64,000 bases of DNA from Thiogranum longum (GTDB taxonomy: Bacteria; Pseudomonadota; Gammaproteobacteria; DSM-19610). The first letter of the stretch is position 1, and each line of letters starts with the position of its first letter. Below, in pieces: positions 1-64,000 of the stretch. Location of the stretch: assembly GCF_004339085.1 (NCBI RefSeq), contig NZ_SMFX01000001.1:2177413-2241412 (forward strand), read 5' to 3'. A program made the translations under genes and the position numbers. The notes below the pieces were generated by a model that was not told where the DNA came from, did not search any database, and was given only the letters and a program-made list of their open reading frames with translations.

Positions 1-1804
1 CGTCCTGTATGCCCGTGCCGGTGATGGTCATGTCCAGAGTACTGCCCGCAACAACACTGCCTGGTGAAACACCGGATAAACCCAGCGGATCACTACTACC
101 TCCCGTGTTGCCCGGCGTACAACTGTCATCGGATGAAACCGTTCCGCTCTCGGTAACTGTGTAGCACGCGTCGGCTACTACATCACTGAGCGCAGTGGTG
201 ATACCGCTCGGCCACATAACATCAAGCGTGTCAGCACTCGTAGCATTGCCAAGTCCAAAGTGCACCACCAGGCTGTCCTGCGAATGGGTACTGGAGCCAC
301 CCTTAACCTGGCGCATCATATTGAGCCCGCCGGCGCTCAGCTTGACCACAGAGCCGATTGCATCACGGTTACTCTGTGGCGCTCCTGAGCCGACCAGCTT
401 TAATTGCAGCCAATGGCCCTGGTTGGTCGAATCGTTGCGGAATAACTGAAGTCCTTCCCCGGGACCACCGTCACCTGCATTGATAATCGCCAGGTCGAGG
501 TCGCCGTCGCGGTCATAGTCGGCAGTGGCACTACCCTTCGGCTGACTCCCAAAGCTGGAGAAAACCTGGCGCTCGGCGAATGTGCCATTACCGTTGTTTT
601 CGTAGAGGATGCCCTCCCTCGTTCCTACGTAGAGGTCCACAAAACCATCCTGGTCAACATCCAGGAAATTGGTACCCCATGAGAATTTGGCTTCGACACC
701 CGCCGAAACAGCTGAATTTTCCTTGAAGGTGCCGTCGCCATTACCCAGGTACAACACGTTACCGAGTGGCTGTGCATCGTTTGTGCTACTGAAAACATCG
801 GTAATGTACATATCCCAGGTGCCGTTGTTATCCAGGTCACTGACGTCTATACCCATGCCGCTGCCAGCGTCATCGCCAACGCCCGGACTCAGGCTGCTAA
901 TACTGTCAAAGGTTCCGTTACCGTTGTTTCGGTAGATAAAGTCCTCGAAATGTGGCGCGGGCTCATGGACATTGACCACGACCATGTCAGGCCAAAGATC
1001 TCCATCCAGGTGGGCGCCGACAAATGCCAGTGCCGGGCGATAAGTATCCGGATCTGTGCCCGGGTTGACCCCACTCGCTACCGTCTGGTCGGAGAAAGTT
1101 CCATCGCAGTCGTTTCTGTACAGGGTGTCGGTATTGGCAGCATCTCCACCGGCCTGCAGAATCATCTGACCGACATACAGATCAATACAGCCATCGCGAT
1201 CATAGTCCAGCCAGCCTCCCGTCATACTGCTGCGGGCCGGGTAGTTGGGTCCCAGCGGTATCGGAACAACCCCGTCCACCTTCGCGCTGGCCGCTATTTC
1301 CTGAAATAGCGGCTGCCCAGCTATCGTCTGGTTTCCGTTCTCGACCCACTGGTTCTTTAACAGCAGGCTTGGTGGACCATCCAGCGGGTTACTCCCCCAA
1401 AGCGACCAGAATTCGTTATGGGTTTGAATGAAAATATCCGAATCGCCGTCGTTGTCATAATCCGCGAATACGCAGCCGGCCATTTCCACAGCCGGGAGTG
1501 GTGGGAGCAGTGAGTCCACACGGCTGAAGGTTCCGTCCGTGTCATTTTGATAAAGATGCGCAACTGCCTGACCTGGCGCGTAACCGTTTACCGCAAAGAG
1601 GTCAGGCCAACCATCGCTATTAAAATCGATCCAGCACATACCCAGTGTGTGATTGGTGCTGGCCCGGTAGGTCATACCTCCCACACCGGACTGCTGGGTT
1701 ACGTCGCTGAATTGCACAGTTGCATGTGCCGCAATACTGAAATATCCGAGCAATACAGGAATTCCAAGGCAATATAGGCGATAGAACTTGTTATTTTTAA
1801 TCAT
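1..1804 (-). CDS. FG-GAP/VCBS repeat secreted protein, 3' end cut by window edge
   Basis: The frame is open from an ATG at 1804 to the left edge, so about 601 codons are visible and the C-terminus is missing. The product starts with a signal peptide (MIKNNKFYRLYCLG, then a hydrophobic stretch ending AAHA). It continues with repeated DYDNDGDSDIFI-type motifs, the calcium-binding loops of FG-GAP/VCBS beta-propellers. A VWPSG-like segment typical of the ASPIC/UnbV region follows, then a Gly/Ser-rich linker and the start of an Ig-like domain (GLSGVSPGSVVAGSTL). It is probably exported and adhesive or surface-bound. It shares orientation and domain type with the next gene (2170-4245), so the two are likely paralogues. 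The substrate is unknown. Confidence 0.85.
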   Translation of the reverse strand, partial: MIKNNKFYRLYCLGIPVLLGYFSIAAHATVQFSDVTQQSGVGGMTYRASTNHTLGMCWIDFNSDGWPDLFAVNGYAPGQAVAHLYQNDTDGTFSRVDSLLPPLPAVEMAGCVFADYDNDGDSDIFIQTHNEFWSLWGSNPLDGPPSLLLKNQWVENGNQTIAGQPLFQEIAASAKVDGVVPIPLGPNYPARSSMTGGWLDYDRDGCIDLYVGQMILQAGGDAANTDTLYRNDCDGTFSDQTVASGVNPGTDPDTYRPALAFVGAHLDGDLWPDMVVVNVHEPAPHFEDFIYRNNGNGTFDSISSLSPGVGDDAGSGMGIDVSDLDNNGTWDMYITDVFSSTNDAQPLGNVLYLGNGDGTFKENSAVSAGVEAKFSWGTNFLDVDQDGFVDLYVGTREGILYENNGNGTFAERQVFSSFGSQPKGSATADYDRDGDLDLAIINAGDGGPGEGLQLFRNDSTNQGHWLQLKLVGSGAPQSNRDAIGSVVKLSAGGLNMMRQVKGGSSTHSQDSLVVHFGLGNATSADTLDVMWPSGITTALSDVVADACYTVTESGTVSSDDSCTPGNTGGSSDPLGLSGVSPGSVVAGSTLDMTITGTGIQD

Positions 1805-2065
1805 AGCTCCCCCGATTCGTTCTTATTGGCATTACAGGAATAATGTGCCCCGAAGACACGCTACGACCAGGACACTCTAAATAATAAACTCCTCTGAGTT
1901 GATCGTTTCACACGTGGATAGCCAAGTTCACGAACTCTCCCAGCCATTAGTAAAGCATAGCCCACTCACAGGGTGATTACAGGTAGAAAGCAATAACCCT
2001 TAATGCAAACGTGCAGCCCCGGGGACTTAAAGTATCTATTGGCACACACAAAAAACGCCGACCTG
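1805..2065. other. Intergenic stretch between the two FG-GAP genes
   Basis: No gene, RNA or clear promoter is visible. It is AT-rich and must hold the promoter of the minus-strand gene that starts at 1804. The next element to the right is the terminator at 2066-2106. Confidence 0.5.
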
Positions 2066-2106
2066 AAAAAAAACAGCCTCGCCGTGGCCAGGCCATGGTG
2101 AGGCTG
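2066..2106 (-). terminator. Rho-independent terminator after the 2170-4245 gene
   Basis: Positions 2074-2089 and 2091-2106 form an almost perfect inverted repeat (outer arms CAGCCTC and GAGGCTG). On the minus strand it is followed directly by eight T residues (2073-2066). It lies 64 nt past the stop of the upstream FG-GAP gene. Confidence 0.9.
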
Positions 2107-2169
2107 TATTCCCTTTCATCAAGCTCGCATCATGCCGAGTAAAAATCGGCTGTTGTCGACTTGGTGTAT

Positions 2170-4245
2170 TTACTGACTGATATCAACTGTCCGCGTCTCT
2201 CCAGCCACCACAGTGACAAAAACGCTTATAGCACCCCAACCGGATTTGTTGGCCCTGATATCATATGTTCCGGCTGGCAGATCAAGGCTGTAAAGGCCAT
2301 TGGCATCACTGAAAACTCTTGCGGATTCAGCACGCGTTACCGGATCCAGGGCCCTTACCCGCACCCCCTCTTCCGGTACACCGGCCGCATTGTTGAATGT
2401 CGTCCCGGTTACCAGCGCAAGATCTGCCGGTGGCGGCGGTGGTGGCGGTGGCGGTGGTGTACCACTGCCAAAATCAACGGTATGCGTCTCGCCGGCGCCC
2501 ACAGTGACGAATATGCTTGAAGCTCCCCAACCCGTTTTATTCGCCCTGATATCGTAGGTACCCGGGTTCAGATCTATACTGTAAAGGCCATTGACATCAC
2601 TGAACACCCTGGCAAATTCGGCACGTGTATCCGGATCCAGGGCCCTGACCCGCACGCCTTCTTCCGGTACCCCTGATGAATTGAATGTAGTGCCGGTGAC
2701 CAGTGCCAGATCTGCTGGTGGTGGTGGCGGCGGTGGCGGTGGCGGTGGCGCGCCCGACTCTGTTACCTGCAATACCTGGTTGGCCGCAATATTGTTCAGC
2801 GTGGTCTGTGTGCCCGTCGGCCATACGATGACAACCTGGTCTGCTGCATCCTTCACGCCAAGTCCGAAAAAGGGTGCATTCTCGTCCATTGAGACGTAGC
2901 TGTTGCCCGCCTGGACGATTCGAGTTTGCGTTACCCCACCGGCTGTAACCTTGACCGTTGTACCTATAGCACCGGTATTGGCACCGGCGCCAATCAAATC
3001 AAGTTTGAGGTAGTTACCGCTGGGCCCGTCATTGCGGTATAAAACGTTTTCGCCGTTAGCATTCGCAACAAACCAGTCAAGATCACCGTCATTGTCGTAA
3101 TCGGCCCAGCCAGAACCAAACGCCTGCCCGGTATCACCAACTCCGGATTTGGTCGTTACGTCAAAAAGCGATCCACTACAGGACCCTGAATTCTCATAGA
3201 GCACATTGGGCTCACCCGCGCTGAGCATACCCCCGGCCACAATGGAAACATCCAGATCCATGTCATTATCGAAATCGATGAAATTGAGACCCCACTCAAC
3301 GACTGCGCGATCAAGAATACCCATCGCATCGGATTGACGGCTGAAAGTGCCGTCGCAGTTGTTGATATAAAGGGCTGTCGAATTGTGTTCGACATCACTC
3401 TCTATCCCCTGGGTATTGTTGGATGACAGAATATCCAGACATCCGTCATTATTGATATCACCGACGTTTGCACCCATGCCGTGCTGCGGATCGGTAATCC
3501 CGGCCACTGCCGAGACGTCAGAGAATGTCCCATTGCCATTGTTCCGGTAAAGAATGTCGTTGCCAAAGTCGACTGCCAGATAAAGATCCAGCAGGCCGTT
3601 GTTATCGTAATCGAACCAGATCCCCATGAAGGTTTTACGCAGCGCATTGCCGGCAACACCTGCGGCAACCGCCACATCCGTAAAAGTGCCATCGCCGTTA
3701 TTATTGTAAAGCCTGTCTGTAAGGTCTCCGGAGCCAAAGCGGTTGGCCACGAACAAATCCAGATCGCCATCCTCATCATAGTCGGCCCAGGATACTCCGG
3801 CAGTCGCGCGTGTATCATTAACGCCCGCAGATACCGCCACATCCGTAAAGATCCCGCTCCCGTCATTGCTTAACAACGTGTTGGCCCGACCCTGTCTTCC
3901 TATATAAAGATCGAGGTCGCCATCGGCATCGTAGTCGGCCCAGGCGGCACTCCAGGCTTCATCAATCCCACCTGCACCCGCCGACGTGGTTACATTCTGA
4001 AAAGCACCGTTGCAATCGTTCCAGTACAGTGCACTTGCAACTTCACCCGTCACAAAAAGATCAACACAACCATTATTATCGTAATCGCCCCAGGAGGCGC
4101 TGCGTGAACTACTAATGCCTCCCAAACCAGCCGGGGTGGTTACGTTACTAAAACCCGCATTACCGATTCCAGGAAAGGCCAGCGTTGCCAGCAGTATCGC
4201 AAGCAACCAGCCCATTAAAGAAATATTTCCGATTCGCGCATTCAT
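2170..4245 (-). CDS. FG-GAP/VCBS repeat protein with ASPIC/UnbV region and two carboxypeptidase-regulatory-like domains
   Basis: The 691-residue product begins with a signal peptide (MNARIGNISLMGWLLAILLA...GNA). Residues about 30-430 hold at least seven FG-GAP/VCBS units with DYDNNGCVDLF-type calcium loops. An ASPIC/UnbV-like segment follows (FFGLGVKDAADQVVIVWPTG). Two polyproline runs then each lead into an almost identical domain of about 85 residues (starting ADLALVTGTTF and containing GLYS.DL..GTYDIRANK). These resemble carboxypeptidase-regulatory or Cna-B type beta-sandwiches. The protein is likely secreted or surface-displayed, with a propeller head on a flexible stalk. It has its own terminator downstream. 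The ligand is unknown. Confidence 0.88.
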   Translation of the reverse strand: MNARIGNISLMGWLLAILLATLAFPGIGNAGFSNVTTPAGLGGISSSRSASWGDYDNNGCVDLFVTGEVASALYWNDCNGAFQNVTTSAGAGGIDEAWSAAWADYDADGDLDLYIGRQGRANTLLSNDGSGIFTDVAVSAGVNDTRATAGVSWADYDEDGDLDLFVANRFGSGDLTDRLYNNNGDGTFTDVAVAAGVAGNALRKTFMGIWFDYDNNGLLDLYLAVDFGNDILYRNNGNGTFSDVSAVAGITDPQHGMGANVGDINNDGCLDILSSNNTQGIESDVEHNSTALYINNCDGTFSRQSDAMGILDRAVVEWGLNFIDFDNDMDLDVSIVAGGMLSAGEPNVLYENSGSCSGSLFDVTTKSGVGDTGQAFGSGWADYDNDGDLDWFVANANGENVLYRNDGPSGNYLKLDLIGAGANTGAIGTTVKVTAGGVTQTRIVQAGNSYVSMDENAPFFGLGVKDAADQVVIVWPTGTQTTLNNIAANQVLQVTESGAPPPPPPPPPPPADLALVTGTTFNSSGVPEEGVRVRALDPDTRAEFARVFSDVNGLYSIDLNPGTYDIRANKTGWGASSIFVTVGAGETHTVDFGSGTPPPPPPPPPPADLALVTGTTFNNAAGVPEEGVRVRALDPVTRAESARVFSDANGLYSLDLPAGTYDIRANKSGWGAISVFVTVVAGETRTVDISQ
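2173..2715 (-). repeat. Tandem duplication of an ~85-codon domain with G-rich (polyproline) spacers
   Basis: Positions 2173-2427 and 2461-2715 encode near-identical domains of the 691-residue protein. Each is preceded, in translation order, by a polyproline tract (coding complements at about 2428-2460 and 2716-2751, seen as GGT/GGC repeats on the plus strand). The proline codons are mixed, which suggests an older duplication under selection for proline rather than fresh slippage. Confidence 0.8.
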
Positions 4246-4495
4246 CGTATCCTCCCGTTTTTATAATAATTAGCCGATAACGATAAGTTGGTATTCTGAA
4301 TCAGGGTTACTGTTCCGATTAGAATTCCACAAATATTTTTACGTTGTACAGACAGCCATACAACATTGACATGACCACTTAGTCGGACATTACCCGCGTA
4401 ATCCACAGAAAACAAACTCCAGCTATCAAGTCAATGGAGATTCAGGCGATAAGCGGTTGTTTAGAATGATATTGACTAAACGCTTGTGAATTCGA

Positions 4496-6724
4496 TCAGA
4501 ACGTCACCAACCCCAAAGCTTTGCGCTGGATGACCAATATGTCTCCCAGATTAAATTGATTGTCGGGCGCAGGTACTCCGCTGACAAGCGGGGCAACGTC
4601 ACCGCGCCCGTTCTGGAAGGGGGAGAGCGTAACATCACCCATGAGAACACGTAGACCAATTAAAATATCGCTAACACCTACCTGTCCGTCATCATTCAGA
4701 TCACCGTCCATAAGAATCGGAAAGGACGTGATATCCAGCGGATCGGTTCCGGCAGCCACTTCTGTCCCATCTCCCGCTCCATCCCCTTCTGTGTCTGTGA
4801 GTAGCGGATTTGTTGTGTGAATATTAATCTCGTCTCCATCGTTCAACCCATCTATATCTGTATCAGAGATCAACGGAGCAGTAGTGTAGATATTGACTTC
4901 ATCGCCATCGATAAGCCCATCTGCGTCTGTATCCGGGAGCAAAGGATCAGTAGCATGGACATTTACCTCATCGCCATCGATAAGCCCATCTATATCAGTG
5001 TCGGCAGCCAGGGGGTCGGTTCCGATCCCGGCTTCTGCGACATCAGTCAGTCCATCATTGTCGTCATCTGTATCGCATGCATCTCCAAGTTGGTCGCCAT
5101 CCGTATCGAGTTGACTCAAGTTGGCAATAATCACGCAGTTATCTGTATCGTGGTTGAAACCATCACCGTCCGCATCCAGGCTGATTCGACCGTTGCCGGT
5201 TCGGAAATCGAATCCCGGAATACTCACATCTTCAGCCGAGCCAACAAGATCATTGCGCATATCGCTCACTGACAAAGAACAGAACGCTTTTTGTGCGAAT
5301 AGTAGTGCGGCAGCACCGGCGACGTGAGAGGACGATGCTGACGTGCCGGTAAATACTGTAGTCCGGGAAGTTTCTACGCCCGTCGGCGCGGCAATATCGG
5401 GCTTGTTTCGTCCATCTGTAGTCGGACCCTCGGATGAGGTTGGTTCAGGCGTATCATCGAGGGCAGTGGCGCCCACGGTGACTACCGAAGTACAGTCAGC
5501 CGGCTGGGCAATGCTGCTGGCCGTCACGCTAACGCTGAAGGGATGACTGAATGAGAATAAACTCAGTGGCATATCCGGTGTCAAACCTGATTGCTTGCTG
5601 ACCACGATATAGAACGTACCGGACGTAGCCGGCAGGTAGTCAAGCGTTTCATACGGGAGTGGAAAACCACCCGACTGCATATTTTCCGATGAAGCAACAA
5701 GCATACCGCCGTTATCCGGATCGCCATCATACAGGAACAGGTCGTAGTCAGGTGGCACTGGCAACTGATACGCATCCCAATTGAGTGTCAGACTAACCGG
5801 GTTTCCCACTTGCAACGTTACCGTATTGTAGTTCTGGCTGACTGCAAACTCATGGCGTAAATCACTGTCTGCATCCGAGAAGGTGCCCAGATAATGATTT
5901 AGCCGCTGATTACCGGCGGGATTTGTCCACAGAATCCCTGCAGCTTCAGCGCTATTTGTTATGTCACAAATTGGCCCGGTGCCATCGTAGAACGCTGCAC
6001 CGAACCAGACGAGGGTATGGTGAACGACGTTTACTCCAGCAGCGATCATGTCATCAACCGCTACGGCAAGTTCCAGGTCCGTGCTGATCCTGGCGAGATA
6101 TAACGCTGCGCCGGGCGCAATATCATGGACTATCTCGGCGACGTTTGTACCGTGATCGGACCCGGTATCCTCGCTCATGAGTACCGGTGGGAATACAGTG
6201 TAATCGGTGAATTGCTGGCCTGCCGGAAGCTCACCATTTGCTTGTGAACCGGTAAGCCCGACAAAACCAGTGTCTATAATTCCAATCTTGACACCAGCAC
6301 CGTCGGTGCCCATTCCATGATAATCGATAGCACCGCTAATACCGGTGCCCTGACTGATCACTTCCGAGGGATGATGCGGATAGGCAAGACGGCCAATAAC
6401 ATCTTCCGGTAGTGATTGCAGCAGACCGGCAAGCTGATCTCCCTGAACGGATACCTGTACCAGGGAATCTCTTGCATGGCCGGATGTGGCGCCATGCAAC
6501 TGCAATATGGCACTGATGTCCCGGGTTGCCGGCACCTTAAGGATAATGGTAGTTGGGACTGTTTTGCGTGCCGGTTGTTGCTCGATCTGCGTGAGCAGAT
6601 GTTGTATGTCTGCGGATAATACGGCCGCGACCAAAGGCCGGGCAGCTTTGGCAGTGGTCCTTCCTGCCGTGAACAGGGCAAGAAAAATCGTTACATAAAT
6701 TAACTGTTTGGGCAGAATACCCAT
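4496..6724 (-). CDS. Secreted S8 (subtilisin-like) serine protease with calcium-binding TSP3-like repeats and dockerin-like C-terminus
   Basis: Numbered from the ATG at 6724, the product has 742 residues and starts with a signal peptide (MGILPKQLIYVTIFLALFTAG). The catalytic triad is visible: Asp151 (IGIIDTG), His191 (SDHGTNVAEI) and Ser462 (TGTSASSSHVAG), with the oxyanion Asn at about 272. Residues about 500-690 contain repeated DTDxDGLxDGDEVN units of 24 residues, as in thrombospondin type 3 calcium repeats. The end (DLNDDGQVGVSDILIGLRVL and a second NLGDILVIQR loop) looks like a dockerin type I domain. An in-frame GTG at 6769 would add 15 residues before the signal peptide, so I prefer 6724. 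It is probably exported and cleaves extracellular protein. Confidence 0.88.
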   Translation of the reverse strand: MGILPKQLIYVTIFLALFTAGRTTAKAARPLVAAVLSADIQHLLTQIEQQPARKTVPTTIILKVPATRDISAILQLHGATSGHARDSLVQVSVQGDQLAGLLQSLPEDVIGRLAYPHHPSEVISQGTGISGAIDYHGMGTDGAGVKIGIIDTGFVGLTGSQANGELPAGQQFTDYTVFPPVLMSEDTGSDHGTNVAEIVHDIAPGAALYLARISTDLELAVAVDDMIAAGVNVVHHTLVWFGAAFYDGTGPICDITNSAEAAGILWTNPAGNQRLNHYLGTFSDADSDLRHEFAVSQNYNTVTLQVGNPVSLTLNWDAYQLPVPPDYDLFLYDGDPDNGGMLVASSENMQSGGFPLPYETLDYLPATSGTFYIVVSKQSGLTPDMPLSLFSFSHPFSVSVTASSIAQPADCTSVVTVGATALDDTPEPTSSEGPTTDGRNKPDIAAPTGVETSRTTVFTGTSASSSHVAGAAALLFAQKAFCSLSVSDMRNDLVGSAEDVSIPGFDFRTGNGRISLDADGDGFNHDTDNCVIIANLSQLDTDGDQLGDACDTDDDNDGLTDVAEAGIGTDPLAADTDIDGLIDGDEVNVHATDPLLPDTDADGLIDGDEVNIYTTAPLISDTDIDGLNDGDEINIHTTNPLLTDTEGDGAGDGTEVAAGTDPLDITSFPILMDGDLNDDGQVGVSDILIGLRVLMGDVTLSPFQNGRGDVAPLVSGVPAPDNQFNLGDILVIQRKALGLVTF

Positions 6725-6889
6725 TGACGGGCCATCATGTCCTTCGCCGCAGGTCACCGGCGCATCCACACAGGAGAAGTCTTTCCACCAACTGCCAGGG
6801 GGGAAACTGTTTTTTACATTTACAGATTAGCAGCTGTCTTTATAAAGGCCAGATACAGATTACAGAACGAGTGGGATTTTACCCGGATT

Positions 6890-8020
6890 TCAGGGTGGTG
6901 TAAGAAAAGTACCTTCCACCGTACCCCACTGATCGGCACCAGGCCCTGTGTACACCAGGACAAAGTTCCTGCCGTCAGGACTCAGCCATTTGTTGGAAAA
7001 ATTCCAGAACACCGTTTTTTTTCCAACATTGAGACCGGGGCCTGCCTGTTCTGCGTTTTCAAACAGGATTGTCTGCCAGGGTCCCCAGGGCTCGGGGGCT
7101 TCATAGATTCCGATATGAAAATTACCGTTTCGGAATCGGTTCACCTGCTGGGTGATCAGCAAGTATCGCCCCAGTCCTGCATTAAAACTGACGCTCGTGC
7201 GCATTATTCCGTTCACCGGATCCTCAAAGGCCGGCAAGCGGCCATTAATGTCGGTTGTCCACAAAGGATTCCCTGCGCCGTCGAGTCCCGCAAAATACTC
7301 GTAGGTGCTTTGATCGGTCAGTGATACCTTCGGTACCCGGAGGAGTGAGATTTTTCCTGGAATCTGAACATTCCAGGTATCAGTATCCACCGATGTGGTT
7401 TCTTCGGGTGCATAGACATAAACAAATTCATCACGTGCACCAGCGTAGCCTTTGCCAAATTGCAGAAAAGATGGAGAAAAGAAACCATCGCTGCCAATGA
7501 AATTATTATTTACCCATTTAACCCCGGTAAAGGACCAGGACTTGCCTTTGTTGGTGGATTCATACAACTCGGTACGCCTGAATGCACTCCCTCCGCTGCC
7601 TGTACCGTTTCGAAACATGTACAGGGCACTGCCTACAGCCAGGATACCAACGCTTTTACCTCCGCAACCTCCGGTTTCCACACCGACTTTAAACACGTCG
7701 AATGCACTGTAGTCAAGCTTGTCACCCTCGATTCGGCTAACGCCAAGCGACCCCCTGACCGTGTTGGTTGTCCGGAAACCCTGGCCATCTCCAAACGACG
7801 CGTACTGGTGATCATCGTCAGCCCAGGTTATTGCCCAGTTATCCGATTCGTCTGCCTCCACACCATTGCCAGGCACCACGTTTCGAAGAGTTGTCATATC
7901 AAACGATATACCCGTGATCGAGGTGCTGGGCGGGTAGTTGGCCTCCCCATACACCATGCCCGGGAGCGCCGCCAGGAGGCAGGCAAGTGCAATTCTGCAT
8001 GATGATCGTTTTACAGCCAT
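6890..8020 (-). CDS. Exported DUF4185-like protein
   Basis: The 376-residue product starts with a signal peptide (MAVKRSSCRIALACLLAALPGMVYG). The ATG at 8020 is preceded by GAGG at suitable distance. The body has features I associate with DUF4185 or glycosidase-like beta-propeller proteins: a NWAITWADDDHQYASFGDG opening, a GFFSPSFLQFG segment, an EPWGPW motif and a C-terminal WLSPDGRNFVLVYTG strand. Enzymatic activity of the family is not established to my knowledge, and I see no clear catalytic set. It lies among other exported proteins on the same strand. Confidence 0.7.
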   Translation of the reverse strand: MAVKRSSCRIALACLLAALPGMVYGEANYPPSTSITGISFDMTTLRNVVPGNGVEADESDNWAITWADDDHQYASFGDGQGFRTTNTVRGSLGVSRIEGDKLDYSAFDVFKVGVETGGCGGKSVGILAVGSALYMFRNGTGSGGSAFRRTELYESTNKGKSWSFTGVKWVNNNFIGSDGFFSPSFLQFGKGYAGARDEFVYVYAPEETTSVDTDTWNVQIPGKISLLRVPKVSLTDQSTYEYFAGLDGAGNPLWTTDINGRLPAFEDPVNGIMRTSVSFNAGLGRYLLITQQVNRFRNGNFHIGIYEAPEPWGPWQTILFENAEQAGPGLNVGKKTVFWNFSNKWLSPDGRNFVLVYTGPGADQWGTVEGTFLTPP

Positions 8021-8144
8021 TATTCTAACCTCATGCGAAATTGCGATGATTTAGTGACTGCTCAAGCTTTCTGGAGACGATTCCAACAGGGAATCCTGGT
8101 ATTAAACCCTGGCATAGTAGTTCAGATTTGTTACTTCTCCGAAA

Positions 8145-8795
8145 TTACTGCTCGGGACTTACTATCTCTTCCACTTCGATCAGCTCCATGGCTGAAAGCT
8201 CCACCTCGGCACGCCGGTTAGGTGCCAGGCACTGTATCAATGCGGCACCACGCTTACCTTCGCAACTTACCACCGGGTCGGCCTCACCCACACCACTGGT
8301 CTCGATAAAAGAAGGGACCACGCCGCGGGTAACCAGGTAATTGCGAACCGCTGCAGCACGACGCTTTGAAAGCTCAATATTATAGACGTCATCGCCAATC
8401 ATATCGGTATGACCGGTGATCCGGATTTTCTCGTCTTTTAAATCTGTTGCAGTAAGACTTCCCAGTAGTGCATTGAGTAGCTGCTTGCCATCATCTGTCA
8501 GATCTGCGCTATCGAAACCAAACAGTGTATCGGCTTCAAGCTGAACCGGTTTGAGTTCCTTGACGATGACAACTTCAACGGCCGCCAGCTTTGCTGCCTC
8601 ACGGGCCGCTACCACTGCAGGTTCACACTCGACCACGGCAACCTGTTCCGACCAGCGCACAGTGTGTACACATTCACCAAATCCGGTACGGGTAACTGTT
8701 TCCGAGCTGTCACTGACGTAACCCATCCCCGCATGTGCATAACCGGCTGCCAGACTGCAGCCGGCGACAAGCAGGGTGCATACCTTGTTATTCAT
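8145..8795 (-). CDS. OmpA-family outer membrane/peptidoglycan-associated protein
   Basis: The start at 8795 (MNNKVCTLLVAGCSLAAGYAHA) is favoured over an in-frame start at 8819 because it has a GAGGGG ribosome site and begins a clean signal peptide. The 216-residue product has a short N-terminal region (residues about 20-90), then an OmpA/MotB peptidoglycan-binding domain. That domain holds LFGFDSADLTDDGKQLL, ITGHTDMIGDDVYNIELSKRR and RRAEVEL, with the conserved Asp and Arg expected to contact diaminopimelate. There is no transmembrane barrel, so it is probably periplasmic and tethers the envelope to peptidoglycan. Confidence 0.88.
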   Translation of the reverse strand: MNNKVCTLLVAGCSLAAGYAHAGMGYVSDSSETVTRTGFGECVHTVRWSEQVAVVECEPAVVAAREAAKLAAVEVVIVKELKPVQLEADTLFGFDSADLTDDGKQLLNALLGSLTATDLKDEKIRITGHTDMIGDDVYNIELSKRRAAAVRNYLVTRGVVPSFIETSGVGEADPVVSCEGKRGAALIQCLAPNRRAEVELSAMELIEVEEIVSPEQ

Positions 8796-8880
8796 CTTAT
8801 TCCCCTCGTAAAACTGCATTATTATTCAGGGGCTATTTTCCAGCAGTCACGGGGCAGAAGCAACGATAAATGCGGCGGTT

Positions 8881-9357
8881 TTACCCGGCAAGTGCACCGC
8901 AGTTACTCAGGCTCAAACGCGGTGGGTTGGTAGAGAAAACAAAGGGGGCTGCCTTTTCCAGCGCACTCAACCCCAGCAGCATTCGGGTTTCCTGTGGAAA
9001 AACAGCGGCGTCGACGTCATTTAGAACGCAGTCCTCACCCAGCACCAGTCGTTTGATCCGGTAGAGCGGGAGCCGAAGCTCACTTCCATCGGCCAGTACA
9101 CCGGTAAGTTCACCAACGGGTGTGGCATTTCCTGCCTCTATCAGTAGCGCCAATGTGTATTCGTTGATAGTGGTATAACCGGCACCTGTATCCACCATAA
9201 ATTCAACATCGCCACTACCATGCATACTGGCCTGTACGTAGTAGGTCGCAAGGCGTTTCTGGTTCATGGGGATAATTCTGTATGAATCAGCCAGGACTGT
9301 CCCGGCCATCAACAGGCTGAGTAGTGCACCTACCCATTTTGATCTCAGTGAAAACAT
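8881..9357 (-). CDS. Small periplasmic retropepsin-like aspartic protease
   Basis: The ATG at 9357 follows a GTGGGGTGG purine-rich site. An upstream in-frame GTG at 9363 is less likely. The 158-residue product has a signal peptide (MFSLRSKWVGALLSLLMAGTVLA). One catalytic motif, FMVDTGAGYTTI, is followed by a flap-like ADGSELRLPLYRI strand and an ending LLGLSALE. This is the layout of clan AA single-domain proteases, which work as dimers. The substrate is unknown. It may form part of the exported-protein block with the OmpA-family gene 85 nt away. Confidence 0.78.
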   Translation of the reverse strand: MFSLRSKWVGALLSLLMAGTVLADSYRIIPMNQKRLATYYVQASMHGSGDVEFMVDTGAGYTTINEYTLALLIEAGNATPVGELTGVLADGSELRLPLYRIKRLVLGEDCVLNDVDAAVFPQETRMLLGLSALEKAAPFVFSTNPPRLSLSNCGALAG

Positions 9358-9720
9358 GACCACCCCACTACAGTGACAATTTTCTGTCGTTACGAGGTCA
9401 GCGGCAAGTTTGGCGGGAGATTGATAGCTATTGACCCACCCTTCTCACGGGGCGTCTGGGTGTGAGCACTACGCTGGCCGGGATTATCACAGCAAATTTG
9501 ATTTTATTACTTTATTAACAACATGTTATAGTTTTTATGTAAGGTTTGACTATGCGTAATCCTTGCTCACTGTTTCAAGTTCTCCCTGAAGCAACCAGGA
9601 AAAATTCCGTTTCCGGAGGCCCATTCCGACCCTGGACAGCACTTCCTCGCACTGGCAAGCAAATTGCAGTTCTCATCATACGTTTTAAGGATCCACTGAC
9701 ATAAACAACGAGAACCCGCT
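9358..9720. other. Divergent promoter region between the aspartic protease gene and the wsp operon
   Basis: This 363-nt stretch must contain the wsp operon promoter. A TATAGT box at 9527-9532 lies in an AT-rich tract, but no convincing -35 element is at the right distance. A 50-codon reading frame (9552-9704) lies inside it and is listed separately. I see no RNA gene. Confidence 0.4.
9552..9704 (+). CDS. Possible 50-residue leader peptide upstream of wspA
   Basis: An ATG at 9552 has AAGG seven nt upstream and opens a frame of 50 codons ending at TAA 9702-9704, which is 16 nt before wspA. The peptide ([17 protein letters not shown]...) shows no known motif. Its existence rests only on the ribosome site and position. 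It could equally be a chance frame in the wsp leader. Confidence 0.25.
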
Positions 9721-11739
9721 ATGCGAATCGAAAATTTTTCAATCAAGGCATTGACCATAGGCGCCGTGTTGTTGATAGGGGGCATCGGCATCAGCACCTC
9801 GTTCATCACCGAAAATGCATACCGGGATGCAGCAACCCGAGCGCATGTCGAAACGGTGGCACAAATACTCGACGCAACCAGTCGTGCTGCACTCTCGGAA
9901 ATGGAAGCCAATGCTTCACACCTCGCCAGCGCCGCCATCAAAACCTTTTCCCGCCAACCCGGACTTGCGAGCTATCTGGCCGAGGCACCGGCAGGCACAG
10001 CTAACCCTGTACTGGCAAAGCTGCTTCGCGCTCCACTTGACACGGATCTGCCACGACTCCGGCCTGTATCGACTCATCTCTACAACAGCAGCAGGCAACT
10101 TCTCATGTCCAGCGGAGAAGGAGCCGGTCTCGACAGCCCCTTGCTGAAAGGTGATGACCTTGAGCAGTCTGCACAGGGATTCTGGCTGGACGGTGACCTG
10201 CCCCGCTATTCAATCCTGCGCCCGATCGGAAAAAATGCAGGCAAAGGCTACCTGGAATTACGCTTTGACCCCGTCTACGCACTGCAGTCAGTAACAAACC
10301 TCACCGGCCTGCCGGTGCATATCAATACAATAAGCGGGGTGCCTCTCTATGAAAGTCCAGAGTGGACAGCGCCAGGTGAAGCGACACCGGAAGTCACCCT
10401 GCTGGTAACACCGGAGAACGGACCACCACTGGCGCAACTGGCCGCACTTGACGATCTTTCCGCACTTTACAAAGCCGCCCGTGAAGAACGTAATTCGACC
10501 ACCGGTATATTTATCGCTGTGCTGGGTATTGCACTACTTGTCGTAATCATACTGCTTGACCGGTTTCTGTTCCGTCCACTCAGCGCAATGCTTGAGGATA
10601 TGCATCGCGTCGCACAGGGCGACACGAGTGTCCAGGTCAACAACCATGCCCTGAAAGAACTCCAACTGCTGGCGGATACATTCAACGCCACTAACCGCAA
10701 GGTGGAAAGCATTATTGAACGCGAGCGCCAGGCTTCGGAAGACATTCGTGGCAAAGTGGAGCTGATACAGGAAGTCGTTGCCATGGCCGCCGAAGGCGAT
10801 CTGACCGGGCAAATCATGGTGTACCGGGACCAGGACATCATTTCCGAGCTGGCGGGTGGAATCCAGCAAATGCTCGACAGCCTCAACTCACTGGTGGCAC
10901 GTATCCAGCAGTCTGGCGTACAAGTTACCTCCTCGGCAACTGAAATCGCGGCAACAGCCAAACAGCAGGAAGCCACGGTGACGGAGCAGGCGGCTACTAC
11001 CAATGAAATCAAGGCAACGGTCACGGAAATCACTGCCACCTCGAAAGAACTTGTCAATACCATGAGCGAGGTTACAGAGGTCGCGTGGAAGACCTCGGAA
11101 AATGCCAACACCGGTCGCTCGTCCCTGCAACGCATGGAATCAACCATGCATCAGATGATGGATGCCACAGAGTCGATCGGTTCCAAGCTGTCCGTATTAA
11201 GTGAAAAAGCCGGCAACATCAATACCGTGGTCACCACCATCAACCGCGTGGCCGATCAGACAAACCTGCTTTCGCTGAACGCGGCGATAGAGGCCGAGAA
11301 GGCAGGCGAATACGGGGTCGGGTTTGCCGTGGTCGCCACGGAAATACGTCGCCTTGCTGACCAGACCGCTGTAGCCACCTGGGACATCGAGCAAATGGTC
11401 AAGGAAATGCAATCTGCTGTTTCAGCAGGTGTCATGGGTATGGAAAAGTTTTCTGAAGAAGTCCGCCGCGGTGTCGACGATGTGCGTCAGGTCGGCTCGC
11501 AGCTGGCCAGTATTATCGAACAGGTCGAGACCCTGATACCACGCTTTGAGGAGGTCAACGAGGGGATGATTTCCCAATCTCAGGGTGGCAACCAGATCCG
11601 TGACTCGATAGTCCAGCTGAGTGAATCTGCACAACAAACAGCTGATTCACTACGCCAGTCCAACGGCGCCATCATGCAACTCAACGAAGCAGCCCAGCGC
11701 CTTCAGGAAGGCGCATCACACTTCCGGGTGAACTCCTGA
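9721..11739 (+). CDS. wspA: Methyl-accepting chemotaxis receptor WspA
   Basis: This is the surface-contact receptor of the Wsp chemosensory system. The 672-residue product has a first membrane helix at about 9-30, a periplasmic domain to about 260, a second helix at about 262-285 ([19 protein letters not shown]), a HAMP domain and a long cytoplasmic coiled coil. The signalling tip reads [20 protein letters not shown], and the flanks ([54 protein letters not shown]) match the WspA pattern closely. It is longer than the roughly 540 residues of Pseudomonas WspA, with the extra length in the periplasmic part and the linker region. It heads a seven-gene operon. Confidence 0.95.
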
Positions 11740-11749
11740 GATCGCGCAG

Positions 11750-12208
11750 ATGTTGATGCTGTTATTCCAGTTGGGCAACAGTCGCTACGCGATACCGGCC
11801 CATGAGGTCGTCGAAATCGCTTCGATGGTTGAGCTGGACCCCCTGCCAATGACGCCTGGCTACATTGCAGGCCTGTTCAATTACCGTGGGCAGCATGTGC
11901 CGGTAATGGATCTGTGCCAGTTACTCAACAAGCGCGCCTGCAGCAATCTCATTACCACACGCATGATCCTGGTTAATTTCCCGCTGACGAACGGCGGCAC
12001 GCGCATACTGGGGCTACTGGCCGAGCGCGTAACCGAGACACTTCGAATTGATGAGCAGGATTTCACCGATACCGGCATCAGCATCCCCGAGGCACCCTTT
12101 ATCGGACGTGCCGCACACTCTGACCAGGGACTGGTACAGCAGCTGTCCATAACCGAGCTGGTGCCTGCAGATGTACAATCCCAACTGTACTCGAGCGGGG
12201 CAGCCTGA
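11750..12208 (+). CDS. wspB: CheW-like coupling protein WspB
   Basis: The product is a 152-residue single CheW domain (FQLGNSRYAIPAHEVVEIA, PGYIAGLFNYRGQHVPVMDL). It is expected to link the WspA receptor tip to the WspE kinase. It starts 10 nt after wspA and ends one base before the GTG of wspC, so translation is probably coupled. The order receptor-CheW-CheR-CheW-CheA-CheB-GGDEF is the basis for the Wsp name. Confidence 0.92.
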   Translation: MLMLLFQLGNSRYAIPAHEVVEIASMVELDPLPMTPGYIAGLFNYRGQHVPVMDLCQLLNKRACSNLITTRMILVNFPLTNGGTRILGLLAERVTETLRIDEQDFTDTGISIPEAPFIGRAAHSDQGLVQQLSITELVPADVQSQLYSSGAA

Positions 12209-12209
12209 C

Positions 12210-13484
12210 GTGTCGCTCGCCTCTATTGCACAATTACTGCAGGAGCGTATGGGGCTATACAGTTCCACGGTTGGAGTGAGTACGATCCAGCTTGCCGTGG
12301 AACAGCGTATGCGGGCATGCGGTACTGAAGATGTGAATGACTACGCACGGGTACTTTCATGTTCAGCTACCGAACTGGATGCACTGACTGACACTGTCAT
12401 CATACCGGAAACCTGGTTTTTCAGGGACGCAAACCCGTTTGCTGCATTCAAACAATGGCTGCAGGAAGTCTGGCAACCTGAGCATGCCGGCAGCACCCTG
12501 CGTATATTGAGTGTGCCATGTTCGAGCGGTGAGGAAGCCTACACACTTGCCATGTGCCTGTCTGATACAGGCATACCTCCTGACAGGGCTCGTATCGACG
12601 CCATCGATATCAGCCACACCAATATAGAAAAAGCCATCATGGGTGAATACGGCAGAAACTCCTTTCGTGGTAACTCCCTGGACTTCCGGGACAGGCATTT
12701 CCAGCCTTCCGGGAACCGTTATAGAATTAATGATCAGATTCGTGAATACATCAGTTTTAAACAAGCCAACCTGCTCGATGACAGCTTTACCCGTAACCGC
12801 GACTCCTACAATGTTATCTTCTGCCGCAACCTGCTGATCTATTTTGATCGTAAAACACAGGATACAGCGATTGACCGCCTCCAGATGCTATTACAACCCG
12901 ACGGGCTACTCTTTCTCGGTCACTCGGAAACCGCATTGTTACTTAACCGGGAATTTTCACCACTGAAGAATCCGCGTTGTTTCGGCTTTTATCGCGATAC
13001 GGAACTGACAGAAAACAAACAAAATTCCAGGCCCAGGCCAAAGCGCAGTCAGTTAAACCGACAAACTGTCGCCCCCTCCAGAACAGCTGAACCACTGCCA
13101 TTCTCTGACATAAAGCCAGTTGCCTCCGTCAAGGCAGATACTACTGCCAGCAACAATCCGGGTACATTACTTCAGCAGGCTTTTCAGCTCGCCGACGAAG
13201 GTCACCTGGGAGAGGCAGCAGAGCAATGTGAGGCCCTGCTGACGACATATGATAACCAGGCCGATGCTTATTACTTGCTCGGGCTGATTCGCGAATCCAC
13301 CGGAAACCTTATCGAGGCAGAACAACTGTTGCGCAAGGCTGTATACCTTGACCCGGTACACCATGAAGCACTGGTACATCTTGGAATTATCTGTGAACAG
13401 CTTGGAGATGACACGAATGCAATCCGCTTTCGAAATCGCGCCACACGTACAACCAAACCGCTGACAACAGAAGCAGTGAAATGA
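12210..13484 (+). CDS. wspC: CheR-type methyltransferase with C-terminal TPR, WspC
   Basis: It methylates glutamates on WspA using S-adenosylmethionine and so sets receptor sensitivity. I chose the GTG at 12210, one base after the wspB stop and preceded by GAGCGGGG. An upstream ATG at 12171 would overlap wspB. The 424-residue product has the CheR core (ETWFFRD, ILSVPCSSGEEAYTLAM, NVIFCRNLLIYFD, LFLGHSE). A low-complexity linker and a TPR segment follow (about 320-415, DAYYLLGLIRESTGNLIEAE). CheR-TPR fusions are characteristic of WspC. Confidence 0.93.
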   Translation: MSLASIAQLLQERMGLYSSTVGVSTIQLAVEQRMRACGTEDVNDYARVLSCSATELDALTDTVIIPETWFFRDANPFAAFKQWLQEVWQPEHAGSTLRILSVPCSSGEEAYTLAMCLSDTGIPPDRARIDAIDISHTNIEKAIMGEYGRNSFRGNSLDFRDRHFQPSGNRYRINDQIREYISFKQANLLDDSFTRNRDSYNVIFCRNLLIYFDRKTQDTAIDRLQMLLQPDGLLFLGHSETALLLNREFSPLKNPRCFGFYRDTELTENKQNSRPRPKRSQLNRQTVAPSRTAEPLPFSDIKPVASVKADTTASNNPGTLLQQAFQLADEGHLGEAAEQCEALLTTYDNQADAYYLLGLIRESTGNLIEAEQLLRKAVYLDPVHHEALVHLGIICEQLGDDTNAIRFRNRATRTTKPLTTEAVK

Positions 13485-14170
13485 CTGACTGCAAAGACAA
13501 CAGCGCTCAACAGCTGGATGACTGCTGGAACCGTATCGGTGTCTGGAGTACTGGCCGGGCGAGCTGCCCGGAACTGGAAAATGTCGTGCACTGCCGTAAC
13601 TGTGCCCTGTACTCTGCTGCCGGGCGCAAGGTTCTGGATCGACCGACATCGGATGACTACCGGCACGAGTGGACAGAACGCTTTGCCATCCCTCGCCAGG
13701 AAGAAAATTGCAAGACACAGTCAACCCTGTTGTTTCGGCTCGGAGATGAGTGGTTGGCAATGCAAAGCAACTGCATCGATGAGATTACTCCATTACGCTC
13801 TATCCATAGCCTGCCACGCACAGAGGGAACCCTCGTCAAAGGCCTGGTAAATATTCGTGGTGAGCTAAAACTATGTGTTTCCCTTGGCGCAATGCTGCAA
13901 CTGGATAAAGCACGCGAAGACTATATCGAAGACCGGGAAATTCATGAGCGAATGATATCTCTCTCCCGGGGTGATCAAAGCTTCGTGTTTCCTGCCAGCG
14001 AGGTATACGGCATCCATCATTACAGTGAGGATGCGTTACAGGCCTCGCCCACTACTGTTTCCCGCTCCAAATCAAGCTTTACCACCGGAATCCTGGAATG
14101 GCGTGACCGGCATATCGGCGTACTGGATACCGAACTGGTTTTCTATGCCTTATCAAAGGATCTGCAATGA
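13481..14170 (+). CDS. wspD: CheW-like coupling protein WspD with Cys-rich N-terminus
   Basis: The 229-residue product joins an N-terminal segment of about 75 residues to a CheW domain (LLFRLGDEWLAMQSNCIDEI, LVKGLVNIRGELKLCVSLG). The N-terminal part carries CWNRIGV, SCPELE and HCRNCALYSAAGRK, a Cys-rich signature that I recall as typical of WspD. It overlaps wspC by four nt (ATGA) and wspE by four nt, so the genes are translationally coupled. Together with WspB it provides the second coupling protein of the array. Confidence 0.92.
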   Translation: MTDCKDNSAQQLDDCWNRIGVWSTGRASCPELENVVHCRNCALYSAAGRKVLDRPTSDDYRHEWTERFAIPRQEENCKTQSTLLFRLGDEWLAMQSNCIDEITPLRSIHSLPRTEGTLVKGLVNIRGELKLCVSLGAMLQLDKAREDYIEDREIHERMISLSRGDQSFVFPASEVYGIHHYSEDALQASPTTVSRSKSSFTTGILEWRDRHIGVLDTELVFYALSKDLQ

Positions 14171-16458
14171 GCGAGGATCTCGGTAACTTTTCCATGCTCG
14201 AGTTGTTTCGCCTGGAGGTCGATAACCAGGCGGCCATCCTGAGCGATGGCCTGCTGTCCCTGGAACAACAGGACGATCCTTCAAAACAGCTGGAAGCCCT
14301 TATGCGTGCCGCGCACTCCATAAAGGGTGCTGCACGTATGGTGGACATCGATTCTGGTGTCAGGCTTGCACACGCTATGGAAGACTGTTTTGTGGCCGCC
14401 CAGAACAATGATCTGGTTTTGAAACCACAGCAGATTGACTTGCTACTGGAAGGCGTTGACCTCCTGGTAGCCGTATCAAGGGATGAGGCCAAAGCGGAAC
14501 AGGTCGACAGACTTTCAGACAGCATCTCGAATATCAGCGCACTCCCCTCCCCTGAAAATGAAGTCGGTGCAGACACAATACCTGTTTACGCCGAGCCGGC
14601 CAACAGTGACAACTTCGTCAGCACCTCACCGCCGGAAGAACCTGTATCCGATGAGACATCCACTACCGACGCAAAACCCCGGGCTGTCTTATCTGCTACC
14701 TCCGGTGATAAAGTCGCAGATGCAGTACGTGTCTCTGCTGAAAGCCTGAACCGACTTGTTGGACTCGCGGGCGAAGTACAGGTGGAGGCACGCTGGTTGC
14801 ATCCATTTTCCAATGCATTGCAACAGGTGAAACATCGCCAGGCAGAGCTGATCGAACTGCTGGACCACCTGAACGACAGCCTGCTGACCAGTAAAAGCGA
14901 CGAGTACAGCCGGACACTGGCTGGTGAAATTCATACCAAGGCAAACCGCTGTCGCCACCTGTTGTCTGACAGACTGATGGAACTGGATGAATTCGACCGT
15001 CGCCTGTATGGACTGGGCAATCGTCTTCACAGCGAGGTTATTGCAAGCCGTATGCGGCCTTTCTCTGATGCAACAAAAGGCTACCCACGGCTGGTACGGG
15101 ACATGGCCCGACAACTCGGCAAACAGGTTGAGCTCAAGATCGAAGGCTTGAGCACCCAGGTTGACCGGGACATTCTTGAATCTATTGATGCGCCACTCAA
15201 CCACCTGATACGCAACGCCCTGGATCACGGTATCGAAGCACCTGAACAGCGTCTCGCCGCTGGCAAGCCGGAACGGGCTACACTGACCGTCACCGCAACA
15301 CACAATGCCGGCATGCTGTCTATACAGGTACAGGACGATGGTCGTGGCATCGACACCGCAGCATTAAGAGAGAAAATTACCAGGCGTGGCATGGTCACTG
15401 AAACCATGGCCAGGGAACTTTCCGAGACAGAGCTGCTGGAATTCCTGTTTTTACCCGGTTTCTCAACCAGGGAGAAAGTCACCGAAATATCAGGCCGGGG
15501 TGTAGGGCTGGATGTTGTGCACAGCACAATCCAGAAAATGCGCGGTGTAGCACGCGCCACAACAGAACCTGGTAACGGTACCCGCTTTCACCTGCAGTTG
15601 CCCATCACACTTTCCGTAGTACGCGTGCTGCTCGTGGAGATCAGTGGCGAACCCTACGCTATCCCGCTGGCACGCATTGACCGTACAATGAAACTCGACA
15701 CCAGCCGGATCGAGTCTCTGGAAAACCGGCAATACTTCACTATCGACAATCAACATGTCGGTGTTGTGTTCGCCAGCCAGGTTCTCGGCAGCAAAGTTAC
15801 TCCAACAGTCTACGACGAGCTCCCGGTTGTCGTGCTGGGGGAACGCCTGAACCGCTCTGGCCTTGTTGTTGACCGCTTCATGGGAGAACGCAGTCTGGTA
15901 GTACATGCACTGGATCCACGTCTTGGAAAAGTACAGGACATCAGCGCTGCCAGTGTTCTTGAGAACGGTGATCCCTGCCTGATTATCGATGTTGATGACA
16001 TGCTGAGATCTATTGATATTCTTATCGCCGGAGGGCGACTTGACCGAATCAATAACGGTGATACCACCACAACCACACATGCCGGGAAACGTATCCTTGT
16101 CGTCGATGATTCCATTACGGTTCGCGAAGTTGAACGTAATATGCTCGCAACACGAGGCTACCACGTAGACGTTGCAGTCGATGGCATGGACGGGTGGAAC
16201 GCAGTTCGCATGAACGACTATGACCTGATTATCAGCGATGTCGATATGCCTCGCATGAACGGATTTGAATTTGTCCGGCTCATAAAACAGGACGACAGAC
16301 TACACGCTACGCCGGTAATGATAGTTTCATACAAGGACCGCGAGGAAGACCGGCAAAGCGGACTTGAAGCCGGCGCTGATTACTACCTGGCAAAAGGAAG
16401 TTTCCACGATGAGACCCTGATCGATGCTGTCATAGACCTTATCGGAACAGCGGAATAA
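14167..16458 (+). CDS. wspE: Hybrid CheA-type histidine kinase WspE
   Basis: The 763-residue kinase has an N-terminal HPt domain with phosphoacceptor His50 (RAAHSIKGAARMV) and a Pro/Glu-rich linker (about 120-180). A dimerisation region follows, then a CheA-type ATPase (LNHLIRNALDHGIE, VQDDGRGID, LFLPGFSTREKVTEISGRGVGLDVV), a CheW-like regulatory domain (about 480-610) and a C-terminal receiver (KRILVVDDSITVREVE, YDLIISDVDMPRMNG). The attached receiver separates WspE from chemotaxis CheA. It is expected to phosphorylate WspR and WspF. Confidence 0.95.
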   Translation: MSEDLGNFSMLELFRLEVDNQAAILSDGLLSLEQQDDPSKQLEALMRAAHSIKGAARMVDIDSGVRLAHAMEDCFVAAQNNDLVLKPQQIDLLLEGVDLLVAVSRDEAKAEQVDRLSDSISNISALPSPENEVGADTIPVYAEPANSDNFVSTSPPEEPVSDETSTTDAKPRAVLSATSGDKVADAVRVSAESLNRLVGLAGEVQVEARWLHPFSNALQQVKHRQAELIELLDHLNDSLLTSKSDEYSRTLAGEIHTKANRCRHLLSDRLMELDEFDRRLYGLGNRLHSEVIASRMRPFSDATKGYPRLVRDMARQLGKQVELKIEGLSTQVDRDILESIDAPLNHLIRNALDHGIEAPEQRLAAGKPERATLTVTATHNAGMLSIQVQDDGRGIDTAALREKITRRGMVTETMARELSETELLEFLFLPGFSTREKVTEISGRGVGLDVVHSTIQKMRGVARATTEPGNGTRFHLQLPITLSVVRVLLVEISGEPYAIPLARIDRTMKLDTSRIESLENRQYFTIDNQHVGVVFASQVLGSKVTPTVYDELPVVVLGERLNRSGLVVDRFMGERSLVVHALDPRLGKVQDISAASVLENGDPCLIIDVDDMLRSIDILIAGGRLDRINNGDTTTTTHAGKRILVVDDSITVREVERNMLATRGYHVDVAVDGMDGWNAVRMNDYDLIISDVDMPRMNGFEFVRLIKQDDRLHATPVMIVSYKDREEDRQSGLEAGADYYLAKGSFHDETLIDAVIDLIGTAE

Positions 16459-16467
16459 GCCGGAAAT

Positions 16468-17610
16468 ATGGTCAAAATCGCTATCGTGAACGACTCCATG
16501 CTGGCCGTTGAAAGTCTTCGACGCGTCCTCCATGACATCCCCGAATACCAGTTACTATGGGTGGCAAACGATGGCGAAGAGGCTGTTGCCCGCTGTGACC
16601 AGCACTGCCCTGACATTATCCTCATGGATCTGATAATGCCAAAGATGGATGGTATCGAAGCCACACGTATCATCAGCTCGCGTCACGATTGCGCCATACT
16701 CGTAGTCACAGCCATCGTCGAAGGTTATGCCGGACGTGTTTTCGAAGCCATGGGTGCAGGCGCGCTCGATGCCATTAATACACCGGTGCTCGGCACATCG
16801 GGTAGTGGCGAAGGTGCCACTTCACTGATCCGGAAAATCAGAACCATTACAATGCTGATAAGTGACAAACCCTCATGCAGGAAATCCGGAGAGCACACCG
16901 CTCAGGCAAGCCATGCAGATATACCAGAGGTGCCACTGATCGCCATCGGCGCATCTACCGGAGGACCGGCAGCACTTCGTGAAATTCTCCAGGCAATTCC
17001 ACAAGATTCGGGAGCCGCCATTGCCATCATTCAGCACGTTGATGAACAGTTTACTGCGAGCTTTATTAACTGGCTTAACGATTACTCCTCACTGTCTGTA
17101 CGTGCCGCCCGTCCCGGTGATCACTTCCAGGCCAACGAAGTTCTGGTGTGCGGCCGTGAAGACCACCTGATAATGACATCCGCCGGCAGTCTTGATTACA
17201 CACCGCATCCCATTGAGCAGGTGTATCGACCATCCGTTGATGTATTTTTCGAAAGCTTGTCAAAAAACTATAGAATACAGTCACTTGCAGTACTCCTCAC
17301 CGGCATGGGGAAAGACGGCGCCAGGGGCCTGAAAATGCTCCGCGAAAAAGGCTGGCATACATTGGCTCAAGATCAGGACAGCTGTGCCGTTTACGGTATG
17401 CCAAAGGCTGCAAAAGAGCTTGATGCAGCAGCAGAAATTCTGGCACTGGGGGACATTGGGCCAAGACTCGCCCAATGGACGGAAAAAGTAAGGGCGACCG
17501 CCCAAGAGGATGGCCCTGGGGCAAAAGGGAGCCCAGGGGGAAAGGCCTCTTCCGGAGGCCGGGGAAACGGAAACCGGAATGAACATGGAAAACGATCAGT
17601 CAGAACCTGA
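16468..17610 (+). CDS. wspF: CheB-type methylesterase WspF with unusual Gly-rich tail
   Basis: It removes methyl groups from WspA, and loss of WspF is known to lock Pseudomonas Wsp on. The 380-residue product has a receiver (IVNDSMLAVESLRRVL, IILMDLIMPKMDGIEA) and a methylesterase domain with the catalytic Ser (IAIGASTGGPAALRE), His (IIQHVDEQF) and Asp (LLTGMGKDGARGLKML). The conserved domain ends near WTEKVRA. About 37 further residues, rich in Gly, Lys and Arg, look like translated leader of the next gene, and the frame overlaps wspR by 32 nt. Confidence 0.94.
   Translation: MVKIAIVNDSMLAVESLRRVLHDIPEYQLLWVANDGEEAVARCDQHCPDIILMDLIMPKMDGIEATRIISSRHDCAILVVTAIVEGYAGRVFEAMGAGALDAINTPVLGTSGSGEGATSLIRKIRTITMLISDKPSCRKSGEHTAQASHADIPEVPLIAIGASTGGPAALREILQAIPQDSGAAIAIIQHVDEQFTASFINWLNDYSSLSVRAARPGDHFQANEVLVCGREDHLIMTSAGSLDYTPHPIEQVYRPSVDVFFESLSKNYRIQSLAVLLTGMGKDGARGLKMLREKGWHTLAQDQDSCAVYGMPKAAKELDAAAEILALGDIGPRLAQWTEKVRATAQEDGPGAKGSPGGKASSGGRGNGNRNEHGKRSVRT
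17514..17560 (+). promoter_or_regulatory. Two hairpins at the wspF-wspR junction
   Basis: CCCTGGG (17514-17520) pairs with CCCAGGG (17532-17538). GGCCTC (17544-17549) pairs with GAGGCC (17555-17560) across a 5-nt loop. Both lie inside the odd 3' tail of wspF and end 18 nt before the wspR ATG. They could control wspR translation or mRNA stability. No T-run follows, so they do not form a terminator. Confidence 0.45.
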
Positions 17611-18652
17611 TATCAACAGCGACAACGCACGTTGGGCTGTAGTGCTACTCGTCGACGACCAGCCAATGGTCGCCGAGGGTATACGGCGTATGATTGCAGA
17701 CGAACCCGACATCGAATTCCACTACTGCTCTGACCCGAAGCAGGCACTGAGGGACGCCACCAAAGTGAAGGCGACGGTCATTCTGCAGGACCTCGTAATG
17801 CCTGAAATTGACGGCATGACACTGGTACGCTTCTATCGTAACAACCCTGCCACACGAGACGTACCCGTCATCGTACTGTCCAGCAAGGATGACCCCAATA
17901 TAAAGAGTGATGCCTTCAACCAGGGCGCCACTGATTACCTGGTCAAGCTACCGGAGAAGGTTGAATTGCTGGCACGTATACGCGCTCATGCCAAGAGTTA
18001 CCTGGCTCAGAAAGAACGTGATCAGGCGTTTAAATCCCTGAGAAAAATGCAGGAACAACTTGAAATCATGAATCATGAGCTGGCGCACAGTAACCAGGAA
18101 CTGCAAAGGTTGTCCTCACTCGACGGACTGACAGGCGTTGCCAATCGTCGCCAGTTTGATGAGACCCTGGATCAGGAATGGCAACGTGCACAACGCACTG
18201 ATATGCCCCTGTCGCTGATTTTTGCCGACATCGATTTCTTCAAACGCTACAATGATCATTACGGCCATCAGGCCGGTGATGACACATTGAAGAAAGTGGC
18301 CGGCGCACTATCAATGACTGTGCACAGGCCGGCCGACCTGGTCAGTCGCTATGGCGGCGAAGAATTTGTTATGGTGTTGCCAGATACCACGCTTGAAGGC
18401 GCAGTGACGGTAGCCGAGAAGGTACTCGATAGCATCAAGGCTCTTAACATCCCACACGAGAATACAGATCAACACGACCGGGTCACTCTCAGTATTGGTG
18501 TAGCCACTCTGAGCCCGGGTGACAGGGACAAGCCCGACCGTCTGGTGGAAGCCGCTGACAAGGCGTTGTACCGCGCCAAGGAAGCCGGTCGAAATCGCGT
18601 GGAATCCTCAAACCCTGCCCAGGGCGAAGAAAAAGAACGCGCGTCCGTCTGA
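17579..18652 (+). CDS. wspR: Diguanylate cyclase response regulator WspR
   Basis: It makes c-di-GMP when phosphorylated by WspE. From the ATG at 17579 the product has 357 residues. The receiver has phosphoacceptor Asp71 (TVILQDLVMPEIDG). A coiled-coil linker (about 140-185) leads to a GGDEF domain with the active signature RYGGEEF and an intact RxxD inhibitory site (RPAD) five residues before it. The length and layout match WspR. An upstream in-frame start at 17510 would give an unlikely low-complexity N-terminus. A second ATG two codons downstream (17585) is also possible. Confidence 0.95.
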   Translation: MNMENDQSEPDINSDNARWAVVLLVDDQPMVAEGIRRMIADEPDIEFHYCSDPKQALRDATKVKATVILQDLVMPEIDGMTLVRFYRNNPATRDVPVIVLSSKDDPNIKSDAFNQGATDYLVKLPEKVELLARIRAHAKSYLAQKERDQAFKSLRKMQEQLEIMNHELAHSNQELQRLSSLDGLTGVANRRQFDETLDQEWQRAQRTDMPLSLIFADIDFFKRYNDHYGHQAGDDTLKKVAGALSMTVHRPADLVSRYGGEEFVMVLPDTTLEGAVTVAEKVLDSIKALNIPHENTDQHDRVTLSIGVATLSPGDRDKPDRLVEAADKALYRAKEAGRNRVESSNPAQGEEKERASV

Positions 18653-18713
18653 AGGTTAGAAACACCCCCCCTAAACCGTGTATCATGTGCGACTGTTGAA
18701 TCAGGAGCCTGTC

Positions 18714-19037
18714 ATGACCTTTGTAGTAGGTGAAAACTGTATCAAGTGCAAATACACGGATTGTGTCGAGGTCTGCCCGGTGGACTGCTTCCATGAAGGT
18801 CCGAATTTCCTGGTCATAGACCCGGAAGAATGTATCGATTGCACCCTGTGTGAACCGGAATGCCCCGCCGAGGCCATTTTTCCGGAAGACGACCTTCCGG
18901 AAGGTCAGGAAGCATTTCTTGAGCTGAATGAAGAACTCGCCCGGCAGTGGCCGGTCATCACCCAGCAAAAAGATCCGCCACCCGATGCCGACGACTGGCT
19001 AGGCAAGGAAGGCAAACTCAAACTGCTGGAACGTTGA
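18714..19037 (+). CDS. fdxA: 7Fe ferredoxin FdxA
   Basis: The ATG at 18714 follows CAGGAG. The 107-residue product has the seven-iron ferredoxin pattern: [20 protein letters not shown] near the N-terminus and [15 protein letters not shown] in the second half. These bind one [3Fe-4S] and one [4Fe-4S] cluster. The C-terminal ~50 residues are the usual extension. It transfers electrons in the cytoplasm, partner unknown. Its stop overlaps the likely TTG start of the next gene. A copy of fdxA near repair genes is not diagnostic of function. Confidence 0.92.
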
Positions 19038-21928
19038 CGGCCTGCCAGCTTGTTCCGTTTTCAGCAGACCCGCTTGCTGCCACCGCGCAGCAGGTGCTCG
19101 AACACTACCGTGACAAGCTGCCTGATCTGAGTCGTTGCCAGATCCTTCTGCCCGATATGCAGTGCGCACCGTCGCTGCGCGCCGTTTTACTGGATCAGGC
19201 TGATGCACTGGGTTACCCGGCCCTGCTCGGACCCCGGATCGATACACTGGACAGTTGGCTGGCAAGTTCCACTCCTCCCCGCAAGACTGTCATCGACCGC
19301 CCCTCGCGTGAACTGATCCTCGCCGAAGCGCTCCGCAACAGCAAATCGCTCTACGCTGATACCGACCCCTGGCTGCTGGCCGATGAGTTACTCACCCTGT
19401 TCGACGATATGACCCGTGCTGAACTGATGCCGGAGGACTATGACGCCTTCGAGGAACAGTTGCAGAAGGCGTATGGCCTTCGCCAGCCCAGCCCTGTGCT
19501 ACAGCAGGAAGCCTGGATGCTGTACACACTATGGTGTGCATGGAGACAGCAACTGGATGAAGACCAGTTGACCGACCCTGCCAGTGCACGCCGCCAGCAA
19601 CTGGAAGACGACGCAAACCGCACCAGCAGTCAAATTCTTTGGCTGGTCGGCTTTACCCGCTTTAGCCCGGCAGAGAGCCGCTGGCTGGAGGAACGCCTGC
19701 AGCGCGGTGAAGCGCGCCTGATCCTGCACGGCGACACGCAGGGAGAGGGTTATCATCCACATACCCCTCTAAACGACCTGCTTGTGCAGCTGAACCTGGA
19801 AGCACCTGTTTCGACTACCCCGAAAAAGGGAACTGACGCCTTTATCAATGCACTGTTCGGCGATACCACACAACATCTGGCTGAACGTGCACGGTTGTTT
19901 GCGGATAGCGGCCACGGTAATCCTTTTGTCGACCGGCTGAAAACCTTCTGCGCTGACAACCCCGAGCAGGAAGCCCAGGCTGTGGCGATGCAGATTCGGC
20001 TCTGGCTACTGGATGATCCGCATGGATCCATAGCCATTGTCACCGGAGACCGGCGCCTTGCACGGCGCGTGCGAGCCTTGCTGGAAAACTCACAGATATC
20101 GCTCGACGATGCCGGTGGCTGGGCCCTCTCCACCACCAGTGCCGCCGCCCTGCTGGAGCGCTGGCTGGAAACGGTTGAGGAAGATTTTGCCTGCGCACCG
20201 CTGCTGGATGTTCTCAAATCACCTTTCCTGTTTGGTGACAAGCATGATGAACACCTCGAGCAGGTACGCCGCCTGGAACAGGATATTATCCTGCATGAAA
20301 ATATTGCACGCGGTCTGGATCGTTATCGCCATCATCTCGATCGCCGCAGTGCACGTCTGCCGGACTGGGGTGAAGCCTCCAGGCAGGCGCTGCATGAACT
20401 GTTGAACCATCTTGATCATGCCGCCAGCCCGTTACTGGCTGCACTGGAAGAGATTCATCCCGCCGCTATTTTCCTCAATGCCCTGGCAGAAAGTCTCGAT
20501 GAACTCGGCGCCACTGAAGCGTTGCAATCCGATGACGCTGGCCAGCAGTTGCTTGTACTGCTCGATGAATTACAAACTGCCAGCCAGTTCAGCCCGGCGG
20601 GGCTCAGCTGGCGCGAGTTCCGCGACTGGCTAGGACGCAACCTGGAGCGCAGCCATTTTCACCCGGCCAACAATGGCAGCCCGGTAAGACTGCTTACACT
20701 GGAACAAAGTCGTCTACAACGCTTTTCCGGCGTGGTGTTTGCCGGCTGCAGCAGGGACCAGTTGCCCGGGAAGCCGGGCACGCACGCCTTCTTTAACCAG
20801 CGTGTTCGTAGTGAGCTTGGGCTTCCTGCCTGGTCACAGACACTCGCCGAACGCCTGCACCATTTCTGTCGCCTGCTGTCCGGCAACAGCCGGATGCTGC
20901 TCACTCGCCACCTTGAACAGGACGGCGAACCGGTTGCGGCCAGTCCCTGGCTGGAATTACTGGAAGTTTTTTATCGTAACGCCTTTGGCACGTCACTGGC
21001 TGATACCTCACTGGGCACTCTGCTAAAACAACCACAGGTATTTCCGGCTACACCGGATGACAGACCCCTCCCGCACATCACGCTCCCGCCTGCGCCACCT
21101 TCACGACCTGCGCTCCTGCCCGACCGATGGTCGGCTTCCACGCACCAGCGTATTATCGATTGTCCCTATCGCTTTTTTGCCGCCGATGCGCTGCGCCTGA
21201 AACCTGCAGAAGAAATTACCGAGGCACTCAGCAAGGCTGATTATGGCTCACTGGTGCACCGCATTATCCAGGCTTTCAACAGTGATGTAGACGGGCTACC
21301 CGGTCCCTGGCAGGGTTCGATTGATGAGTCCCGGCGTGATGATGCACAGGCGTTGCTCAAACACATCAGCCTGAATGTCTTTACGGATGCCATGACCGAA
21401 AACTTCGAGGCGCGCAGCTGGTACATACAGTGGAGCAGCGTGCTGTCAGAATACCTCGACTGGGAAATCAAACGACGTGAGGCATGGCCGTGGCATGAAT
21501 CAGAAATCAATGTCGGGAAATCACTGACAGACACCCTGAAAATTGGCGGACGCATTGACCGACTCGACCGAAACAGCAGCGCTGTTGCACTGGTGGACTA
21601 CAAAACCGGTGCCACACCTTCCGCACAGCAGGTTCAGGATGGCGAGGCCGTTCAATTGCCCAGCTACGCACTGGCTGTAAACGATGTCATACAACTCGAT
21701 TACCTGAAAATCGGCAAGGACACCATCAAGCCGACAACCTGCGCCGACCGTGAAACCCTCGGAGCATTACTGCCGGCCCTGCTACAACGACTGCTCACGC
21801 TTGACACCAGCCTGCAACAGCAGGCTGCCCTGCCGGCCTGGGGTGACGACAAGACGTGTAACTGGTGTGAGTTTGACGGTCTTTGCCGTCGTGGCATGTG
21901 GCAGCGAAAGGCCCCGGAAGATGACTGA
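19034..21928 (+). CDS. AddB-like PD-(D/E)XK nuclease of a helicase-nuclease pair
   Basis: The product has about 964 residues from a TTG at 19034 that overlaps the fdxA TGA. An ATG at 18947 would run across fdxA and gives an implausible Arg-rich start. The C-terminus holds a RecB-family nuclease ([26 protein letters not shown]). Four Cys, one in IDCPYRF and three in [10 protein letters not shown], are placed like the iron-sulphur staple of AddB. The N-terminal two thirds looks like a degenerate UvrD-type helicase. It overlaps the helicase gene by 8 nt, so the two form a DNA end-processing complex for recombination repair. Confidence 0.85.
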
Positions 21929-24900
21929 CACACCACTGGCCACCGACCCCTCTGCAAGCTTCAGCGTACTGGCCTCCGCCGGTACAGGAAAAACCTGGCA
22001 ACTGGTTGCACGACTGACGCGTCTTCTGCTGGCCGATGCCGCACCCGACAGCATCCTCGCCATCACCTTTACGCGCAAGGCTGCCGGTGAAATGCAGCAG
22101 CGACTCGGTGAACGCCTCGAAGCATTACTGGAGGCCGATGACACTACGCTGAAGAACATGCTCGAGGAAATCGGCGAAACATCCACTCCGGCTACATGTC
22201 ACCGGGCACGTGGCCTTCTGGAAGGCTGGCTGCGCAGTGAGCACACCTTGCGTACCACCACCTTCCACAGCTTCTGCCAGGAGTTGTTGCAGCGCTTCCC
22301 GCTGGAAGCCGGCCTGCCACCCTCCTTTGAACTTACCGAAACGACAGAAATACTGGTAGATGAAAGCTGGGATGCGCTGTTTGCGGAAGCCACCCGGGAA
22401 ACCGGCAGTGAACTGGCGAATGCACTGGAGCGGCTGTTTGAAGAACTCGGCTCCCTGTACAGCACGCGTAGCGCGCTGCATCAGTTCGTCGAACACCGCA
22501 GTGACTGGTGGGCCCTGACTCGCGGCGCCGGTGACCCTGCAGACTACGCTACCCGGAAGCTGGCTTCACAGCTGGAACTCGATCAGCAGGACAAAATTCC
22601 GGAACAATTCTGGTGTGATGAAACACGCGAAAAACTCGCGGAGTTCTCCCGGCTGCTGGGATTGCACACCACCACAGCTAATCTCAAACACATTGATCAA
22701 CTTGAACCCTGCCTGACCCGGCCGATGGATGCACCGACAGCCATATCACAAATTACGGGTGTCTTCATGACCGGGAAATTCGAACCCCGGAAACGCAGTG
22801 TAACTGCCACACTGCAGAAAAAAATGAGCGACGCAGGCGCACAGCATTTTATTGAATTGCATGAAGACTTCTGTTCGCAACTGCAGGCCATACGGGAAGT
22901 GGAAAATCGCAGGCGCACCCTGCGTGTCAACAGCGCCTGGTATCTCGCCGGTCAACGCATGCTCGAACATTTTCAACGCATCAAGCGGGAGCGCCGGCTA
23001 CTGGATTTTTCCGACCTGGAATGGAAGACCTTCAGCTTGCTGAATGATCCGGATCATGCGCACTGGATACAGTATAAACTCGACCAACGCATCGACCACC
23101 TGTTGATCGACGAATTCCAGGATACCAATCCGACCCAGTGGCAAATGATCCTGCCGCTACTGGAAGAAATGGCAGCCGGCAGCGAGCGCCGGCGCAGCGT
23201 GTTTATCGTGGGTGACCGCAAGCAGTCTATCTATCGCTTCCGACGGGGAAACCCGGCCCTGCTGGATTGTGCTGCCGACTGGATGAACCGGCACCTTGAT
23301 GCCAGCAGTCTTCACCTTGACCAGTCACGACGCTCCTCACCGGCAATTATTGATGTGGTCAACACAATATTTACTGACCCCGACATGCAACCGTTACTTC
23401 CCGGCTTCCAGCCTCACAGCACCCACCTGAAGGACACCTGGGGTCAGGTGGAGGTGTGGCCCCTGATCACGGCACCGGGCAACGAGGATCGCCCCGGAAC
23501 CGGTTATCTTCGCAACCCGTTGCAGACGCCGCGACCAGACACGCGGGATTTGCGCCACTACCACGAGGGGCAACAGATCGCCGGGCGTATCGAGCAACTG
23601 GTGCAGGAACAGGTTGCAGAATACGGCGACATCCTGGTGCTGATGCGTTCGCGCACGCACCTGTCGGACTACGAGACCGCACTGCGTGAGCATGGCATCC
23701 CCTACCTGAGTCGTGACCGGGGCACCTTGCTGGAAAGCCTGGAAATCCGTGACATGGAAGCATTGCTGACCGTATTAATGACACCGCAGGACAATCTTGC
23801 TCTGGCACAGGTACTGCGCTCACCCCTGTTTTCACTGGACGATTCCGTATTGTGCGAGCTTTCACGACCTGCTGGTGGTGTCTGGCTTGAACGCCTCAGT
23901 GTACTGGCAGCGCAACAGGATTGCGCGCCTGACATTCAGCGTGCAGCCCACCTGCTCACACACTGGCGAGTACTGGCCGGGCGTATCCCGATTCACGATT
24001 TACTGGAGCAGATCTTTCACCAGGCAAATGTGACCGCTCGCTATCGCGCAGCAGTACCCGGCACACAGGCTGCACAGGTCGATGCCAACCTGGGTCGCTT
24101 TATTGAGCTGGCACTGGAAGTTGATAGTGGACGTTATCCGACACTGCCGCGTTTCCTCGAACGCGTTAAACGCCTGCGAGGACTGGACAAGGAAGGCCTG
24201 AGCAAGGCAACACCCGAGGCCGGGCAACAACGTGTCAATCTGCTCACCATTCACGCCGCCAAAGGGCTGGAAGCACCTGTAGTATTCCTTTGTGACACCA
24301 CCAGTCAGGGTAGTCCGCCCGGCACCACTACACTGGTGCGCTGGCCTGCCGGTTCGGATCGCCCTACGGATTTTCTGCTGCCCGGCAACAAATCGCAGCG
24401 CGATAGTATTACTGAAGAATGTTTTCAGCTGGAGCGCGTTGAAGATACCCGGGAATCCGCCAACCTGTTATATGTTGCCCTGACCCGGGCGCGGAATATG
24501 CTGATCATTTCCGGCTGTCGACCATCGCGCGGTGATCAGCTCGGCTGGTACGGCCAGATCAGCAACCCCCTCTGTGGAACAACGCAACCGGAGACTGTTT
24601 GGCGGCACCGCTTTGGAACACCTGTCGTGAAACCCGCTTCGGCGACCGAATCGCCGGAGAGTGAAGTGCTGGTCGATGAACGCCTGCAACAGCCAATCTG
24701 TATCGGACAACCTGAGTATGAAATCGCACCCAGTCGCAGCGCTGACGATAATGCACTTTGTTCAGGCGAAGCGTCGGGGCAACTGCGGGGCATTATCATC
24801 CATCGCATGTTACAACTGGCTACTGGCCAGAAAGCGGTCAATAGCACGATAATCGACCGTATTGCGAAAGAACAGGGTATCCGGCCTGATGACAGTCTGC

Positions 24901-25247
24901 TTGCTGCCTGTCGTGAAGAAGTGCAGACCCTGTTTGACAAGGAAGAACTTGGCTGGATATTCGCGCAGGATTCCCGGCAGTGGAACGAGGTCCCGGTGCA
25001 ATACAGAAAGGATAACCGTACGGTATACGGCATCATCGATCGCTTGCTGGTAACAGACACGACTGTCCACCTGATCGACTACAAGTCACACCGCATCACA
25101 GACATGAAAAACCCCGGTGCGCTGGTGAAGCACTACCGTCCGCAGCTTGAATTGTACCGTGAGGCAGTGGTACGCCTGTGGCCGGAATACAAGGTCCGCT
25201 GCTATCTTCTGTTTACACACAGCGCGACACTGGTAATTGTTGAATAG
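21921..25247 (+). CDS. AddA/RecB-like UvrD-family helicase-nuclease
   Basis: From the ATG at 21921 the product has 1108 residues. All superfamily 1 helicase motifs are visible: Walker A (VLASAGTGKTWQL), Ia (AITFTRKAAGEM), II (HLLIDEFQDTNPTQW), III/IV (IVGDRKQSIYRFRRG), V (VNLLTIHAAKGLEAPVV) and VI (LLYVALTRARN). The C-terminus has a RecB-type nuclease domain (YGIIDRLL and HLIDYKSHR). Together with the preceding gene it should unwind and trim double-strand ends in an ATP-driven way. The longer upstream frame from 21750 runs inside the previous gene and is rejected. Confidence 0.9.
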   Translation: MTDTPLATDPSASFSVLASAGTGKTWQLVARLTRLLLADAAPDSILAITFTRKAAGEMQQRLGERLEALLEADDTTLKNMLEEIGETSTPATCHRARGLLEGWLRSEHTLRTTTFHSFCQELLQRFPLEAGLPPSFELTETTEILVDESWDALFAEATRETGSELANALERLFEELGSLYSTRSALHQFVEHRSDWWALTRGAGDPADYATRKLASQLELDQQDKIPEQFWCDETREKLAEFSRLLGLHTTTANLKHIDQLEPCLTRPMDAPTAISQITGVFMTGKFEPRKRSVTATLQKKMSDAGAQHFIELHEDFCSQLQAIREVENRRRTLRVNSAWYLAGQRMLEHFQRIKRERRLLDFSDLEWKTFSLLNDPDHAHWIQYKLDQRIDHLLIDEFQDTNPTQWQMILPLLEEMAAGSERRRSVFIVGDRKQSIYRFRRGNPALLDCAADWMNRHLDASSLHLDQSRRSSPAIIDVVNTIFTDPDMQPLLPGFQPHSTHLKDTWGQVEVWPLITAPGNEDRPGTGYLRNPLQTPRPDTRDLRHYHEGQQIAGRIEQLVQEQVAEYGDILVLMRSRTHLSDYETALREHGIPYLSRDRGTLLESLEIRDMEALLTVLMTPQDNLALAQVLRSPLFSLDDSVLCELSRPAGGVWLERLSVLAAQQDCAPDIQRAAHLLTHWRVLAGRIPIHDLLEQIFHQANVTARYRAAVPGTQAAQVDANLGRFIELALEVDSGRYPTLPRFLERVKRLRGLDKEGLSKATPEAGQQRVNLLTIHAAKGLEAPVVFLCDTTSQGSPPGTTTLVRWPAGSDRPTDFLLPGNKSQRDSITEECFQLERVEDTRESANLLYVALTRARNMLIISGCRPSRGDQLGWYGQISNPLCGTTQPETVWRHRFGTPVVKPASATESPESEVLVDERLQQPICIGQPEYEIAPSRSADDNALCSGEASGQLRGIIIHRMLQLATGQKAVNSTIIDRIAKEQGIRPDDSLLAACREEVQTLFDKEELGWIFAQDSRQWNEVPVQYRKDNRTVYGIIDRLLVTDTTVHLIDYKSHRITDMKNPGALVKHYRPQLELYREAVVRLWPEYKVRCYLLFTHSATLVIVE

Positions 25248-25252
25248 CAGCT

Positions 25253-26728
25253 TCAGGAAGCCATAACACTGGCATTTAGCGAGAACTCGAAACGGGCACC
25301 CTGACCCGGCTTGCTGCTGACGCGGATCACACCACCATGCAGCCGGACAATATGCCGGGCAATTGCCAGCCCCAGGCCCGCGTGGTGCCCGCTTCGGGCA
25401 GCGTTATCTCCTCGATAGAAACGTTCAAATATTTTCGGGATATCTTCTTCCGGTATCCCGCTACCGGTGTCTTCCACCTGGATTCGCACAGCGGAGTCTT
25501 CCTGACGCAGGGAAACTGTAATACGCCCCCCTTCCGGTGTATGCCGCAAGGCATTCGAAATCAGGTTGACCAGAACTCTGTCAATCAGTGCAATATCGCC
25601 ATCGACAAACGGAAGGCTGTCGTCACACTCGAGACTTAGCCGGACACCCTTTTGCTCCGCCTGCAGCTGAAACTTCTGGATAATATCCTGCGCCAGCTCG
25701 GCAACGGCGAATGGCTCTGTTTGTACCGGCGAGTCACTTGCGTCCAGTTTTGCCAGTTCAAACAGCTCGTCAACCAGTCTCGTCAATCGCCGACTGTGCT
25801 GCAACGCAATATGAAGGTAGCTGGAGCGTGTTTCCGCATCAAAGGCCTCTGCCTTGATCTGCAGGGTTTCAATATAGCCATGCAATGCTGCCAGTGGCGT
25901 ACGCAGATCGTGTGACACGTTGGCCACCAGTTCACGGCGCAGGCTGTCCTGCTTTTTCAACGCCTCGATCTGTTCCTGAATGCACTCGGCCATACGGTTA
26001 AAACTTTCGCCCAGCGACTCGATCTCATCACTGCGCCGTGATTCCACCGGCCAGCGAACAGGTTCTCCGAAATCACTCTCGCTGAAACGTTGCATCAGCC
26101 CCGCCAAACGGTTGAGTCGACGGGTAAGAAGACGAAATACCACAAGGCCAAACAACAGCCCGACCACAAGACTGGCCAGCAGAGAAGCTCCTGACAATTG
26201 CAACAGGAAATTATTCTGGAATAATTCCTCAAGACGTTCATATTCCTGACCGCGCAACACAACATAAAGGTAAGCGGGTGTCCCGTCATCCATCGTCAGG
26301 CGTGCAGCCGAGAAAACCTTGCGTCTTTCATAACTGCGCGGATCATCACCCAGCAGCGGAAACGCTTCACCAGAAAAAAATTGCTTCACGGGTGTGAGGT
26401 CAACACGTTCCCGTTTCACCTGGCCAGGGTCAGCGGAATAGGAAAGAATACGACCGGATCTGTCGAGCAGATAGATCTCGATATCCGGGTTGACCATCAT
26501 GTAGTGATTGAAGGTTTCCTTGAGTGCCTTCTGATCCAGCATGCCATCCTTGAGCAGGTTGCGGCCAATCACCAGCTTGCTGGCAAGGTCCCGGTTCAGA
26601 CTTTGAACAAACTCCTGCTGGTAGTGCCGCGTCATACTGGTACTGAGAAGCACATACAACAAACCGATGCCTGCCAGCAACAAGGTAAGTGACAATGCCA
26701 GTCTGGAAAAAAGGGTACGGGGAAACAT
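25253..26728 (-). CDS. Membrane sensor histidine kinase (OmpR-system partner)
   Basis: The ATG at 26728 shares a base with the TGA of the response regulator (TGATG), so the pair is coupled. The 491-residue product has a first membrane helix (about 8-30), a periplasmic sensing loop of about 140 residues, a second helix (LLASLVVGLLFGLVVF) and a HAMP domain. A HisKA domain follows with the phosphorylated His (VANVSHDLRTPLAALHG). The ATPase has LVNLISNALRHTPEGG, VEDTGSGIPEED and GLGLAIARHIV. The signal is unknown. The nearest candidate target is the spondin gene at 27544. Confidence 0.92.
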   Translation of the reverse strand: MFPRTLFSRLALSLTLLLAGIGLLYVLLSTSMTRHYQQEFVQSLNRDLASKLVIGRNLLKDGMLDQKALKETFNHYMMVNPDIEIYLLDRSGRILSYSADPGQVKRERVDLTPVKQFFSGEAFPLLGDDPRSYERRKVFSAARLTMDDGTPAYLYVVLRGQEYERLEELFQNNFLLQLSGASLLASLVVGLLFGLVVFRLLTRRLNRLAGLMQRFSESDFGEPVRWPVESRRSDEIESLGESFNRMAECIQEQIEALKKQDSLRRELVANVSHDLRTPLAALHGYIETLQIKAEAFDAETRSSYLHIALQHSRRLTRLVDELFELAKLDASDSPVQTEPFAVAELAQDIIQKFQLQAEQKGVRLSLECDDSLPFVDGDIALIDRVLVNLISNALRHTPEGGRITVSLRQEDSAVRIQVEDTGSGIPEEDIPKIFERFYRGDNAARSGHHAGLGLAIARHIVRLHGGVIRVSSKPGQGARFEFSLNASVMAS

Positions 26729-27432
26729 CAGTTCAGCACTTCGTTGAAGCGATACCCCACACCCCATACTGTAAGGATGTAGTGTGGCTCGGCAGGATTT
26801 TTCTCGATCTTGGAGCGCAAGCGGTTGATGTGGGAGTTTACGGTGTGCTCGTAACCTTCATAATGGTATCCCCAGACCTTTTCAAGCAACTGCGTACGCG
26901 AGAACACCTGTCCGGGGTGACTGGCGAAATGCAGCAACAGGTCAAACTCACGCGCTGTCAGCACAACTTCCTTCCCGGAAACCTTCACTTGCCGTCTCGC
27001 CGTGTCGATCAGGATATCACCCGCATTCACCGGCATGGTCCGCCCGTTATCCTGCTTTCCGTGTGCCTCCATACGACGAAACTGTGCCTTGATACGCGCC
27101 ATAAGTTCCGGGAAACTGAAAGGCTTGGTGATGTAATCATCAGCCCCGGTTTCCAGGCCTGCGACGCGATCCTGCTCAGCGCTACGTGAAGTCAGCATCA
27201 GGATTGGCACACGGGATGAATGAACCCGTAATTGCCGGCACACCTCCAGTCCGTCCAGCCCTGGCAGCATAAGGTCCAGCACAACCAGTTGATAACTGTT
27301 CTCCCGAAACAGCTCAAGCGCTGTATTTCCGTCACCTGCAATGTCTGCATCGCAACCCAGGTCACGGACGTGAAACTGGATCAGCTGGGCGATATCGGCA
27401 TTGTCTTCGACGATAAGTAAGCGGTAAGCCAT
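26728..27432 (-). CDS. OmpR/PhoB-family response regulator
   Basis: The 234-residue product has a receiver with conserved acidic residues (LLIVEDNADIA), phosphoacceptor Asp near 53 (LVVLDLMLPGLDG) and Lys in DYITKPFSF. A C-terminal winged helix follows (LTAREFDLLLHFASHPG, VNSHINRLRSKIEKNP, ILTVWGVGYRF). It is the first gene of a two-gene minus-strand operon with the kinase. Regulators of this family bind direct repeats spaced about 11 bp. Just such repeats (28308-28345) lie upstream of the neighbouring spondin gene. Confidence 0.94.
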   Translation of the reverse strand: MAYRLLIVEDNADIAQLIQFHVRDLGCDADIAGDGNTALELFRENSYQLVVLDLMLPGLDGLEVCRQLRVHSSRVPILMLTSRSAEQDRVAGLETGADDYITKPFSFPELMARIKAQFRRMEAHGKQDNGRTMPVNAGDILIDTARRQVKVSGKEVVLTAREFDLLLHFASHPGQVFSRTQLLEKVWGYHYEGYEHTVNSHINRLRSKIEKNPAEPHYILTVWGVGYRFNEVLN

Positions 27433-27486
27433 CTGCTGTAATACTCGAAATTCGGGTTGTTGTCATTATAGCCACAGTCTTGAAAG

Positions 27487-27515
27487 AAAGGCTCCCGGGC
27501 ATACCGGGAGCCTTT
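27487..27515 (-). terminator. Terminator after the spondin gene
   Basis: A perfect 12-bp inverted repeat (27487-27498 and 27504-27515, core GGCTCCCGG) has a 5-nt loop. On the minus strand the second arm ends in TTT and runs on as CTTTC. It lies 29 nt after the spondin stop and upstream of the response-regulator operon. Confidence 0.85.
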
Positions 27516-27543
27516 CCGGATAATAGCTGACAGAAGGTGGTTT

Positions 27544-28242
27544 CTAACGCACGGTAACAGTCACCTTTGCCACAGGGTTCAACCAGTGGTGTACAGCAGC
27601 ATTCAGGTCACTGATACCACCATTTGCATCCATATCACCCAAAACACCGCGATGGATGTGTACCAGCGAATTCTGCTCACTGTCGGTAACGCCCGTTGCA
27701 CCGGTTCCACTGTTGCCACCCGGGTCAGCCGGGATGCCGGGAACACCCGGAGCGCCCCCACCATTGATGATTTCACTGTTGGCTTCGGTGCCGGCATCGT
27801 ATCCGTTGATGTAATAGGTATAGGTACCGCGGCGTTTGGGAATACGCTGCGCGTCCAGCCCCATAAACCCGTCATTGGTTGGCAGCAACATGGCAACAAT
27901 CGACAAATAACGATTACGCTTGTGTGTTTTCAGGTAAGCGGTCGCTGTTTCGCCCGGACCAAGCAGGCCTTCTGCCGGGTCGGCCGAAATATCGGCATCT
28001 GCCGTCTTCAGGTCTGAAATCAGGCCGGAGATGTCACCACCCTCTGCCATTGCCTGCAAACTGGCTGAAGCAGGTTCACCGGGCTCGAACAGGTCTGTGT
28101 TTCCGTTATGCGTCGAAACCAGTAGCGGGGTGTAATAGATCCCATTGGTCAGGTTGGTAACTTCAACGGTCAGCTCCCGTGCCTGTGCTGTTGCGCTGAG
28201 CCCCCCGGCCAGTACCAGGCCTGTGATCAATTTTTTCATCAT
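27544..28242 (-). CDS. Secreted spondin-domain protein
   Basis: The ATG at 28242 (or its neighbour at 28239) follows GGAG and begins a signal peptide (MMKKLITGLVLAGGLSATAQA). The 232-residue product matches spondin N-domain features: ELTVEVTNLTNGIYYTPLLV, THNGNTDLFEPGEPAS, then a Gly/Pro-rich segment (GGGAPGVPGIPADPGG) and an HIHRGVLG loop. Bacterial members are exported proteins without firm function. The promoter holds four phased repeats (28308-28345), and the adjacent two-component system is the likely controller. Confidence 0.85.
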   Translation of the reverse strand: MMKKLITGLVLAGGLSATAQARELTVEVTNLTNGIYYTPLLVSTHNGNTDLFEPGEPASASLQAMAEGGDISGLISDLKTADADISADPAEGLLGPGETATAYLKTHKRNRYLSIVAMLLPTNDGFMGLDAQRIPKRRGTYTYYINGYDAGTEANSEIINGGGAPGVPGIPADPGGNSGTGATGVTDSEQNSLVHIHRGVLGDMDANGGISDLNAAVHHWLNPVAKVTVTVR

Positions 28243-28307
28243 GACGTGCTCCTTGTAGATTTGTGTGATGCGGAATGATCTCCGGGCTACTTTGTACCGC
28301 CCGGAGT

Positions 28308-28345
28308 TCACGCGGCTATCACGCAAATCTCACGATTCTGTCACG
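28308..28345 (-). promoter_or_regulatory. Four TCACG (CGTGA) direct repeats with 11-bp period upstream of the spondin gene
   Basis: TCACG occurs at 28308, 28319, 28330 and 28341, exactly 11 bp apart. This places four sites on one face of the helix. The block lies 66-103 nt upstream of the spondin start codon. An 11-bp period of direct repeats is the usual mode of OmpR/PhoB-family regulators, one of which is encoded 900 bp away. Confidence 0.8.
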
Positions 28346-28374
28346 ATGTCTGTCAGATACTGGCTGGCGTCTCG

Positions 28375-29772
28375 CTAGCTCTCACACTGGAACAGGCGTT
28401 TTTTGCGGATAATCTCCGCAACGGCACCCGGAACCATATCAATCCAGCTGTCATCTCCCTGGCGAATTTTCTCCAGTACCGAATGAGAAAATATGGACAG
28501 ATATTCGCGGCGGATATCGGACAATTCGCGGATATAGCCATTCTCCAGAAGATATAGATACAGGTGCTTGAGATGTGATGGAATACTCAGATTGTGAACA
28601 GTTACCAGGTCATTGTCGTCCTTGCCCAGTGCCGGGCCGGCGTACAGCCGGAGGTCATTCCTGAACATGCGCCCGAACGATTCCAGGATACCGCCTTCCA
28701 GGCTTTCATAATATTTCTCGTCAAATACCTGTTCCAGTGTCGGCACACCAAGCACTATTCCAACCGGACACTGCGTATAACGAAACAGGTATTCCGCCAA
28801 TCTGTAAAATGCTCCACAGTCTGAAATCATTACATGCTTGCCCAGCGCACAAAGAATTTCTGCACGATGCAGATAATCCTCCACATCGATTTCTTCTCCC
28901 TCGACCAGATTGTGCAGGGTCATTTCACTCAACACGATGACATCATCAGGATTAACATCAGGCTCTTTGCCAAACGCTGCATGTGCGCTGTCGAGCAGAT
29001 TCATGTTGAGGTGGGTCGGTGGGCGGAAACGACTGCGCTCAACCAGTACCGCTTTTTTATACAGCGCATCGGCTGGCTGTACCACATTGCCATCAGCCTG
29101 GAACATGGCAGCACTGGACAAGCCGTATTGCACCAGTCGCAATGCCATCAGGCGATTATCAATATCGGAAAATGCAGGGCCACTGAAATCGATCATATCG
29201 ATTTCCAGCAATTCGGAGGAAAGTTGATCGAGCAATGACCTGATCAGCGCCTCGGGTTTTTCATGAAGGTAGAGCGCGCCAAAAATCAGGTTGACGCCGA
29301 GAATGCCGAGTGTTTCCTGGTCCTGAAGACTTTCCTGCCCGCGCAGACACACGTGTACATCGATCTGTGAAGCCTCTTCGCCGGATCGCGTCTGGAAGCG
29401 AATACCGAGCCAGCCGTGCCCCGCCTGCTGGCGTACAAAACTGTGCGTGGCTACCGTATTGGCAAATGCAAAAAACGCGCTGGAATCACCACGTTTCTTC
29501 TGCAAACGTTCGTTGACCAGCCTGTATTCATGCTTCAGCATGGCCTGCAAACGCTCGCGGCTGACATAACGCTTGCAACTGCCGTAGATCGAATCACTGA
29601 AGGTCATGTCGTAGGCAGACATGGCCTTGGCAATAGTGCCCGCTGCACCCCCGACCTGGAAGAACCATCGCGCGGTTTCCTGCCCCGCACCAATTTCCGC
29701 AATCGTACCGTATTTCCCGTCGTCCAGATTTATTGTCCGCGCCTTGCGGTGAGTATCCAGTATGGATTCCAT
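28375..29772 (-). CDS. Conserved protein of unknown function
   Basis: The 465-residue product starts MESILDTHRKARTINLD and has no signal peptide or membrane helix. I recognise it as a conserved bacterial family, sometimes carrying unreliable database names, but I cannot assign a reaction. Visible features are an IAEIGAGQETARWFFQVGGA segment near residue 25 and KRYVSRERLQAML. The central region has LSEMTLHNLVEGEEIDVEDY, and a Cys lies in ISDCGAFYRLAEYLF. It follows xerD and dsbC on the same strand, 32 nt after dsbC, so the three may be cotranscribed. Confidence 0.75.
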   Translation of the reverse strand: MESILDTHRKARTINLDDGKYGTIAEIGAGQETARWFFQVGGAAGTIAKAMSAYDMTFSDSIYGSCKRYVSRERLQAMLKHEYRLVNERLQKKRGDSSAFFAFANTVATHSFVRQQAGHGWLGIRFQTRSGEEASQIDVHVCLRGQESLQDQETLGILGVNLIFGALYLHEKPEALIRSLLDQLSSELLEIDMIDFSGPAFSDIDNRLMALRLVQYGLSSAAMFQADGNVVQPADALYKKAVLVERSRFRPPTHLNMNLLDSAHAAFGKEPDVNPDDVIVLSEMTLHNLVEGEEIDVEDYLHRAEILCALGKHVMISDCGAFYRLAEYLFRYTQCPVGIVLGVPTLEQVFDEKYYESLEGGILESFGRMFRNDLRLYAGPALGKDDNDLVTVHNLSIPSHLKHLYLYLLENGYIRELSDIRREYLSIFSHSVLEKIRQGDDSWIDMVPGAVAEIIRKKRLFQCES

Positions 29773-29804
29773 CTTCGCTCCCTGAACCAGTTGGATGGTG
29801 TTGC

Positions 29805-30548
29805 CTACTTGCTCCCAACCCTGACCTGATCAAGCATTTCGGCCATCTGCTTTGGCGGCACATAACCCGGAGCTGACTGACCGTTCTCGAACAGAATATA
29901 AGGTGTCCCGCGCAACCCCAGCTGCTCAGCGAGGCGCATGTGCTCGTCGATCGGGTTACTACAGGTCTTTTTCGGCACCGGGCGTCGATTCTTTGAATCT
30001 GTCAGTGCCTGTTTTCGATCATCCGCGCACCAGACCGATACCGCCTTGTCATAAGACGCTGTGTGCGCACCGGAGCGCGGGAAAAACAGGTAACGAATTT
30101 CAATCCCCCTGGCCAGGTATTCATCCATCTGGCTGTGCAACTTGCGACAATAACCACAATCAATATCCGTAAACACGGTTACAACGTGCTTTACTTTTTC
30201 CGGCTTGAAGATAATCATCTTGCTTTCGTCGAGCGCGCTGACGAGCTGTTTCCTGAGGTTGGCCCGTTTCGCCTCGGTCAGGCTCTTCCGGGTCCTGAAA
30301 TCGATGAGATCACCCTGCAACAGGTAATGACCATCGTTGCTGATATAAACCACCTGGGTACCAATCACCACTTCGTAAAGCCCGGCTACAGGCGTTGCTT
30401 CGATGGAGGTGACGCCGGCACCGCCCAATGCGGTGCGGATGGCGGCCTTGTCAGCTGCCTCATCAGCACTGACAAACGTGGGAAAGCACAGAATCATCAA
30501 TGCCATAAGGGCTATTTTAACTGCATTCACAATAACTTGACCTGTCAT
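29805..30548 (-). CDS. dsbC: Thiol:disulfide interchange protein DsbC
   Basis: It is a periplasmic disulfide isomerase. I chose the ATG at 30548 because it starts a signal peptide (MTGQVIVNAVKIALMALMILCFPTFVSA). An ORF start at 30599 would put 17 residues before it. The 247-residue product has the N-terminal dimerisation domain (about 30-90). The thioredoxin fold carries the active-site CGYC (FTDIDCGYCRKLHSQM), a second Cys pair (VWC and KKTC) and the cis-Pro loop GTPYILF. The xerD-dsbC order is common in gammaproteobacteria. Confidence 0.93.
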   Translation of the reverse strand: MTGQVIVNAVKIALMALMILCFPTFVSADEAADKAAIRTALGGAGVTSIEATPVAGLYEVVIGTQVVYISNDGHYLLQGDLIDFRTRKSLTEAKRANLRKQLVSALDESKMIIFKPEKVKHVVTVFTDIDCGYCRKLHSQMDEYLARGIEIRYLFFPRSGAHTASYDKAVSVWCADDRKQALTDSKNRRPVPKKTCSNPIDEHMRLAEQLGLRGTPYILFENGQSAPGYVPPKQMAEMLDQVRVGSK

Positions 30549-30611
30549 TCTAGAATCGGTTCCGGGATTGGACAGTGATTCCGTGTATCGGTTCAGCATT
30601 CTAACCCAGAC

Positions 30612-31547
30612 TCAGCCTCTGGGGTGATGGCGTTCATGCAGCTGCCTGAGTCTTTCGCGGGCGACATGGGTATAAATCTGTGTGGTAGACAGGTCGCTAT
30701 GTCCGAGCAGCATCTGTACGACACGCAGGTCAGCGCCATGATTCACCAGGTGCGTGGCAAACGCGTGCCGCAAGGTATGCGGCGACAAATGCGTGGAAAT
30801 CTTTACTTTTAAGGCATATTGCCGGATCCGGTACCAGAATGCCTGTCGGGTCATGGCGCTGGCCTTGCGCGAGACGAACACCGGTTCGACCGAGGCGCCA
30901 CGCAACAATACCGGGCGCGACGCTTCCAGGTAGCGGGCCATCCAGCGCAATGCTTCGTCACCGACCGGTACCAGACGTTCCTTGTTGCCCTTGCCGAGCA
31001 CTTTGACGACGCCCTGGTTGAGGTTGATCCGGTCAGCCGTCAGTGACACCAGTTCCGAAACCCGCAGCCCGCTGGCATACAACAGTTCCAGCATGGCGCG
31101 GTCGCGTATCCCGATAGGCTGGTCAGTATCCGGTGCAGCAAGCAACTGTTCGACCTGACGTTCACTCAATGTGTGCGGAAGCGGTCGATCCATTTTGGGA
31201 GAGGGTATGCTGGCAGTCGGGTCATCCTTGCGGCGGCCTTCGCGTACCAGGTAACGATAAAAACGCCGCATAGTCGACAGGAGCCGGGCATTACTGCGCA
31301 GTTTTCGACCTGAACGATACTGCGCGGAAAGGTAGGCATTAAGTTCGAGTGCTCCGGCATCGGCCAACGGCACGCCCTGTGTCTTCAACCAACCGGCAAA
31401 ACCTGCCAGGTCCCGGCGGTAGGCCGCCAGGGTATTCTCACTTAAACCGTTTTCCACCCACAGGGCATCGACAAAGCGCTCGATCACTGCATTGTCTGCT
31501 TCGCTGCCTGGTACAGCGGGTTCTGTTCCTGAAAGACTGGCTGGCAT
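30612..31547 (-). CDS. xerD: Tyrosine recombinase XerD
   Basis: It acts with XerC at dif to resolve chromosome dimers. The 311-residue product has a core-binding domain (IERFVDALWVENGLSENTLAAY). The catalytic domain carries Arg (YASGLRVSELVSL), Lys (VLGKGNKERLVP), the His-x-x-Arg (SPHTLRHAFATHL), His in LLGHSDLSTTQ and the nucleophile Tyr in IYTHVARERL. The length is close to the family norm of about 300. There is no phage or integrase context, and the dsbC neighbour supports XerD rather than XerC. Confidence 0.93.
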   Translation of the reverse strand: MPASLSGTEPAVPGSEADNAVIERFVDALWVENGLSENTLAAYRRDLAGFAGWLKTQGVPLADAGALELNAYLSAQYRSGRKLRSNARLLSTMRRFYRYLVREGRRKDDPTASIPSPKMDRPLPHTLSERQVEQLLAAPDTDQPIGIRDRAMLELLYASGLRVSELVSLTADRINLNQGVVKVLGKGNKERLVPVGDEALRWMARYLEASRPVLLRGASVEPVFVSRKASAMTRQAFWYRIRQYALKVKISTHLSPHTLRHAFATHLVNHGADLRVVQMLLGHSDLSTTQIYTHVARERLRQLHERHHPRG

Positions 31548-31644
31548 GGCTCTGTTGTTTGTCCGAAACTCTGCAATACCGTATCACAATCGCGCCCCTT
31601 CAGTGATGCCGTGCTAGACTCCGGCTTCCGGAACCCGACACGTT

Positions 31645-32265
31645 ATGACTGCACGAAACCCCATACCTCTCACGGAAATCAGTCTGCTTGTTCTCGCTGG
31701 TGGCAAGGGTAGCCGTATGGGAGGGCACGACAAGGGACTGATGGACATTGCCGGGAAACCCGCTATCGAGCACCTGCTTGAGCGCTTCGCCACGCATCCT
31801 GGCCCTCTTATGATCAGTGCAAACCGCAACCTGAAACAGTACGCCGACTATGGTTACCCGGTACTCGAAGACGCCTCGGGTAACTTCCCCGGCCCTCTGG
31901 CCGGCATGCTGGCCGGTCTCGTAGCTGCGCCGGGCCGTTACCTGCTAACACTGCCCGTCGATGCACCACTGGTTCACAACGACTACCCGGCACGTATGGC
32001 CGCTGCATTTTCCGAATGCGGCAGCAATGCCTGTGTTGCCAGCCTCAACCAGCGTATCGAACCGGTGTTCTGTCTGCTCGATGCTACGCTTGCACCGGCA
32101 TTACGGGATTATCTCGAACGTGGTCAGCGCTCCGTCAACGGCTGGCTTGGTGAGATCGGAGCCGTACCCGTCGATTTTTCCGATTCACCACAACAGTTCA
32201 TCAACCTGAATGTTGAGCAGGATCAGAAAAAATTGCAGCCGTATCTGACATCATCACCACACTGA
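31645..32265 (+). CDS. mobA: Molybdenum cofactor guanylyltransferase MobA
   Basis: It transfers GMP from GTP to molybdopterin, making the bis-MGD cofactor. The 206-residue product has the nucleotide-binding signature LVLAGGKGSRMGGHDKGLM, the substrate motif GPLAGMLAGL and LPVDAPLV with its metal-binding Asp. It is first in a mobA-mobB-moeA cluster: 7 nt to mobB, and mobB overlaps moeA by 4 nt. The presence of this set implies that the cell uses molybdoenzymes, none of which are in the window. Confidence 0.93.
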   Translation: MTARNPIPLTEISLLVLAGGKGSRMGGHDKGLMDIAGKPAIEHLLERFATHPGPLMISANRNLKQYADYGYPVLEDASGNFPGPLAGMLAGLVAAPGRYLLTLPVDAPLVHNDYPARMAAAFSECGSNACVASLNQRIEPVFCLLDATLAPALRDYLERGQRSVNGWLGEIGAVPVDFSDSPQQFINLNVEQDQKKLQPYLTSSPH

Positions 32266-32272
32266 CACGACC

Positions 32273-32812
32273 ATGAATCAATATACTGCACCCTTCCCGG
32301 TTATCGGTTTTGCCGCTTACAGTGGAACCGGTAAAACTACCCTGCTGACACAGCTGCTGCCTGCGCTGTCTGCGCAGGGATTGCGTATTGGTATGATCAA
32401 ACATTCACACCACGATTTTGAAATCGACAAACCCGGCAAGGACAGTTATCGCCTGCGGGCAGCCGGTGCGCAGCAGATCCTGATCGCATCGCCACACCGC
32501 ACTGTATGGATCGGTGAAAATACACAACCTCGTGAGCCGCAACTCGCCGCTCTGCTAGCGCGGATTATGCCGGACAGTGTTGACCTGGTACTGGTAGAAG
32601 GGTTCAGACACGTCGAATTCCCCAAAATTGAACTGCACCGCACCGCAACCGGGAAACCACTGCTGTACCCTGAAGACCCTTCCATTATAGCCATTGCCAC
32701 GGATGAACCGCTGGACACCACATTACCCTGCCTGGACATAAACCAGCCACAGACGGTCGCCGAATTTATTCTCGAAACCATTGCCACCAACCGGACAGGT
32801 ACCCAGACATGA
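32273..32812 (+). CDS. mobB: Molybdopterin-guanine dinucleotide biosynthesis adapter MobB
   Basis: The 179-residue GTP-binding protein has a P-loop (FAAYSGTGKTTLLTQLLP), the family segment GMIKHSHHDFEIDKPGKDSYRLR and LVLVEGFRHVEFPKIEL. It enhances MobA but is not essential in E. coli. It sits between mobA and moeA in one transcription unit. Confidence 0.92.
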   Translation: MNQYTAPFPVIGFAAYSGTGKTTLLTQLLPALSAQGLRIGMIKHSHHDFEIDKPGKDSYRLRAAGAQQILIASPHRTVWIGENTQPREPQLAALLARIMPDSVDLVLVEGFRHVEFPKIELHRTATGKPLLYPEDPSIIAIATDEPLDTTLPCLDINQPQTVAEFILETIATNRTGTQT

Positions 32813-34074
32813 ACGACACCACCAAAGACTGCTGCGCCGATCCGTCACAAAAACTGCTCAGCGTTGAACAGGGCCGCCAGCGTATTCTCGACGCCGTACC
32901 CGTCATCGCAGATCATGAGCAACTGCATTTACGTGCTGCATTGAACCGCGTACTGGCCGAACCCGTAGTTTCAGCCATCGATGTACCACCGTTTGCAAAC
33001 TCGGCCATGGATGGCTATGCCATACGCCACGAAGACTGCTCAACGGCATCACCCTGCACATTGAATATAATCGGCACATCGTTTGCAGGCACTCCCTTTA
33101 CAGGCGAAGTAAAAGCGGGCCAATGTATCCGCATCATGACAGGTGCAGTCATGCCGGATGGAGCAGATACTGTTTTGATGCAGGAAACGGTCGAGCGCGA
33201 TGGCGAAAAGATTCAGTTTGACCCGGCCGGGGTAAAAGCAGGACAGCACGTGCGCTATGCCGGCGAGGACACCCGCACTGGCCAGAGTGTGCTCGAACCG
33301 GGCAAGGTGCTGGGTCCGGCCGAACTGGGTTTGCTGGCATCGGTCGGCGTCGGTGAAATCCGTGTCTGGCGCAGGCTGCGTGTAGCTTTCTTCTCGACCG
33401 GCGATGAACTTGCCAGTATCGGCACGCCTTTGCAGGCCGGCCAGATCTATGACAGCAACCGCTATGCACTGTACGGCCTGCTGAGCAATGCCGGGATCGA
33501 TTTCCATGACCTCGGCGTTATCCCGGACCAGCGCGAAGCCGTGCGTGATGCTTTCAGGCAGGCCGCCGATATGGCGGACCTGGTACTGACCTCCGGTGGT
33601 GTATCCGTCGGCGAAGCCGACTTTGTCACCGAAACACTGGAAGAGCTGGGTGAAATCAACTTCTGGCGCATGGCCATGAAACCGGGCAAACCACTGGCGT
33701 TTGGCAAACTGGACGACGCGGTTTTTTTCGGGCTGCCGGGAAACCCGGTATCGGCAATGGTGACCTTTTACCAGTTTGTTTTGCCCGCCATTCGCAAGAT
33801 GGGTGGCATACAGATGCGCGAGCCACTGGTTTTTGAAGCACGTTGTGCCAACCCGCTAAAAAAGGCACCTGGCCGCACGGAATTTCAGCGTGGCGTACTT
33901 CAACACAGTATGGATGGCAGCTGGCAGGTATCGACAACCGGGCTACAAGGGTCGCATGTACTCAGATCCATGAGCCTGGCCAATTGCTTTATTCTGCTCC
34001 CGGCGGAGAGCACCGGTGCCAGTGAAGGCGAGAATGTACTGGTTCAGCCCTTCTGTGATCTCGGGGAGCAATAA
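32809..34074 (+). CDS. moeA: Molybdopterin molybdenumtransferase MoeA
   Basis: It inserts molybdate into adenylylated molybdopterin. The 421-residue length fits the family. Visible motifs are VPPFANSAMDGYAI, IMTGAVMPDGADTVLMQE, the MoCF-like domain segments FFSTGDELASIG and YDSNRYAL, LVLTSGGVSVGEADF, and the signature MKPGKPLAFGKL followed by FFGLPGNPVSAMVTF. A short Cys-containing N-terminus (TTKDCCADPSQKLL) precedes the domain. It ends convergently with the thioredoxin gene. Confidence 0.94.
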   Translation: MNDTTKDCCADPSQKLLSVEQGRQRILDAVPVIADHEQLHLRAALNRVLAEPVVSAIDVPPFANSAMDGYAIRHEDCSTASPCTLNIIGTSFAGTPFTGEVKAGQCIRIMTGAVMPDGADTVLMQETVERDGEKIQFDPAGVKAGQHVRYAGEDTRTGQSVLEPGKVLGPAELGLLASVGVGEIRVWRRLRVAFFSTGDELASIGTPLQAGQIYDSNRYALYGLLSNAGIDFHDLGVIPDQREAVRDAFRQAADMADLVLTSGGVSVGEADFVTETLEELGEINFWRMAMKPGKPLAFGKLDDAVFFGLPGNPVSAMVTFYQFVLPAIRKMGGIQMREPLVFEARCANPLKKAPGRTEFQRGVLQHSMDGSWQVSTTGLQGSHVLRSMSLANCFILLPAESTGASEGENVLVQPFCDLGEQ

Positions 34075-34096
34075 ACGGGACGAATTCCGGTAAGCC

Positions 34097-34474
34097 TTAC
34101 TGCTCGCTCTTGCCAGCCTGCTGTTCAGCGATATCGGCACGTACCTTTTCCATGTCCAGCGCCCTGACCTGCTCAATTAACTGGTCGAGCGCAGAGGCTG
34201 GCAAGGCGCCGGCCTGGGAAAACACCATGATTCCCTCACGCAGGATTGCCAACATGGGAATGGAGCGTACCTGGAAATTCGCAGCCAGTTCCGGCTGGGC
34301 CTCGGTATCCACCTTGCCGAAGGCAATATCGGGATTGGCTTCTGACGCTGCTTCAAATACCGGGGCAAAACTCTGACAGGGACCGCACCACGATGCCCAG
34401 AAATCGAGAAATACAATATCATTGTTCTCGATCGTTTCCTTGAAATTATCCTTCGTGAGTTCAATCGTCGCCAT
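34097..34474 (-). CDS. Thioredoxin-family protein with WCGPC active site
   Basis: The ATG at 34474 follows AGGA. The 125-residue product is a single thioredoxin fold with active site ASWCGPCQSF near residue 30, a VDTEAQPELAANFQVRSIPML segment with the cis-Pro and a charged C-terminal tail of about 20 residues. There is no signal peptide, so it is cytoplasmic. It may be a second thioredoxin rather than the main TrxA. No partner gene adjoins it. Confidence 0.88.
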   Translation of the reverse strand: MATIELTKDNFKETIENNDIVFLDFWASWCGPCQSFAPVFEAASEANPDIAFGKVDTEAQPELAANFQVRSIPMLAILREGIMVFSQAGALPASALDQLIEQVRALDMEKVRADIAEQQAGKSEQ

Positions 34475-34575
34475 GTGCAATCCTGTTACATCAGTAGTGG
34501 AAGTGACGCCAGTGTAGCAAGCACTTCAGGCAGGAAAAACCTTGAAAACAAACGAAAGGAAGAGTAGAGAGGGAA

Positions 34576-36225
34576 TCAGTTATCGCCACGCTGGTGACGT
34601 TCACCGGACTGGTCATCCGACGATGATGGTTCATCATGTTCAGACTCGGTATCCCCGCTATAGGTCGCATCAAGTTCAACCCGGTTACGGCCCAGCCGTT
34701 TGGCCCGATACAAGGCCTTGTCTGCACGTTCGATAAACGCACTCGCGGTCTCACCCGGCTTGTACAGGGATACACCGGAAGAAAAAGTCGGAATCGGAAT
34801 CATCTCGCCATTCGCCTGCCAGCGAGTTTCCTGGGCACGCTTTCTTACCTTGGTCAGGGCGCGCATCGACCCTTCTGCATCAGTATTGGGTAACAACACA
34901 GCAAACTCTTCCCCGCCATAGCGTGCCACCAGGTCATGATGCCGGAAGATGGAAAGAATGCTCTTGGAATACAATTGCAACACTTCATCGCCGCCTGCAT
35001 GGCCATATTTGTCGTTGATCTGCTTGAAATGGTCGAGGTCAATCAATGCCAGCGACAGCGGGAAACCATAGCGCTGCACACGCGCAACTTCATCCTCGAT
35101 ACGACGCAGGAAGGCACGTCGGTTCGGCAACCCGGTCAATTCATCGGTAAGACTGAGCAGCCTGACACGCGTCAGTTCGTCACTGAGCTGACGACTGTCA
35201 GATTCGATCAATTGCAAGTAATGATGTGTATTGTCCAGCTTCTCGGCAAGATCATGATGGCCCTTGGTCAGCTTTTCGATCTCGCGAATCAGGGTCCAGC
35301 GAAGGTCTTCCAGCTCCTTGCCTTCACCGGCATGACGCAGTTCGCCGAGGACAACTTCCAGCAGCACCCCGAACTCCTCGTTCTGCGCAATGGTACCTTT
35401 CACCTGTTCGTTCAGTGTTGACTGGAGTTTCTGGATATCACGGCGTTTTGAATCCAGGTGACTGCGGTATGTGTTATCGACCTGGTTTTCATCTGCAACG
35501 GCTGTGCCCTGTTCCAGGGGTATGGATTCGTCCTGGTCAGACTGGTCGGGGTGCACTTCGCCTGAATCCTGCTCCTGCTGTTCTTCCGCCCGGCGCGCCT
35601 CGGCGCGATCATCAGCACGACTGAACGGCCATTCGTGCTCCTCTTCGACGTCTACCCGGTCCAGCCGGGCAGACGGCGGCTCAGCCGATTGTCTTGCTTC
35701 GGTATAGGCCTGCTCGACGGGTGCAGCTGCTTCAGGCTCAGCAATCTCGACGGGCTCAGGAACCGGTTCAGCTTCGACAGGCGTTTCCTGTGCGGGCACC
35801 TCTGCGACAGGCTGTGTATCGATAATGCCGAATGACTCCAGCAGCGGATTGACTGCATTCTGGAAAAGGCCTGAATCAAGGTTACGAATCGCTTCGATCT
35901 GGGTAGCGTAAAGCTCGACATAATCACGCAGGATTTCCAGGTCACCTGCCGTCAGTGGAGGCTGGAGGCGGGCCTGAAGCAAGCGCACCTGCACCTGTAA
36001 CGGGGACCCCTCCCGGAGATGGTTAAGATAGGCGCTCAGCAACTGGTTGATCAAGGTGACGTAGGCACGCTCGACAACATGCTGGTTATCAACCACATCA
36101 TCGAGCATGCGCTCGACCTGCCGGTAGATAACACTCCCGGTCTGCGAATGGCGCAGCGCATCCAGCATGCTCAATATCTTGTGCACACCAGCCGCTTCAA
36201 TCCCACTGAGATTTGTTGCGCCCAT
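34576..36225 (-). CDS. Stand-alone GGDEF diguanylate cyclase with long N-terminal region
   Basis: From the ATG at 36225 the product has 549 residues. An in-frame TTG four codons upstream, closer to an AGGAG site, is also possible. The N-terminal 150 residues are helical and match no domain I know. A long Glu/Pro-rich acidic linker and a coiled coil follow. The C-terminal GGDEF domain has SLTDELTGLPNRRAFL, ALIDLDHFKQINDKYGHAGGDE and the active ARYGGEEF, with an inhibitory RxxD site (RHHD) five residues before it. There is no membrane segment, so it is a cytoplasmic c-di-GMP synthase of unknown input. Confidence 0.9.
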   Translation of the reverse strand: MGATNLSGIEAAGVHKILSMLDALRHSQTGSVIYRQVERMLDDVVDNQHVVERAYVTLINQLLSAYLNHLREGSPLQVQVRLLQARLQPPLTAGDLEILRDYVELYATQIEAIRNLDSGLFQNAVNPLLESFGIIDTQPVAEVPAQETPVEAEPVPEPVEIAEPEAAAPVEQAYTEARQSAEPPSARLDRVDVEEEHEWPFSRADDRAEARRAEEQQEQDSGEVHPDQSDQDESIPLEQGTAVADENQVDNTYRSHLDSKRRDIQKLQSTLNEQVKGTIAQNEEFGVLLEVVLGELRHAGEGKELEDLRWTLIREIEKLTKGHHDLAEKLDNTHHYLQLIESDSRQLSDELTRVRLLSLTDELTGLPNRRAFLRRIEDEVARVQRYGFPLSLALIDLDHFKQINDKYGHAGGDEVLQLYSKSILSIFRHHDLVARYGGEEFAVLLPNTDAEGSMRALTKVRKRAQETRWQANGEMIPIPTFSSGVSLYKPGETASAFIERADKALYRAKRLGRNRVELDATYSGDTESEHDEPSSSDDQSGERHQRGDN

Positions 36226-36717
36226 TCTGTTGACCAAAACTCCTACGACACCATCGCCCTGTCGGGCTCTATCGTTTTATTGTTGTTTAACCGATTGTTG
36301 TTTTTTTGCCGGCCCTGCCGGAAATTCAATTTTTTACTCAGTCCAGAAAGTTACTCTGGTTACATCAAAAGGACAATCGACACCTGGACAGATATCTGCG
36401 TCCTTTCATAAAGCATTTGAAATTATTGAACAAAGGTGATTTTTTTGAATTCCGCCACAAAACATTAACGCGGCAATTTTTTGACAGTTATATCAGTGAA
36501 ATAGCGGAGATTTGTGACTGGATCATACCCACTGAAATTTTATGGCCGTACGCCTATATAGACATTTTCTTACAATAAAAAGGCTAATTTCTGAATCATT
36601 GCACTGCATATCTCGACTGCATTTCTGCGCGACAAAGGCGCCCCGGACGACAGTTTTCTGACAAAAACGGGTCGGGAATCGCCTTGTGAAATCAGCCGGG
36701 TAGTCGAATTCAGCGCA
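36226..36717. other. AT-rich intergenic region between the diguanylate cyclase and adk
   Basis: This stretch of about 490 nt has no supported gene. A frame of 90 codons on the plus strand (36306-36578) lacks a ribosome site and family resemblance. The region probably holds the promoter of the minus-strand cyclase and the 3' end of the adk mRNA. I could not identify a clear terminator or promoter in it. Confidence 0.5.
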
Positions 36718-37446
<729 letters not shown>

Positions 37447-37535
37447 TTATCCTCAGCCCCGCGCATGAACGACACACAATAGAATATATAAGGGGATGCG
37501 GAAGATTTATGAAGCTGGAGCAGCGGGAAATTCGC

Positions 37536-38744
37536 TCAGTTGAGCTGGATTCTCTGACCCCAGGGCACTTTGGCCTTGCCCTTGACCAACCAAAGCACAG
37601 GATAGGCGGGCTCTGTTTTGGGAAATTCACCCTGTGCATCGGTGAAGTACACCAGCAAGTCAGGCTTTTGATCGATATGATCCAGCCACTCGAAAACCGG
37701 GACAAAGCGTGTACCACCCCGGCCATAAATGCCTTCAGGCAGCGTAAAGGCTTCCCAGGGCTCGTAAATCCACGGCCCGTTTTTGCATAACGCCGCATCA
37801 CAGGCATGCAACATCAGCCGGGCACGAATCTGGCCCTTGATAGCATCAATTTCGGTGACAAATTCCATCATCTCGGTATCGTTGACAGAACCGCTGGTGT
37901 CCAGCACCACAGCCACGTTGACCTGGGCACTCTTCAGAGTAGGCAGTATGGCGTCGCCCTCGCGTCTTGACGGACGCTGGTAGCTATAGTCATCGCGTGC
38001 AGCGGCTGTCATGTAACGTGCCAGTAACATGCGCCATGGCAGTTGAGGTTGTAGCAGGTGATCGACCAGCCGCATCATGGCTGCGCCCAGCTTGCCTGCC
38101 TGCTTGGCCTGTTGCGCCGCACCTGCAAGTCGCTGACGCCATTGCACGGCAAGCTGCTCCTGCTCTGTCTCGCTCAGTGGCTGCGGCTGACCACCCTGTT
38201 CCGGTTCGGAATCATTATCCTGGCTGCTCCCATCCCCGGATCGAGAATCATCTTCCGATGAAGACCCGCCAGATGAAGATCCCTTTGAATTATTTTCCTG
38301 GTCATACAAGTGGTCGTCATGCGTTTCTTCCTCGGTATCCTCTTCGATAAAAGGATAGATTTCCTCGGCCATCATGCCTTCGAACCCGCTTCTCAACAGC
38401 ACGCCGGGGGGTGGCTTCAGGCCGTCCTGGATCAACAGGGGATTAATCGCCAGGTCGCAGGCCACATCCCAGCGCTGTTTGACGCGGTGCTGGCGACGGG
38501 CAAAATGCGACAGGGCACAATGCAACGCCTCGTGTGCGAGTACGAACTGGGTTTGATCCAGCGATAGCTGGCTGATGTATTCGGGGTTGTAGTAAAGCGC
38601 GCGCACATCGGTACCGATCGTCCGGCAGCGCTCCGGTTTTGTCGCATGCATTGGCAGACGCAATACCAGCGCACCGAGAAACGGCCGGTCAAGGATTAAC
38701 CGGGTGCGTGCAGCACTGAGTTTGGTTTCGATATCGTCTGACAT
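37536..38744 (-). CDS. VWA-like protein with N-terminal metallopeptidase-like domain (DUF2201 type)
   Basis: The 402-residue product has an N-terminal region carrying HEALHCALSHF, an HExxH zinc-site pattern. A Ser/Glu/Asp-rich linker (about 160-200) leads to a C-terminal von Willebrand A-like domain with VAVVLDTSGSVND, a MIDAS-type DxSxS motif. It lies one base after the MoxR-type ATPase gene. Such pairs are thought to act as chaperone systems that insert metals or remodel complexes. The target is not evident here. Confidence 0.86.
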   Translation of the reverse strand: MSDDIETKLSAARTRLILDRPFLGALVLRLPMHATKPERCRTIGTDVRALYYNPEYISQLSLDQTQFVLAHEALHCALSHFARRQHRVKQRWDVACDLAINPLLIQDGLKPPPGVLLRSGFEGMMAEEIYPFIEEDTEEETHDDHLYDQENNSKGSSSGGSSSEDDSRSGDGSSQDNDSEPEQGGQPQPLSETEQEQLAVQWRQRLAGAAQQAKQAGKLGAAMMRLVDHLLQPQLPWRMLLARYMTAAARDDYSYQRPSRREGDAILPTLKSAQVNVAVVLDTSGSVNDTEMMEFVTEIDAIKGQIRARLMLHACDAALCKNGPWIYEPWEAFTLPEGIYGRGGTRFVPVFEWLDHIDQKPDLLVYFTDAQGEFPKTEPAYPVLWLVKGKAKVPWGQRIQLN

Positions 38745-38745
38745 G

Positions 38746-39792
38746 CTACATATCGAACAGCATCACATCAGCGACAGCCTTGGCCCACCTGGAAAACTGT
38801 GGCACCTGGAACAGGTCCTGCCCGATGGCACGGTGCATATCGGAAATCAGCATCACACCCATTTCGCGCTGGGGGAAGAAGCCTGCATAATCGATGATAT
38901 TACCGAAGATTTTTTCTGCGTCCTCGTCATCACGAACACGGATGGCGCGACCCACCAACGCCGACGCTACGGCATACTGCAGGTCGGTTTCCTTCGGTAC
39001 ACCGACTTTTTCACCCCGCGTTATGGCATCGATGTCCGGCAGCTTGTCGAGGTTATCGACAAAGGCATGCAGTTCAATTCCGGCAGCCGGCCCCACGCAC
39101 GCCTGCAGGGCTTCCACCAGTACGGCAGAGTTACTGCCAAACTTCTGCAGCGCACGGTGTGCAAACTCCCAGGAGCGCGGCGAAGGAAAGGCCACCGGGT
39201 TATGGGCCGGGTCGAATTCAAACAACAATTCCGGCCGGAACCGCAGAAAAGCAATCAGACGTTCGTCTATGCCATTGGCGTAGGCCCAGGCGACCCAATC
39301 ATCGAGATTCACGTCCAGCTCGTAGTGTGAGAAACGGTTGGCCAATGGCGCCGGCATGCTGTAGGTCACACCGCGATCACCCTGGCGGTTGCCCGCAGCA
39401 AAAATCGCCCATCCCTCCGGGACCTCGTAGGCTCCCAGCCGACGGTCCAGGATCAGCTGATACGCGGCCGCCGATACGCTGGGGGGTACGGACGTTATTT
39501 CATCAAGAAACAAAATCCCTTTTTCGCCATGGCGTTCGCTGTCCGGAAGCATGGCTGGCACTGCCCATTCGACACTGTCGCCGGTACGGAAAGGGATGCC
39601 CCGCAGGTCGGTCGGCTCCATTTGCGACAACCGGATATCAATCACCGGCACCTCGTGGCGGGCGGCAATCTGGGCGACAATCTGGGACTTCCCGACACCG
39701 GGTGGCCCCCACAGCATTACCGGCGTGTGCTGGCCGTGCTGAACACTCTCGAATTCTGTTTCAAGGATCGTTAAAAGCTGCAATGGGCGCAT
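38746..39792 (-). CDS. MoxR-family AAA+ ATPase
   Basis: The ATG at 39792 follows CGGAGCCAAC and is preferred over 39843, which has no ribosome site. The 348-residue product has Walker A (LWGPPGVGKSQIVAQ), Walker B (GILFLDEITSVPPSV), sensor 1 (IFAAGNRQGD) and an arginine-finger region typical of AAA+ proteins (ANRFSHYEL). It forms a two-gene unit with the VWA-like gene, as MoxR ATPases often do. Confidence 0.9.
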   Translation of the reverse strand: MRPLQLLTILETEFESVQHGQHTPVMLWGPPGVGKSQIVAQIAARHEVPVIDIRLSQMEPTDLRGIPFRTGDSVEWAVPAMLPDSERHGEKGILFLDEITSVPPSVSAAAYQLILDRRLGAYEVPEGWAIFAAGNRQGDRGVTYSMPAPLANRFSHYELDVNLDDWVAWAYANGIDERLIAFLRFRPELLFEFDPAHNPVAFPSPRSWEFAHRALQKFGSNSAVLVEALQACVGPAAGIELHAFVDNLDKLPDIDAITRGEKVGVPKETDLQYAVASALVGRAIRVRDDEDAEKIFGNIIDYAGFFPQREMGVMLISDMHRAIGQDLFQVPQFSRWAKAVADVMLFDM

Positions 39793-40012
39793 GTTGGCTC
39801 CGGTTATACCGTGGCGGTTTGCCACTTCCTGCAAAGGCGCCATATGTTACTGAAAGCCGCGCAGAAATGCATGACTGCTTCAAAAATACATCAAAACACA
39901 AGGGGTTAAACACGTATATAAAAAGAACCCTCGAAACACTCCGATTTGGCTTAATTTTTCCCCCGCACAGCCGTTACGGGTGATTATCTAATTCCAACCA
40001 AACAGACGCTAC

Positions 40013-40693
40013 ATGCCTTCACAAGACATCAGTTTTACGCGCCTTTTACTTTGCTCGTCCGACAGGGGAAAACTCGAACCACTCCGCAAACGCTTTAGTG
40101 CCGCTGGCATCCAGGTGGATTGTGTGACGCGAGCAGAGGATGCCCGGCAACTGCTCTGGCAGCATCACTATGACGGCATCGCCATAGATCTGTTACTGGC
40201 AGATCGTGACGGTATTTCTTTTGCCATGGAACTGCGGCAGGAACACCCCCGCACCTCCGTTCTGGTTATTTCCACCACGCGCGAAACCGAAAAGAAAGAC
40301 AGTGGCCCTGACTGGCTGTCACGTTCCGCGGATTATGCCCGTCTGATTTTTGCCCTGAAGCAGGCCGGTCAACGTGCCGCCGGCAGACCTCCCAAAATTC
40401 TTCATATCGAAGATGACGACAGCCTGGCAGACCTGGTACAAAACACGATTGGCAACCAGACCCAGCTGTTCCGTGCCAGGTCAGCGCAGGAAGCACAGAT
40501 CGCCATGGCGCTACGAGACTATGACCTGGCATTGATCCGTACCGATGTTCCACAGACCAACATCAGCTGGCGGAACACACTGACAGTTAGCCAACCACTC
40601 GAGATCAGCACAGATCCGCACGATGATCCGGTACTCAATATTCTTAACAACCTGCGTCGCCCTGCTTTCATCCACCAACCCGCGTATTGTTAA
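40013..40693 (+). CDS. Tandem receiver-domain protein, second receiver degenerate
   Basis: The 226-residue product has one receiver-like domain at about 10-120 ([29 protein letters not shown] with a candidate Asp). A second starts near 130 ([16 protein letters not shown]) and appears cut short. In the second, the position of the phosphoacceptor Asp reads Arg ([11 protein letters not shown]), so it is unlikely to be phosphorylated. There is no output domain. It may be a signalling adaptor or phosphate sink. It overlaps the convergent Nudix gene by four nt. Confidence 0.75.
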
Positions 40694-41124
40694 CCACGTA
40701 ACGGCGCCGGCTGGCCGGTTTCCCGGAACACCAGGTAATCCTTGATAATCAATGCATGATCGAACGCCAGCGGCGGGCACTTTTCCGGGTCGAATAACGC
40801 CAGCGCTGCCGCATCATCCTGCGCTTTCGGAGTACCGTGCGCCGTTGCCACGTAAACAGCACTTACCGTGTGCCCTCTACGATCACGGGCAGGATCAGAA
40901 TAACATCCAAGCAACGCTGTCAGCGTAACCTGTAGCGAAGTTTCTTCCATCGCCTCGCGCCTCGCCGCCTGTTCCAGTGTTTCCCCGACATCGACAAAAC
41001 CACCGGGCAAGGCCCACCCATAAGGTTCATACTTGCGTTCTATTAAAACAATGGGGTGCTCTGGATGGCCGGCCAGTTCGATAATAATGTCTACCGTCAA
41101 CAACGGTGTTTCCGGCCGATTCAC
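40690..41124 (-). CDS. Nudix hydrolase
   Basis: The 144-residue product has a complete Nudix box ([20 protein letters not shown], then ETSLQV), which binds metal and cleaves nucleoside diphosphate derivatives. Upstream segments ([18 protein letters not shown]) are typical of ADP-ribose pyrophosphatase-like members. The exact substrate cannot be read from sequence. It is the last of a run of minus-strand genes with htpG, the DsbA-like gene and hslR, separated by only a few nt. Confidence 0.9.
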
Positions 41125-41131
41125 CAGGCGA

Positions 41132-41509
41132 CTACCATTTCAGACTGCGTAGCTGGCGCCGCGACTTCTTGTCAGGTTTACCCTGCGGGCGTGGAGTACT
41201 GGCCGATGCCAACCGGAACTGCTCGGTAACGGCCTCGCGCTTGCGAACACTCTCTTCCGACTCCTGGTACAACGCTTGCGCCACACTGGCCGGACCACGT
41301 CGCGCAGACAGGATCAGCACCTCGATCTGCCAGCTGAGTCCATTACGATTTATCTCCAGGCTGTCTCCGACCCTGACAGTTCGCGACGGTTTTACACGAT
41401 CACCATTGAGCTGCACCTTGCCACCGGAAACAGCATGTGCCGCAATGCTGCGCGTTTTGTAAAAACGAGCAGCCCATAACCATTTGTCGATGCGTACCGG
41501 TTCACTCAT
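41132..41509 (-). CDS. hslR: S4-domain heat shock protein 15
   Basis: The 125-residue protein has an N-terminal S4 RNA-binding domain ([16 protein letters not shown] and [21 protein letters not shown]). The C-terminal tail is rich in Lys and Arg. Hsp15 binds 50S subunits carrying a stalled nascent chain and helps recycle them. It overlaps the DsbA-like gene by 4 nt. Nearby htpG fits a heat-shock-related cluster, but I saw no sigma-32 promoter. Confidence 0.9.
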
Positions 41510-42159
41510 TTACTGGCAGCGTGTGCGGCTTCGAGTAATTGCGCGTACGGTACGGCGCCATCCAGGCGTTGCTCGCCCACAAAAAAAGTGGGGGTAGCAT
41601 TCACACCCAGATCAAGTGCTGCCTGGCGGTACCGGGCCAGTTTTTCGCCTGATTCAGGCTCATCCCACGCCGCGGTAATCTGGCTATCCGTCATACCGGC
41701 ATTACGCGCCAGTTCCTCGAGAACCATCCTGTCACCGATATTGCGACCTTCCACAAAAAATGCCTCGAACAGTGCATTGTGCAAGTGGTAGAAAACGTCT
41801 CGCCCCAGCAGCTTGGCTGACTCGGCCAGCAACAGAGCCGAACGCGAACGGGTTGTGAAATCATGCTCCTTCAGAAGCACGCCTTCCTGTGCCGCCATGT
41901 CCTTCAGCGATGCCATCATGGCCTGCCAGCGTTCACTGTCATAACCCAGTGACTCAATGGGCTGGCCATCCGGTGATGTGCCGGGGTGAATCTCGATGGC
42001 ACACCAGTTAACACGCAAGTCGAACTGTTCACGTAAGCGGTTGAGGCGCAGATCCCCGATGTAGCAGAACGGGCAGATATAGTCGCTGAACACCGTGACT
42101 TTCAACGACGGCTTGCCCGCCCCTTCTGTTACATCACCACTCGCCTCGGCTGAAGCCAC
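41506..42159 (-). CDS. DsbA-family (FrnE-like) oxidoreductase
   Basis: The 217-residue product has no signal peptide, unlike DsbA itself. It carries the active-site pattern VFSDYICPFCYIGDLRL and a late cis-Pro segment (NATPTFFVGEQRLDG), as in the FrnE/2-hydroxychromene isomerase-like thioredoxin branch. Cytoplasmic members act on disulfides or polyketide-like substrates. The role here is unknown. It starts 2 nt after htpG and overlaps hslR by 4 nt, so the three genes form one unit. Confidence 0.88.
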   Translation of the reverse strand: MASAEASGDVTEGAGKPSLKVTVFSDYICPFCYIGDLRLNRLREQFDLRVNWCAIEIHPGTSPDGQPIESLGYDSERWQAMMASLKDMAAQEGVLLKEHDFTTRSRSALLLAESAKLLGRDVFYHLHNALFEAFFVEGRNIGDRMVLEELARNAGMTDSQITAAWDEPESGEKLARYRQAALDLGVNATPTFFVGEQRLDGAVPYAQLLEAAHAASK

Positions 42160-42161
42160 AA

Positions 42162-44048
42162 TCAGTCGGCTATCTCGACAAGGATTTCATTCAGCCGCTT
42201 CACAAATGAAGCAGGGTCTTGCAACTGGCCACCCTGGCTGAGCATGGCCTGCTCAAACAACAGGCGCGTCCAGTCCGCGAAGCGTGTCTCATCGGTTTCC
42301 TCGCGCAGGCGTTTGACCAGTGGATGATCCATGTTGATCTCCAGTATTGGCTTGCTGTCCGGCACATCGTGACCCGCCTGCTTGAGCAGCTGCTGCATGT
42401 GCATGGCCATTTCCTGTTCGCCGAGCACGAGACAGGACGGAGAGTCAGTCAGACGCTGGCTGCTTCGCACTTCACTGACTTCATCGGCCAGCACGTCTTT
42501 CAGCTTGTCGAGGAAGGCCTTGTAGTCCTCTTCAGCCTTGTCATCTTTCTTTTCCTCTTTGTCATTACCCAGTTTCCCAAGGTCGAGGTCGCCCTTGGCG
42601 ACGGAAACCAGTGGCTTGCCGTCAAATTCGGTCAGGTGAGAGACCAGCCACTCATCAACACGGTCGCTCAGCAACAGCACCTCGATACCTTTCTTGCGGA
42701 ACACTTCCAGGTGCGGACTGTTCTTCGCTGCAGAGAAACTGTCAGCTGTAATATAGTAGATCTTGTCCTGCCCGTCCGGCATACGGCTGACATAGTCTTC
42801 CAGAGAAACGTTCTGCTCCTCGCTGTCGGTATATGTCGATGAGAAACGCAGCAGCTTCGCGATGCGCTCACGGTTGGCAAAATCCTCGGCCGGCCCCTCT
42901 TTCATGACCTGGCCGAACTGTTTCCAGAACTCCGCATATTTCTCCGGTTCGTTGTTTGCCATTTTTTCCAGCAGGCCGAGTATTTTTTTCACCGAGGCGG
43001 CACGAATACTGTCGATAAATTTATTCTGCTGGAGAATTTCACGCGACACATTGAGCGGAAGATCATCGGAGTCCACCAGTCCCCTCACAAAACGCAGGTA
43101 CTGCGGCATCAGGTGTTCTGCGTCATCCATGATAAACACGCGGCGTACGTACAACTTGATACCGTGACGACGATCGCGGTCCCACAGGTCGAACGGTGCA
43201 GTTTTCGGTATGTACAGCAGGCTGGTATAGGACTGGGTACCCTCCACCTGGTTATGGGTCCAGGCCAGCGGCTCACCGAAGTCATGCGCCACATGCTTGT
43301 AGAACTCCTTGTATTCCTCTTCGCTGATCTCTTTCTTCGGGCGCTTCCACAGCGCAGAGGCACTGTTGATAACCTCGTACTCACCCTCCTTGCCTTCTTC
43401 CTGTGACGGCATTTCGATCGGGATGGAGATATGGTCAGAGTAGCGCGTAATGATGGAGCGCAAGCGCCACGCATCGAGGAACTCGTCTTCCCCTTCGCGC
43501 ATGTGCAGCACAATGTCTGTACCCCGACCGTCCTTCGCGGCATTGGTCAGGCTGTAACTGCCTTCACCATCAGACTCCCACTGAACCGCCTGGTCAGCCG
43601 GTGCACCGGCGCGACGCGTGGTCAGTGTGACCTTGTCGGCCACGATAAAGCAGGAATAGAAACCGACGCCGAACTGCCCGATCAACTCGAGATCATGGCT
43701 CTGGTCACCGGTCAGTGACTCGAAAAACTGTTTTGTACCCGACTTTGCAATCGTACCGATATTGTCGACAACCTCGTCACGCGACATTCCGACACCGTTA
43801 TCACTGACGGTTATGGTGCGCGCTTCCTTGTCGAAATTGACCCGGATCTTCAGGTCACTGTCACCATCGTACAGCGCATCGTTGGAGAGGGCCTCGAAAC
43901 GCAGCTTGTCGCAGGCATCAGAGGCGTTGGAAATCAGTTCGCGCAGGAAGATTTCCTTGTTGGAATACAGAGAATGGATCATCAGCTTCATCAGCTGACG
44001 GACTTCCGCCTGAAATTCCATAGTTTCTTTCTGTGTTTCTACGCTCAT
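42162..44048 (-). CDS. htpG: Chaperone HtpG (Hsp90)
   Basis: The 628-residue length matches HtpG. The GHKL ATPase domain shows [40 protein letters not shown] and [18 protein letters not shown]. The middle domain has RRVFIMDD and [16 protein letters not shown] with the catalytic-loop Arg. The C-terminal dimerisation domain ends with VEIAD. It is the first gene of the htpG-DsbA-like-hslR-Nudix run. A degenerate palindromic element (44094-44162) lies directly upstream. Confidence 0.97.
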
Positions 44049-44093
44049 GTTCTGGACCTTTAAAAATCTGAAATAAATGTAATGTCATTGATG

Positions 44094-44162
44094 GCCAGTG
44101 GAGCAATCTTTCCGGTCTGGCACCGGCCTGCGGGAGATTGCCGCGCTACGCTCGCAATGACG
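44094..44162. repeat. Degenerate copy of the palindromic element found at 63765
   Basis: The right arm (44135-44162) differs from the right arm at 63819-63846 by one base. The centre shares the CTGGCACC core. The left arm is decayed, keeping only GTCATTG and GCAATCT. It lies between htpG and ogt, in the htpG upstream region. Confidence 0.75.
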
Positions 44163-44199
44163 GGTTTCGAAAGTTGTCCCGACTCAAATGGGGGCACTT

Positions 44200-44691
44200 T
44201 CAGTGGATTTCAACACCCTCTCGTGCCAGTAACTGGCGTTTAACCGCAACCAGCCGGCCCGACACCTGGCCTGCAAATCCACCGATTCCCCGGCTCGGAA
44301 CCACCCGGTGACAGGGCACGGCCAAGGGTGTCGGATTGTGCCGGCAGGCATTCCCTACGGCCCGGGCACCACTGTGCAGTTGTGCGGCGAGTTCCCCGTA
44401 TGTCATCACCTGTCCGGCCGGAATTGCTTGCAGGGCGGCCCACACACGGCGCTGAAACGGTGTTCCTTCGACAGACAGAGGGATTGATGGCAGTACACCC
44501 GGCGATTCGAGGTAATGCAGTATTGCCTGTTGTATACGACGTGTCGACGCATTGACAGCCGGCCGAATGGCGGTTCTGCCATCGACAAAGCGCAAGGTAT
44601 GCAGACTGCTACCATCGAGCACAATACCAAGGCGGCCTACAGGGCTGTTGAAAACTGTATCAAAAGACAGGTGTGCAGAATATTGCATCAC
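44200..44691 (-). CDS. ogt: Methylated-DNA-protein cysteine methyltransferase (Ogt type)
   Basis: The 163-residue repair protein removes alkyl groups from O6 of guanine by suicide transfer to its Cys. The active site (VPCHRVVPSRGIGGFAG) and the DNA-binding helix-turn-helix (TPFQRRVWAALQAIPAGQVMTY, ARAVGNACRHNP) are clear. There is no Ada domain. Its start overlaps the end of the TPR-like gene by 4 nt, suggesting cotranscription. Confidence 0.92.
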   Translation of the reverse strand: MMQYSAHLSFDTVFNSPVGRLGIVLDGSSLHTLRFVDGRTAIRPAVNASTRRIQQAILHYLESPGVLPSIPLSVEGTPFQRRVWAALQAIPAGQVMTYGELAAQLHSGARAVGNACRHNPTPLAVPCHRVVPSRGIGGFAGQVSGRLVAVKRQLLAREGVEIH

Positions 44692-46553
44692 TTACCCTCC
44701 GTTTTTACAGCACCCAGCAATCGCAGGCGCTGAATTTCGCTGTTCAGTACAGCCTTGCGACTGGCATCGCGTGTCGCACGCATGAGACTGGTATAGATCC
44801 TCCGGGCATCATCCAGCAAACCGGCCTCGACCAGCGCCTTGGCTGCACGGTAACGTGCCGTCTGCGCCCAGGGGTCCATGGCCTGCAGGTCAGTCAATGT
44901 AGCCGACTTGATATACAGGTATGCTGCCTGGTCAAACTGTTTCAGCGCCTGTAATGACTCCGCCATCCAGAACAGAAGCTCCCGGCGCTGCTGTGTTTCC
45001 AGCGGCTTTTCCAGCAGTAAATCGAACAGATTCAGAGCTTCGCTATGATGTTGCACGGTTTGCAGGTCAAACAGAATCTGTAACAGCCGATCGGCACGCT
45101 TGCTGTCCCAGTCATCTGCTTCATCCCCTGCCAGAAGTTGCTGCAACAGGGCGACTCCGGCTGGTACATCGCCCGCATATATAGCGACCCGGGCGCGGCG
45201 CAACGTCCATTCAAAGCGGTCTTGCCCGCGCGGTGGTTCGGCCAGACCATCCATCAGCCGCGAGGCAGTCTCGAGATCCCCCGTCTCCAGCGCCTCGTCA
45301 ATCAGACGGTAACGGACGATGGCAGGAAGTTGATCCGCTTCCGCGTAGCGTGAAGCTTCGAGATACAGCGTACGGACCAGTTGCTTGCCTTCCGGGAGTT
45401 CATCGAGCAGACCGACCAGGTACTCGTGCGCGAGTGAGCGACGTTGCCCGCCACCCGCATATTCGGCAAGCACTGCGAAGAAAATCCGTGCGCGCAACGG
45501 GTCTTTTTCCATTGCCTCGGTGGCCGGAAAATACCAGTCGTCATCATTGCCGAGCAGACGTTGTTCCTCGTTGCCAATCTGTTGCCCCAGTTCAAGGTAG
45601 CGCTGCCAGAGCGTGTCTGCTTTCACTTCAGGAAACAGCAGTGCCAGCTCCGGATCAGAGGGCAGGGCAAGCGCGTGCTCCAGATAGCGTACTTCATCGT
45701 AGGGCTTGTTTGCCTTTGCAGCAGCTCGTGCTGCCAGTGACCACCAGGCGCGTTGCAAACCCGGCATGCTGACATCAGTCGCCTGTTTGGCGGCCTGTTC
45801 AGCAATACGGGTTGCAGTCTCTTCACCGGCATCCAGCGCCGCCAGCTTGTACAAAAACCTGCCACGAGGATCATCAACCCCGGTCAGCCGTTTCAATGCA
45901 GAACGCGGGTGTCCGGCCTGAAGGGAAACACGTGCGCTCAACCAGCGCCACTCACTGTTATCCGTGCCGTAATCCTGCCGGTAGCGCAACAGTGCAAGGC
46001 GTGCATCTTCAACACGGTTTTCGCGTACATAGGCGCGAACCACGATACGCCGCCATTGTTCCAGCTGCTCGGCTTCCGCGTGTGCGCCATGCTGCCAGAT
46101 CAGATCGCGCGTTCCTGCCAGTGCTGCGTCGATGTCTCCGAGCTGAAGTTGTGATTCGACACCGAGTGTTTTGGCAAAATGCAGGAACCGCTCATCAATA
46201 CCATCAGGCAGGGATTCAATGCGCCTGACCAATGCAGCGTCCATATTCTGGCCACGGAGTATCTGCAAGCGCTCACGTTCCCATGTCATCCAGTCAACCG
46301 GGTTGTTCGCGAATGCCGGCTGCTCCGCATCCATACGACGCAGCGCAAGTTGTGGTGCACCGCTGCTTGCGAGCAGTGAAATTTCTCGCAGAGCCGACAT
46401 ATCGACAGCCAACGCAAGCGCTGCATACACCAGCAAACACAGGCCGGCCACCAGACCAGGGTAGTATTTCCTTATGCCACAAACAAAAACGGGCAACCTG
46501 CGGTCAGGTTGCCCGTTGTGCTGCGTCGGGGCGGTAGCCAAAGGCTGCCGCAT
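44688..46553 (-). CDS. Large exported or membrane-anchored TPR-like repeat protein
   Basis: The product has up to about 621 residues. A hydrophobic segment near the N-terminus (YYPGLVAGLCLLVYAALALA) is a signal or anchor. The rest is helical, Ala/Leu/Arg-rich and looks like TPR repeats (EQLEQWRRIVVRAYVRENRV, FDQAAYLYIKSATL). I do not recognise the family. The start is uncertain. An ATG at 46553 lies just after rplS, but the rplS terminator (46481-46515) then falls inside the frame. Alternative in-frame starts are a TTG at 46496 and a GTG at 46451. Confidence 0.7.
   Translation of the reverse strand: MRQPLATAPTQHNGQPDRRLPVFVCGIRKYYPGLVAGLCLLVYAALALAVDMSALREISLLASSGAPQLALRRMDAEQPAFANNPVDWMTWERERLQILRGQNMDAALVRRIESLPDGIDERFLHFAKTLGVESQLQLGDIDAALAGTRDLIWQHGAHAEAEQLEQWRRIVVRAYVRENRVEDARLALLRYRQDYGTDNSEWRWLSARVSLQAGHPRSALKRLTGVDDPRGRFLYKLAALDAGEETATRIAEQAAKQATDVSMPGLQRAWWSLAARAAAKANKPYDEVRYLEHALALPSDPELALLFPEVKADTLWQRYLELGQQIGNEEQRLLGNDDDWYFPATEAMEKDPLRARIFFAVLAEYAGGGQRRSLAHEYLVGLLDELPEGKQLVRTLYLEASRYAEADQLPAIVRYRLIDEALETGDLETASRLMDGLAEPPRGQDRFEWTLRRARVAIYAGDVPAGVALLQQLLAGDEADDWDSKRADRLLQILFDLQTVQHHSEALNLFDLLLEKPLETQQRRELLFWMAESLQALKQFDQAAYLYIKSATLTDLQAMDPWAQTARYRAAKALVEAGLLDDARRIYTSLMRATRDASRKAVLNSEIQRLRLLGAVKTEGK
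46481..46515 (-). terminator. Rho-independent terminator of the rpsP-rimM-trmD-rplS operon
   Basis: An 11-bp inverted repeat (46490-46500 with 46505-46515, core GGGCAACCTG) has a 4-nt loop. On the minus strand it is followed by GTTTTTGTTTG. It starts 43 nt after the rplS stop and lies inside the possible 5' end of the next gene. Confidence 0.9.
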
Positions 46554-46557
46554 GACG

Positions 46558-46902
46558 TCAGAGCTTCTCTTTGATACGCGCAGACTTGCCGGAGCGTTCA
46601 CGGAGATAGTACAGCTTGGCACGACGTACATCACCACGACGCTTCACGGTAATACTGTCGATGCTCTGGCTGTAGGTCTGGAAGACACGTTCCACACCCT
46701 CACCGTGAGAGATCTTCCGCACTGTAAATGCCGAGTTCAGGCCACGGTTACGCCTGGCAATGACAACACCTTCGAACGCCTGCAGGCGTTCGCGGTTGCC
46801 TTCCTTCACCTTGACCTGTACGACCACGGTATCGCCGGGTGAAAATTCCGGTACTTCCCGGGTCATCTGTTCCTTTTCGAGTTCTTCAATGATGTTGCTC
46901 AT
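46558..46902 (-). CDS. rplS: 50S ribosomal protein L19
   Basis: The 114-residue product matches L19 throughout, with [40 protein letters not shown] and [15 protein letters not shown]. It is the last gene of the conserved rpsP-rimM-trmD-rplS operon, and a strong terminator follows. Confidence 0.97.
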
Positions 46903-46907
46903 GTTCT

Positions 46908-47678
46908 CTATCCCCTGCCAGGGTCCTGTTCCGATTCTGCCGATTGCTGCTCGCGAATATATTCCTCAAGCAGCGCCTTCTGTTCACCACTGAGCTTAAG
47001 CTGTTTCAGCAGGTCAGGCCTGCGTTTCCAGGTTCGCCCCAGCGACTGTTTCTTTCGCCAGCGTTCTATGTCGGCGTGGTTACCGCCTGTCAGAACATCC
47101 GGCACGGCCTTGCCGTTTACCACTTCGGGCCGCGTGTAATGCGGGTAGTCCAGCAGGCCGTCCATAAAGGAGTCCTGCCCTGCCGAATCCTCGTCACCCA
47201 ACGCGCCCGGTAACAAGCGCGCAAGGGCGTCAATCCATACCAGTGCTGCCGCTTCGCCACCACTCAGCACATAATCACCGACAGACCATTCTTCATCGAC
47301 ATCCTGCTCGACAACACGCTCATCGATGCCTTCGTAGCGTCCTGCCAGCAATATCATGTGCGGCAGTTCTGCAAACCGTCTGGCTGCCGCCTGGTCGAAA
47401 CGTCGACCCTGCGGACTCAGGTAAATCACCGGACCCTTACCTGCAGTTCGTGCCGCCTGCAGCGCATCATGCACCGGTTGCACCTGCATCACCATGCCAG
47501 GGCCACCACCGTATGGCCGGTCATCGACCCGGCGGTTACGGTCATCCGTATAGTCGCGCGGGTTCCACAGGCCCAGTTCCAGCAACTGTTTTTCCTGTGC
47601 AATGCGCGGGATACCCCAGCTGCACGCATCCCGAATCATATCGGGAAACAGGGTCACCACATCAATGCGTGTGGTCAC
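46908..47678 (-). CDS. trmD: tRNA (guanine-N1)-methyltransferase TrmD
   Basis: It methylates G37 of tRNAs and prevents frameshifting. The 256-residue product starts with GTG at 47678, one base after the rimM stop. It shows the trefoil-knot SAM-binding motifs [35 protein letters not shown] and [11 protein letters not shown]. The C-terminal domain includes [17 protein letters not shown]. Confidence 0.96.
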
Positions 47679-47679
47679 C

Positions 47680-48174
47680 CTAGAATTCCTTGTCCCAGTC
47701 GACCAGAATCCGGCCCTGGTCAGGGTTCACTTCGACGATCACCTGCTTCATCACGAAGGGGATCAGCCTTTCCCGGTCACCTTTCACGACCAGGACATCA
47801 TTGGCGCCGGTTTCCAGCAGGTGATCCACCTTGCCGAAGTCGTCACCCTGTGTATTCACGACCTGCAAACCAATCAGGTCTTTCCAGTAGTATTCACCCG
47901 GTGGCAATACCGGCAACCGGTTGCGGTCAACACCGATCTCGTAGCCGATCAGCCGTTGCGCCTGATCGCGATCAGTGCAATCCGCGAGCCTCGCGACAAC
48001 ACCCTTGCCATGGGCGCGCCCCTCTTCCAGGGTGGTTTCCCGCCATTCGCCGCTGTCACGACGCAGGAACCAGGGCTTGTATGTGACAATGTTTTCGCGC
48101 GGCTGTGTATAGGAAAAGACCCGAACCCAGCCACGCACCCCGTAGACCCCTGATATTCGGCCCAGCGGAATAAT
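47680..48174 (-). CDS. rimM: 16S rRNA processing protein RimM, apparently without a canonical start codon
   Basis: RimM assists 30S maturation by binding S19. The PRC-type C-terminal half ([34 protein letters not shown]) and the YKPWFL segment are clear. The conserved N-terminus [19 protein letters not shown] is encoded in frame upstream of the first GTG (48138). No ATG, GTG or TTG occurs there, at least as far as the middle of rpsP. The likeliest start is ATT at 48174 or 48171, giving about 164 residues. Starting at 48138 would cut off the conserved strand. Its start lies 23 nt after the rpsP stop. Confidence 0.85.
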
Positions 48175-48197
48175 TTGCGAATCTGTATCGCGTTGGC

Positions 48198-48440
48198 TTA
48201 CTGCTGCTGATCCTTGAGCAGTTTGGCGACGCGATCCGAGGTCCGGGCACCCAGACTGACCCAGTGCTGTACACGTTCGGCATCGATCTTCAAACGTGTC
48301 TCGCCACCCGTGGCGACCGGATTGAAATAACCGACACGCTCAAGGTAGCGTCCGTCACGACGATTGCGGGAATCGGTGACCACCACATGGTAGAAGGGTC
48401 GTTTTTTCGCACCACCGCGCGACAGTCGAATTGTTACCAT
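48198..48440 (-). CDS. rpsP: 30S ribosomal protein S16
   Basis: The ATG at 48440 opens the typical [19 protein letters not shown] sequence and is preceded by GAGG. The 80-residue product includes [14 protein letters not shown] and [19 protein letters not shown]. It is first in the rpsP-rimM-trmD-rplS operon. The longer frame from 48575 runs into the promoter and is rejected. Confidence 0.97.
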
Positions 48441-48511
48441 CGGGATAAAACCTCTAAATACAACAAATTTTAAGTTACGCGCAAGGCAATCCCCTGCGCG
48501 GAAAAGCGGGC

Positions 48512-48539
48512 ATTTTACGCGAATCCGACAGAAAGTGAA
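48512..48539 (-). promoter_or_regulatory. Probable sigma-70 promoter of the rpsP operon
   Basis: On the minus strand TTCACT (48539-48534) and TAAAAT (48517-48512) are separated by 16 nt. They lie 72 nt upstream of the rpsP start. The -10 box is close to consensus and the -35 box is moderate. Confidence 0.55.
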
Positions 48540-48843
48540 GGGCTTGCAGAGAAATAATACGTCAAGCCCATCCACTCCAGGTACTTTGCCTGCCTAAAAT
48601 GGGGCGGACAAGCAAGAATCGGAAGATTTTCCACAAAATGTCGATCTTCTTTACTACCGAATTGCGTCGAAAATATACCAACAAATATACTGCAATCATA
48701 TTGTTTACAATAAGTTAATAACATCCTTCAGACTATGGGATAACCCTCCAATTGTCGATATTATTTACATAGAATTATGTCGGACATTTGAGCCTGGAAG
48801 TCTCTTTAGTGTAACAGGTTGTTTTTATTGAATTTGACGTTTA

Positions 48844-48859
48844 TGGCATAGAGATTGCT
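48844..48859 (+). promoter_or_regulatory. Sigma-54 (RpoN) promoter
   Basis: TGGCATAGAGATTGCT has GG (48845-48846) and GC (48857-48858) exactly 10 nt apart and matches the TGGCAC-N5-TTGC consensus well. Transcription would run on the plus strand from about 48870. The 200-nt AT-rich stretch upstream could carry activator sites. A TGTCGGACA palindrome lies at 48778-48786. Confidence 0.75.
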
Positions 48860-48869
48860 CAGTTTGTCA

Positions 48870-49066
48870 GTTGAGGGAACGATGTCAGTAACAATTAGGG
48901 AATAATGTTGGTAGAAGGGGCGATTGAACGCCAGCAGTCTTAAAGAACGGCCCGCGGCAATCGATAAGTCCTTCCGTCAGAAATAATAGAGAATCAGCAC
49001 TGACGGCAGGGGGGAAAGATTATAAAAGTCCTACTGCTACGGCGAGCCACTGGCTCGCCGTTTTTT
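48870..49066 (+). ncRNA. Candidate sigma-54-driven small RNA (about 197 nt)
   Basis: The unit is defined by the sigma-54 promoter upstream and a strong terminator at its end, with no long reading frame. Internal structure includes a perfect 7-bp stem CCGTCAG/CTGACGG (48974-48980 with 49000-49006). Two minimal reading frames start right after the predicted 5' end. The first, 48882-48905 with SD GAGGGA, encodes MSVTIRE. The second, 48905-48943, overlaps it by TAATG. It may be a small RNA, a dual-function RNA or a leader. I recognise no Rfam family, and it is antisense to nothing annotated. Confidence 0.6.
49037..49066 (+). terminator. Rho-independent terminator on the plus strand
   Basis: A perfect 9-bp stem (49040-49048 with 49052-49060, GGCGAGCC core) and an ACT loop are followed by six T residues (49061-49066). 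The T-run is on the plus strand, so it ends the transcript from the sigma-54 promoter rather than ffh, which is on the minus strand. Confidence 0.9.
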
Positions 49067-49069
49067 ATT

Positions 49070-50431
49070 TCAGGGGAAAGGAAATCCCTGCGGCATTTTA
49101 CCCTTCAGGCCGCGCATCATGTTTTTCATCCCACCCTTGGACATCTTCTTCATCATTTTCTGCATCTGGGTAAACTGCTTAAGTAGCCGATTAACATCCT
49201 GCACCCGGGTTCCTGAGCCAGCCGCAATACGCCGACGCCGCGAACCCTTGATGATATCCGGAAAGGCCCGTTCTTTCAGGGTCATGGAGCGAATAATGGC
49301 GAGCATGCGGTCCATATCCTTGTCGTTGACCTGTTCACGCACATTCTTTGGCAACTGACTCATGCCGGGCAGCTTGTCCATCAGGCCACCGAGACCGCCC
49401 ATACCCGCCATCTGCTCCAGCTGGTCATGAAAGTCTGTCAGATCGAAGCGTTTGCCCTTGTGCAGCTTTTTCGCAAGCCTTGTGGCCTTGTCCTTGTCGA
49501 CCTTGCGCTCGACCTCTTCGACCAGGCTGAGCACATCTCCCATCCCCAGAATACGCGATGCCAGACGATCCGGGTGGAACGGCTCCAGTGCTTCGGTCTT
49601 TTCACCAACACCGAGAAACTTGATCGGCTTGCCGGTAATGGCGCGGATAGACAGCGCCGCACCACCCCGTGCATCACCATCTGTCTTGGTCAGAATGACG
49701 CCACTCAGGGGCAAGGCATCATGGAAGGCACGCGCCGTGTTTGCGGCATCCTGACCGGTCATGCTGTCGACCACAAACAGGGTTTCGACCGGCTGAACCG
49801 CAGCATGGATGCGCTGGATCTCATCCATCATTTGCTCATCGATATGAAGCCGGCCGGCGGTATCGATAATCAATACATCAACATGCTGCTTGCGTGCCTG
49901 CTCGAGCGCCGCTTGCGCAATCGCCACCGGGTCCTGCTCGGAACTGCTGGGGAAGAAAGCGGCACCCACCTCACCGGCCAGCGTTTTCAACTGCTCGATG
50001 GCGGCCGGACGATAAATATCGCAACTCGCCACCATAACTGACTTGTTCTTGCGCTCTTTCAACCAGCGCGCAAGCTTGGCTGTGGATGTGGTTTTACCGG
50101 AACCCTGCAGGCCCGCCATCAACACCACGGCGGGAGGCTGCACATTGAGCTGCAGTTCGTCGCAGGCCTCGCCCATCAGTGCGACCAGCTCGTCGTTGAC
50201 GATCTTGACCAGCGCCTGACCCGGCGTCAGGCTTTGCATGACCTCCTGTCCGACGGCACGCTCGCGCACCTTGTCGATGAACTCCTTGACGACCGGCAAC
50301 GCCACGTCGGCCTCAAGCAGGGCCATGCGCACTTCGCGCAGGGCCTCCTTGATATTGTCTTCACTGAGGCGCCCCTGCCCGCGCAGGCGCTTGATCGTGC
50401 CGGACAGGCGATCTGTCAGATTCTCGAACAT
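49070..50431 (-). CDS. ffh: Signal recognition particle GTPase Ffh
   Basis: The 453-residue product targets membrane proteins co-translationally with 4.5S RNA. The NG domain shows LMAGLQGSGKTTSTAKLA, IIDTAGRLHIDEQMM, ILTKTDGDARGGAALS and GVGEKTEALEPF. The Met-rich M domain follows (SRRRRIAAGSGTRVQDVNRL and MQKMMKKMSKGGMKNMMRGL). Its neighbours rpsP and ypjD are conserved around ffh in gammaproteobacteria. Confidence 0.97.
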   Translation of the reverse strand: MFENLTDRLSGTIKRLRGQGRLSEDNIKEALREVRMALLEADVALPVVKEFIDKVRERAVGQEVMQSLTPGQALVKIVNDELVALMGEACDELQLNVQPPAVVLMAGLQGSGKTTSTAKLARWLKERKNKSVMVASCDIYRPAAIEQLKTLAGEVGAAFFPSSSEQDPVAIAQAALEQARKQHVDVLIIDTAGRLHIDEQMMDEIQRIHAAVQPVETLFVVDSMTGQDAANTARAFHDALPLSGVILTKTDGDARGGAALSIRAITGKPIKFLGVGEKTEALEPFHPDRLASRILGMGDVLSLVEEVERKVDKDKATRLAKKLHKGKRFDLTDFHDQLEQMAGMGGLGGLMDKLPGMSQLPKNVREQVNDKDMDRMLAIIRSMTLKERAFPDIIKGSRRRRIAAGSGTRVQDVNRLLKQFTQMQKMMKKMSKGGMKNMMRGLKGKMPQGFPFP

Positions 50432-50461
50432 GAAAAATCTTCCCGCTGATTGATGGCGGGA

Positions 50462-51226
50462 TTATAGCGTGAAGCGATCGCCCCCGCACAGACGCTGCAC
50501 GTCCAGGAACTCGATCTGGTCGCGACACTGGTCGATAATTCGTTCTTCACTGCCAGGCTTGAGGTGGGTCAGAAACAGCTGTGGCCGATGGCGCAGTTTT
50601 TTCAGGTCGGCCGCCAGAAGCCCTGGACAGTAATGCCGCGCCTTGCTGCTCAGTTCTCGATCCTCATCAGGAAAGGCACTTTCGACAATCAGCATATCCA
50701 GCGCATCGTGACGGTTGAGCGCCGTCCAGAAGCCTTCGTTACTGGTGGTATCGCCACTGAACGCAAAACTGCCGACACCATTCTGGACCCGGTAACCGGC
50801 CGCCGGTACCGCATGGTTGACCGCAATCATTTCAATACTCCGGTTGCCGACCTGAATCCGTTCACCCGGCTTCATCTCCTCAAAGCGCAGCACCGGTGCA
50901 TCAGCACTGGGCAGGCAGGAGAAATCCGGCCAGATCTGCCAGTTAAAGATGTGATCCTTCAGGGCGCGCAGTGTCTCCGCCCGGGCGTGCAGCACGACCG
51001 GTTCACGAATATAGTCAAATACAGAATCAAGCAGCATGGGGATGCCGGCAATATGATCCAGGTGCGAATGCGTGACAAAGATATGCCGAATGGCTTTCAT
51101 CTCATCGAGTTCGAGCTCGGTCAGACCGGTCCCGCCATCGATCAGGATATCGCCGTCAACCAGCAAGGAAGTTGTGGTCATTTCTGTACCGATACCACCG
51201 CTGCATCCAAGTATTCTCAGTTCCAT
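50462..51226 (-). CDS. MBL-fold metallo-hydrolase (RNase Z/phosphodiesterase-like)
   Basis: I chose the ATG at 51226 (MELRILGCSGGIGTEMTTTS) because homologous folds begin with this strand. The frame from 51277 adds 17 uncertain residues. The 254-residue product has the zinc motif FVTHSHLDHIAG, further ligands in NHAVPAAGYRV and FAFSGDTTSNEGF, and a late THLKPG. It resembles class II cyclic nucleotide phosphodiesterases or RNase Z-type enzymes. The substrate is not resolved. It is divergent from ypjD. Confidence 0.85.
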   Translation of the reverse strand: MELRILGCSGGIGTEMTTTSLLVDGDILIDGGTGLTELELDEMKAIRHIFVTHSHLDHIAGIPMLLDSVFDYIREPVVLHARAETLRALKDHIFNWQIWPDFSCLPSADAPVLRFEEMKPGERIQVGNRSIEMIAVNHAVPAAGYRVQNGVGSFAFSGDTTSNEGFWTALNRHDALDMLIVESAFPDEDRELSSKARHYCPGLLAADLKKLRHRPQLFLTHLKPGSEERIIDQCRDQIEFLDVQRLCGGDRFTL

Positions 51227-51466
51227 TGTCTTGATTCCGGTTATCACCTGATACCGGTAATGCGAGTACCGTGCCACGGCAATTCACAAGGAAAATGTGA
51301 ACCGGCTCACAGTTTCAGGCCTTTTTCGGCCTCATATACGTGACCCATGCAACATAGAAAACACAACTGACGCTGTACGTCAGCCACTGGTGACACTGGC
51401 GGGCGATTTCCACACGGCAACACGGCAAGGCTTTAAGCACCCGGTAGCTTGTGCCATCATTGCCAA

Positions 51467-52279
51467 ATGAATGCGACAGGACTCGCCCTACCCGCCATAC
51501 TGCTCTACCTGCTGACCACTGTCGGACTGGCCATGCGTCTTGGTGGCTGCGAGTCCTCGCTGTGTGCCAGTCGAAAGATTATCCTCCTGCCCGGTATCGG
51601 GGCCGTGGTCCTGCATGCCCTGGTACTCTACCCTGAACTGATTACCGGCCATGGTATCAACCTGGGCTTCTTCAACGCCGCCTCGCTGACGGCCTTGCTG
51701 ACCGTTATCCTGTTACTGCTGGTCGCTATCTGGCAACCGGTTGAATCCATCGGCATCCCGTTATTACCTGTCACGGCGGCGACGCTGGGGCTGGCGGCTG
51801 CCTATCCCAGCCAGCACGCCATCACATCAGCCAGCTGGCAGCTCGATACCCACATCCTGTTCTCGGTACTGGCCTACAGCCTGTTCGTGCTGGCGGCCTT
51901 CCAGGCCGTTTTGTTGGCTATCCAGGAACGTCACTTGCGTAACCGCCAGCCGGGCGGCCTGATCCGCGCGCTACCGCCACTACAGGTCATGGAAAAACTG
52001 CTGTTCCAGATGATCGGTGCCGGCTTCATCCTGCTGAGCGTCGCCCTGCTGACCGGCTTTTTCTTTCTTGAAGATATTTTCGCGCAACACCTGGTGCACA
52101 AGACTATCCTGTCGATTGCCGGTTGGGTCATCTTCGGCATACTGCTATGGGGACGCTGGCGATTCGGCTGGCGCGGACGGACAGCCATCCGCTGGACGCT
52201 GAGCGGCTTTGCACTGCTGGCACTCGCCTATTTCGGCAGCAAGCTGGTACTCGAACTCATTCTGGCAGGCAACGCCTGA
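51467..52279 (+). CDS. ypjD: CcsA/HemX-like inner membrane protein YpjD
   Basis: The 270-residue product has about eight hydrophobic helices, beginning at the ATG 51467 (MNATGLALPAILLYLLTTVG). It includes the cytochrome c assembly segment TSASWQLDTHILFSVLAYSL with its His and KTILSIAGWVIFGILLWGRW. Related to CcsA/CcmC haem-handling proteins, its role is not proven in E. coli, where it also lies near ffh. The next gene starts 57 nt downstream. Confidence 0.88.
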   Translation: MNATGLALPAILLYLLTTVGLAMRLGGCESSLCASRKIILLPGIGAVVLHALVLYPELITGHGINLGFFNAASLTALLTVILLLLVAIWQPVESIGIPLLPVTAATLGLAAAYPSQHAITSASWQLDTHILFSVLAYSLFVLAAFQAVLLAIQERHLRNRQPGGLIRALPPLQVMEKLLFQMIGAGFILLSVALLTGFFFLEDIFAQHLVHKTILSIAGWVIFGILLWGRWRFGWRGRTAIRWTLSGFALLALAYFGSKLVLELILAGNA

Positions 52280-52336
52280 CAAACCGGCCAGGCCGGCCTA
52301 CAATGACATTATCTGCAGCAACAAGGTTCTGACTCC

Positions 52337-53617
52337 TTGGACGACATACCTCTTAGCGTCCTGTTCGGCATACTCGCGCTCCTGATCATACTATCGGCAT
52401 TCTTTTCCGGTTCAGAAACCGGACTGATGACGCTGAACCGCTATCGACTGCGGCACCTGGTTCGCGCACGCCACCGCGGCGCCGTGCGTGCACAAAAACT
52501 GCTTGAACGTCCGGATCGCCTGATTGGACTTATCCTGCTCGGCAATAATTTCGTCAATATTCTTGCCTCTACACTGACGGCCGTTATTGCCTTTCGCATC
52601 GCCGGGGAAGCCGGACTGATGGCAGGTGCTGCACTGCTTACCCTTGTGATACTGATATTTTCCGAAGTAACGCCAAAAACCCTTGCCGCCCTGCACCCCG
52701 AGCGGGTCGCCTTCCCCGCCGCTTTTATCTATGGACCACTGCTGACCGTGCTCTACCCGTTTGTATGGGTAGTCAACATCTTTGCGAATTCGATATTGCG
52801 CATGATGGGCATCCGTCCCGAACAGGATGCAACGCATACCCTCAGCCAGGAAGAATTGCGTACCGTGGTACTGGAAGCCGGCGCCATGATTCCGAAGCGC
52901 CACCAGGACATGCTGCTTAATATTATCGACCTGGAGAAAGTCACCGTTGAGGACATCATGGTGCCGCGCAAGGAAATCACCGGTATCGACCTTGAAGAGG
53001 AATGGAGCACCATCATGCGCCAGATCATCTCCAGCCAGTACACGCGCCTGCCGGTGTACCGGGGCAGTATCGACCACGTTGTCGGCTTTATCCACTTGCG
53101 CAAGATCCTTCCCCTGCTGAAACTTGATGAACTCGACAAGGAAGCACTGGAAAAATCAATCCGCGAACCACTGTTTATCCCGGAAAACACACCCCTGAAT
53201 CGACAGTTACTGAATTTTCAGCGTGAACGACGGCGCGTCGGGCTTGTAGTCGACGAATACGGTGACATACAGGGACTCGTTACTCTGGAAGATATACTTG
53301 AAGAAGTCGTCGGTGAATTCACGACTGACCCCTCCACCCGCAGCAAGGACATCATGCCGCAAGAAGACGGCAGTTACCTGGTTACCGGCACAGCAACGAT
53401 TCGGGAGCTCAACCGGGCACTGAATATAGAACTGCCAACTGACGGCCCGAAAACACTGAATGGGCTTGTGCTGGAATACCTCGAAGCTATTCCCGAGCCA
53501 GGTACCAGCCTGTTACTGTCAGGCTACCCGATCGATATTGTCCAGACCCAGGGGAATCTGGTAAAAACTTTACGCATCCACCCGACAAAACGCCAGCCAG
53601 TTACGGAGCAGGCCTGA
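52337..53617 (+). CDS. CorB/YfjD-type DUF21-CBS-CorC transporter-associated protein
   Basis: The 426-residue product starts with TTG at 52337, preceded by AAGG. An N-terminal DUF21 domain has four membrane helices (SAFFSGSETGLMTLNRYRL, GNNFVNILASTLTAV, ALLTLVILIFSEVTPKTLAA). A pair of CBS domains follows (VEDIMVPRKEITGI, GLVVDEYGDIQGLVTLEDIL), then a C-terminal CorC/HlyC domain. Members are linked to magnesium or cobalt transport. The gene follows ypjD, the same order as in E. coli. Confidence 0.9.
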   Translation: MDDIPLSVLFGILALLIILSAFFSGSETGLMTLNRYRLRHLVRARHRGAVRAQKLLERPDRLIGLILLGNNFVNILASTLTAVIAFRIAGEAGLMAGAALLTLVILIFSEVTPKTLAALHPERVAFPAAFIYGPLLTVLYPFVWVVNIFANSILRMMGIRPEQDATHTLSQEELRTVVLEAGAMIPKRHQDMLLNIIDLEKVTVEDIMVPRKEITGIDLEEEWSTIMRQIISSQYTRLPVYRGSIDHVVGFIHLRKILPLLKLDELDKEALEKSIREPLFIPENTPLNRQLLNFQRERRRVGLVVDEYGDIQGLVTLEDILEEVVGEFTTDPSTRSKDIMPQEDGSYLVTGTATIRELNRALNIELPTDGPKTLNGLVLEYLEAIPEPGTSLLLSGYPIDIVQTQGNLVKTLRIHPTKRQPVTEQA

Positions 53618-53717
53618 GCGAAGACCATGACTTTTCGCGCGTTCCTGCATCAGATTCAGGCCAGCTTGCCGATGTCTATAGCGGGAAGCATCTGGTTAAA
53701 CTGCCAGGGGGTAAAAT

Positions 53718-54740
53718 ATGGCCAGACTGACATTGTCATTCAAGGGTCAGAAACTGAAGATCTTTATACTGGATGAAACTGAAACGGTTATAGGCCGTGA
53801 CAGTAACTGCGCGATTTTCATCGACAGCCTTGCCATCGATCCACAACACGCCATCGTCCGGCAACAGGCAGACGCCTGCACCATCGAACCTGTAGCGGAC
53901 GAGGCCGCCGTGTTTGTCAACGACACTCAGATCGAAGCCGCGCATGAACTCAGCGCGGGTGACGCTATTCAGGTTGGCAAACACACCCTGACATTTTCCA
54001 GGGAGCCGGTTGCGGCCAGCGAGTCAGAACCTGCCCCCGCCCCCGAACAGACTCGACCTTTTTCTGATGGGCATAACTGGCTGCAAATCCAGAGCGGTGC
54101 GCACCTTGGTCGCACAATTCGACTCGACAAGGCCTTTACCCGTATCGGAAGCGCAGACAGTAACCTTGCTATTATTGCCTGTCGCAACAATGGCCACTAC
54201 CTCTCTCATTTAAACGGTGAACAACGCCCGACCGTCAACGATCAGGAGATCGATGAAACTGCACGCAAACTCTGCAGTGGAGATCGCATCTGTGTTGGAG
54301 AATTACAGGTGCAGTTTTTCTCGGATCCTGACCGGACCTCGCAGGAGGACGGCAACGTGAACAGCAAAGACCATCACGCCGACCAGCGAAAGTTCAGCCG
54401 TATCCCTTTCGATGTCTGTATCAGCCTGCACAGGGAAGACAAAAGCTGGGAAAGCACATTGGCGGATATTTCACTGCACGGCGCACTGATACATACCCCC
54501 GAAGACTTCAATGCAGCGGAAGATATACAGTACCAGCTCAATATACACCTGGAAGGCGGACCGGATATCATCATGGATGTTCATGTTGCCCACCAGGAAT
54601 CAGGAACGATCGGGCTACGCTGTGATGATATCGACCTTGACAGTATCACCCACCTGCGTCGGCTGATCGAACTGAACCTTGGCGACATGGCGCTGCTGGA
54701 GCGGGAACTGTCAGCGCTGGCACCAGCCGAACCGGCCTGA
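53718..54740 (+). CDS. FHA-PilZ protein, candidate c-di-GMP receptor
   Basis: The 340-residue product has an FHA domain at about 1-95 (TETVIGRDSNCAIFIDS, DPQHAIVRQQ). A Pro/Ala/Glu linker and a second FHA-like segment follow at about 115-205 (GRTIRLDKAFTRIGSADSN). A C-terminal PilZ domain at about 220-320 carries both c-di-GMP motifs: RxxxR (QRKFSRIPF) and DxSxxG (LADISLHGALI). FHA domains bind phosphothreonine, so it may couple Ser/Thr phosphorylation to c-di-GMP. It converges with radA, ending 1 nt away. Confidence 0.88.
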   Translation: MARLTLSFKGQKLKIFILDETETVIGRDSNCAIFIDSLAIDPQHAIVRQQADACTIEPVADEAAVFVNDTQIEAAHELSAGDAIQVGKHTLTFSREPVAASESEPAPAPEQTRPFSDGHNWLQIQSGAHLGRTIRLDKAFTRIGSADSNLAIIACRNNGHYLSHLNGEQRPTVNDQEIDETARKLCSGDRICVGELQVQFFSDPDRTSQEDGNVNSKDHHADQRKFSRIPFDVCISLHREDKSWESTLADISLHGALIHTPEDFNAAEDIQYQLNIHLEGGPDIIMDVHVAHQESGTIGLRCDDIDLDSITHLRRLIELNLGDMALLERELSALAPAEPA

Positions 54741-54741
54741 G

Positions 54742-56115
54742 TTACAGGTCGGAAAACCAGTCCATCACTTCCGAATAGCGCGATACCGCACAGATATCCA
54801 GACCCTCGATGTCTGACTTCGGTGCATTGGCCGCAGGGACAAGCGCACGCCTGAACCCAAGCTTTACCGCCTCGTGTAAACGTTGCTGGCCGTTCGGTAC
54901 CGGCCTTATCTCGCCGGCCAGCCCGACCTCTCCGAACACGACAAGATCATTTGGCAAGGTGCGGTCCCGGAAACTCGACAGAACAGCCAGCAGTACAGAA
55001 AGATCAGCCGCAGTTTCCGTGACGCGTACACCACCAACCACATTGACGTAGACATCCTGATCACTCATCACCACTCCGCCGTGACGGTGCTGGACGGCCA
55101 GCAGCATCGCCAGCCGGTTCTGCTCCAGTCCGAGCGTCACCCGCCGCGGGTTGGATAACTGACTGTCATCCACCAGCGCCTGCACCTCGACCAGCATTGG
55201 CCTCGTCCCCTCCATGGTTACCAGGATAACGCTGCCGGCCACCGGCTGATCGTGTCGTGACAGGAAAATCGAGGAAGGATTTCGAACCTCCTTGAGACCC
55301 TTGTCAGTCATGGCAAACACACCCAGCTCGTTGACAGCGCCGAAGCGGTTTTTGATCGCGCGTATAACCCGGTAGCGGCCACCGGGGTCACCCTCGAAAT
55401 ACAGCACCGTATCAACCATGTGCTCCAGTACACGCGGGCCGGCCAGCGTGCCTTCCTTGGTCACGTGACCGACCAGGAACAGGGCCGTGCCGGTCTGCTT
55501 GGCAAATCGCACCAGCTGGGCAGCGCTCTCGCGCACCTGCCCAACCGAGCCGGGCGCAGATTGCAGCAGTTCGGTATGAAGTGTCTGTATCGAGTCGATC
55601 ACCATGACCCTGGGGGTTTCAATACGCGCATGTTCTATAATCCGCTCGACGGATGTCTCCGCCAGCAGGCGCATGTCCTGCGCACCGGCATCGAGCCGGC
55701 ATGCACGCAGGGAAACCTGCTCGGGCGACTCCTCACCCGTCACATAGAGTGACTTCAGCTCACCGGAAATCGACGCCAGCGCCTGCAATAACAACGTGGA
55801 CTTGCCGATACCGGGGTCACCACCAATGAGTACGACCGAACCACTGACGAGCCCACCGCCCAGTACGCGATCCAGCTCGTGAACACCCACCGAGATACGC
55901 GATTCCTGCCCTGGCTCAACCGAGCCGAGACTCTGGATTTGTGCACCGGCCTGTCCGGTATAACTGGTAAATCGTGATTTGGCAGTATCACCCGATACAA
56001 CGGCAAGCGCCTCGCTCATACAATTCCAGGCGCCACAATCCGTACACTGGCCCGCCCATTTCGGGGCCAGTGCGCCACATTCACTGCATTGATACTCGAG
56101 TTTTGGTTTTGCCAT
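54742..56115 (-). CDS. radA: DNA repair protein RadA (Sms)
   Basis: RadA promotes branch migration in recombination. From the ATG at 56115 the product has 457 residues. It shows a four-Cys zinc finger (YQCSECGALAPKWAGQCTDCGAW), Walker A (LIGGDPGIGKSTLLLQ), Walker B (VMVIDSIQTLHTELL), the RadA-specific KNRFGAVNE motif and a Lon-like C-terminal domain. An ATG at 56136 would add 7 residues. The nearby alr gene (63849) is a frequent neighbour, so the rpf block sits between two normally close housekeeping genes. Confidence 0.95.
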   Translation of the reverse strand: MAKPKLEYQCSECGALAPKWAGQCTDCGAWNCMSEALAVVSGDTAKSRFTSYTGQAGAQIQSLGSVEPGQESRISVGVHELDRVLGGGLVSGSVVLIGGDPGIGKSTLLLQALASISGELKSLYVTGEESPEQVSLRACRLDAGAQDMRLLAETSVERIIEHARIETPRVMVIDSIQTLHTELLQSAPGSVGQVRESAAQLVRFAKQTGTALFLVGHVTKEGTLAGPRVLEHMVDTVLYFEGDPGGRYRVIRAIKNRFGAVNELGVFAMTDKGLKEVRNPSSIFLSRHDQPVAGSVILVTMEGTRPMLVEVQALVDDSQLSNPRRVTLGLEQNRLAMLLAVQHRHGGVVMSDQDVYVNVVGGVRVTETAADLSVLLAVLSSFRDRTLPNDLVVFGEVGLAGEIRPVPNGQQRLHEAVKLGFRRALVPAANAPKSDIEGLDICAVSRYSEVMDWFSDL

Positions 56116-56299
56116 GGCGTTGCTGCGCCCAGCCATTCAGGAAGACTGAAGTGTACCTTCAGGCACCCCCGCCTGACTACCGGCACAATCCTATGTACAC
56201 GATCCAATTTAGGGTTGTACAACATCGGGGGTTTCTGGCACCCTCTGTGGGCAAGATATGGCCGGAGTCATTCTGGCTGGACACGGGAGAAGGCAGAAC

Positions 56300-57208
56300 G
56301 TGGAAAACAGCAATGATGATATTCTTCAACGCAGACTTCGACACCTCAAAGTAACCAGTGATCCGGCACGAAATGCCGTCTGGGTGGAATTCAGATTCAG
56401 TGGCCGGCCATGCTTTACATCGGCACTACTGAATGACCTGGCGACTGCACAGCACTCTATTCGCAAGACAGCCCAGCAACAGCATCAGTCCGGCATAAAC
56501 AACCGCCTCCTGTTCCAGGTACTGGCTTCGTCAGATACACGCGCATTCAACCTGGGCGGCGACCTTACTCACTTCATTGAACTTATCGAGACACATGACC
56601 GGGATGGCCTGCTGACCTATGCAAAAAAATGCATCGACATCCAGTTTGCCTCGGTAACCCACTACGACATCCCGTTTACCACCATCGCACTGATACAGGG
56701 TGAAGCCCTGGGTGGAGGATTTGAAGCCGCACTTTCAAATAATGTCATCATCGCTGAGGAATCGGCCCGTTTCGGATTCCCCGAGTTAAGCTTCGGTATG
56801 TTTCCAGGCATGGGTGCCATTTCCCTGCTGACACGTAAGATTACACCCTCGATGGCTCGTCGACTGATCATGGACAGACGGGTACACACGGCTGAAGAAC
56901 TTTATGAGATGGGCGTTATCGATGTACTGGCCGCTGACGGGGAGGGCCGCGAAGCGGTTGCCAACTATATGCAGCGCCACAATGACATTGCACCCGGACT
57001 GCACGGCTTCCAGGCGGCTGTCGACCGGGCCATGCCCGTCAGTTATGACGAACTGTATGACATCGTGGAGCACTGGGTAGACACGGCACTGCAACTCAGC
57101 GAAAAAAATCGCAGGCTCATGGCCTATTTTGCCCGCGCACAAAGCCGGCAACAGCGGTCCCAGCATCCTCCGCTGGTCATCGACCGCAGGCAGCCCTCGT
57201 CGACGTAA
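56300..57208 (+). CDS. rpfF: DSF synthase, RpfF-type crotonase
   Basis: RpfF makes the cis-2-unsaturated fatty acid signal DSF from 3-hydroxyacyl-ACP, by dehydration and thioester cleavage. I chose GTG 56300, which follows GGAGAAGGCAGAAC. The 302-residue product carries FNLGGDLTHFIELI, ALIQGEALGGGFEAAL with Glu142, and FGFPELSFGMFPGMGA with Glu162. These align with the catalytic Glu141 and Glu161 of Xanthomonas RpfF. The end (HWVDTALQLSEKNRRLM) also fits RpfF and not fatty-acid-degrading hydratases. It converges with rpfC 4 nt away, the classical arrangement. Confidence 0.93.
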   Translation: MENSNDDILQRRLRHLKVTSDPARNAVWVEFRFSGRPCFTSALLNDLATAQHSIRKTAQQQHQSGINNRLLFQVLASSDTRAFNLGGDLTHFIELIETHDRDGLLTYAKKCIDIQFASVTHYDIPFTTIALIQGEALGGGFEAALSNNVIIAEESARFGFPELSFGMFPGMGAISLLTRKITPSMARRLIMDRRVHTAEELYEMGVIDVLAADGEGREAVANYMQRHNDIAPGLHGFQAAVDRAMPVSYDELYDIVEHWVDTALQLSEKNRRLMAYFARAQSRQQRSQHPPLVIDRRQPSST

Positions 57209-57212
57209 CAGA

Positions 57213-59729
57213 TCAGCCCGTCTTGCGCGGACTGTTTACCCGTTTCCGCAAGGCTTCCAGCGCGCCGTCTGTCGCGCGCCGTAAAACCACCAGCTGATCA
57301 ATACCGTTTTCAAGGAAGTCCTGCTCCGTCATGTTCTGTGCCTGTGCACTCAACCAGGCCAGTTGCTGCAAGCCCAGATACATTGCCGCCCCCTTCAGGG
57401 CATGTGCGCTGTCACGGAATACAATCAGATCCTGACTGGCTACAGCAGACTCAAGTGCACGCAGATCCCGACTGGCATCACTTTCGAAGTTGGTGATGAT
57501 GTCACGCATAAACTGGTCATCTCCACCACCCAGCAATTCCAGCTTCTCGAATTCATCAACATCAATAACCGGCAAGTCACCGACATCAATGCCTTGTTCT
57601 TCTTCAGGCTCTTCATTCAGGTGCCCCAGACGTTCATCCTGCATGACCTCGTACAGGACTTCCTGCAGCCGGGACAGGGAAACCGGCTTTGTCAGAAAAT
57701 GCTGTATACCGGCAGAGGTGCAGGCATCGCGCGACTCCTGAGTGGCATCTGCAGTCAGAATGACGAACGGCACTGCAGAGGAAGACTCGCCATGCGCCAT
57801 GGAATAGGCAGAGAATACGTCCAGACCACCCATATCAGGCATGTTCTTGTCGACAATGACCACGTCATAATCCGACTCTTCCAACGACATTAGCACAGCC
57901 TCACCACCATCTACCGCCACACACTGATGCCCCAACTGTTCAAGCATACGATAAAGCACGATACGGTTTGTGGCGTTGTCGTCACCGATCAGCACCCTGA
58001 GACGCTGACCGTTATCCTCGAAAGCGTGTTGTCTTGATGCAATATGAATAACGTCATCCTCTGTGCTGTGACGCGAATAACAGGCATGCAATACATTGAA
58101 CAGCGCGCGCCTTTCCAGTGGGCGGGTCAAGACAAAGAAGTGGTCGTGTGCAGAATGTGATATTTCCGGCGGATACTGATCACCACCGAGCAATACAACC
58201 GGCAGAACTCCAGAAACTGCATCTCCCGAATATTCCCCAAGCAATGCATCCAGCTCCTGGCTGTACGCGACACCGTCAACAACCAGGGCATCAAAAGCCT
58301 TTCCTGCTTCCTGCATCTCGTCAATCTGGCGCCTGCAGTCCTGTACACTGTAAACGACTGTGGAAGGCATCTTCCAACCGTTCAGATTATCCAGTAGCTC
58401 AGCGTCACCGTACGCATCCTGCCGCAAACAGATGACCTTGCAATCATGTGTCCACGCGCTGCTGTCATCCAGTTCCGGCAAATCAACAACCCTGAAAGGC
58501 AGGTCGAACCAGAATGTTGTGCCGACTTCCGGCGTACTCTGCACACCGATTTCCCCGCCCATCAAACTTACCAGATGCTTGCAGATTGTAGTCCCGAGAC
58601 CGGTACCGCCATGCTTCCGGGATACACTGTTATCAGCCTGTGCAAATGGCTCGAAAATCATCGCCAGACTACCCCCCGCAATACCTGTGCCTGTGTCTGT
58701 CACTTCGAAGCGCAAGACCACAGTTCCGTCCCGCTCCTCACGCGGGTGTACCCGCAGCGATACAAACCCCTTTTCGGTGAATTTCATTGCATTACCGATA
58801 AGATTAATAATGATCTGGCGAAGCTTGTGCGGGTCGCCATGTAGCATAAACGGTGTATCGGGATTTATGGTTTCCTGCAGGCCAATATTTTTCTCTGCTG
58901 CCTGAGCCTCGAATATACGAAGCGTCGTGTTGATGAGTGCAAACAGGTCAAAATCGACTTTCTCCAGGTTGAGTTGCCCTGATTCAATCTTCGAAAGATC
59001 CAGTATGTCGTCAATCTGGTGGGCAAGTGTCTTGCCGGATGCGTAGATGGTCTCGACATACTCGCGATCCTGGGACTCAAGCTGGTGAGTACGTAACAAC
59101 TCCGTCATGCCGAGAATACCGTTCAACGGTGTACGGATTTCGTGCGACATGCGTGACAGAAAGTCGCTTTTGGCACGATTGGCCTTGTCGGCCTGCTGTT
59201 TTGCCTCGTTGAGACGGCGGATCAGTAATGCTGAATAGGCGGGAATAACAAGTAGTGTTGCCGCGAGCCCCAGGCCAAGCGCCCTATGCCCTTCCCAGTA
59301 TGGAGTAACAAGCATCACCGTTCCAAAACCCACCAGGGATGTAGCCGCCGACAAGTAAATGTACTTCTCACCATACCGGAAGCCATTCCCCAATATGACC
59401 CACAAGTACACACCGTACCAGGGCGCACCGGTTGGTCCGGTCAAATAGAGACCATAGCTCAACGCAGAAATATCGATGATAATGCTCGCGACACGCCGGC
59501 TAACCCACGGAGCAGGCCATATCAACGTCGAAATAAAGAACAATACGGAAAATGACAGAAAACTGCCGATAAAAACCAGGCTGGCGCGCAACAGATCCTG
59601 TGCGACCTCTGTGTCAGGCCAGTCGAATGCAAGATAGATCAGGAAGGTGAGCGAAATACCAATACGAAGCAATCCCTGTTCCTGGTCAGAGGTGCCTTTC
59701 CACCCGATAACAGACAGCAATGCAGGCAT
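57213..59729 (-). CDS. rpfC: Hybrid DSF sensor kinase, RpfC-type
   Basis: The start at 59729 gives 838 residues and an N-terminus of about 20 residues before the first helix, as in RpfC. The longer frame from 59840 is less likely. Five or six membrane helices span about 22-175 and include the RpfC-like WVILGNGFRYG segment. HisKA follows with His196 (SRMSHEIRTPLNGILGMTE), then the ATPase (INLIGNAMKFTEKG), a receiver (VIVDKNMPDMGGLD) and a C-terminal HPt (FRDSAHALKGAAMYLG). Xanthomonas RpfC His198 is at nearly the same place. It should sense the RpfF product and pass phosphate to RpfG. Confidence 0.93.
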   Translation of the reverse strand: MPALLSVIGWKGTSDQEQGLLRIGISLTFLIYLAFDWPDTEVAQDLLRASLVFIGSFLSFSVLFFISTLIWPAPWVSRRVASIIIDISALSYGLYLTGPTGAPWYGVYLWVILGNGFRYGEKYIYLSAATSLVGFGTVMLVTPYWEGHRALGLGLAATLLVIPAYSALLIRRLNEAKQQADKANRAKSDFLSRMSHEIRTPLNGILGMTELLRTHQLESQDREYVETIYASGKTLAHQIDDILDLSKIESGQLNLEKVDFDLFALINTTLRIFEAQAAEKNIGLQETINPDTPFMLHGDPHKLRQIIINLIGNAMKFTEKGFVSLRVHPREERDGTVVLRFEVTDTGTGIAGGSLAMIFEPFAQADNSVSRKHGGTGLGTTICKHLVSLMGGEIGVQSTPEVGTTFWFDLPFRVVDLPELDDSSAWTHDCKVICLRQDAYGDAELLDNLNGWKMPSTVVYSVQDCRRQIDEMQEAGKAFDALVVDGVAYSQELDALLGEYSGDAVSGVLPVVLLGGDQYPPEISHSAHDHFFVLTRPLERRALFNVLHACYSRHSTEDDVIHIASRQHAFEDNGQRLRVLIGDDNATNRIVLYRMLEQLGHQCVAVDGGEAVLMSLEESDYDVVIVDKNMPDMGGLDVFSAYSMAHGESSSAVPFVILTADATQESRDACTSAGIQHFLTKPVSLSRLQEVLYEVMQDERLGHLNEEPEEEQGIDVGDLPVIDVDEFEKLELLGGGDDQFMRDIITNFESDASRDLRALESAVASQDLIVFRDSAHALKGAAMYLGLQQLAWLSAQAQNMTEQDFLENGIDQLVVLRRATDGALEALRKRVNSPRKTG

Positions 59730-59881
59730 CCCTGTTGTGGATTCTTCCGTACCCCTGCTTGACCGGGTTCTGGCAAACACGCAGACACTCACTCCATCGA
59801 GAAAAAGATTACCGTGGGCGCTATAGCGGCAGCTGGGCAAAAATGCTTTAATCGGTACAAATGCATGAGGAACTGGTAGTT

Positions 59882-60124
59882 ATGGTTGAATCAGTCGTAG
59901 TAGAAGTAATTACCCGGGAGCGGCAATGCAAACCGGAAGACGTCAACATGGATACACGCCTGAGCGACCTGGGCATCGACTCTCTACAGGCGATCACCAT
60001 CCTTTACGAACTCGAAGAACGTTTCGAAATAGAAATCCCGAATGAACTGATGGAAAACCTTGAGACGGTCAAGGATATTGTTTCCAGTATCAACAAAATC
60101 CGGCAACCGGATACAAATTCCTAG
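59882..60124 (+). CDS. Acyl carrier protein dedicated to the rpf cluster
   Basis: The ATG at 59882 has GAGGA ten nt upstream and gives 80 residues starting MVESVVVEVITRERQC. An ATG at 59861 would add seven residues. The phosphopantetheine site is Ser34 (DLGIDSLQAITILYEL), and a typical acidic helix follows (EERFEIEIP). It is not the housekeeping AcpP, whose sequence and fab neighbours differ. The ketosynthase gene starts 2 nt downstream. It lies divergent from rpfC and probably carries the acyl chain for RpfF or for modification. Confidence 0.9.
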   Translation: MVESVVVEVITRERQCKPEDVNMDTRLSDLGIDSLQAITILYELEERFEIEIPNELMENLETVKDIVSSINKIRQPDTNS

Positions 60125-60126
60125 GT

Positions 60127-61341
60127 ATGCAGCAACGTGTAGCCATCACCGGTCTTGGCGCCATATCCGGCCCGGGTACTACGACAAAACAATTCTGGCA
60201 AGCACTGGTCAGCGGCACCTCGTCCATTGCCCCGCTGGGTTCGCTGGCGGAAGGCTCCAGGATCAGTATTGGTGCCATCGTCAACAATTATGCCCCGGAA
60301 ACTTACTTCCCGCCGGACAAACTTCCCCTGCTTGATCGTTTCTCCCAGTTTGCGGTCATCGCGGCCACAGAAGCGCTGGCAGACGCCGGGCTCGAGCCAC
60401 ACAGTAACGCCACACGTCACGCGGCAGCCATAATCGGTACGGGTTGCGGGGGAAAACAGACTGATGAGGAGACCTACCTCCAGCTCTACAAAAAAGGACA
60501 GCCCCGGGCTCATCCGATGACGATCCCCAAAGGTATGCCCAGTGCAGCCGCCTGCCAGGTCAGCATGAATCTCGGGATCGGTGGCCCGGTCTTTTCAGTA
60601 GCGAGTGCCTGTGCTTCAGGTGCACATGCCATTATACAGGCATCACTGATGATTCAGGCCGGGATCGTGGATGTTGCAGTTGCAGGCGGGACTGATACCC
60701 CTTTTACCTATGGTCTGCTGAAATCGTGGGAGGCACTGAGGGTCGTTTCAAGCGACACGTGCAGGCCTTTCTCTGCGAATCGTTCCGGTATGGTGCTTGG
60801 AGAAGGCGCTGGTATGCTTGTGCTTGAATCGGAAAGCCATGCCCGCAAAAGAAATGCGCGCATCTACGCCGAACTGGCGGGTTTTGGTATGACCTCTGAC
60901 GCAGCGCATATAACACGGCCTGATGTGAACGGTATCATTTCGGCTATGCAAAAGGCCCTGGAAAGTACGGAGACTTCTGCTGAATCAGTCGCCTATGTCA
61001 ACGCCCACGGTACGGGTACAGCTGCCAACGATAAAACCGAAACCGAAGCCCTGCACAAGACCTTTGGTGCCCATGCCCACTCTCTTGCTGTTTCATCAAC
61101 CAAGTCAATGCATGGCCATGCGCTGGGCGCATCCAGCGCACTGGAACTGGTTGCAACCACACTTGCCATTCATCACCAGGTAGCCCCGCCCACTGCCAAC
61201 TTCACCGAGGCGGACGAAGACTGTGACCTGGACTACATCCCGAACAAGGCCCGCCCCATGCAGATCAATACAGCATTATCGAATGCCTTTGCCTTCGGTG
61301 GTCTCAATGCTGTGACGGTTCTGAAGAAACCGGACTTCTGA
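60127..61341 (+). CDS. FabF-like beta-ketoacyl-ACP synthase
   Basis: The 404-residue condensing enzyme extends an acyl chain with malonyl-ACP. The catalytic triad is intact: Cys162 (VASACASGAHAII), His294 (YVNAHGTGTAANDKTE) and His331 (STKSMHGHALGASSALE) with Lys326. It resembles FabF and NodE-type enzymes. It starts 2 nt after the ACP gene, so the pair is almost certainly cotranscribed. There are no malonyltransferase, ketoreductase or dehydratase genes beside it, so these would come from the general fatty acid pathway. Its 3' end faces the methyltransferase gene 3 nt away. Confidence 0.93.
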   Translation: MQQRVAITGLGAISGPGTTTKQFWQALVSGTSSIAPLGSLAEGSRISIGAIVNNYAPETYFPPDKLPLLDRFSQFAVIAATEALADAGLEPHSNATRHAAAIIGTGCGGKQTDEETYLQLYKKGQPRAHPMTIPKGMPSAAACQVSMNLGIGGPVFSVASACASGAHAIIQASLMIQAGIVDVAVAGGTDTPFTYGLLKSWEALRVVSSDTCRPFSANRSGMVLGEGAGMLVLESESHARKRNARIYAELAGFGMTSDAAHITRPDVNGIISAMQKALESTETSAESVAYVNAHGTGTAANDKTETEALHKTFGAHAHSLAVSSTKSMHGHALGASSALELVATTLAIHHQVAPPTANFTEADEDCDLDYIPNKARPMQINTALSNAFAFGGLNAVTVLKKPDF

Positions 61342-61344
61342 GGC

Positions 61345-62427
61345 TCAGCCTTTCAGCCTGAACAAATAGTGACTGTTCCCGTAGAAACAGCCATCCACAG
61401 GCGCGAACATCGCCTTGCACAGTGAAAAATAGTTGTTCCAGTGCGCGATCTGCTCGTGATCAAACGTTGAACGGTACAGAGATGGCAGGCTGCCCCAGTA
61501 ACGGTGGTGCCATTCATCCAGCGTTCTCCAGTAATTCAGCCCATTGACAAACCAGCTGTCACACACCTCAAAGTGGTCGGTATGACTGGAAAATTCCGCA
61601 TGTGGCCAGACTCGTCCACCGGGAAAATAAAGTCCTATCCGCGTTTTATCGGGGTTCAGAAACTGCGGTATTGCGGCCTGGGACGTAATAAAGTGGTGGA
61701 AGGTTCTACCACCGGGCAACAATAATGATGCGATTTTTTCCAGCACGGCCTGCATATTAATCACTTGCTCAAAAACGGCTACCGAAATTACAAGGTCATA
61801 ACTGCGCCCCCCCAGGGCCTGCAGATCAAGCTGGTCAAAAGCACCCTCGATCAGGGTCAGCCGGTCGCTGCACAGGGGGTCAGCGGGATCCTGCATACGC
61901 CCCCTGATATGCGCCAACTGAACCTTGCTTGGTGTAATACTGACAATTTCTATTGCCGGGAAATGCTTCAGCAGGTAGGTTTCCAGTGAGCCGAAACCGC
62001 AACCAATATTGAAAACCCTTTCATCACCGCGGATTCCCGCACGCGCTGCAATCAGGGCAAATTTGGCTTCCTGTGCCTGTTCGAGTGTCGCCGCCGAATC
62101 CCTGACCTCCTCCGCCGACTCACCATAATAAGCCATGGAGTAGGCCCTGTACTGCGTATCCAGAAAACCGGAGAAGAAGTCCTGTTGTTCATCATAGTGC
62201 TGCTCCATCAGGGCTTCGGTCTCTTCCATGATGGGACCTTCATCTGTCGCAACACCATAGTCACGTGGAACACGACCTGAATCCCTGTAACGCGCGTATT
62301 CCCGCTCAAAGAACCGCGTCAGCCTGCTTTCGTAGAGCTGCATTTCCTCGCTGGCAGGCCCGAAAATACCCGCCTGACGAAGACGCTCTTCAATATCTTC
62401 AATATCTGTTTCCGCTTCGATCACCAC
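61345..62427 (-). CDS. Cyclopropane-fatty-acid-synthase-like SAM methyltransferase
   Basis: The 360-residue product starts with GTG at 62427 (or 62424) after GGGGAATC. The core aligns by eye with CFA synthase: QYRAYSMAYY before an LEQAQEAK helix, SAM motif I at 138-149 (VFNIGCGFGSLE), SITPSKVQLAHIRGRM, and VFEQV and FHHFITS for the active-site Glu and His regions. The Cys of the E. coli QYSCAYW motif seems replaced by Met. The first 80 residues are acidic and not typical. It would transfer a methyl(ene) group to an unsaturated acyl chain. It lies between the ketosynthase and rpfG. Confidence 0.85.
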   Translation of the reverse strand: MVIEAETDIEDIEERLRQAGIFGPASEEMQLYESRLTRFFEREYARYRDSGRVPRDYGVATDEGPIMEETEALMEQHYDEQQDFFSGFLDTQYRAYSMAYYGESAEEVRDSAATLEQAQEAKFALIAARAGIRGDERVFNIGCGFGSLETYLLKHFPAIEIVSITPSKVQLAHIRGRMQDPADPLCSDRLTLIEGAFDQLDLQALGGRSYDLVISVAVFEQVINMQAVLEKIASLLLPGGRTFHHFITSQAAIPQFLNPDKTRIGLYFPGGRVWPHAEFSSHTDHFEVCDSWFVNGLNYWRTLDEWHHRYWGSLPSLYRSTFDHEQIAHWNNYFSLCKAMFAPVDGCFYGNSHYLFRLKG

Positions 62428-62674
62428 GATTCCCCATGAATATTCAATGCCGGGTACAGCTTTCGCGTAGATGATAGCATTATCGAAAATCCCTTTAACA
62501 CAGCTGTTTTTTTGCCGCCCTTCGGGATGACCGTGATGCAGCGCACATACAAGCGTACTATGATCATCTATACCTTAACCCTGACGAACAGATGCCGATA
62601 ACCTCACCACAACAAATGCGTCAATAAGCAGTCACAATAAACCGACAGACTCGAGAGAAAAGACAACCTGTATC

Positions 62675-63739
62675 ATGGCCACCGTACTTGTTATCGACGA
62701 TCAGGCGACCAGCCGCCAGATCCTTGCCCAGATCGTCCGCTCGATTGACGAACTCCTGGAGATCAAATCCTTTGACAGCGCACAACCGGCGCTGGACTGG
62801 CTGCGTGACAGGCAAGCCGACCTGATTTTGACGGATTACAAGATGCCCGGCATGAACGGTATCGAGTTCCTGGAGCAGGCGCGTATACTGGAACAGCTCC
62901 GGAACGTGCCCATTGTCATGATCACCTCGCACGAAGAGACCGAAATCCGCTACCGCGCACTGGAACTGGGTGCCACGGATTTCATCAACAAGCCCATCGA
63001 CCATGCCGAGTGCCGCGCCCGCTTTCGCAACCTGTTGCAGATGCAACGCCAGCGTCTGATTATCGAGGATCGCGCCAACTGGCTGGAGGAGCAGGTCAGG
63101 GCCGCCACCCACGCCATTCGGGTACGCGAACATGAAACCCTGCTTCGGCTCGCCAAGGCCGGTGAATACCGGGATGAAGAAACCGGTAACCATGTTATCC
63201 GAATGGCGCGTTTTGCCCGGGTGATTGCGGAGACTCTGGGTGTCGATGAAATGGAATGCGAAACCATCGAGCTTTCCGCACCGATGCACGACATCGGTAA
63301 AATCGGTATTCCGGACCAGATCCTCCTGAAACCGGGCAAGCTCACGACAGAAGAGTTCGAAACCATCAAGCAACACACGATTATCGGCTACGAGATCCTC
63401 AGGGACAGCCCTTCCCGGTACCTGAAAATGGGCGCCGAAATCGCCCTCGGCCACCACGAAAAATATGACGGCAGTGGTTATCCACAAGGCCTTGTCGGTG
63501 AGGCCATCCCGCTACCGGCACGTATCGTCGCCGTTGCCGATGTTTTCGATGCACTGTCTTCACAACGTTGTTACAAACCGGCCTGGCGTGATCAGGATAT
63601 TATGAGCCTGATGGTGGAAGAGAGCGGGAAACATTTTGACCCGCAATGTATTGACGCGTTCCTCGGCCAGATAGATCGCATCCGGGACATACGTGCCTCG
63701 CTGTCCGACGACGATAACAGGAAGCAGGAAGTGACCTGA
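62675..63739 (+). CDS. rpfG: RpfG-type response regulator, HD-GYP c-di-GMP phosphodiesterase
   Basis: The 354-residue product joins a receiver (Asp54 in LILTDYKMPGMNGIEF) to an HD-GYP domain. Catalytic features are intact: His205-Asp206 (SAPMHDIGKIGIPD), HHEKYDGSGYP at 260-270 and AVADVFDALSSQRCYK. This combination and length match RpfG, which degrades c-di-GMP when phosphorylated by RpfC. Here it is about 3 kb from rpfC and in the opposite orientation, rather than adjacent as in the Xanthomonas rpfGHC operon. It has its own upstream region of about 250 nt. Confidence 0.94.
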   Translation: MATVLVIDDQATSRQILAQIVRSIDELLEIKSFDSAQPALDWLRDRQADLILTDYKMPGMNGIEFLEQARILEQLRNVPIVMITSHEETEIRYRALELGATDFINKPIDHAECRARFRNLLQMQRQRLIIEDRANWLEEQVRAATHAIRVREHETLLRLAKAGEYRDEETGNHVIRMARFARVIAETLGVDEMECETIELSAPMHDIGKIGIPDQILLKPGKLTTEEFETIKQHTIIGYEILRDSPSRYLKMGAEIALGHHEKYDGSGYPQGLVGEAIPLPARIVAVADVFDALSSQRCYKPAWRDQDIMSLMVEESGKHFDPQCIDAFLGQIDRIRDIRASLSDDDNRKQEVT

Positions 63740-63764
63740 ACAGGTCCGAACCTTTCAGAATCCA

Positions 63765-63846
63765 CGTCATTGCGAGCGAAGCGCGGCAATCTCCCGCAAC
63801 CTGGCACCAGGCCCTACAAGATTGCCGCGCTTCGCTCGCAATGACG
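63765..63846. repeat. 82-bp element with perfect 28-bp terminal inverted repeats
   Basis: Positions 63765-63792 are the exact reverse complement of 63819-63846, with a 26-nt centre containing CTGGCACC. No reading frame or T-run is attached. It lies between the ends of rpfG and alr, which converge. It looks like an interspersed REP or MITE-type palindrome and may also act as an mRNA end structure. A decayed copy is at 44094-44162. Confidence 0.88.
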
Positions 63847-63848
63847 AA

Positions 63849-64000
63849 TTAGTCAGAGACTCCGTCAGTTCTACGAGGCACCCTGGGTGTGACCCCGCAC
63901 AACAAGGCATAGCTGATCGTACCCGCGGCCCCGGCCACGGATTCCACCGGCAGCCCTTCACCCCACAACACAACCGGGTCCCCCGCACGGGCCTGTGGCT
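63849..64000 (-). CDS. alr: Alanine racemase, C-terminal end only
   Basis: The frame is open from the right edge to a TAA at 63849-63851. The visible 49 or so codons read [20 protein letters not shown] and then [17 protein letters not shown]. This is the conserved C-terminus of alanine racemase, including the Tyr-containing strand near the active-site entrance of the partner subunit. The enzyme makes D-alanine for peptidoglycan. The start is outside the window. Confidence 0.88.

Follow-up and report, generated by a model that had tools for sequence, protein, structure and literature searches.

Does the 629-bp intergenic region between ffh and rpsP of Thiogranum longum contain a small RNA gene of its own and, if so, what would switch it on and what would its product do? 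Both flanking genes lie on the minus strand (ffh at 49070-50431, for which orthologues were collected, and rpsP at 48198-48440; positions are those of the window, the whole 64-kb stretch of DNA analysed). The candidate unit runs on the plus strand, opposite both genes, and its 3′ end falls just before the ffh stop codon. An earlier note had described it as opposite ffh; this holds for the strand, with respect to rpsP as well, but not as an overlap, the unit lying within the intergenic gap.

The predicted unit begins with a sigma-54 -24/-12 promoter, TGGCATAGAGATTGCT (48844-48859, +), exactly spaced and in agreement with the consensus at 10 of 12 positions. Shuffling leads one to expect 0.13 occurrences of the exact pattern TGGCAYRNNNNTTGCW where the window has one, a ratio that is only suggestive by itself; it is the conservation of the element that settles its reading as a promoter. 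We gathered the intergenic regions downstream of ffh from relatives, and in nearly every genome of the order with a readable gap a -24/-12 element with 10–12 of 12 matches stands 184–277 nt before the ffh stop codon (at one locus, L013, the -24 half falls in an assembly gap). The promoter is kept at this ffh–rpsP location in 16 of the 20 genomes of the order and in two MAGs outside it (L034 and L035: 12 of 12 matches, 300–338 nt before the stop codon), and it is absent at the roughly 70 other gammaproteobacterial loci compared. The near-consensus element pointed out in the earlier note is thus found at the same place in relatives.

From the position of the promoter, with the start placed 12 nt after the C of the -12 element, and from that of the terminator, we predict a plus-strand transcript of about 197 nt (48870-49066), designated sRNA-A, with no long reading frame; length and lack of a frame agree with the earlier description. 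It would fold into hairpin P1 (48921-48963), with 14 pairs, 10 of them changed on both sides among relatives, and hairpin P2 (48970-49011), whose upper part is the 7-bp stem CCGTCAG/CTGACGG already recognized in the window. The A-rich loop of P2 reads AAATAAT here and AAYAAYAA in many relatives, and resembles Hfq distal-face motifs. A G-run (GGGGGG, 49009-49014) is present in most orthologues, and the transcript ends in an intrinsic terminator (49039-49066) with a 3-nt loop; the terminator and its six T residues stand as first proposed, with a stem of 10 bp rather than 9 bp.

Folded as a single sequence, the RNA from the window does not stand out (z = -1.54); the structural case is comparative. 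An alignment of 13 orthologues, from P1 onward, supports three helices in which 91% of cells pair. Of their 35 pairs, 19 show compensatory changes, and the covariation score lies above that of every shuffle. The aligned pairs include 45 G-U cells versus 6 A-C cells, which together with the compensatory changes indicates that it is the plus-strand RNA that has been conserved. Covariance model R1 has a single strong match, at the ffh–rpsP locus, in each of 14 of the 20 genomes of the order, the match in the window extending from 48919 to the terminator; 13 of these 14 genomes formed the training set, and the one held out (G011) was matched at E = 3e-16. The covariance search in relatives that had been suggested for this interval thus recovers a covarying structure. 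As to paralogues within the genome, R1 gave weak matches only, and no Rfam family, including the Qrr, GlmY and GlmZ covariance models, matched sRNA-A at a meaningful score. With a conserved promoter and terminator, a covarying plus-strand fold and a single copy per genome, the stand-alone sigma-54-driven small RNA first proposed for this gap gains comparative support, and we have very little doubt that sRNA-A is a real, conserved and structured noncoding RNA, its transcription being predicted from these signals.

Upstream of the promoter lie two 17-nt enhancer-like sites of the form TGTCGNNNNNNTTTACW, starting 114 bp apart: a distal one, TGTCGATCTTCTTTACT (48639-48655, +), and a proximal one, TGTCGATATTATTTACA (48753-48769, +), separated from the -24 element by a 74-nt spacer. 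In 17 of the 17 promoters compared, the two sites occupy nearly fixed positions at about -231 and -117, their commonest form being TGWCG-N6-TTTACA. As described in the text of Haft et al. (2006; PMC1569441), motif 1 is 17 nt long, ends in TTTACA, is sometimes repeated and stands 32–92 nt upstream of a sigma-54 motif; it precedes PEP-CTERM genes and was assigned to PrsR by phylogenetic profile. The window sites agree with this in their length, their TTTACA end and a spacer within the 32–92 nt range, the motif being compared with the wording of that paper (length and TTTACA end). The genome contains 15 copies of the exact pattern TGWCGN6TTTACA and one of the reversed control, and across the 20 genomes the combined site-plus-promoter pattern has 77 matches versus 10 in controls, many of them preceding PEP-CTERM-like genes whose products end in VPVPAALWLLGSGL...RRR. 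In the window's genome, the same motif stands ahead of a VPLPA-CTERM gene (L250; 26.6 bits against a cut-off of 25.35) and near an XrtA exopolysaccharide cluster (L255), most XrtA matches scoring just under the curated cut-offs. As a separate observation, an exact PrsR-type motif lies near sugar-nucleotide biosynthesis genes (L256 and L171; G000:C1, about 2824.3 kb), where no sigma-54 element is evident at the customary spacing.

The same genome encodes prsK, prsR and prsT in a row, identified by TIGR02916 (772 bits, cut-off 300), TIGR02915 (713 bits, cut-off 503) and TIGR02917 (381 bits, cut-off 312), respectively. The enhancer-binding activator implied by the promoter can thus be given a putative name: it is highly probable, judging from the motif-1 sites and these genes, that PrsR binds upstream of sRNA-A and activates it. 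Published work lends support: Aquincola pepA is RpoN1-dependent (PMC9850573), and the Desulfovibrio vulgaris regulator DVUA0057, predicted to control PEP-CTERM genes, bound its five predicted targets of this kind in DAP-chip (PMC3333781). It should be noted that the codistribution of regulator and RNA is not complete. Neither prsK nor prsR was found in G002, G004, G014 or G017, and G002, G004 and G017 carry sRNA-A, which we count against our reading; all three are MAG-like or incomplete, yet completeness is rated at 99% for G002 and G017, and the missing prsR may reflect either missing sequence or loss. Also counted against it is the presence of PrsR without sRNA-A in G007, G015 and G016. In G018 and G019 the RNA has diverged, the promoter and both upstream sites being present. 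In G007, G015 and G016, which retain prsK/prsR, the ffh–rpsP gap holds a gene for a PAS-type histidine kinase (loci L173 and L174 in the latter two).

A second frameless sigma-54 unit of the same architecture, sRNA-B, is located at about 64.5 kb in the window's genome (G000:C1, about 64.3–64.8 kb, minus strand; L158 and L258), flanked by genes for an ABC1 kinase and a DUF389 protein. It consists of a pair of motif-1-like sites and a sigma-54 element with 11 of 12 matches, after which comes a frameless stretch of about 200 nt that ends in AACCCGCCTCAAGGCGGGTTTTTT. It occurs in this genome and eight relatives, nine in all. The terminators of sRNA-A and sRNA-B are similar, and the two RNAs share no overall sequence; sRNA-B has an invariant GGTGTTGGAGGAGA and A-rich (AAY)n stretches, and matches to GGTGTTGGAGGAGA outside the family come without the corresponding promoter and sites. 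That the same architecture recurs at a second locus speaks for a noncoding branch of the PrsR regulon. Candidate pairing seeds are GGUGUUGGAGGAGA of sRNA-B and the G-run of sRNA-A. Upstream of sRNA-B, a conserved AT-rich stretch with TATATAAG lies between the two enhancer sites (L158, L204, L209, L211, L212 and L231).

We therefore favour, at a probability of about three in four for the scheme as a whole, the reading that sRNA-A is a conserved noncoding RNA gene of the PrsK/PrsR regulon. PrsK would activate PrsR, which would bind the pair of enhancer sites, spaced by about 114 bp, and activate RpoN–RNA polymerase at the -24/-12 promoter; the RNA of about 197 nt, with its two hairpins and Rho-independent terminator, would be fitted to Hfq by exposed A-rich AAY repeats and a U-tail and, with sRNA-B, would most likely act in trans, adjusting mRNA translation in cells that make exopolysaccharide and PEP-CTERM/exosortase surface proteins. 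Genome comparison establishes the promoter, the paired sites, the structure and its strand, the lack of a conserved reading frame, the membership in the motif-defined regulon and the presence of PrsK, PrsR, PrsT and Hfq; the activity of these parts is what the scheme predicts.

AAYAAY occurs 45 times in sRNA-A across relatives against 5.2 expected from dinucleotide shuffles, with a mean unpaired probability of 0.78 versus 0.47 overall, and 16 times in sRNA-B against 3.0; the motifs are mostly unpaired. Their number per RNA ranges from 0 to 6, with 3 in the window copy of sRNA-A; the strict motif AANAANAA (AAnAAnAA) does not occur in that copy, which we also count against our reading. Hfq is present in 18 of the 20 genomes, and the features associated with Hfq-dependent sRNAs (hfq in the genome, a U-rich terminator tail and exposed A-rich motifs) are found together here. 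By analogy with the sigma-54-controlled CrcZ/CrcY, Qrr and GlmY/Z, an Hfq-associated regulator acting in trans is the likeliest role for sRNA-A, and we consider it reasonably probable. A CsrA sponge was rejected, GGA occurring 57 times against 66.7 expected.

CbrB, a two-component sigma-54 activator, controls the sRNAs CrcZ and CrcY in the Pseudomonadaceae (PMC6292655), and the two RNAs described here could likewise act mainly by titrating Hfq, or an Hfq complex, through their AAY repeats rather than by pairing with targets, so that repression of exopolysaccharide and surface-protein mRNAs would be relieved. This is suggested by the shared arrangement of a two-component sigma-54 activator with two sRNAs rich in mostly unpaired A-rich motifs of the Hfq type, but the repeats are fewer and looser, as the 0–6 copies per RNA and the missing strict motif illustrate, and the conserved G-rich elements suggest further roles. 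The RNAs are also shorter than CrcZ. We regard titration as the main mode of action as rather unlikely. Activator site and locus differ as well, and we do not assign sRNA-A to the CrcZ family, since the window copy has neither the defining motif nor an Rfam match.

Regulation by PrsR could also be questioned, as the genome encodes about 11 sigma-54 activator domains and the TGTC...ACA of the enhancer sites resembles the GlrR site, so that a GlrR-like, NtrC-like or other activator might own the sites. This is improbable: the motif agrees in length and form with motif 1 of Haft et al., and it precedes the VPLPA-CTERM and XrtA exopolysaccharide genes of the same genome.

Equally improbable is a purely local role as a cis-antisense RNA, in which transcription over the gap would disturb ffh–rpsP read-through or formation of the ffh 3′ end. 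The position of the unit, opposite two co-oriented genes and ending at the ffh stop codon, invites this interpretation, but the covariation and G-U bias reflect selection on the plus-strand fold, and sRNA-B repeats the arrangement at a locus unrelated to this one. It is further disfavoured because a sigma-70-like site near rpsP (48539-48512) would let rpsP start beyond the sRNA.

Hardly credible is an mRNA for a micropeptide such as MSVTIRE or the TTG-started P1 frame (NASSLKERPAA), since the resemblance of some relatives in the residues of the P1 frame is accounted for by P1 base pairing, that frame is interrupted by stops (L011, L014 and L017) and a frameshift (L018) and lacks a start codon in L011, L014, L015 and L017, and the mini-frame ATGs are not conserved. 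The mini-frames of the earlier note, MSVTIRE and the 12-residue MLVEGAIERQQS, do exist in the window, but their absence from relatives leaves translation unsupported and, with the P1 frame broken, makes noncoding the better reading of sRNA-A.

A noncoding sRNA-A under PrsR has partial counterparts in known systems. LuxO-controlled Qrr and GlrR-controlled GlmY/GlmZ are stand-alone sRNAs with response-regulator sigma-54 promoters, as sRNA-A is predicted to be, but the latter has no Rfam similarity to them and an unrelated enhancer site. Dv_sRNA2, a target of the sigma-54 regulator DVU0679 in Desulfovibrio (PMC3333781), is likewise an sRNA without assigned function under response-regulator control, but its regulator is a different one and it adjoins the gene for it. 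The PrsR PEP-CTERM regulon, as the text of PMC1569441 presents it, shares the 17-nt TTTACA site, the sometimes repeated motif 1, a spacing that accommodates the 74 nt seen here, the -24/-12 element and PrsK/PrsR/PrsT, but that text places sites upstream of genes only, whereas here a conserved pair of sites precedes a structured noncoding RNA.

In the open-access literature searched we found no sRNA linked to PrsR, and as far as that literature goes a small RNA in the PrsR regulon has not been described before. The PEP-CTERM/exosortase system occurs widely among environmental bacteria, where it is the basis of matrix formation in flocs and biofilms; to our knowledge, its regulation is known only as PrsK/PrsR with sigma-54 acting on protein genes. 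If our reading is correct, a conserved sRNA pair adds a post-transcriptional layer to it, two short single-copy transcripts become usable reporters of PrsR activity, and a new RNA family is tied to a predicted activator whose binding sites are defined and open to mutation. Tentatively, PrsK/PrsR may drive this sequence-unrelated pair as the post-transcriptional arm of the exosortase/PEP-CTERM programme, by Hfq titration or by pairing with motility and metabolism mRNAs during matrix building, analogous to CbrAB-CrcZ/CrcY for surface assembly.

A further sigma-54-like element, TGGCACGGTACTCGCA (51261-51276, minus strand), lies upstream of ffh at the 5′ end of the frame annotated as an MBL-fold gene, with near-identical copies in relatives; it may be a promoter, if translation begins at the downstream MELRIL, or merely conserved coding sequence.
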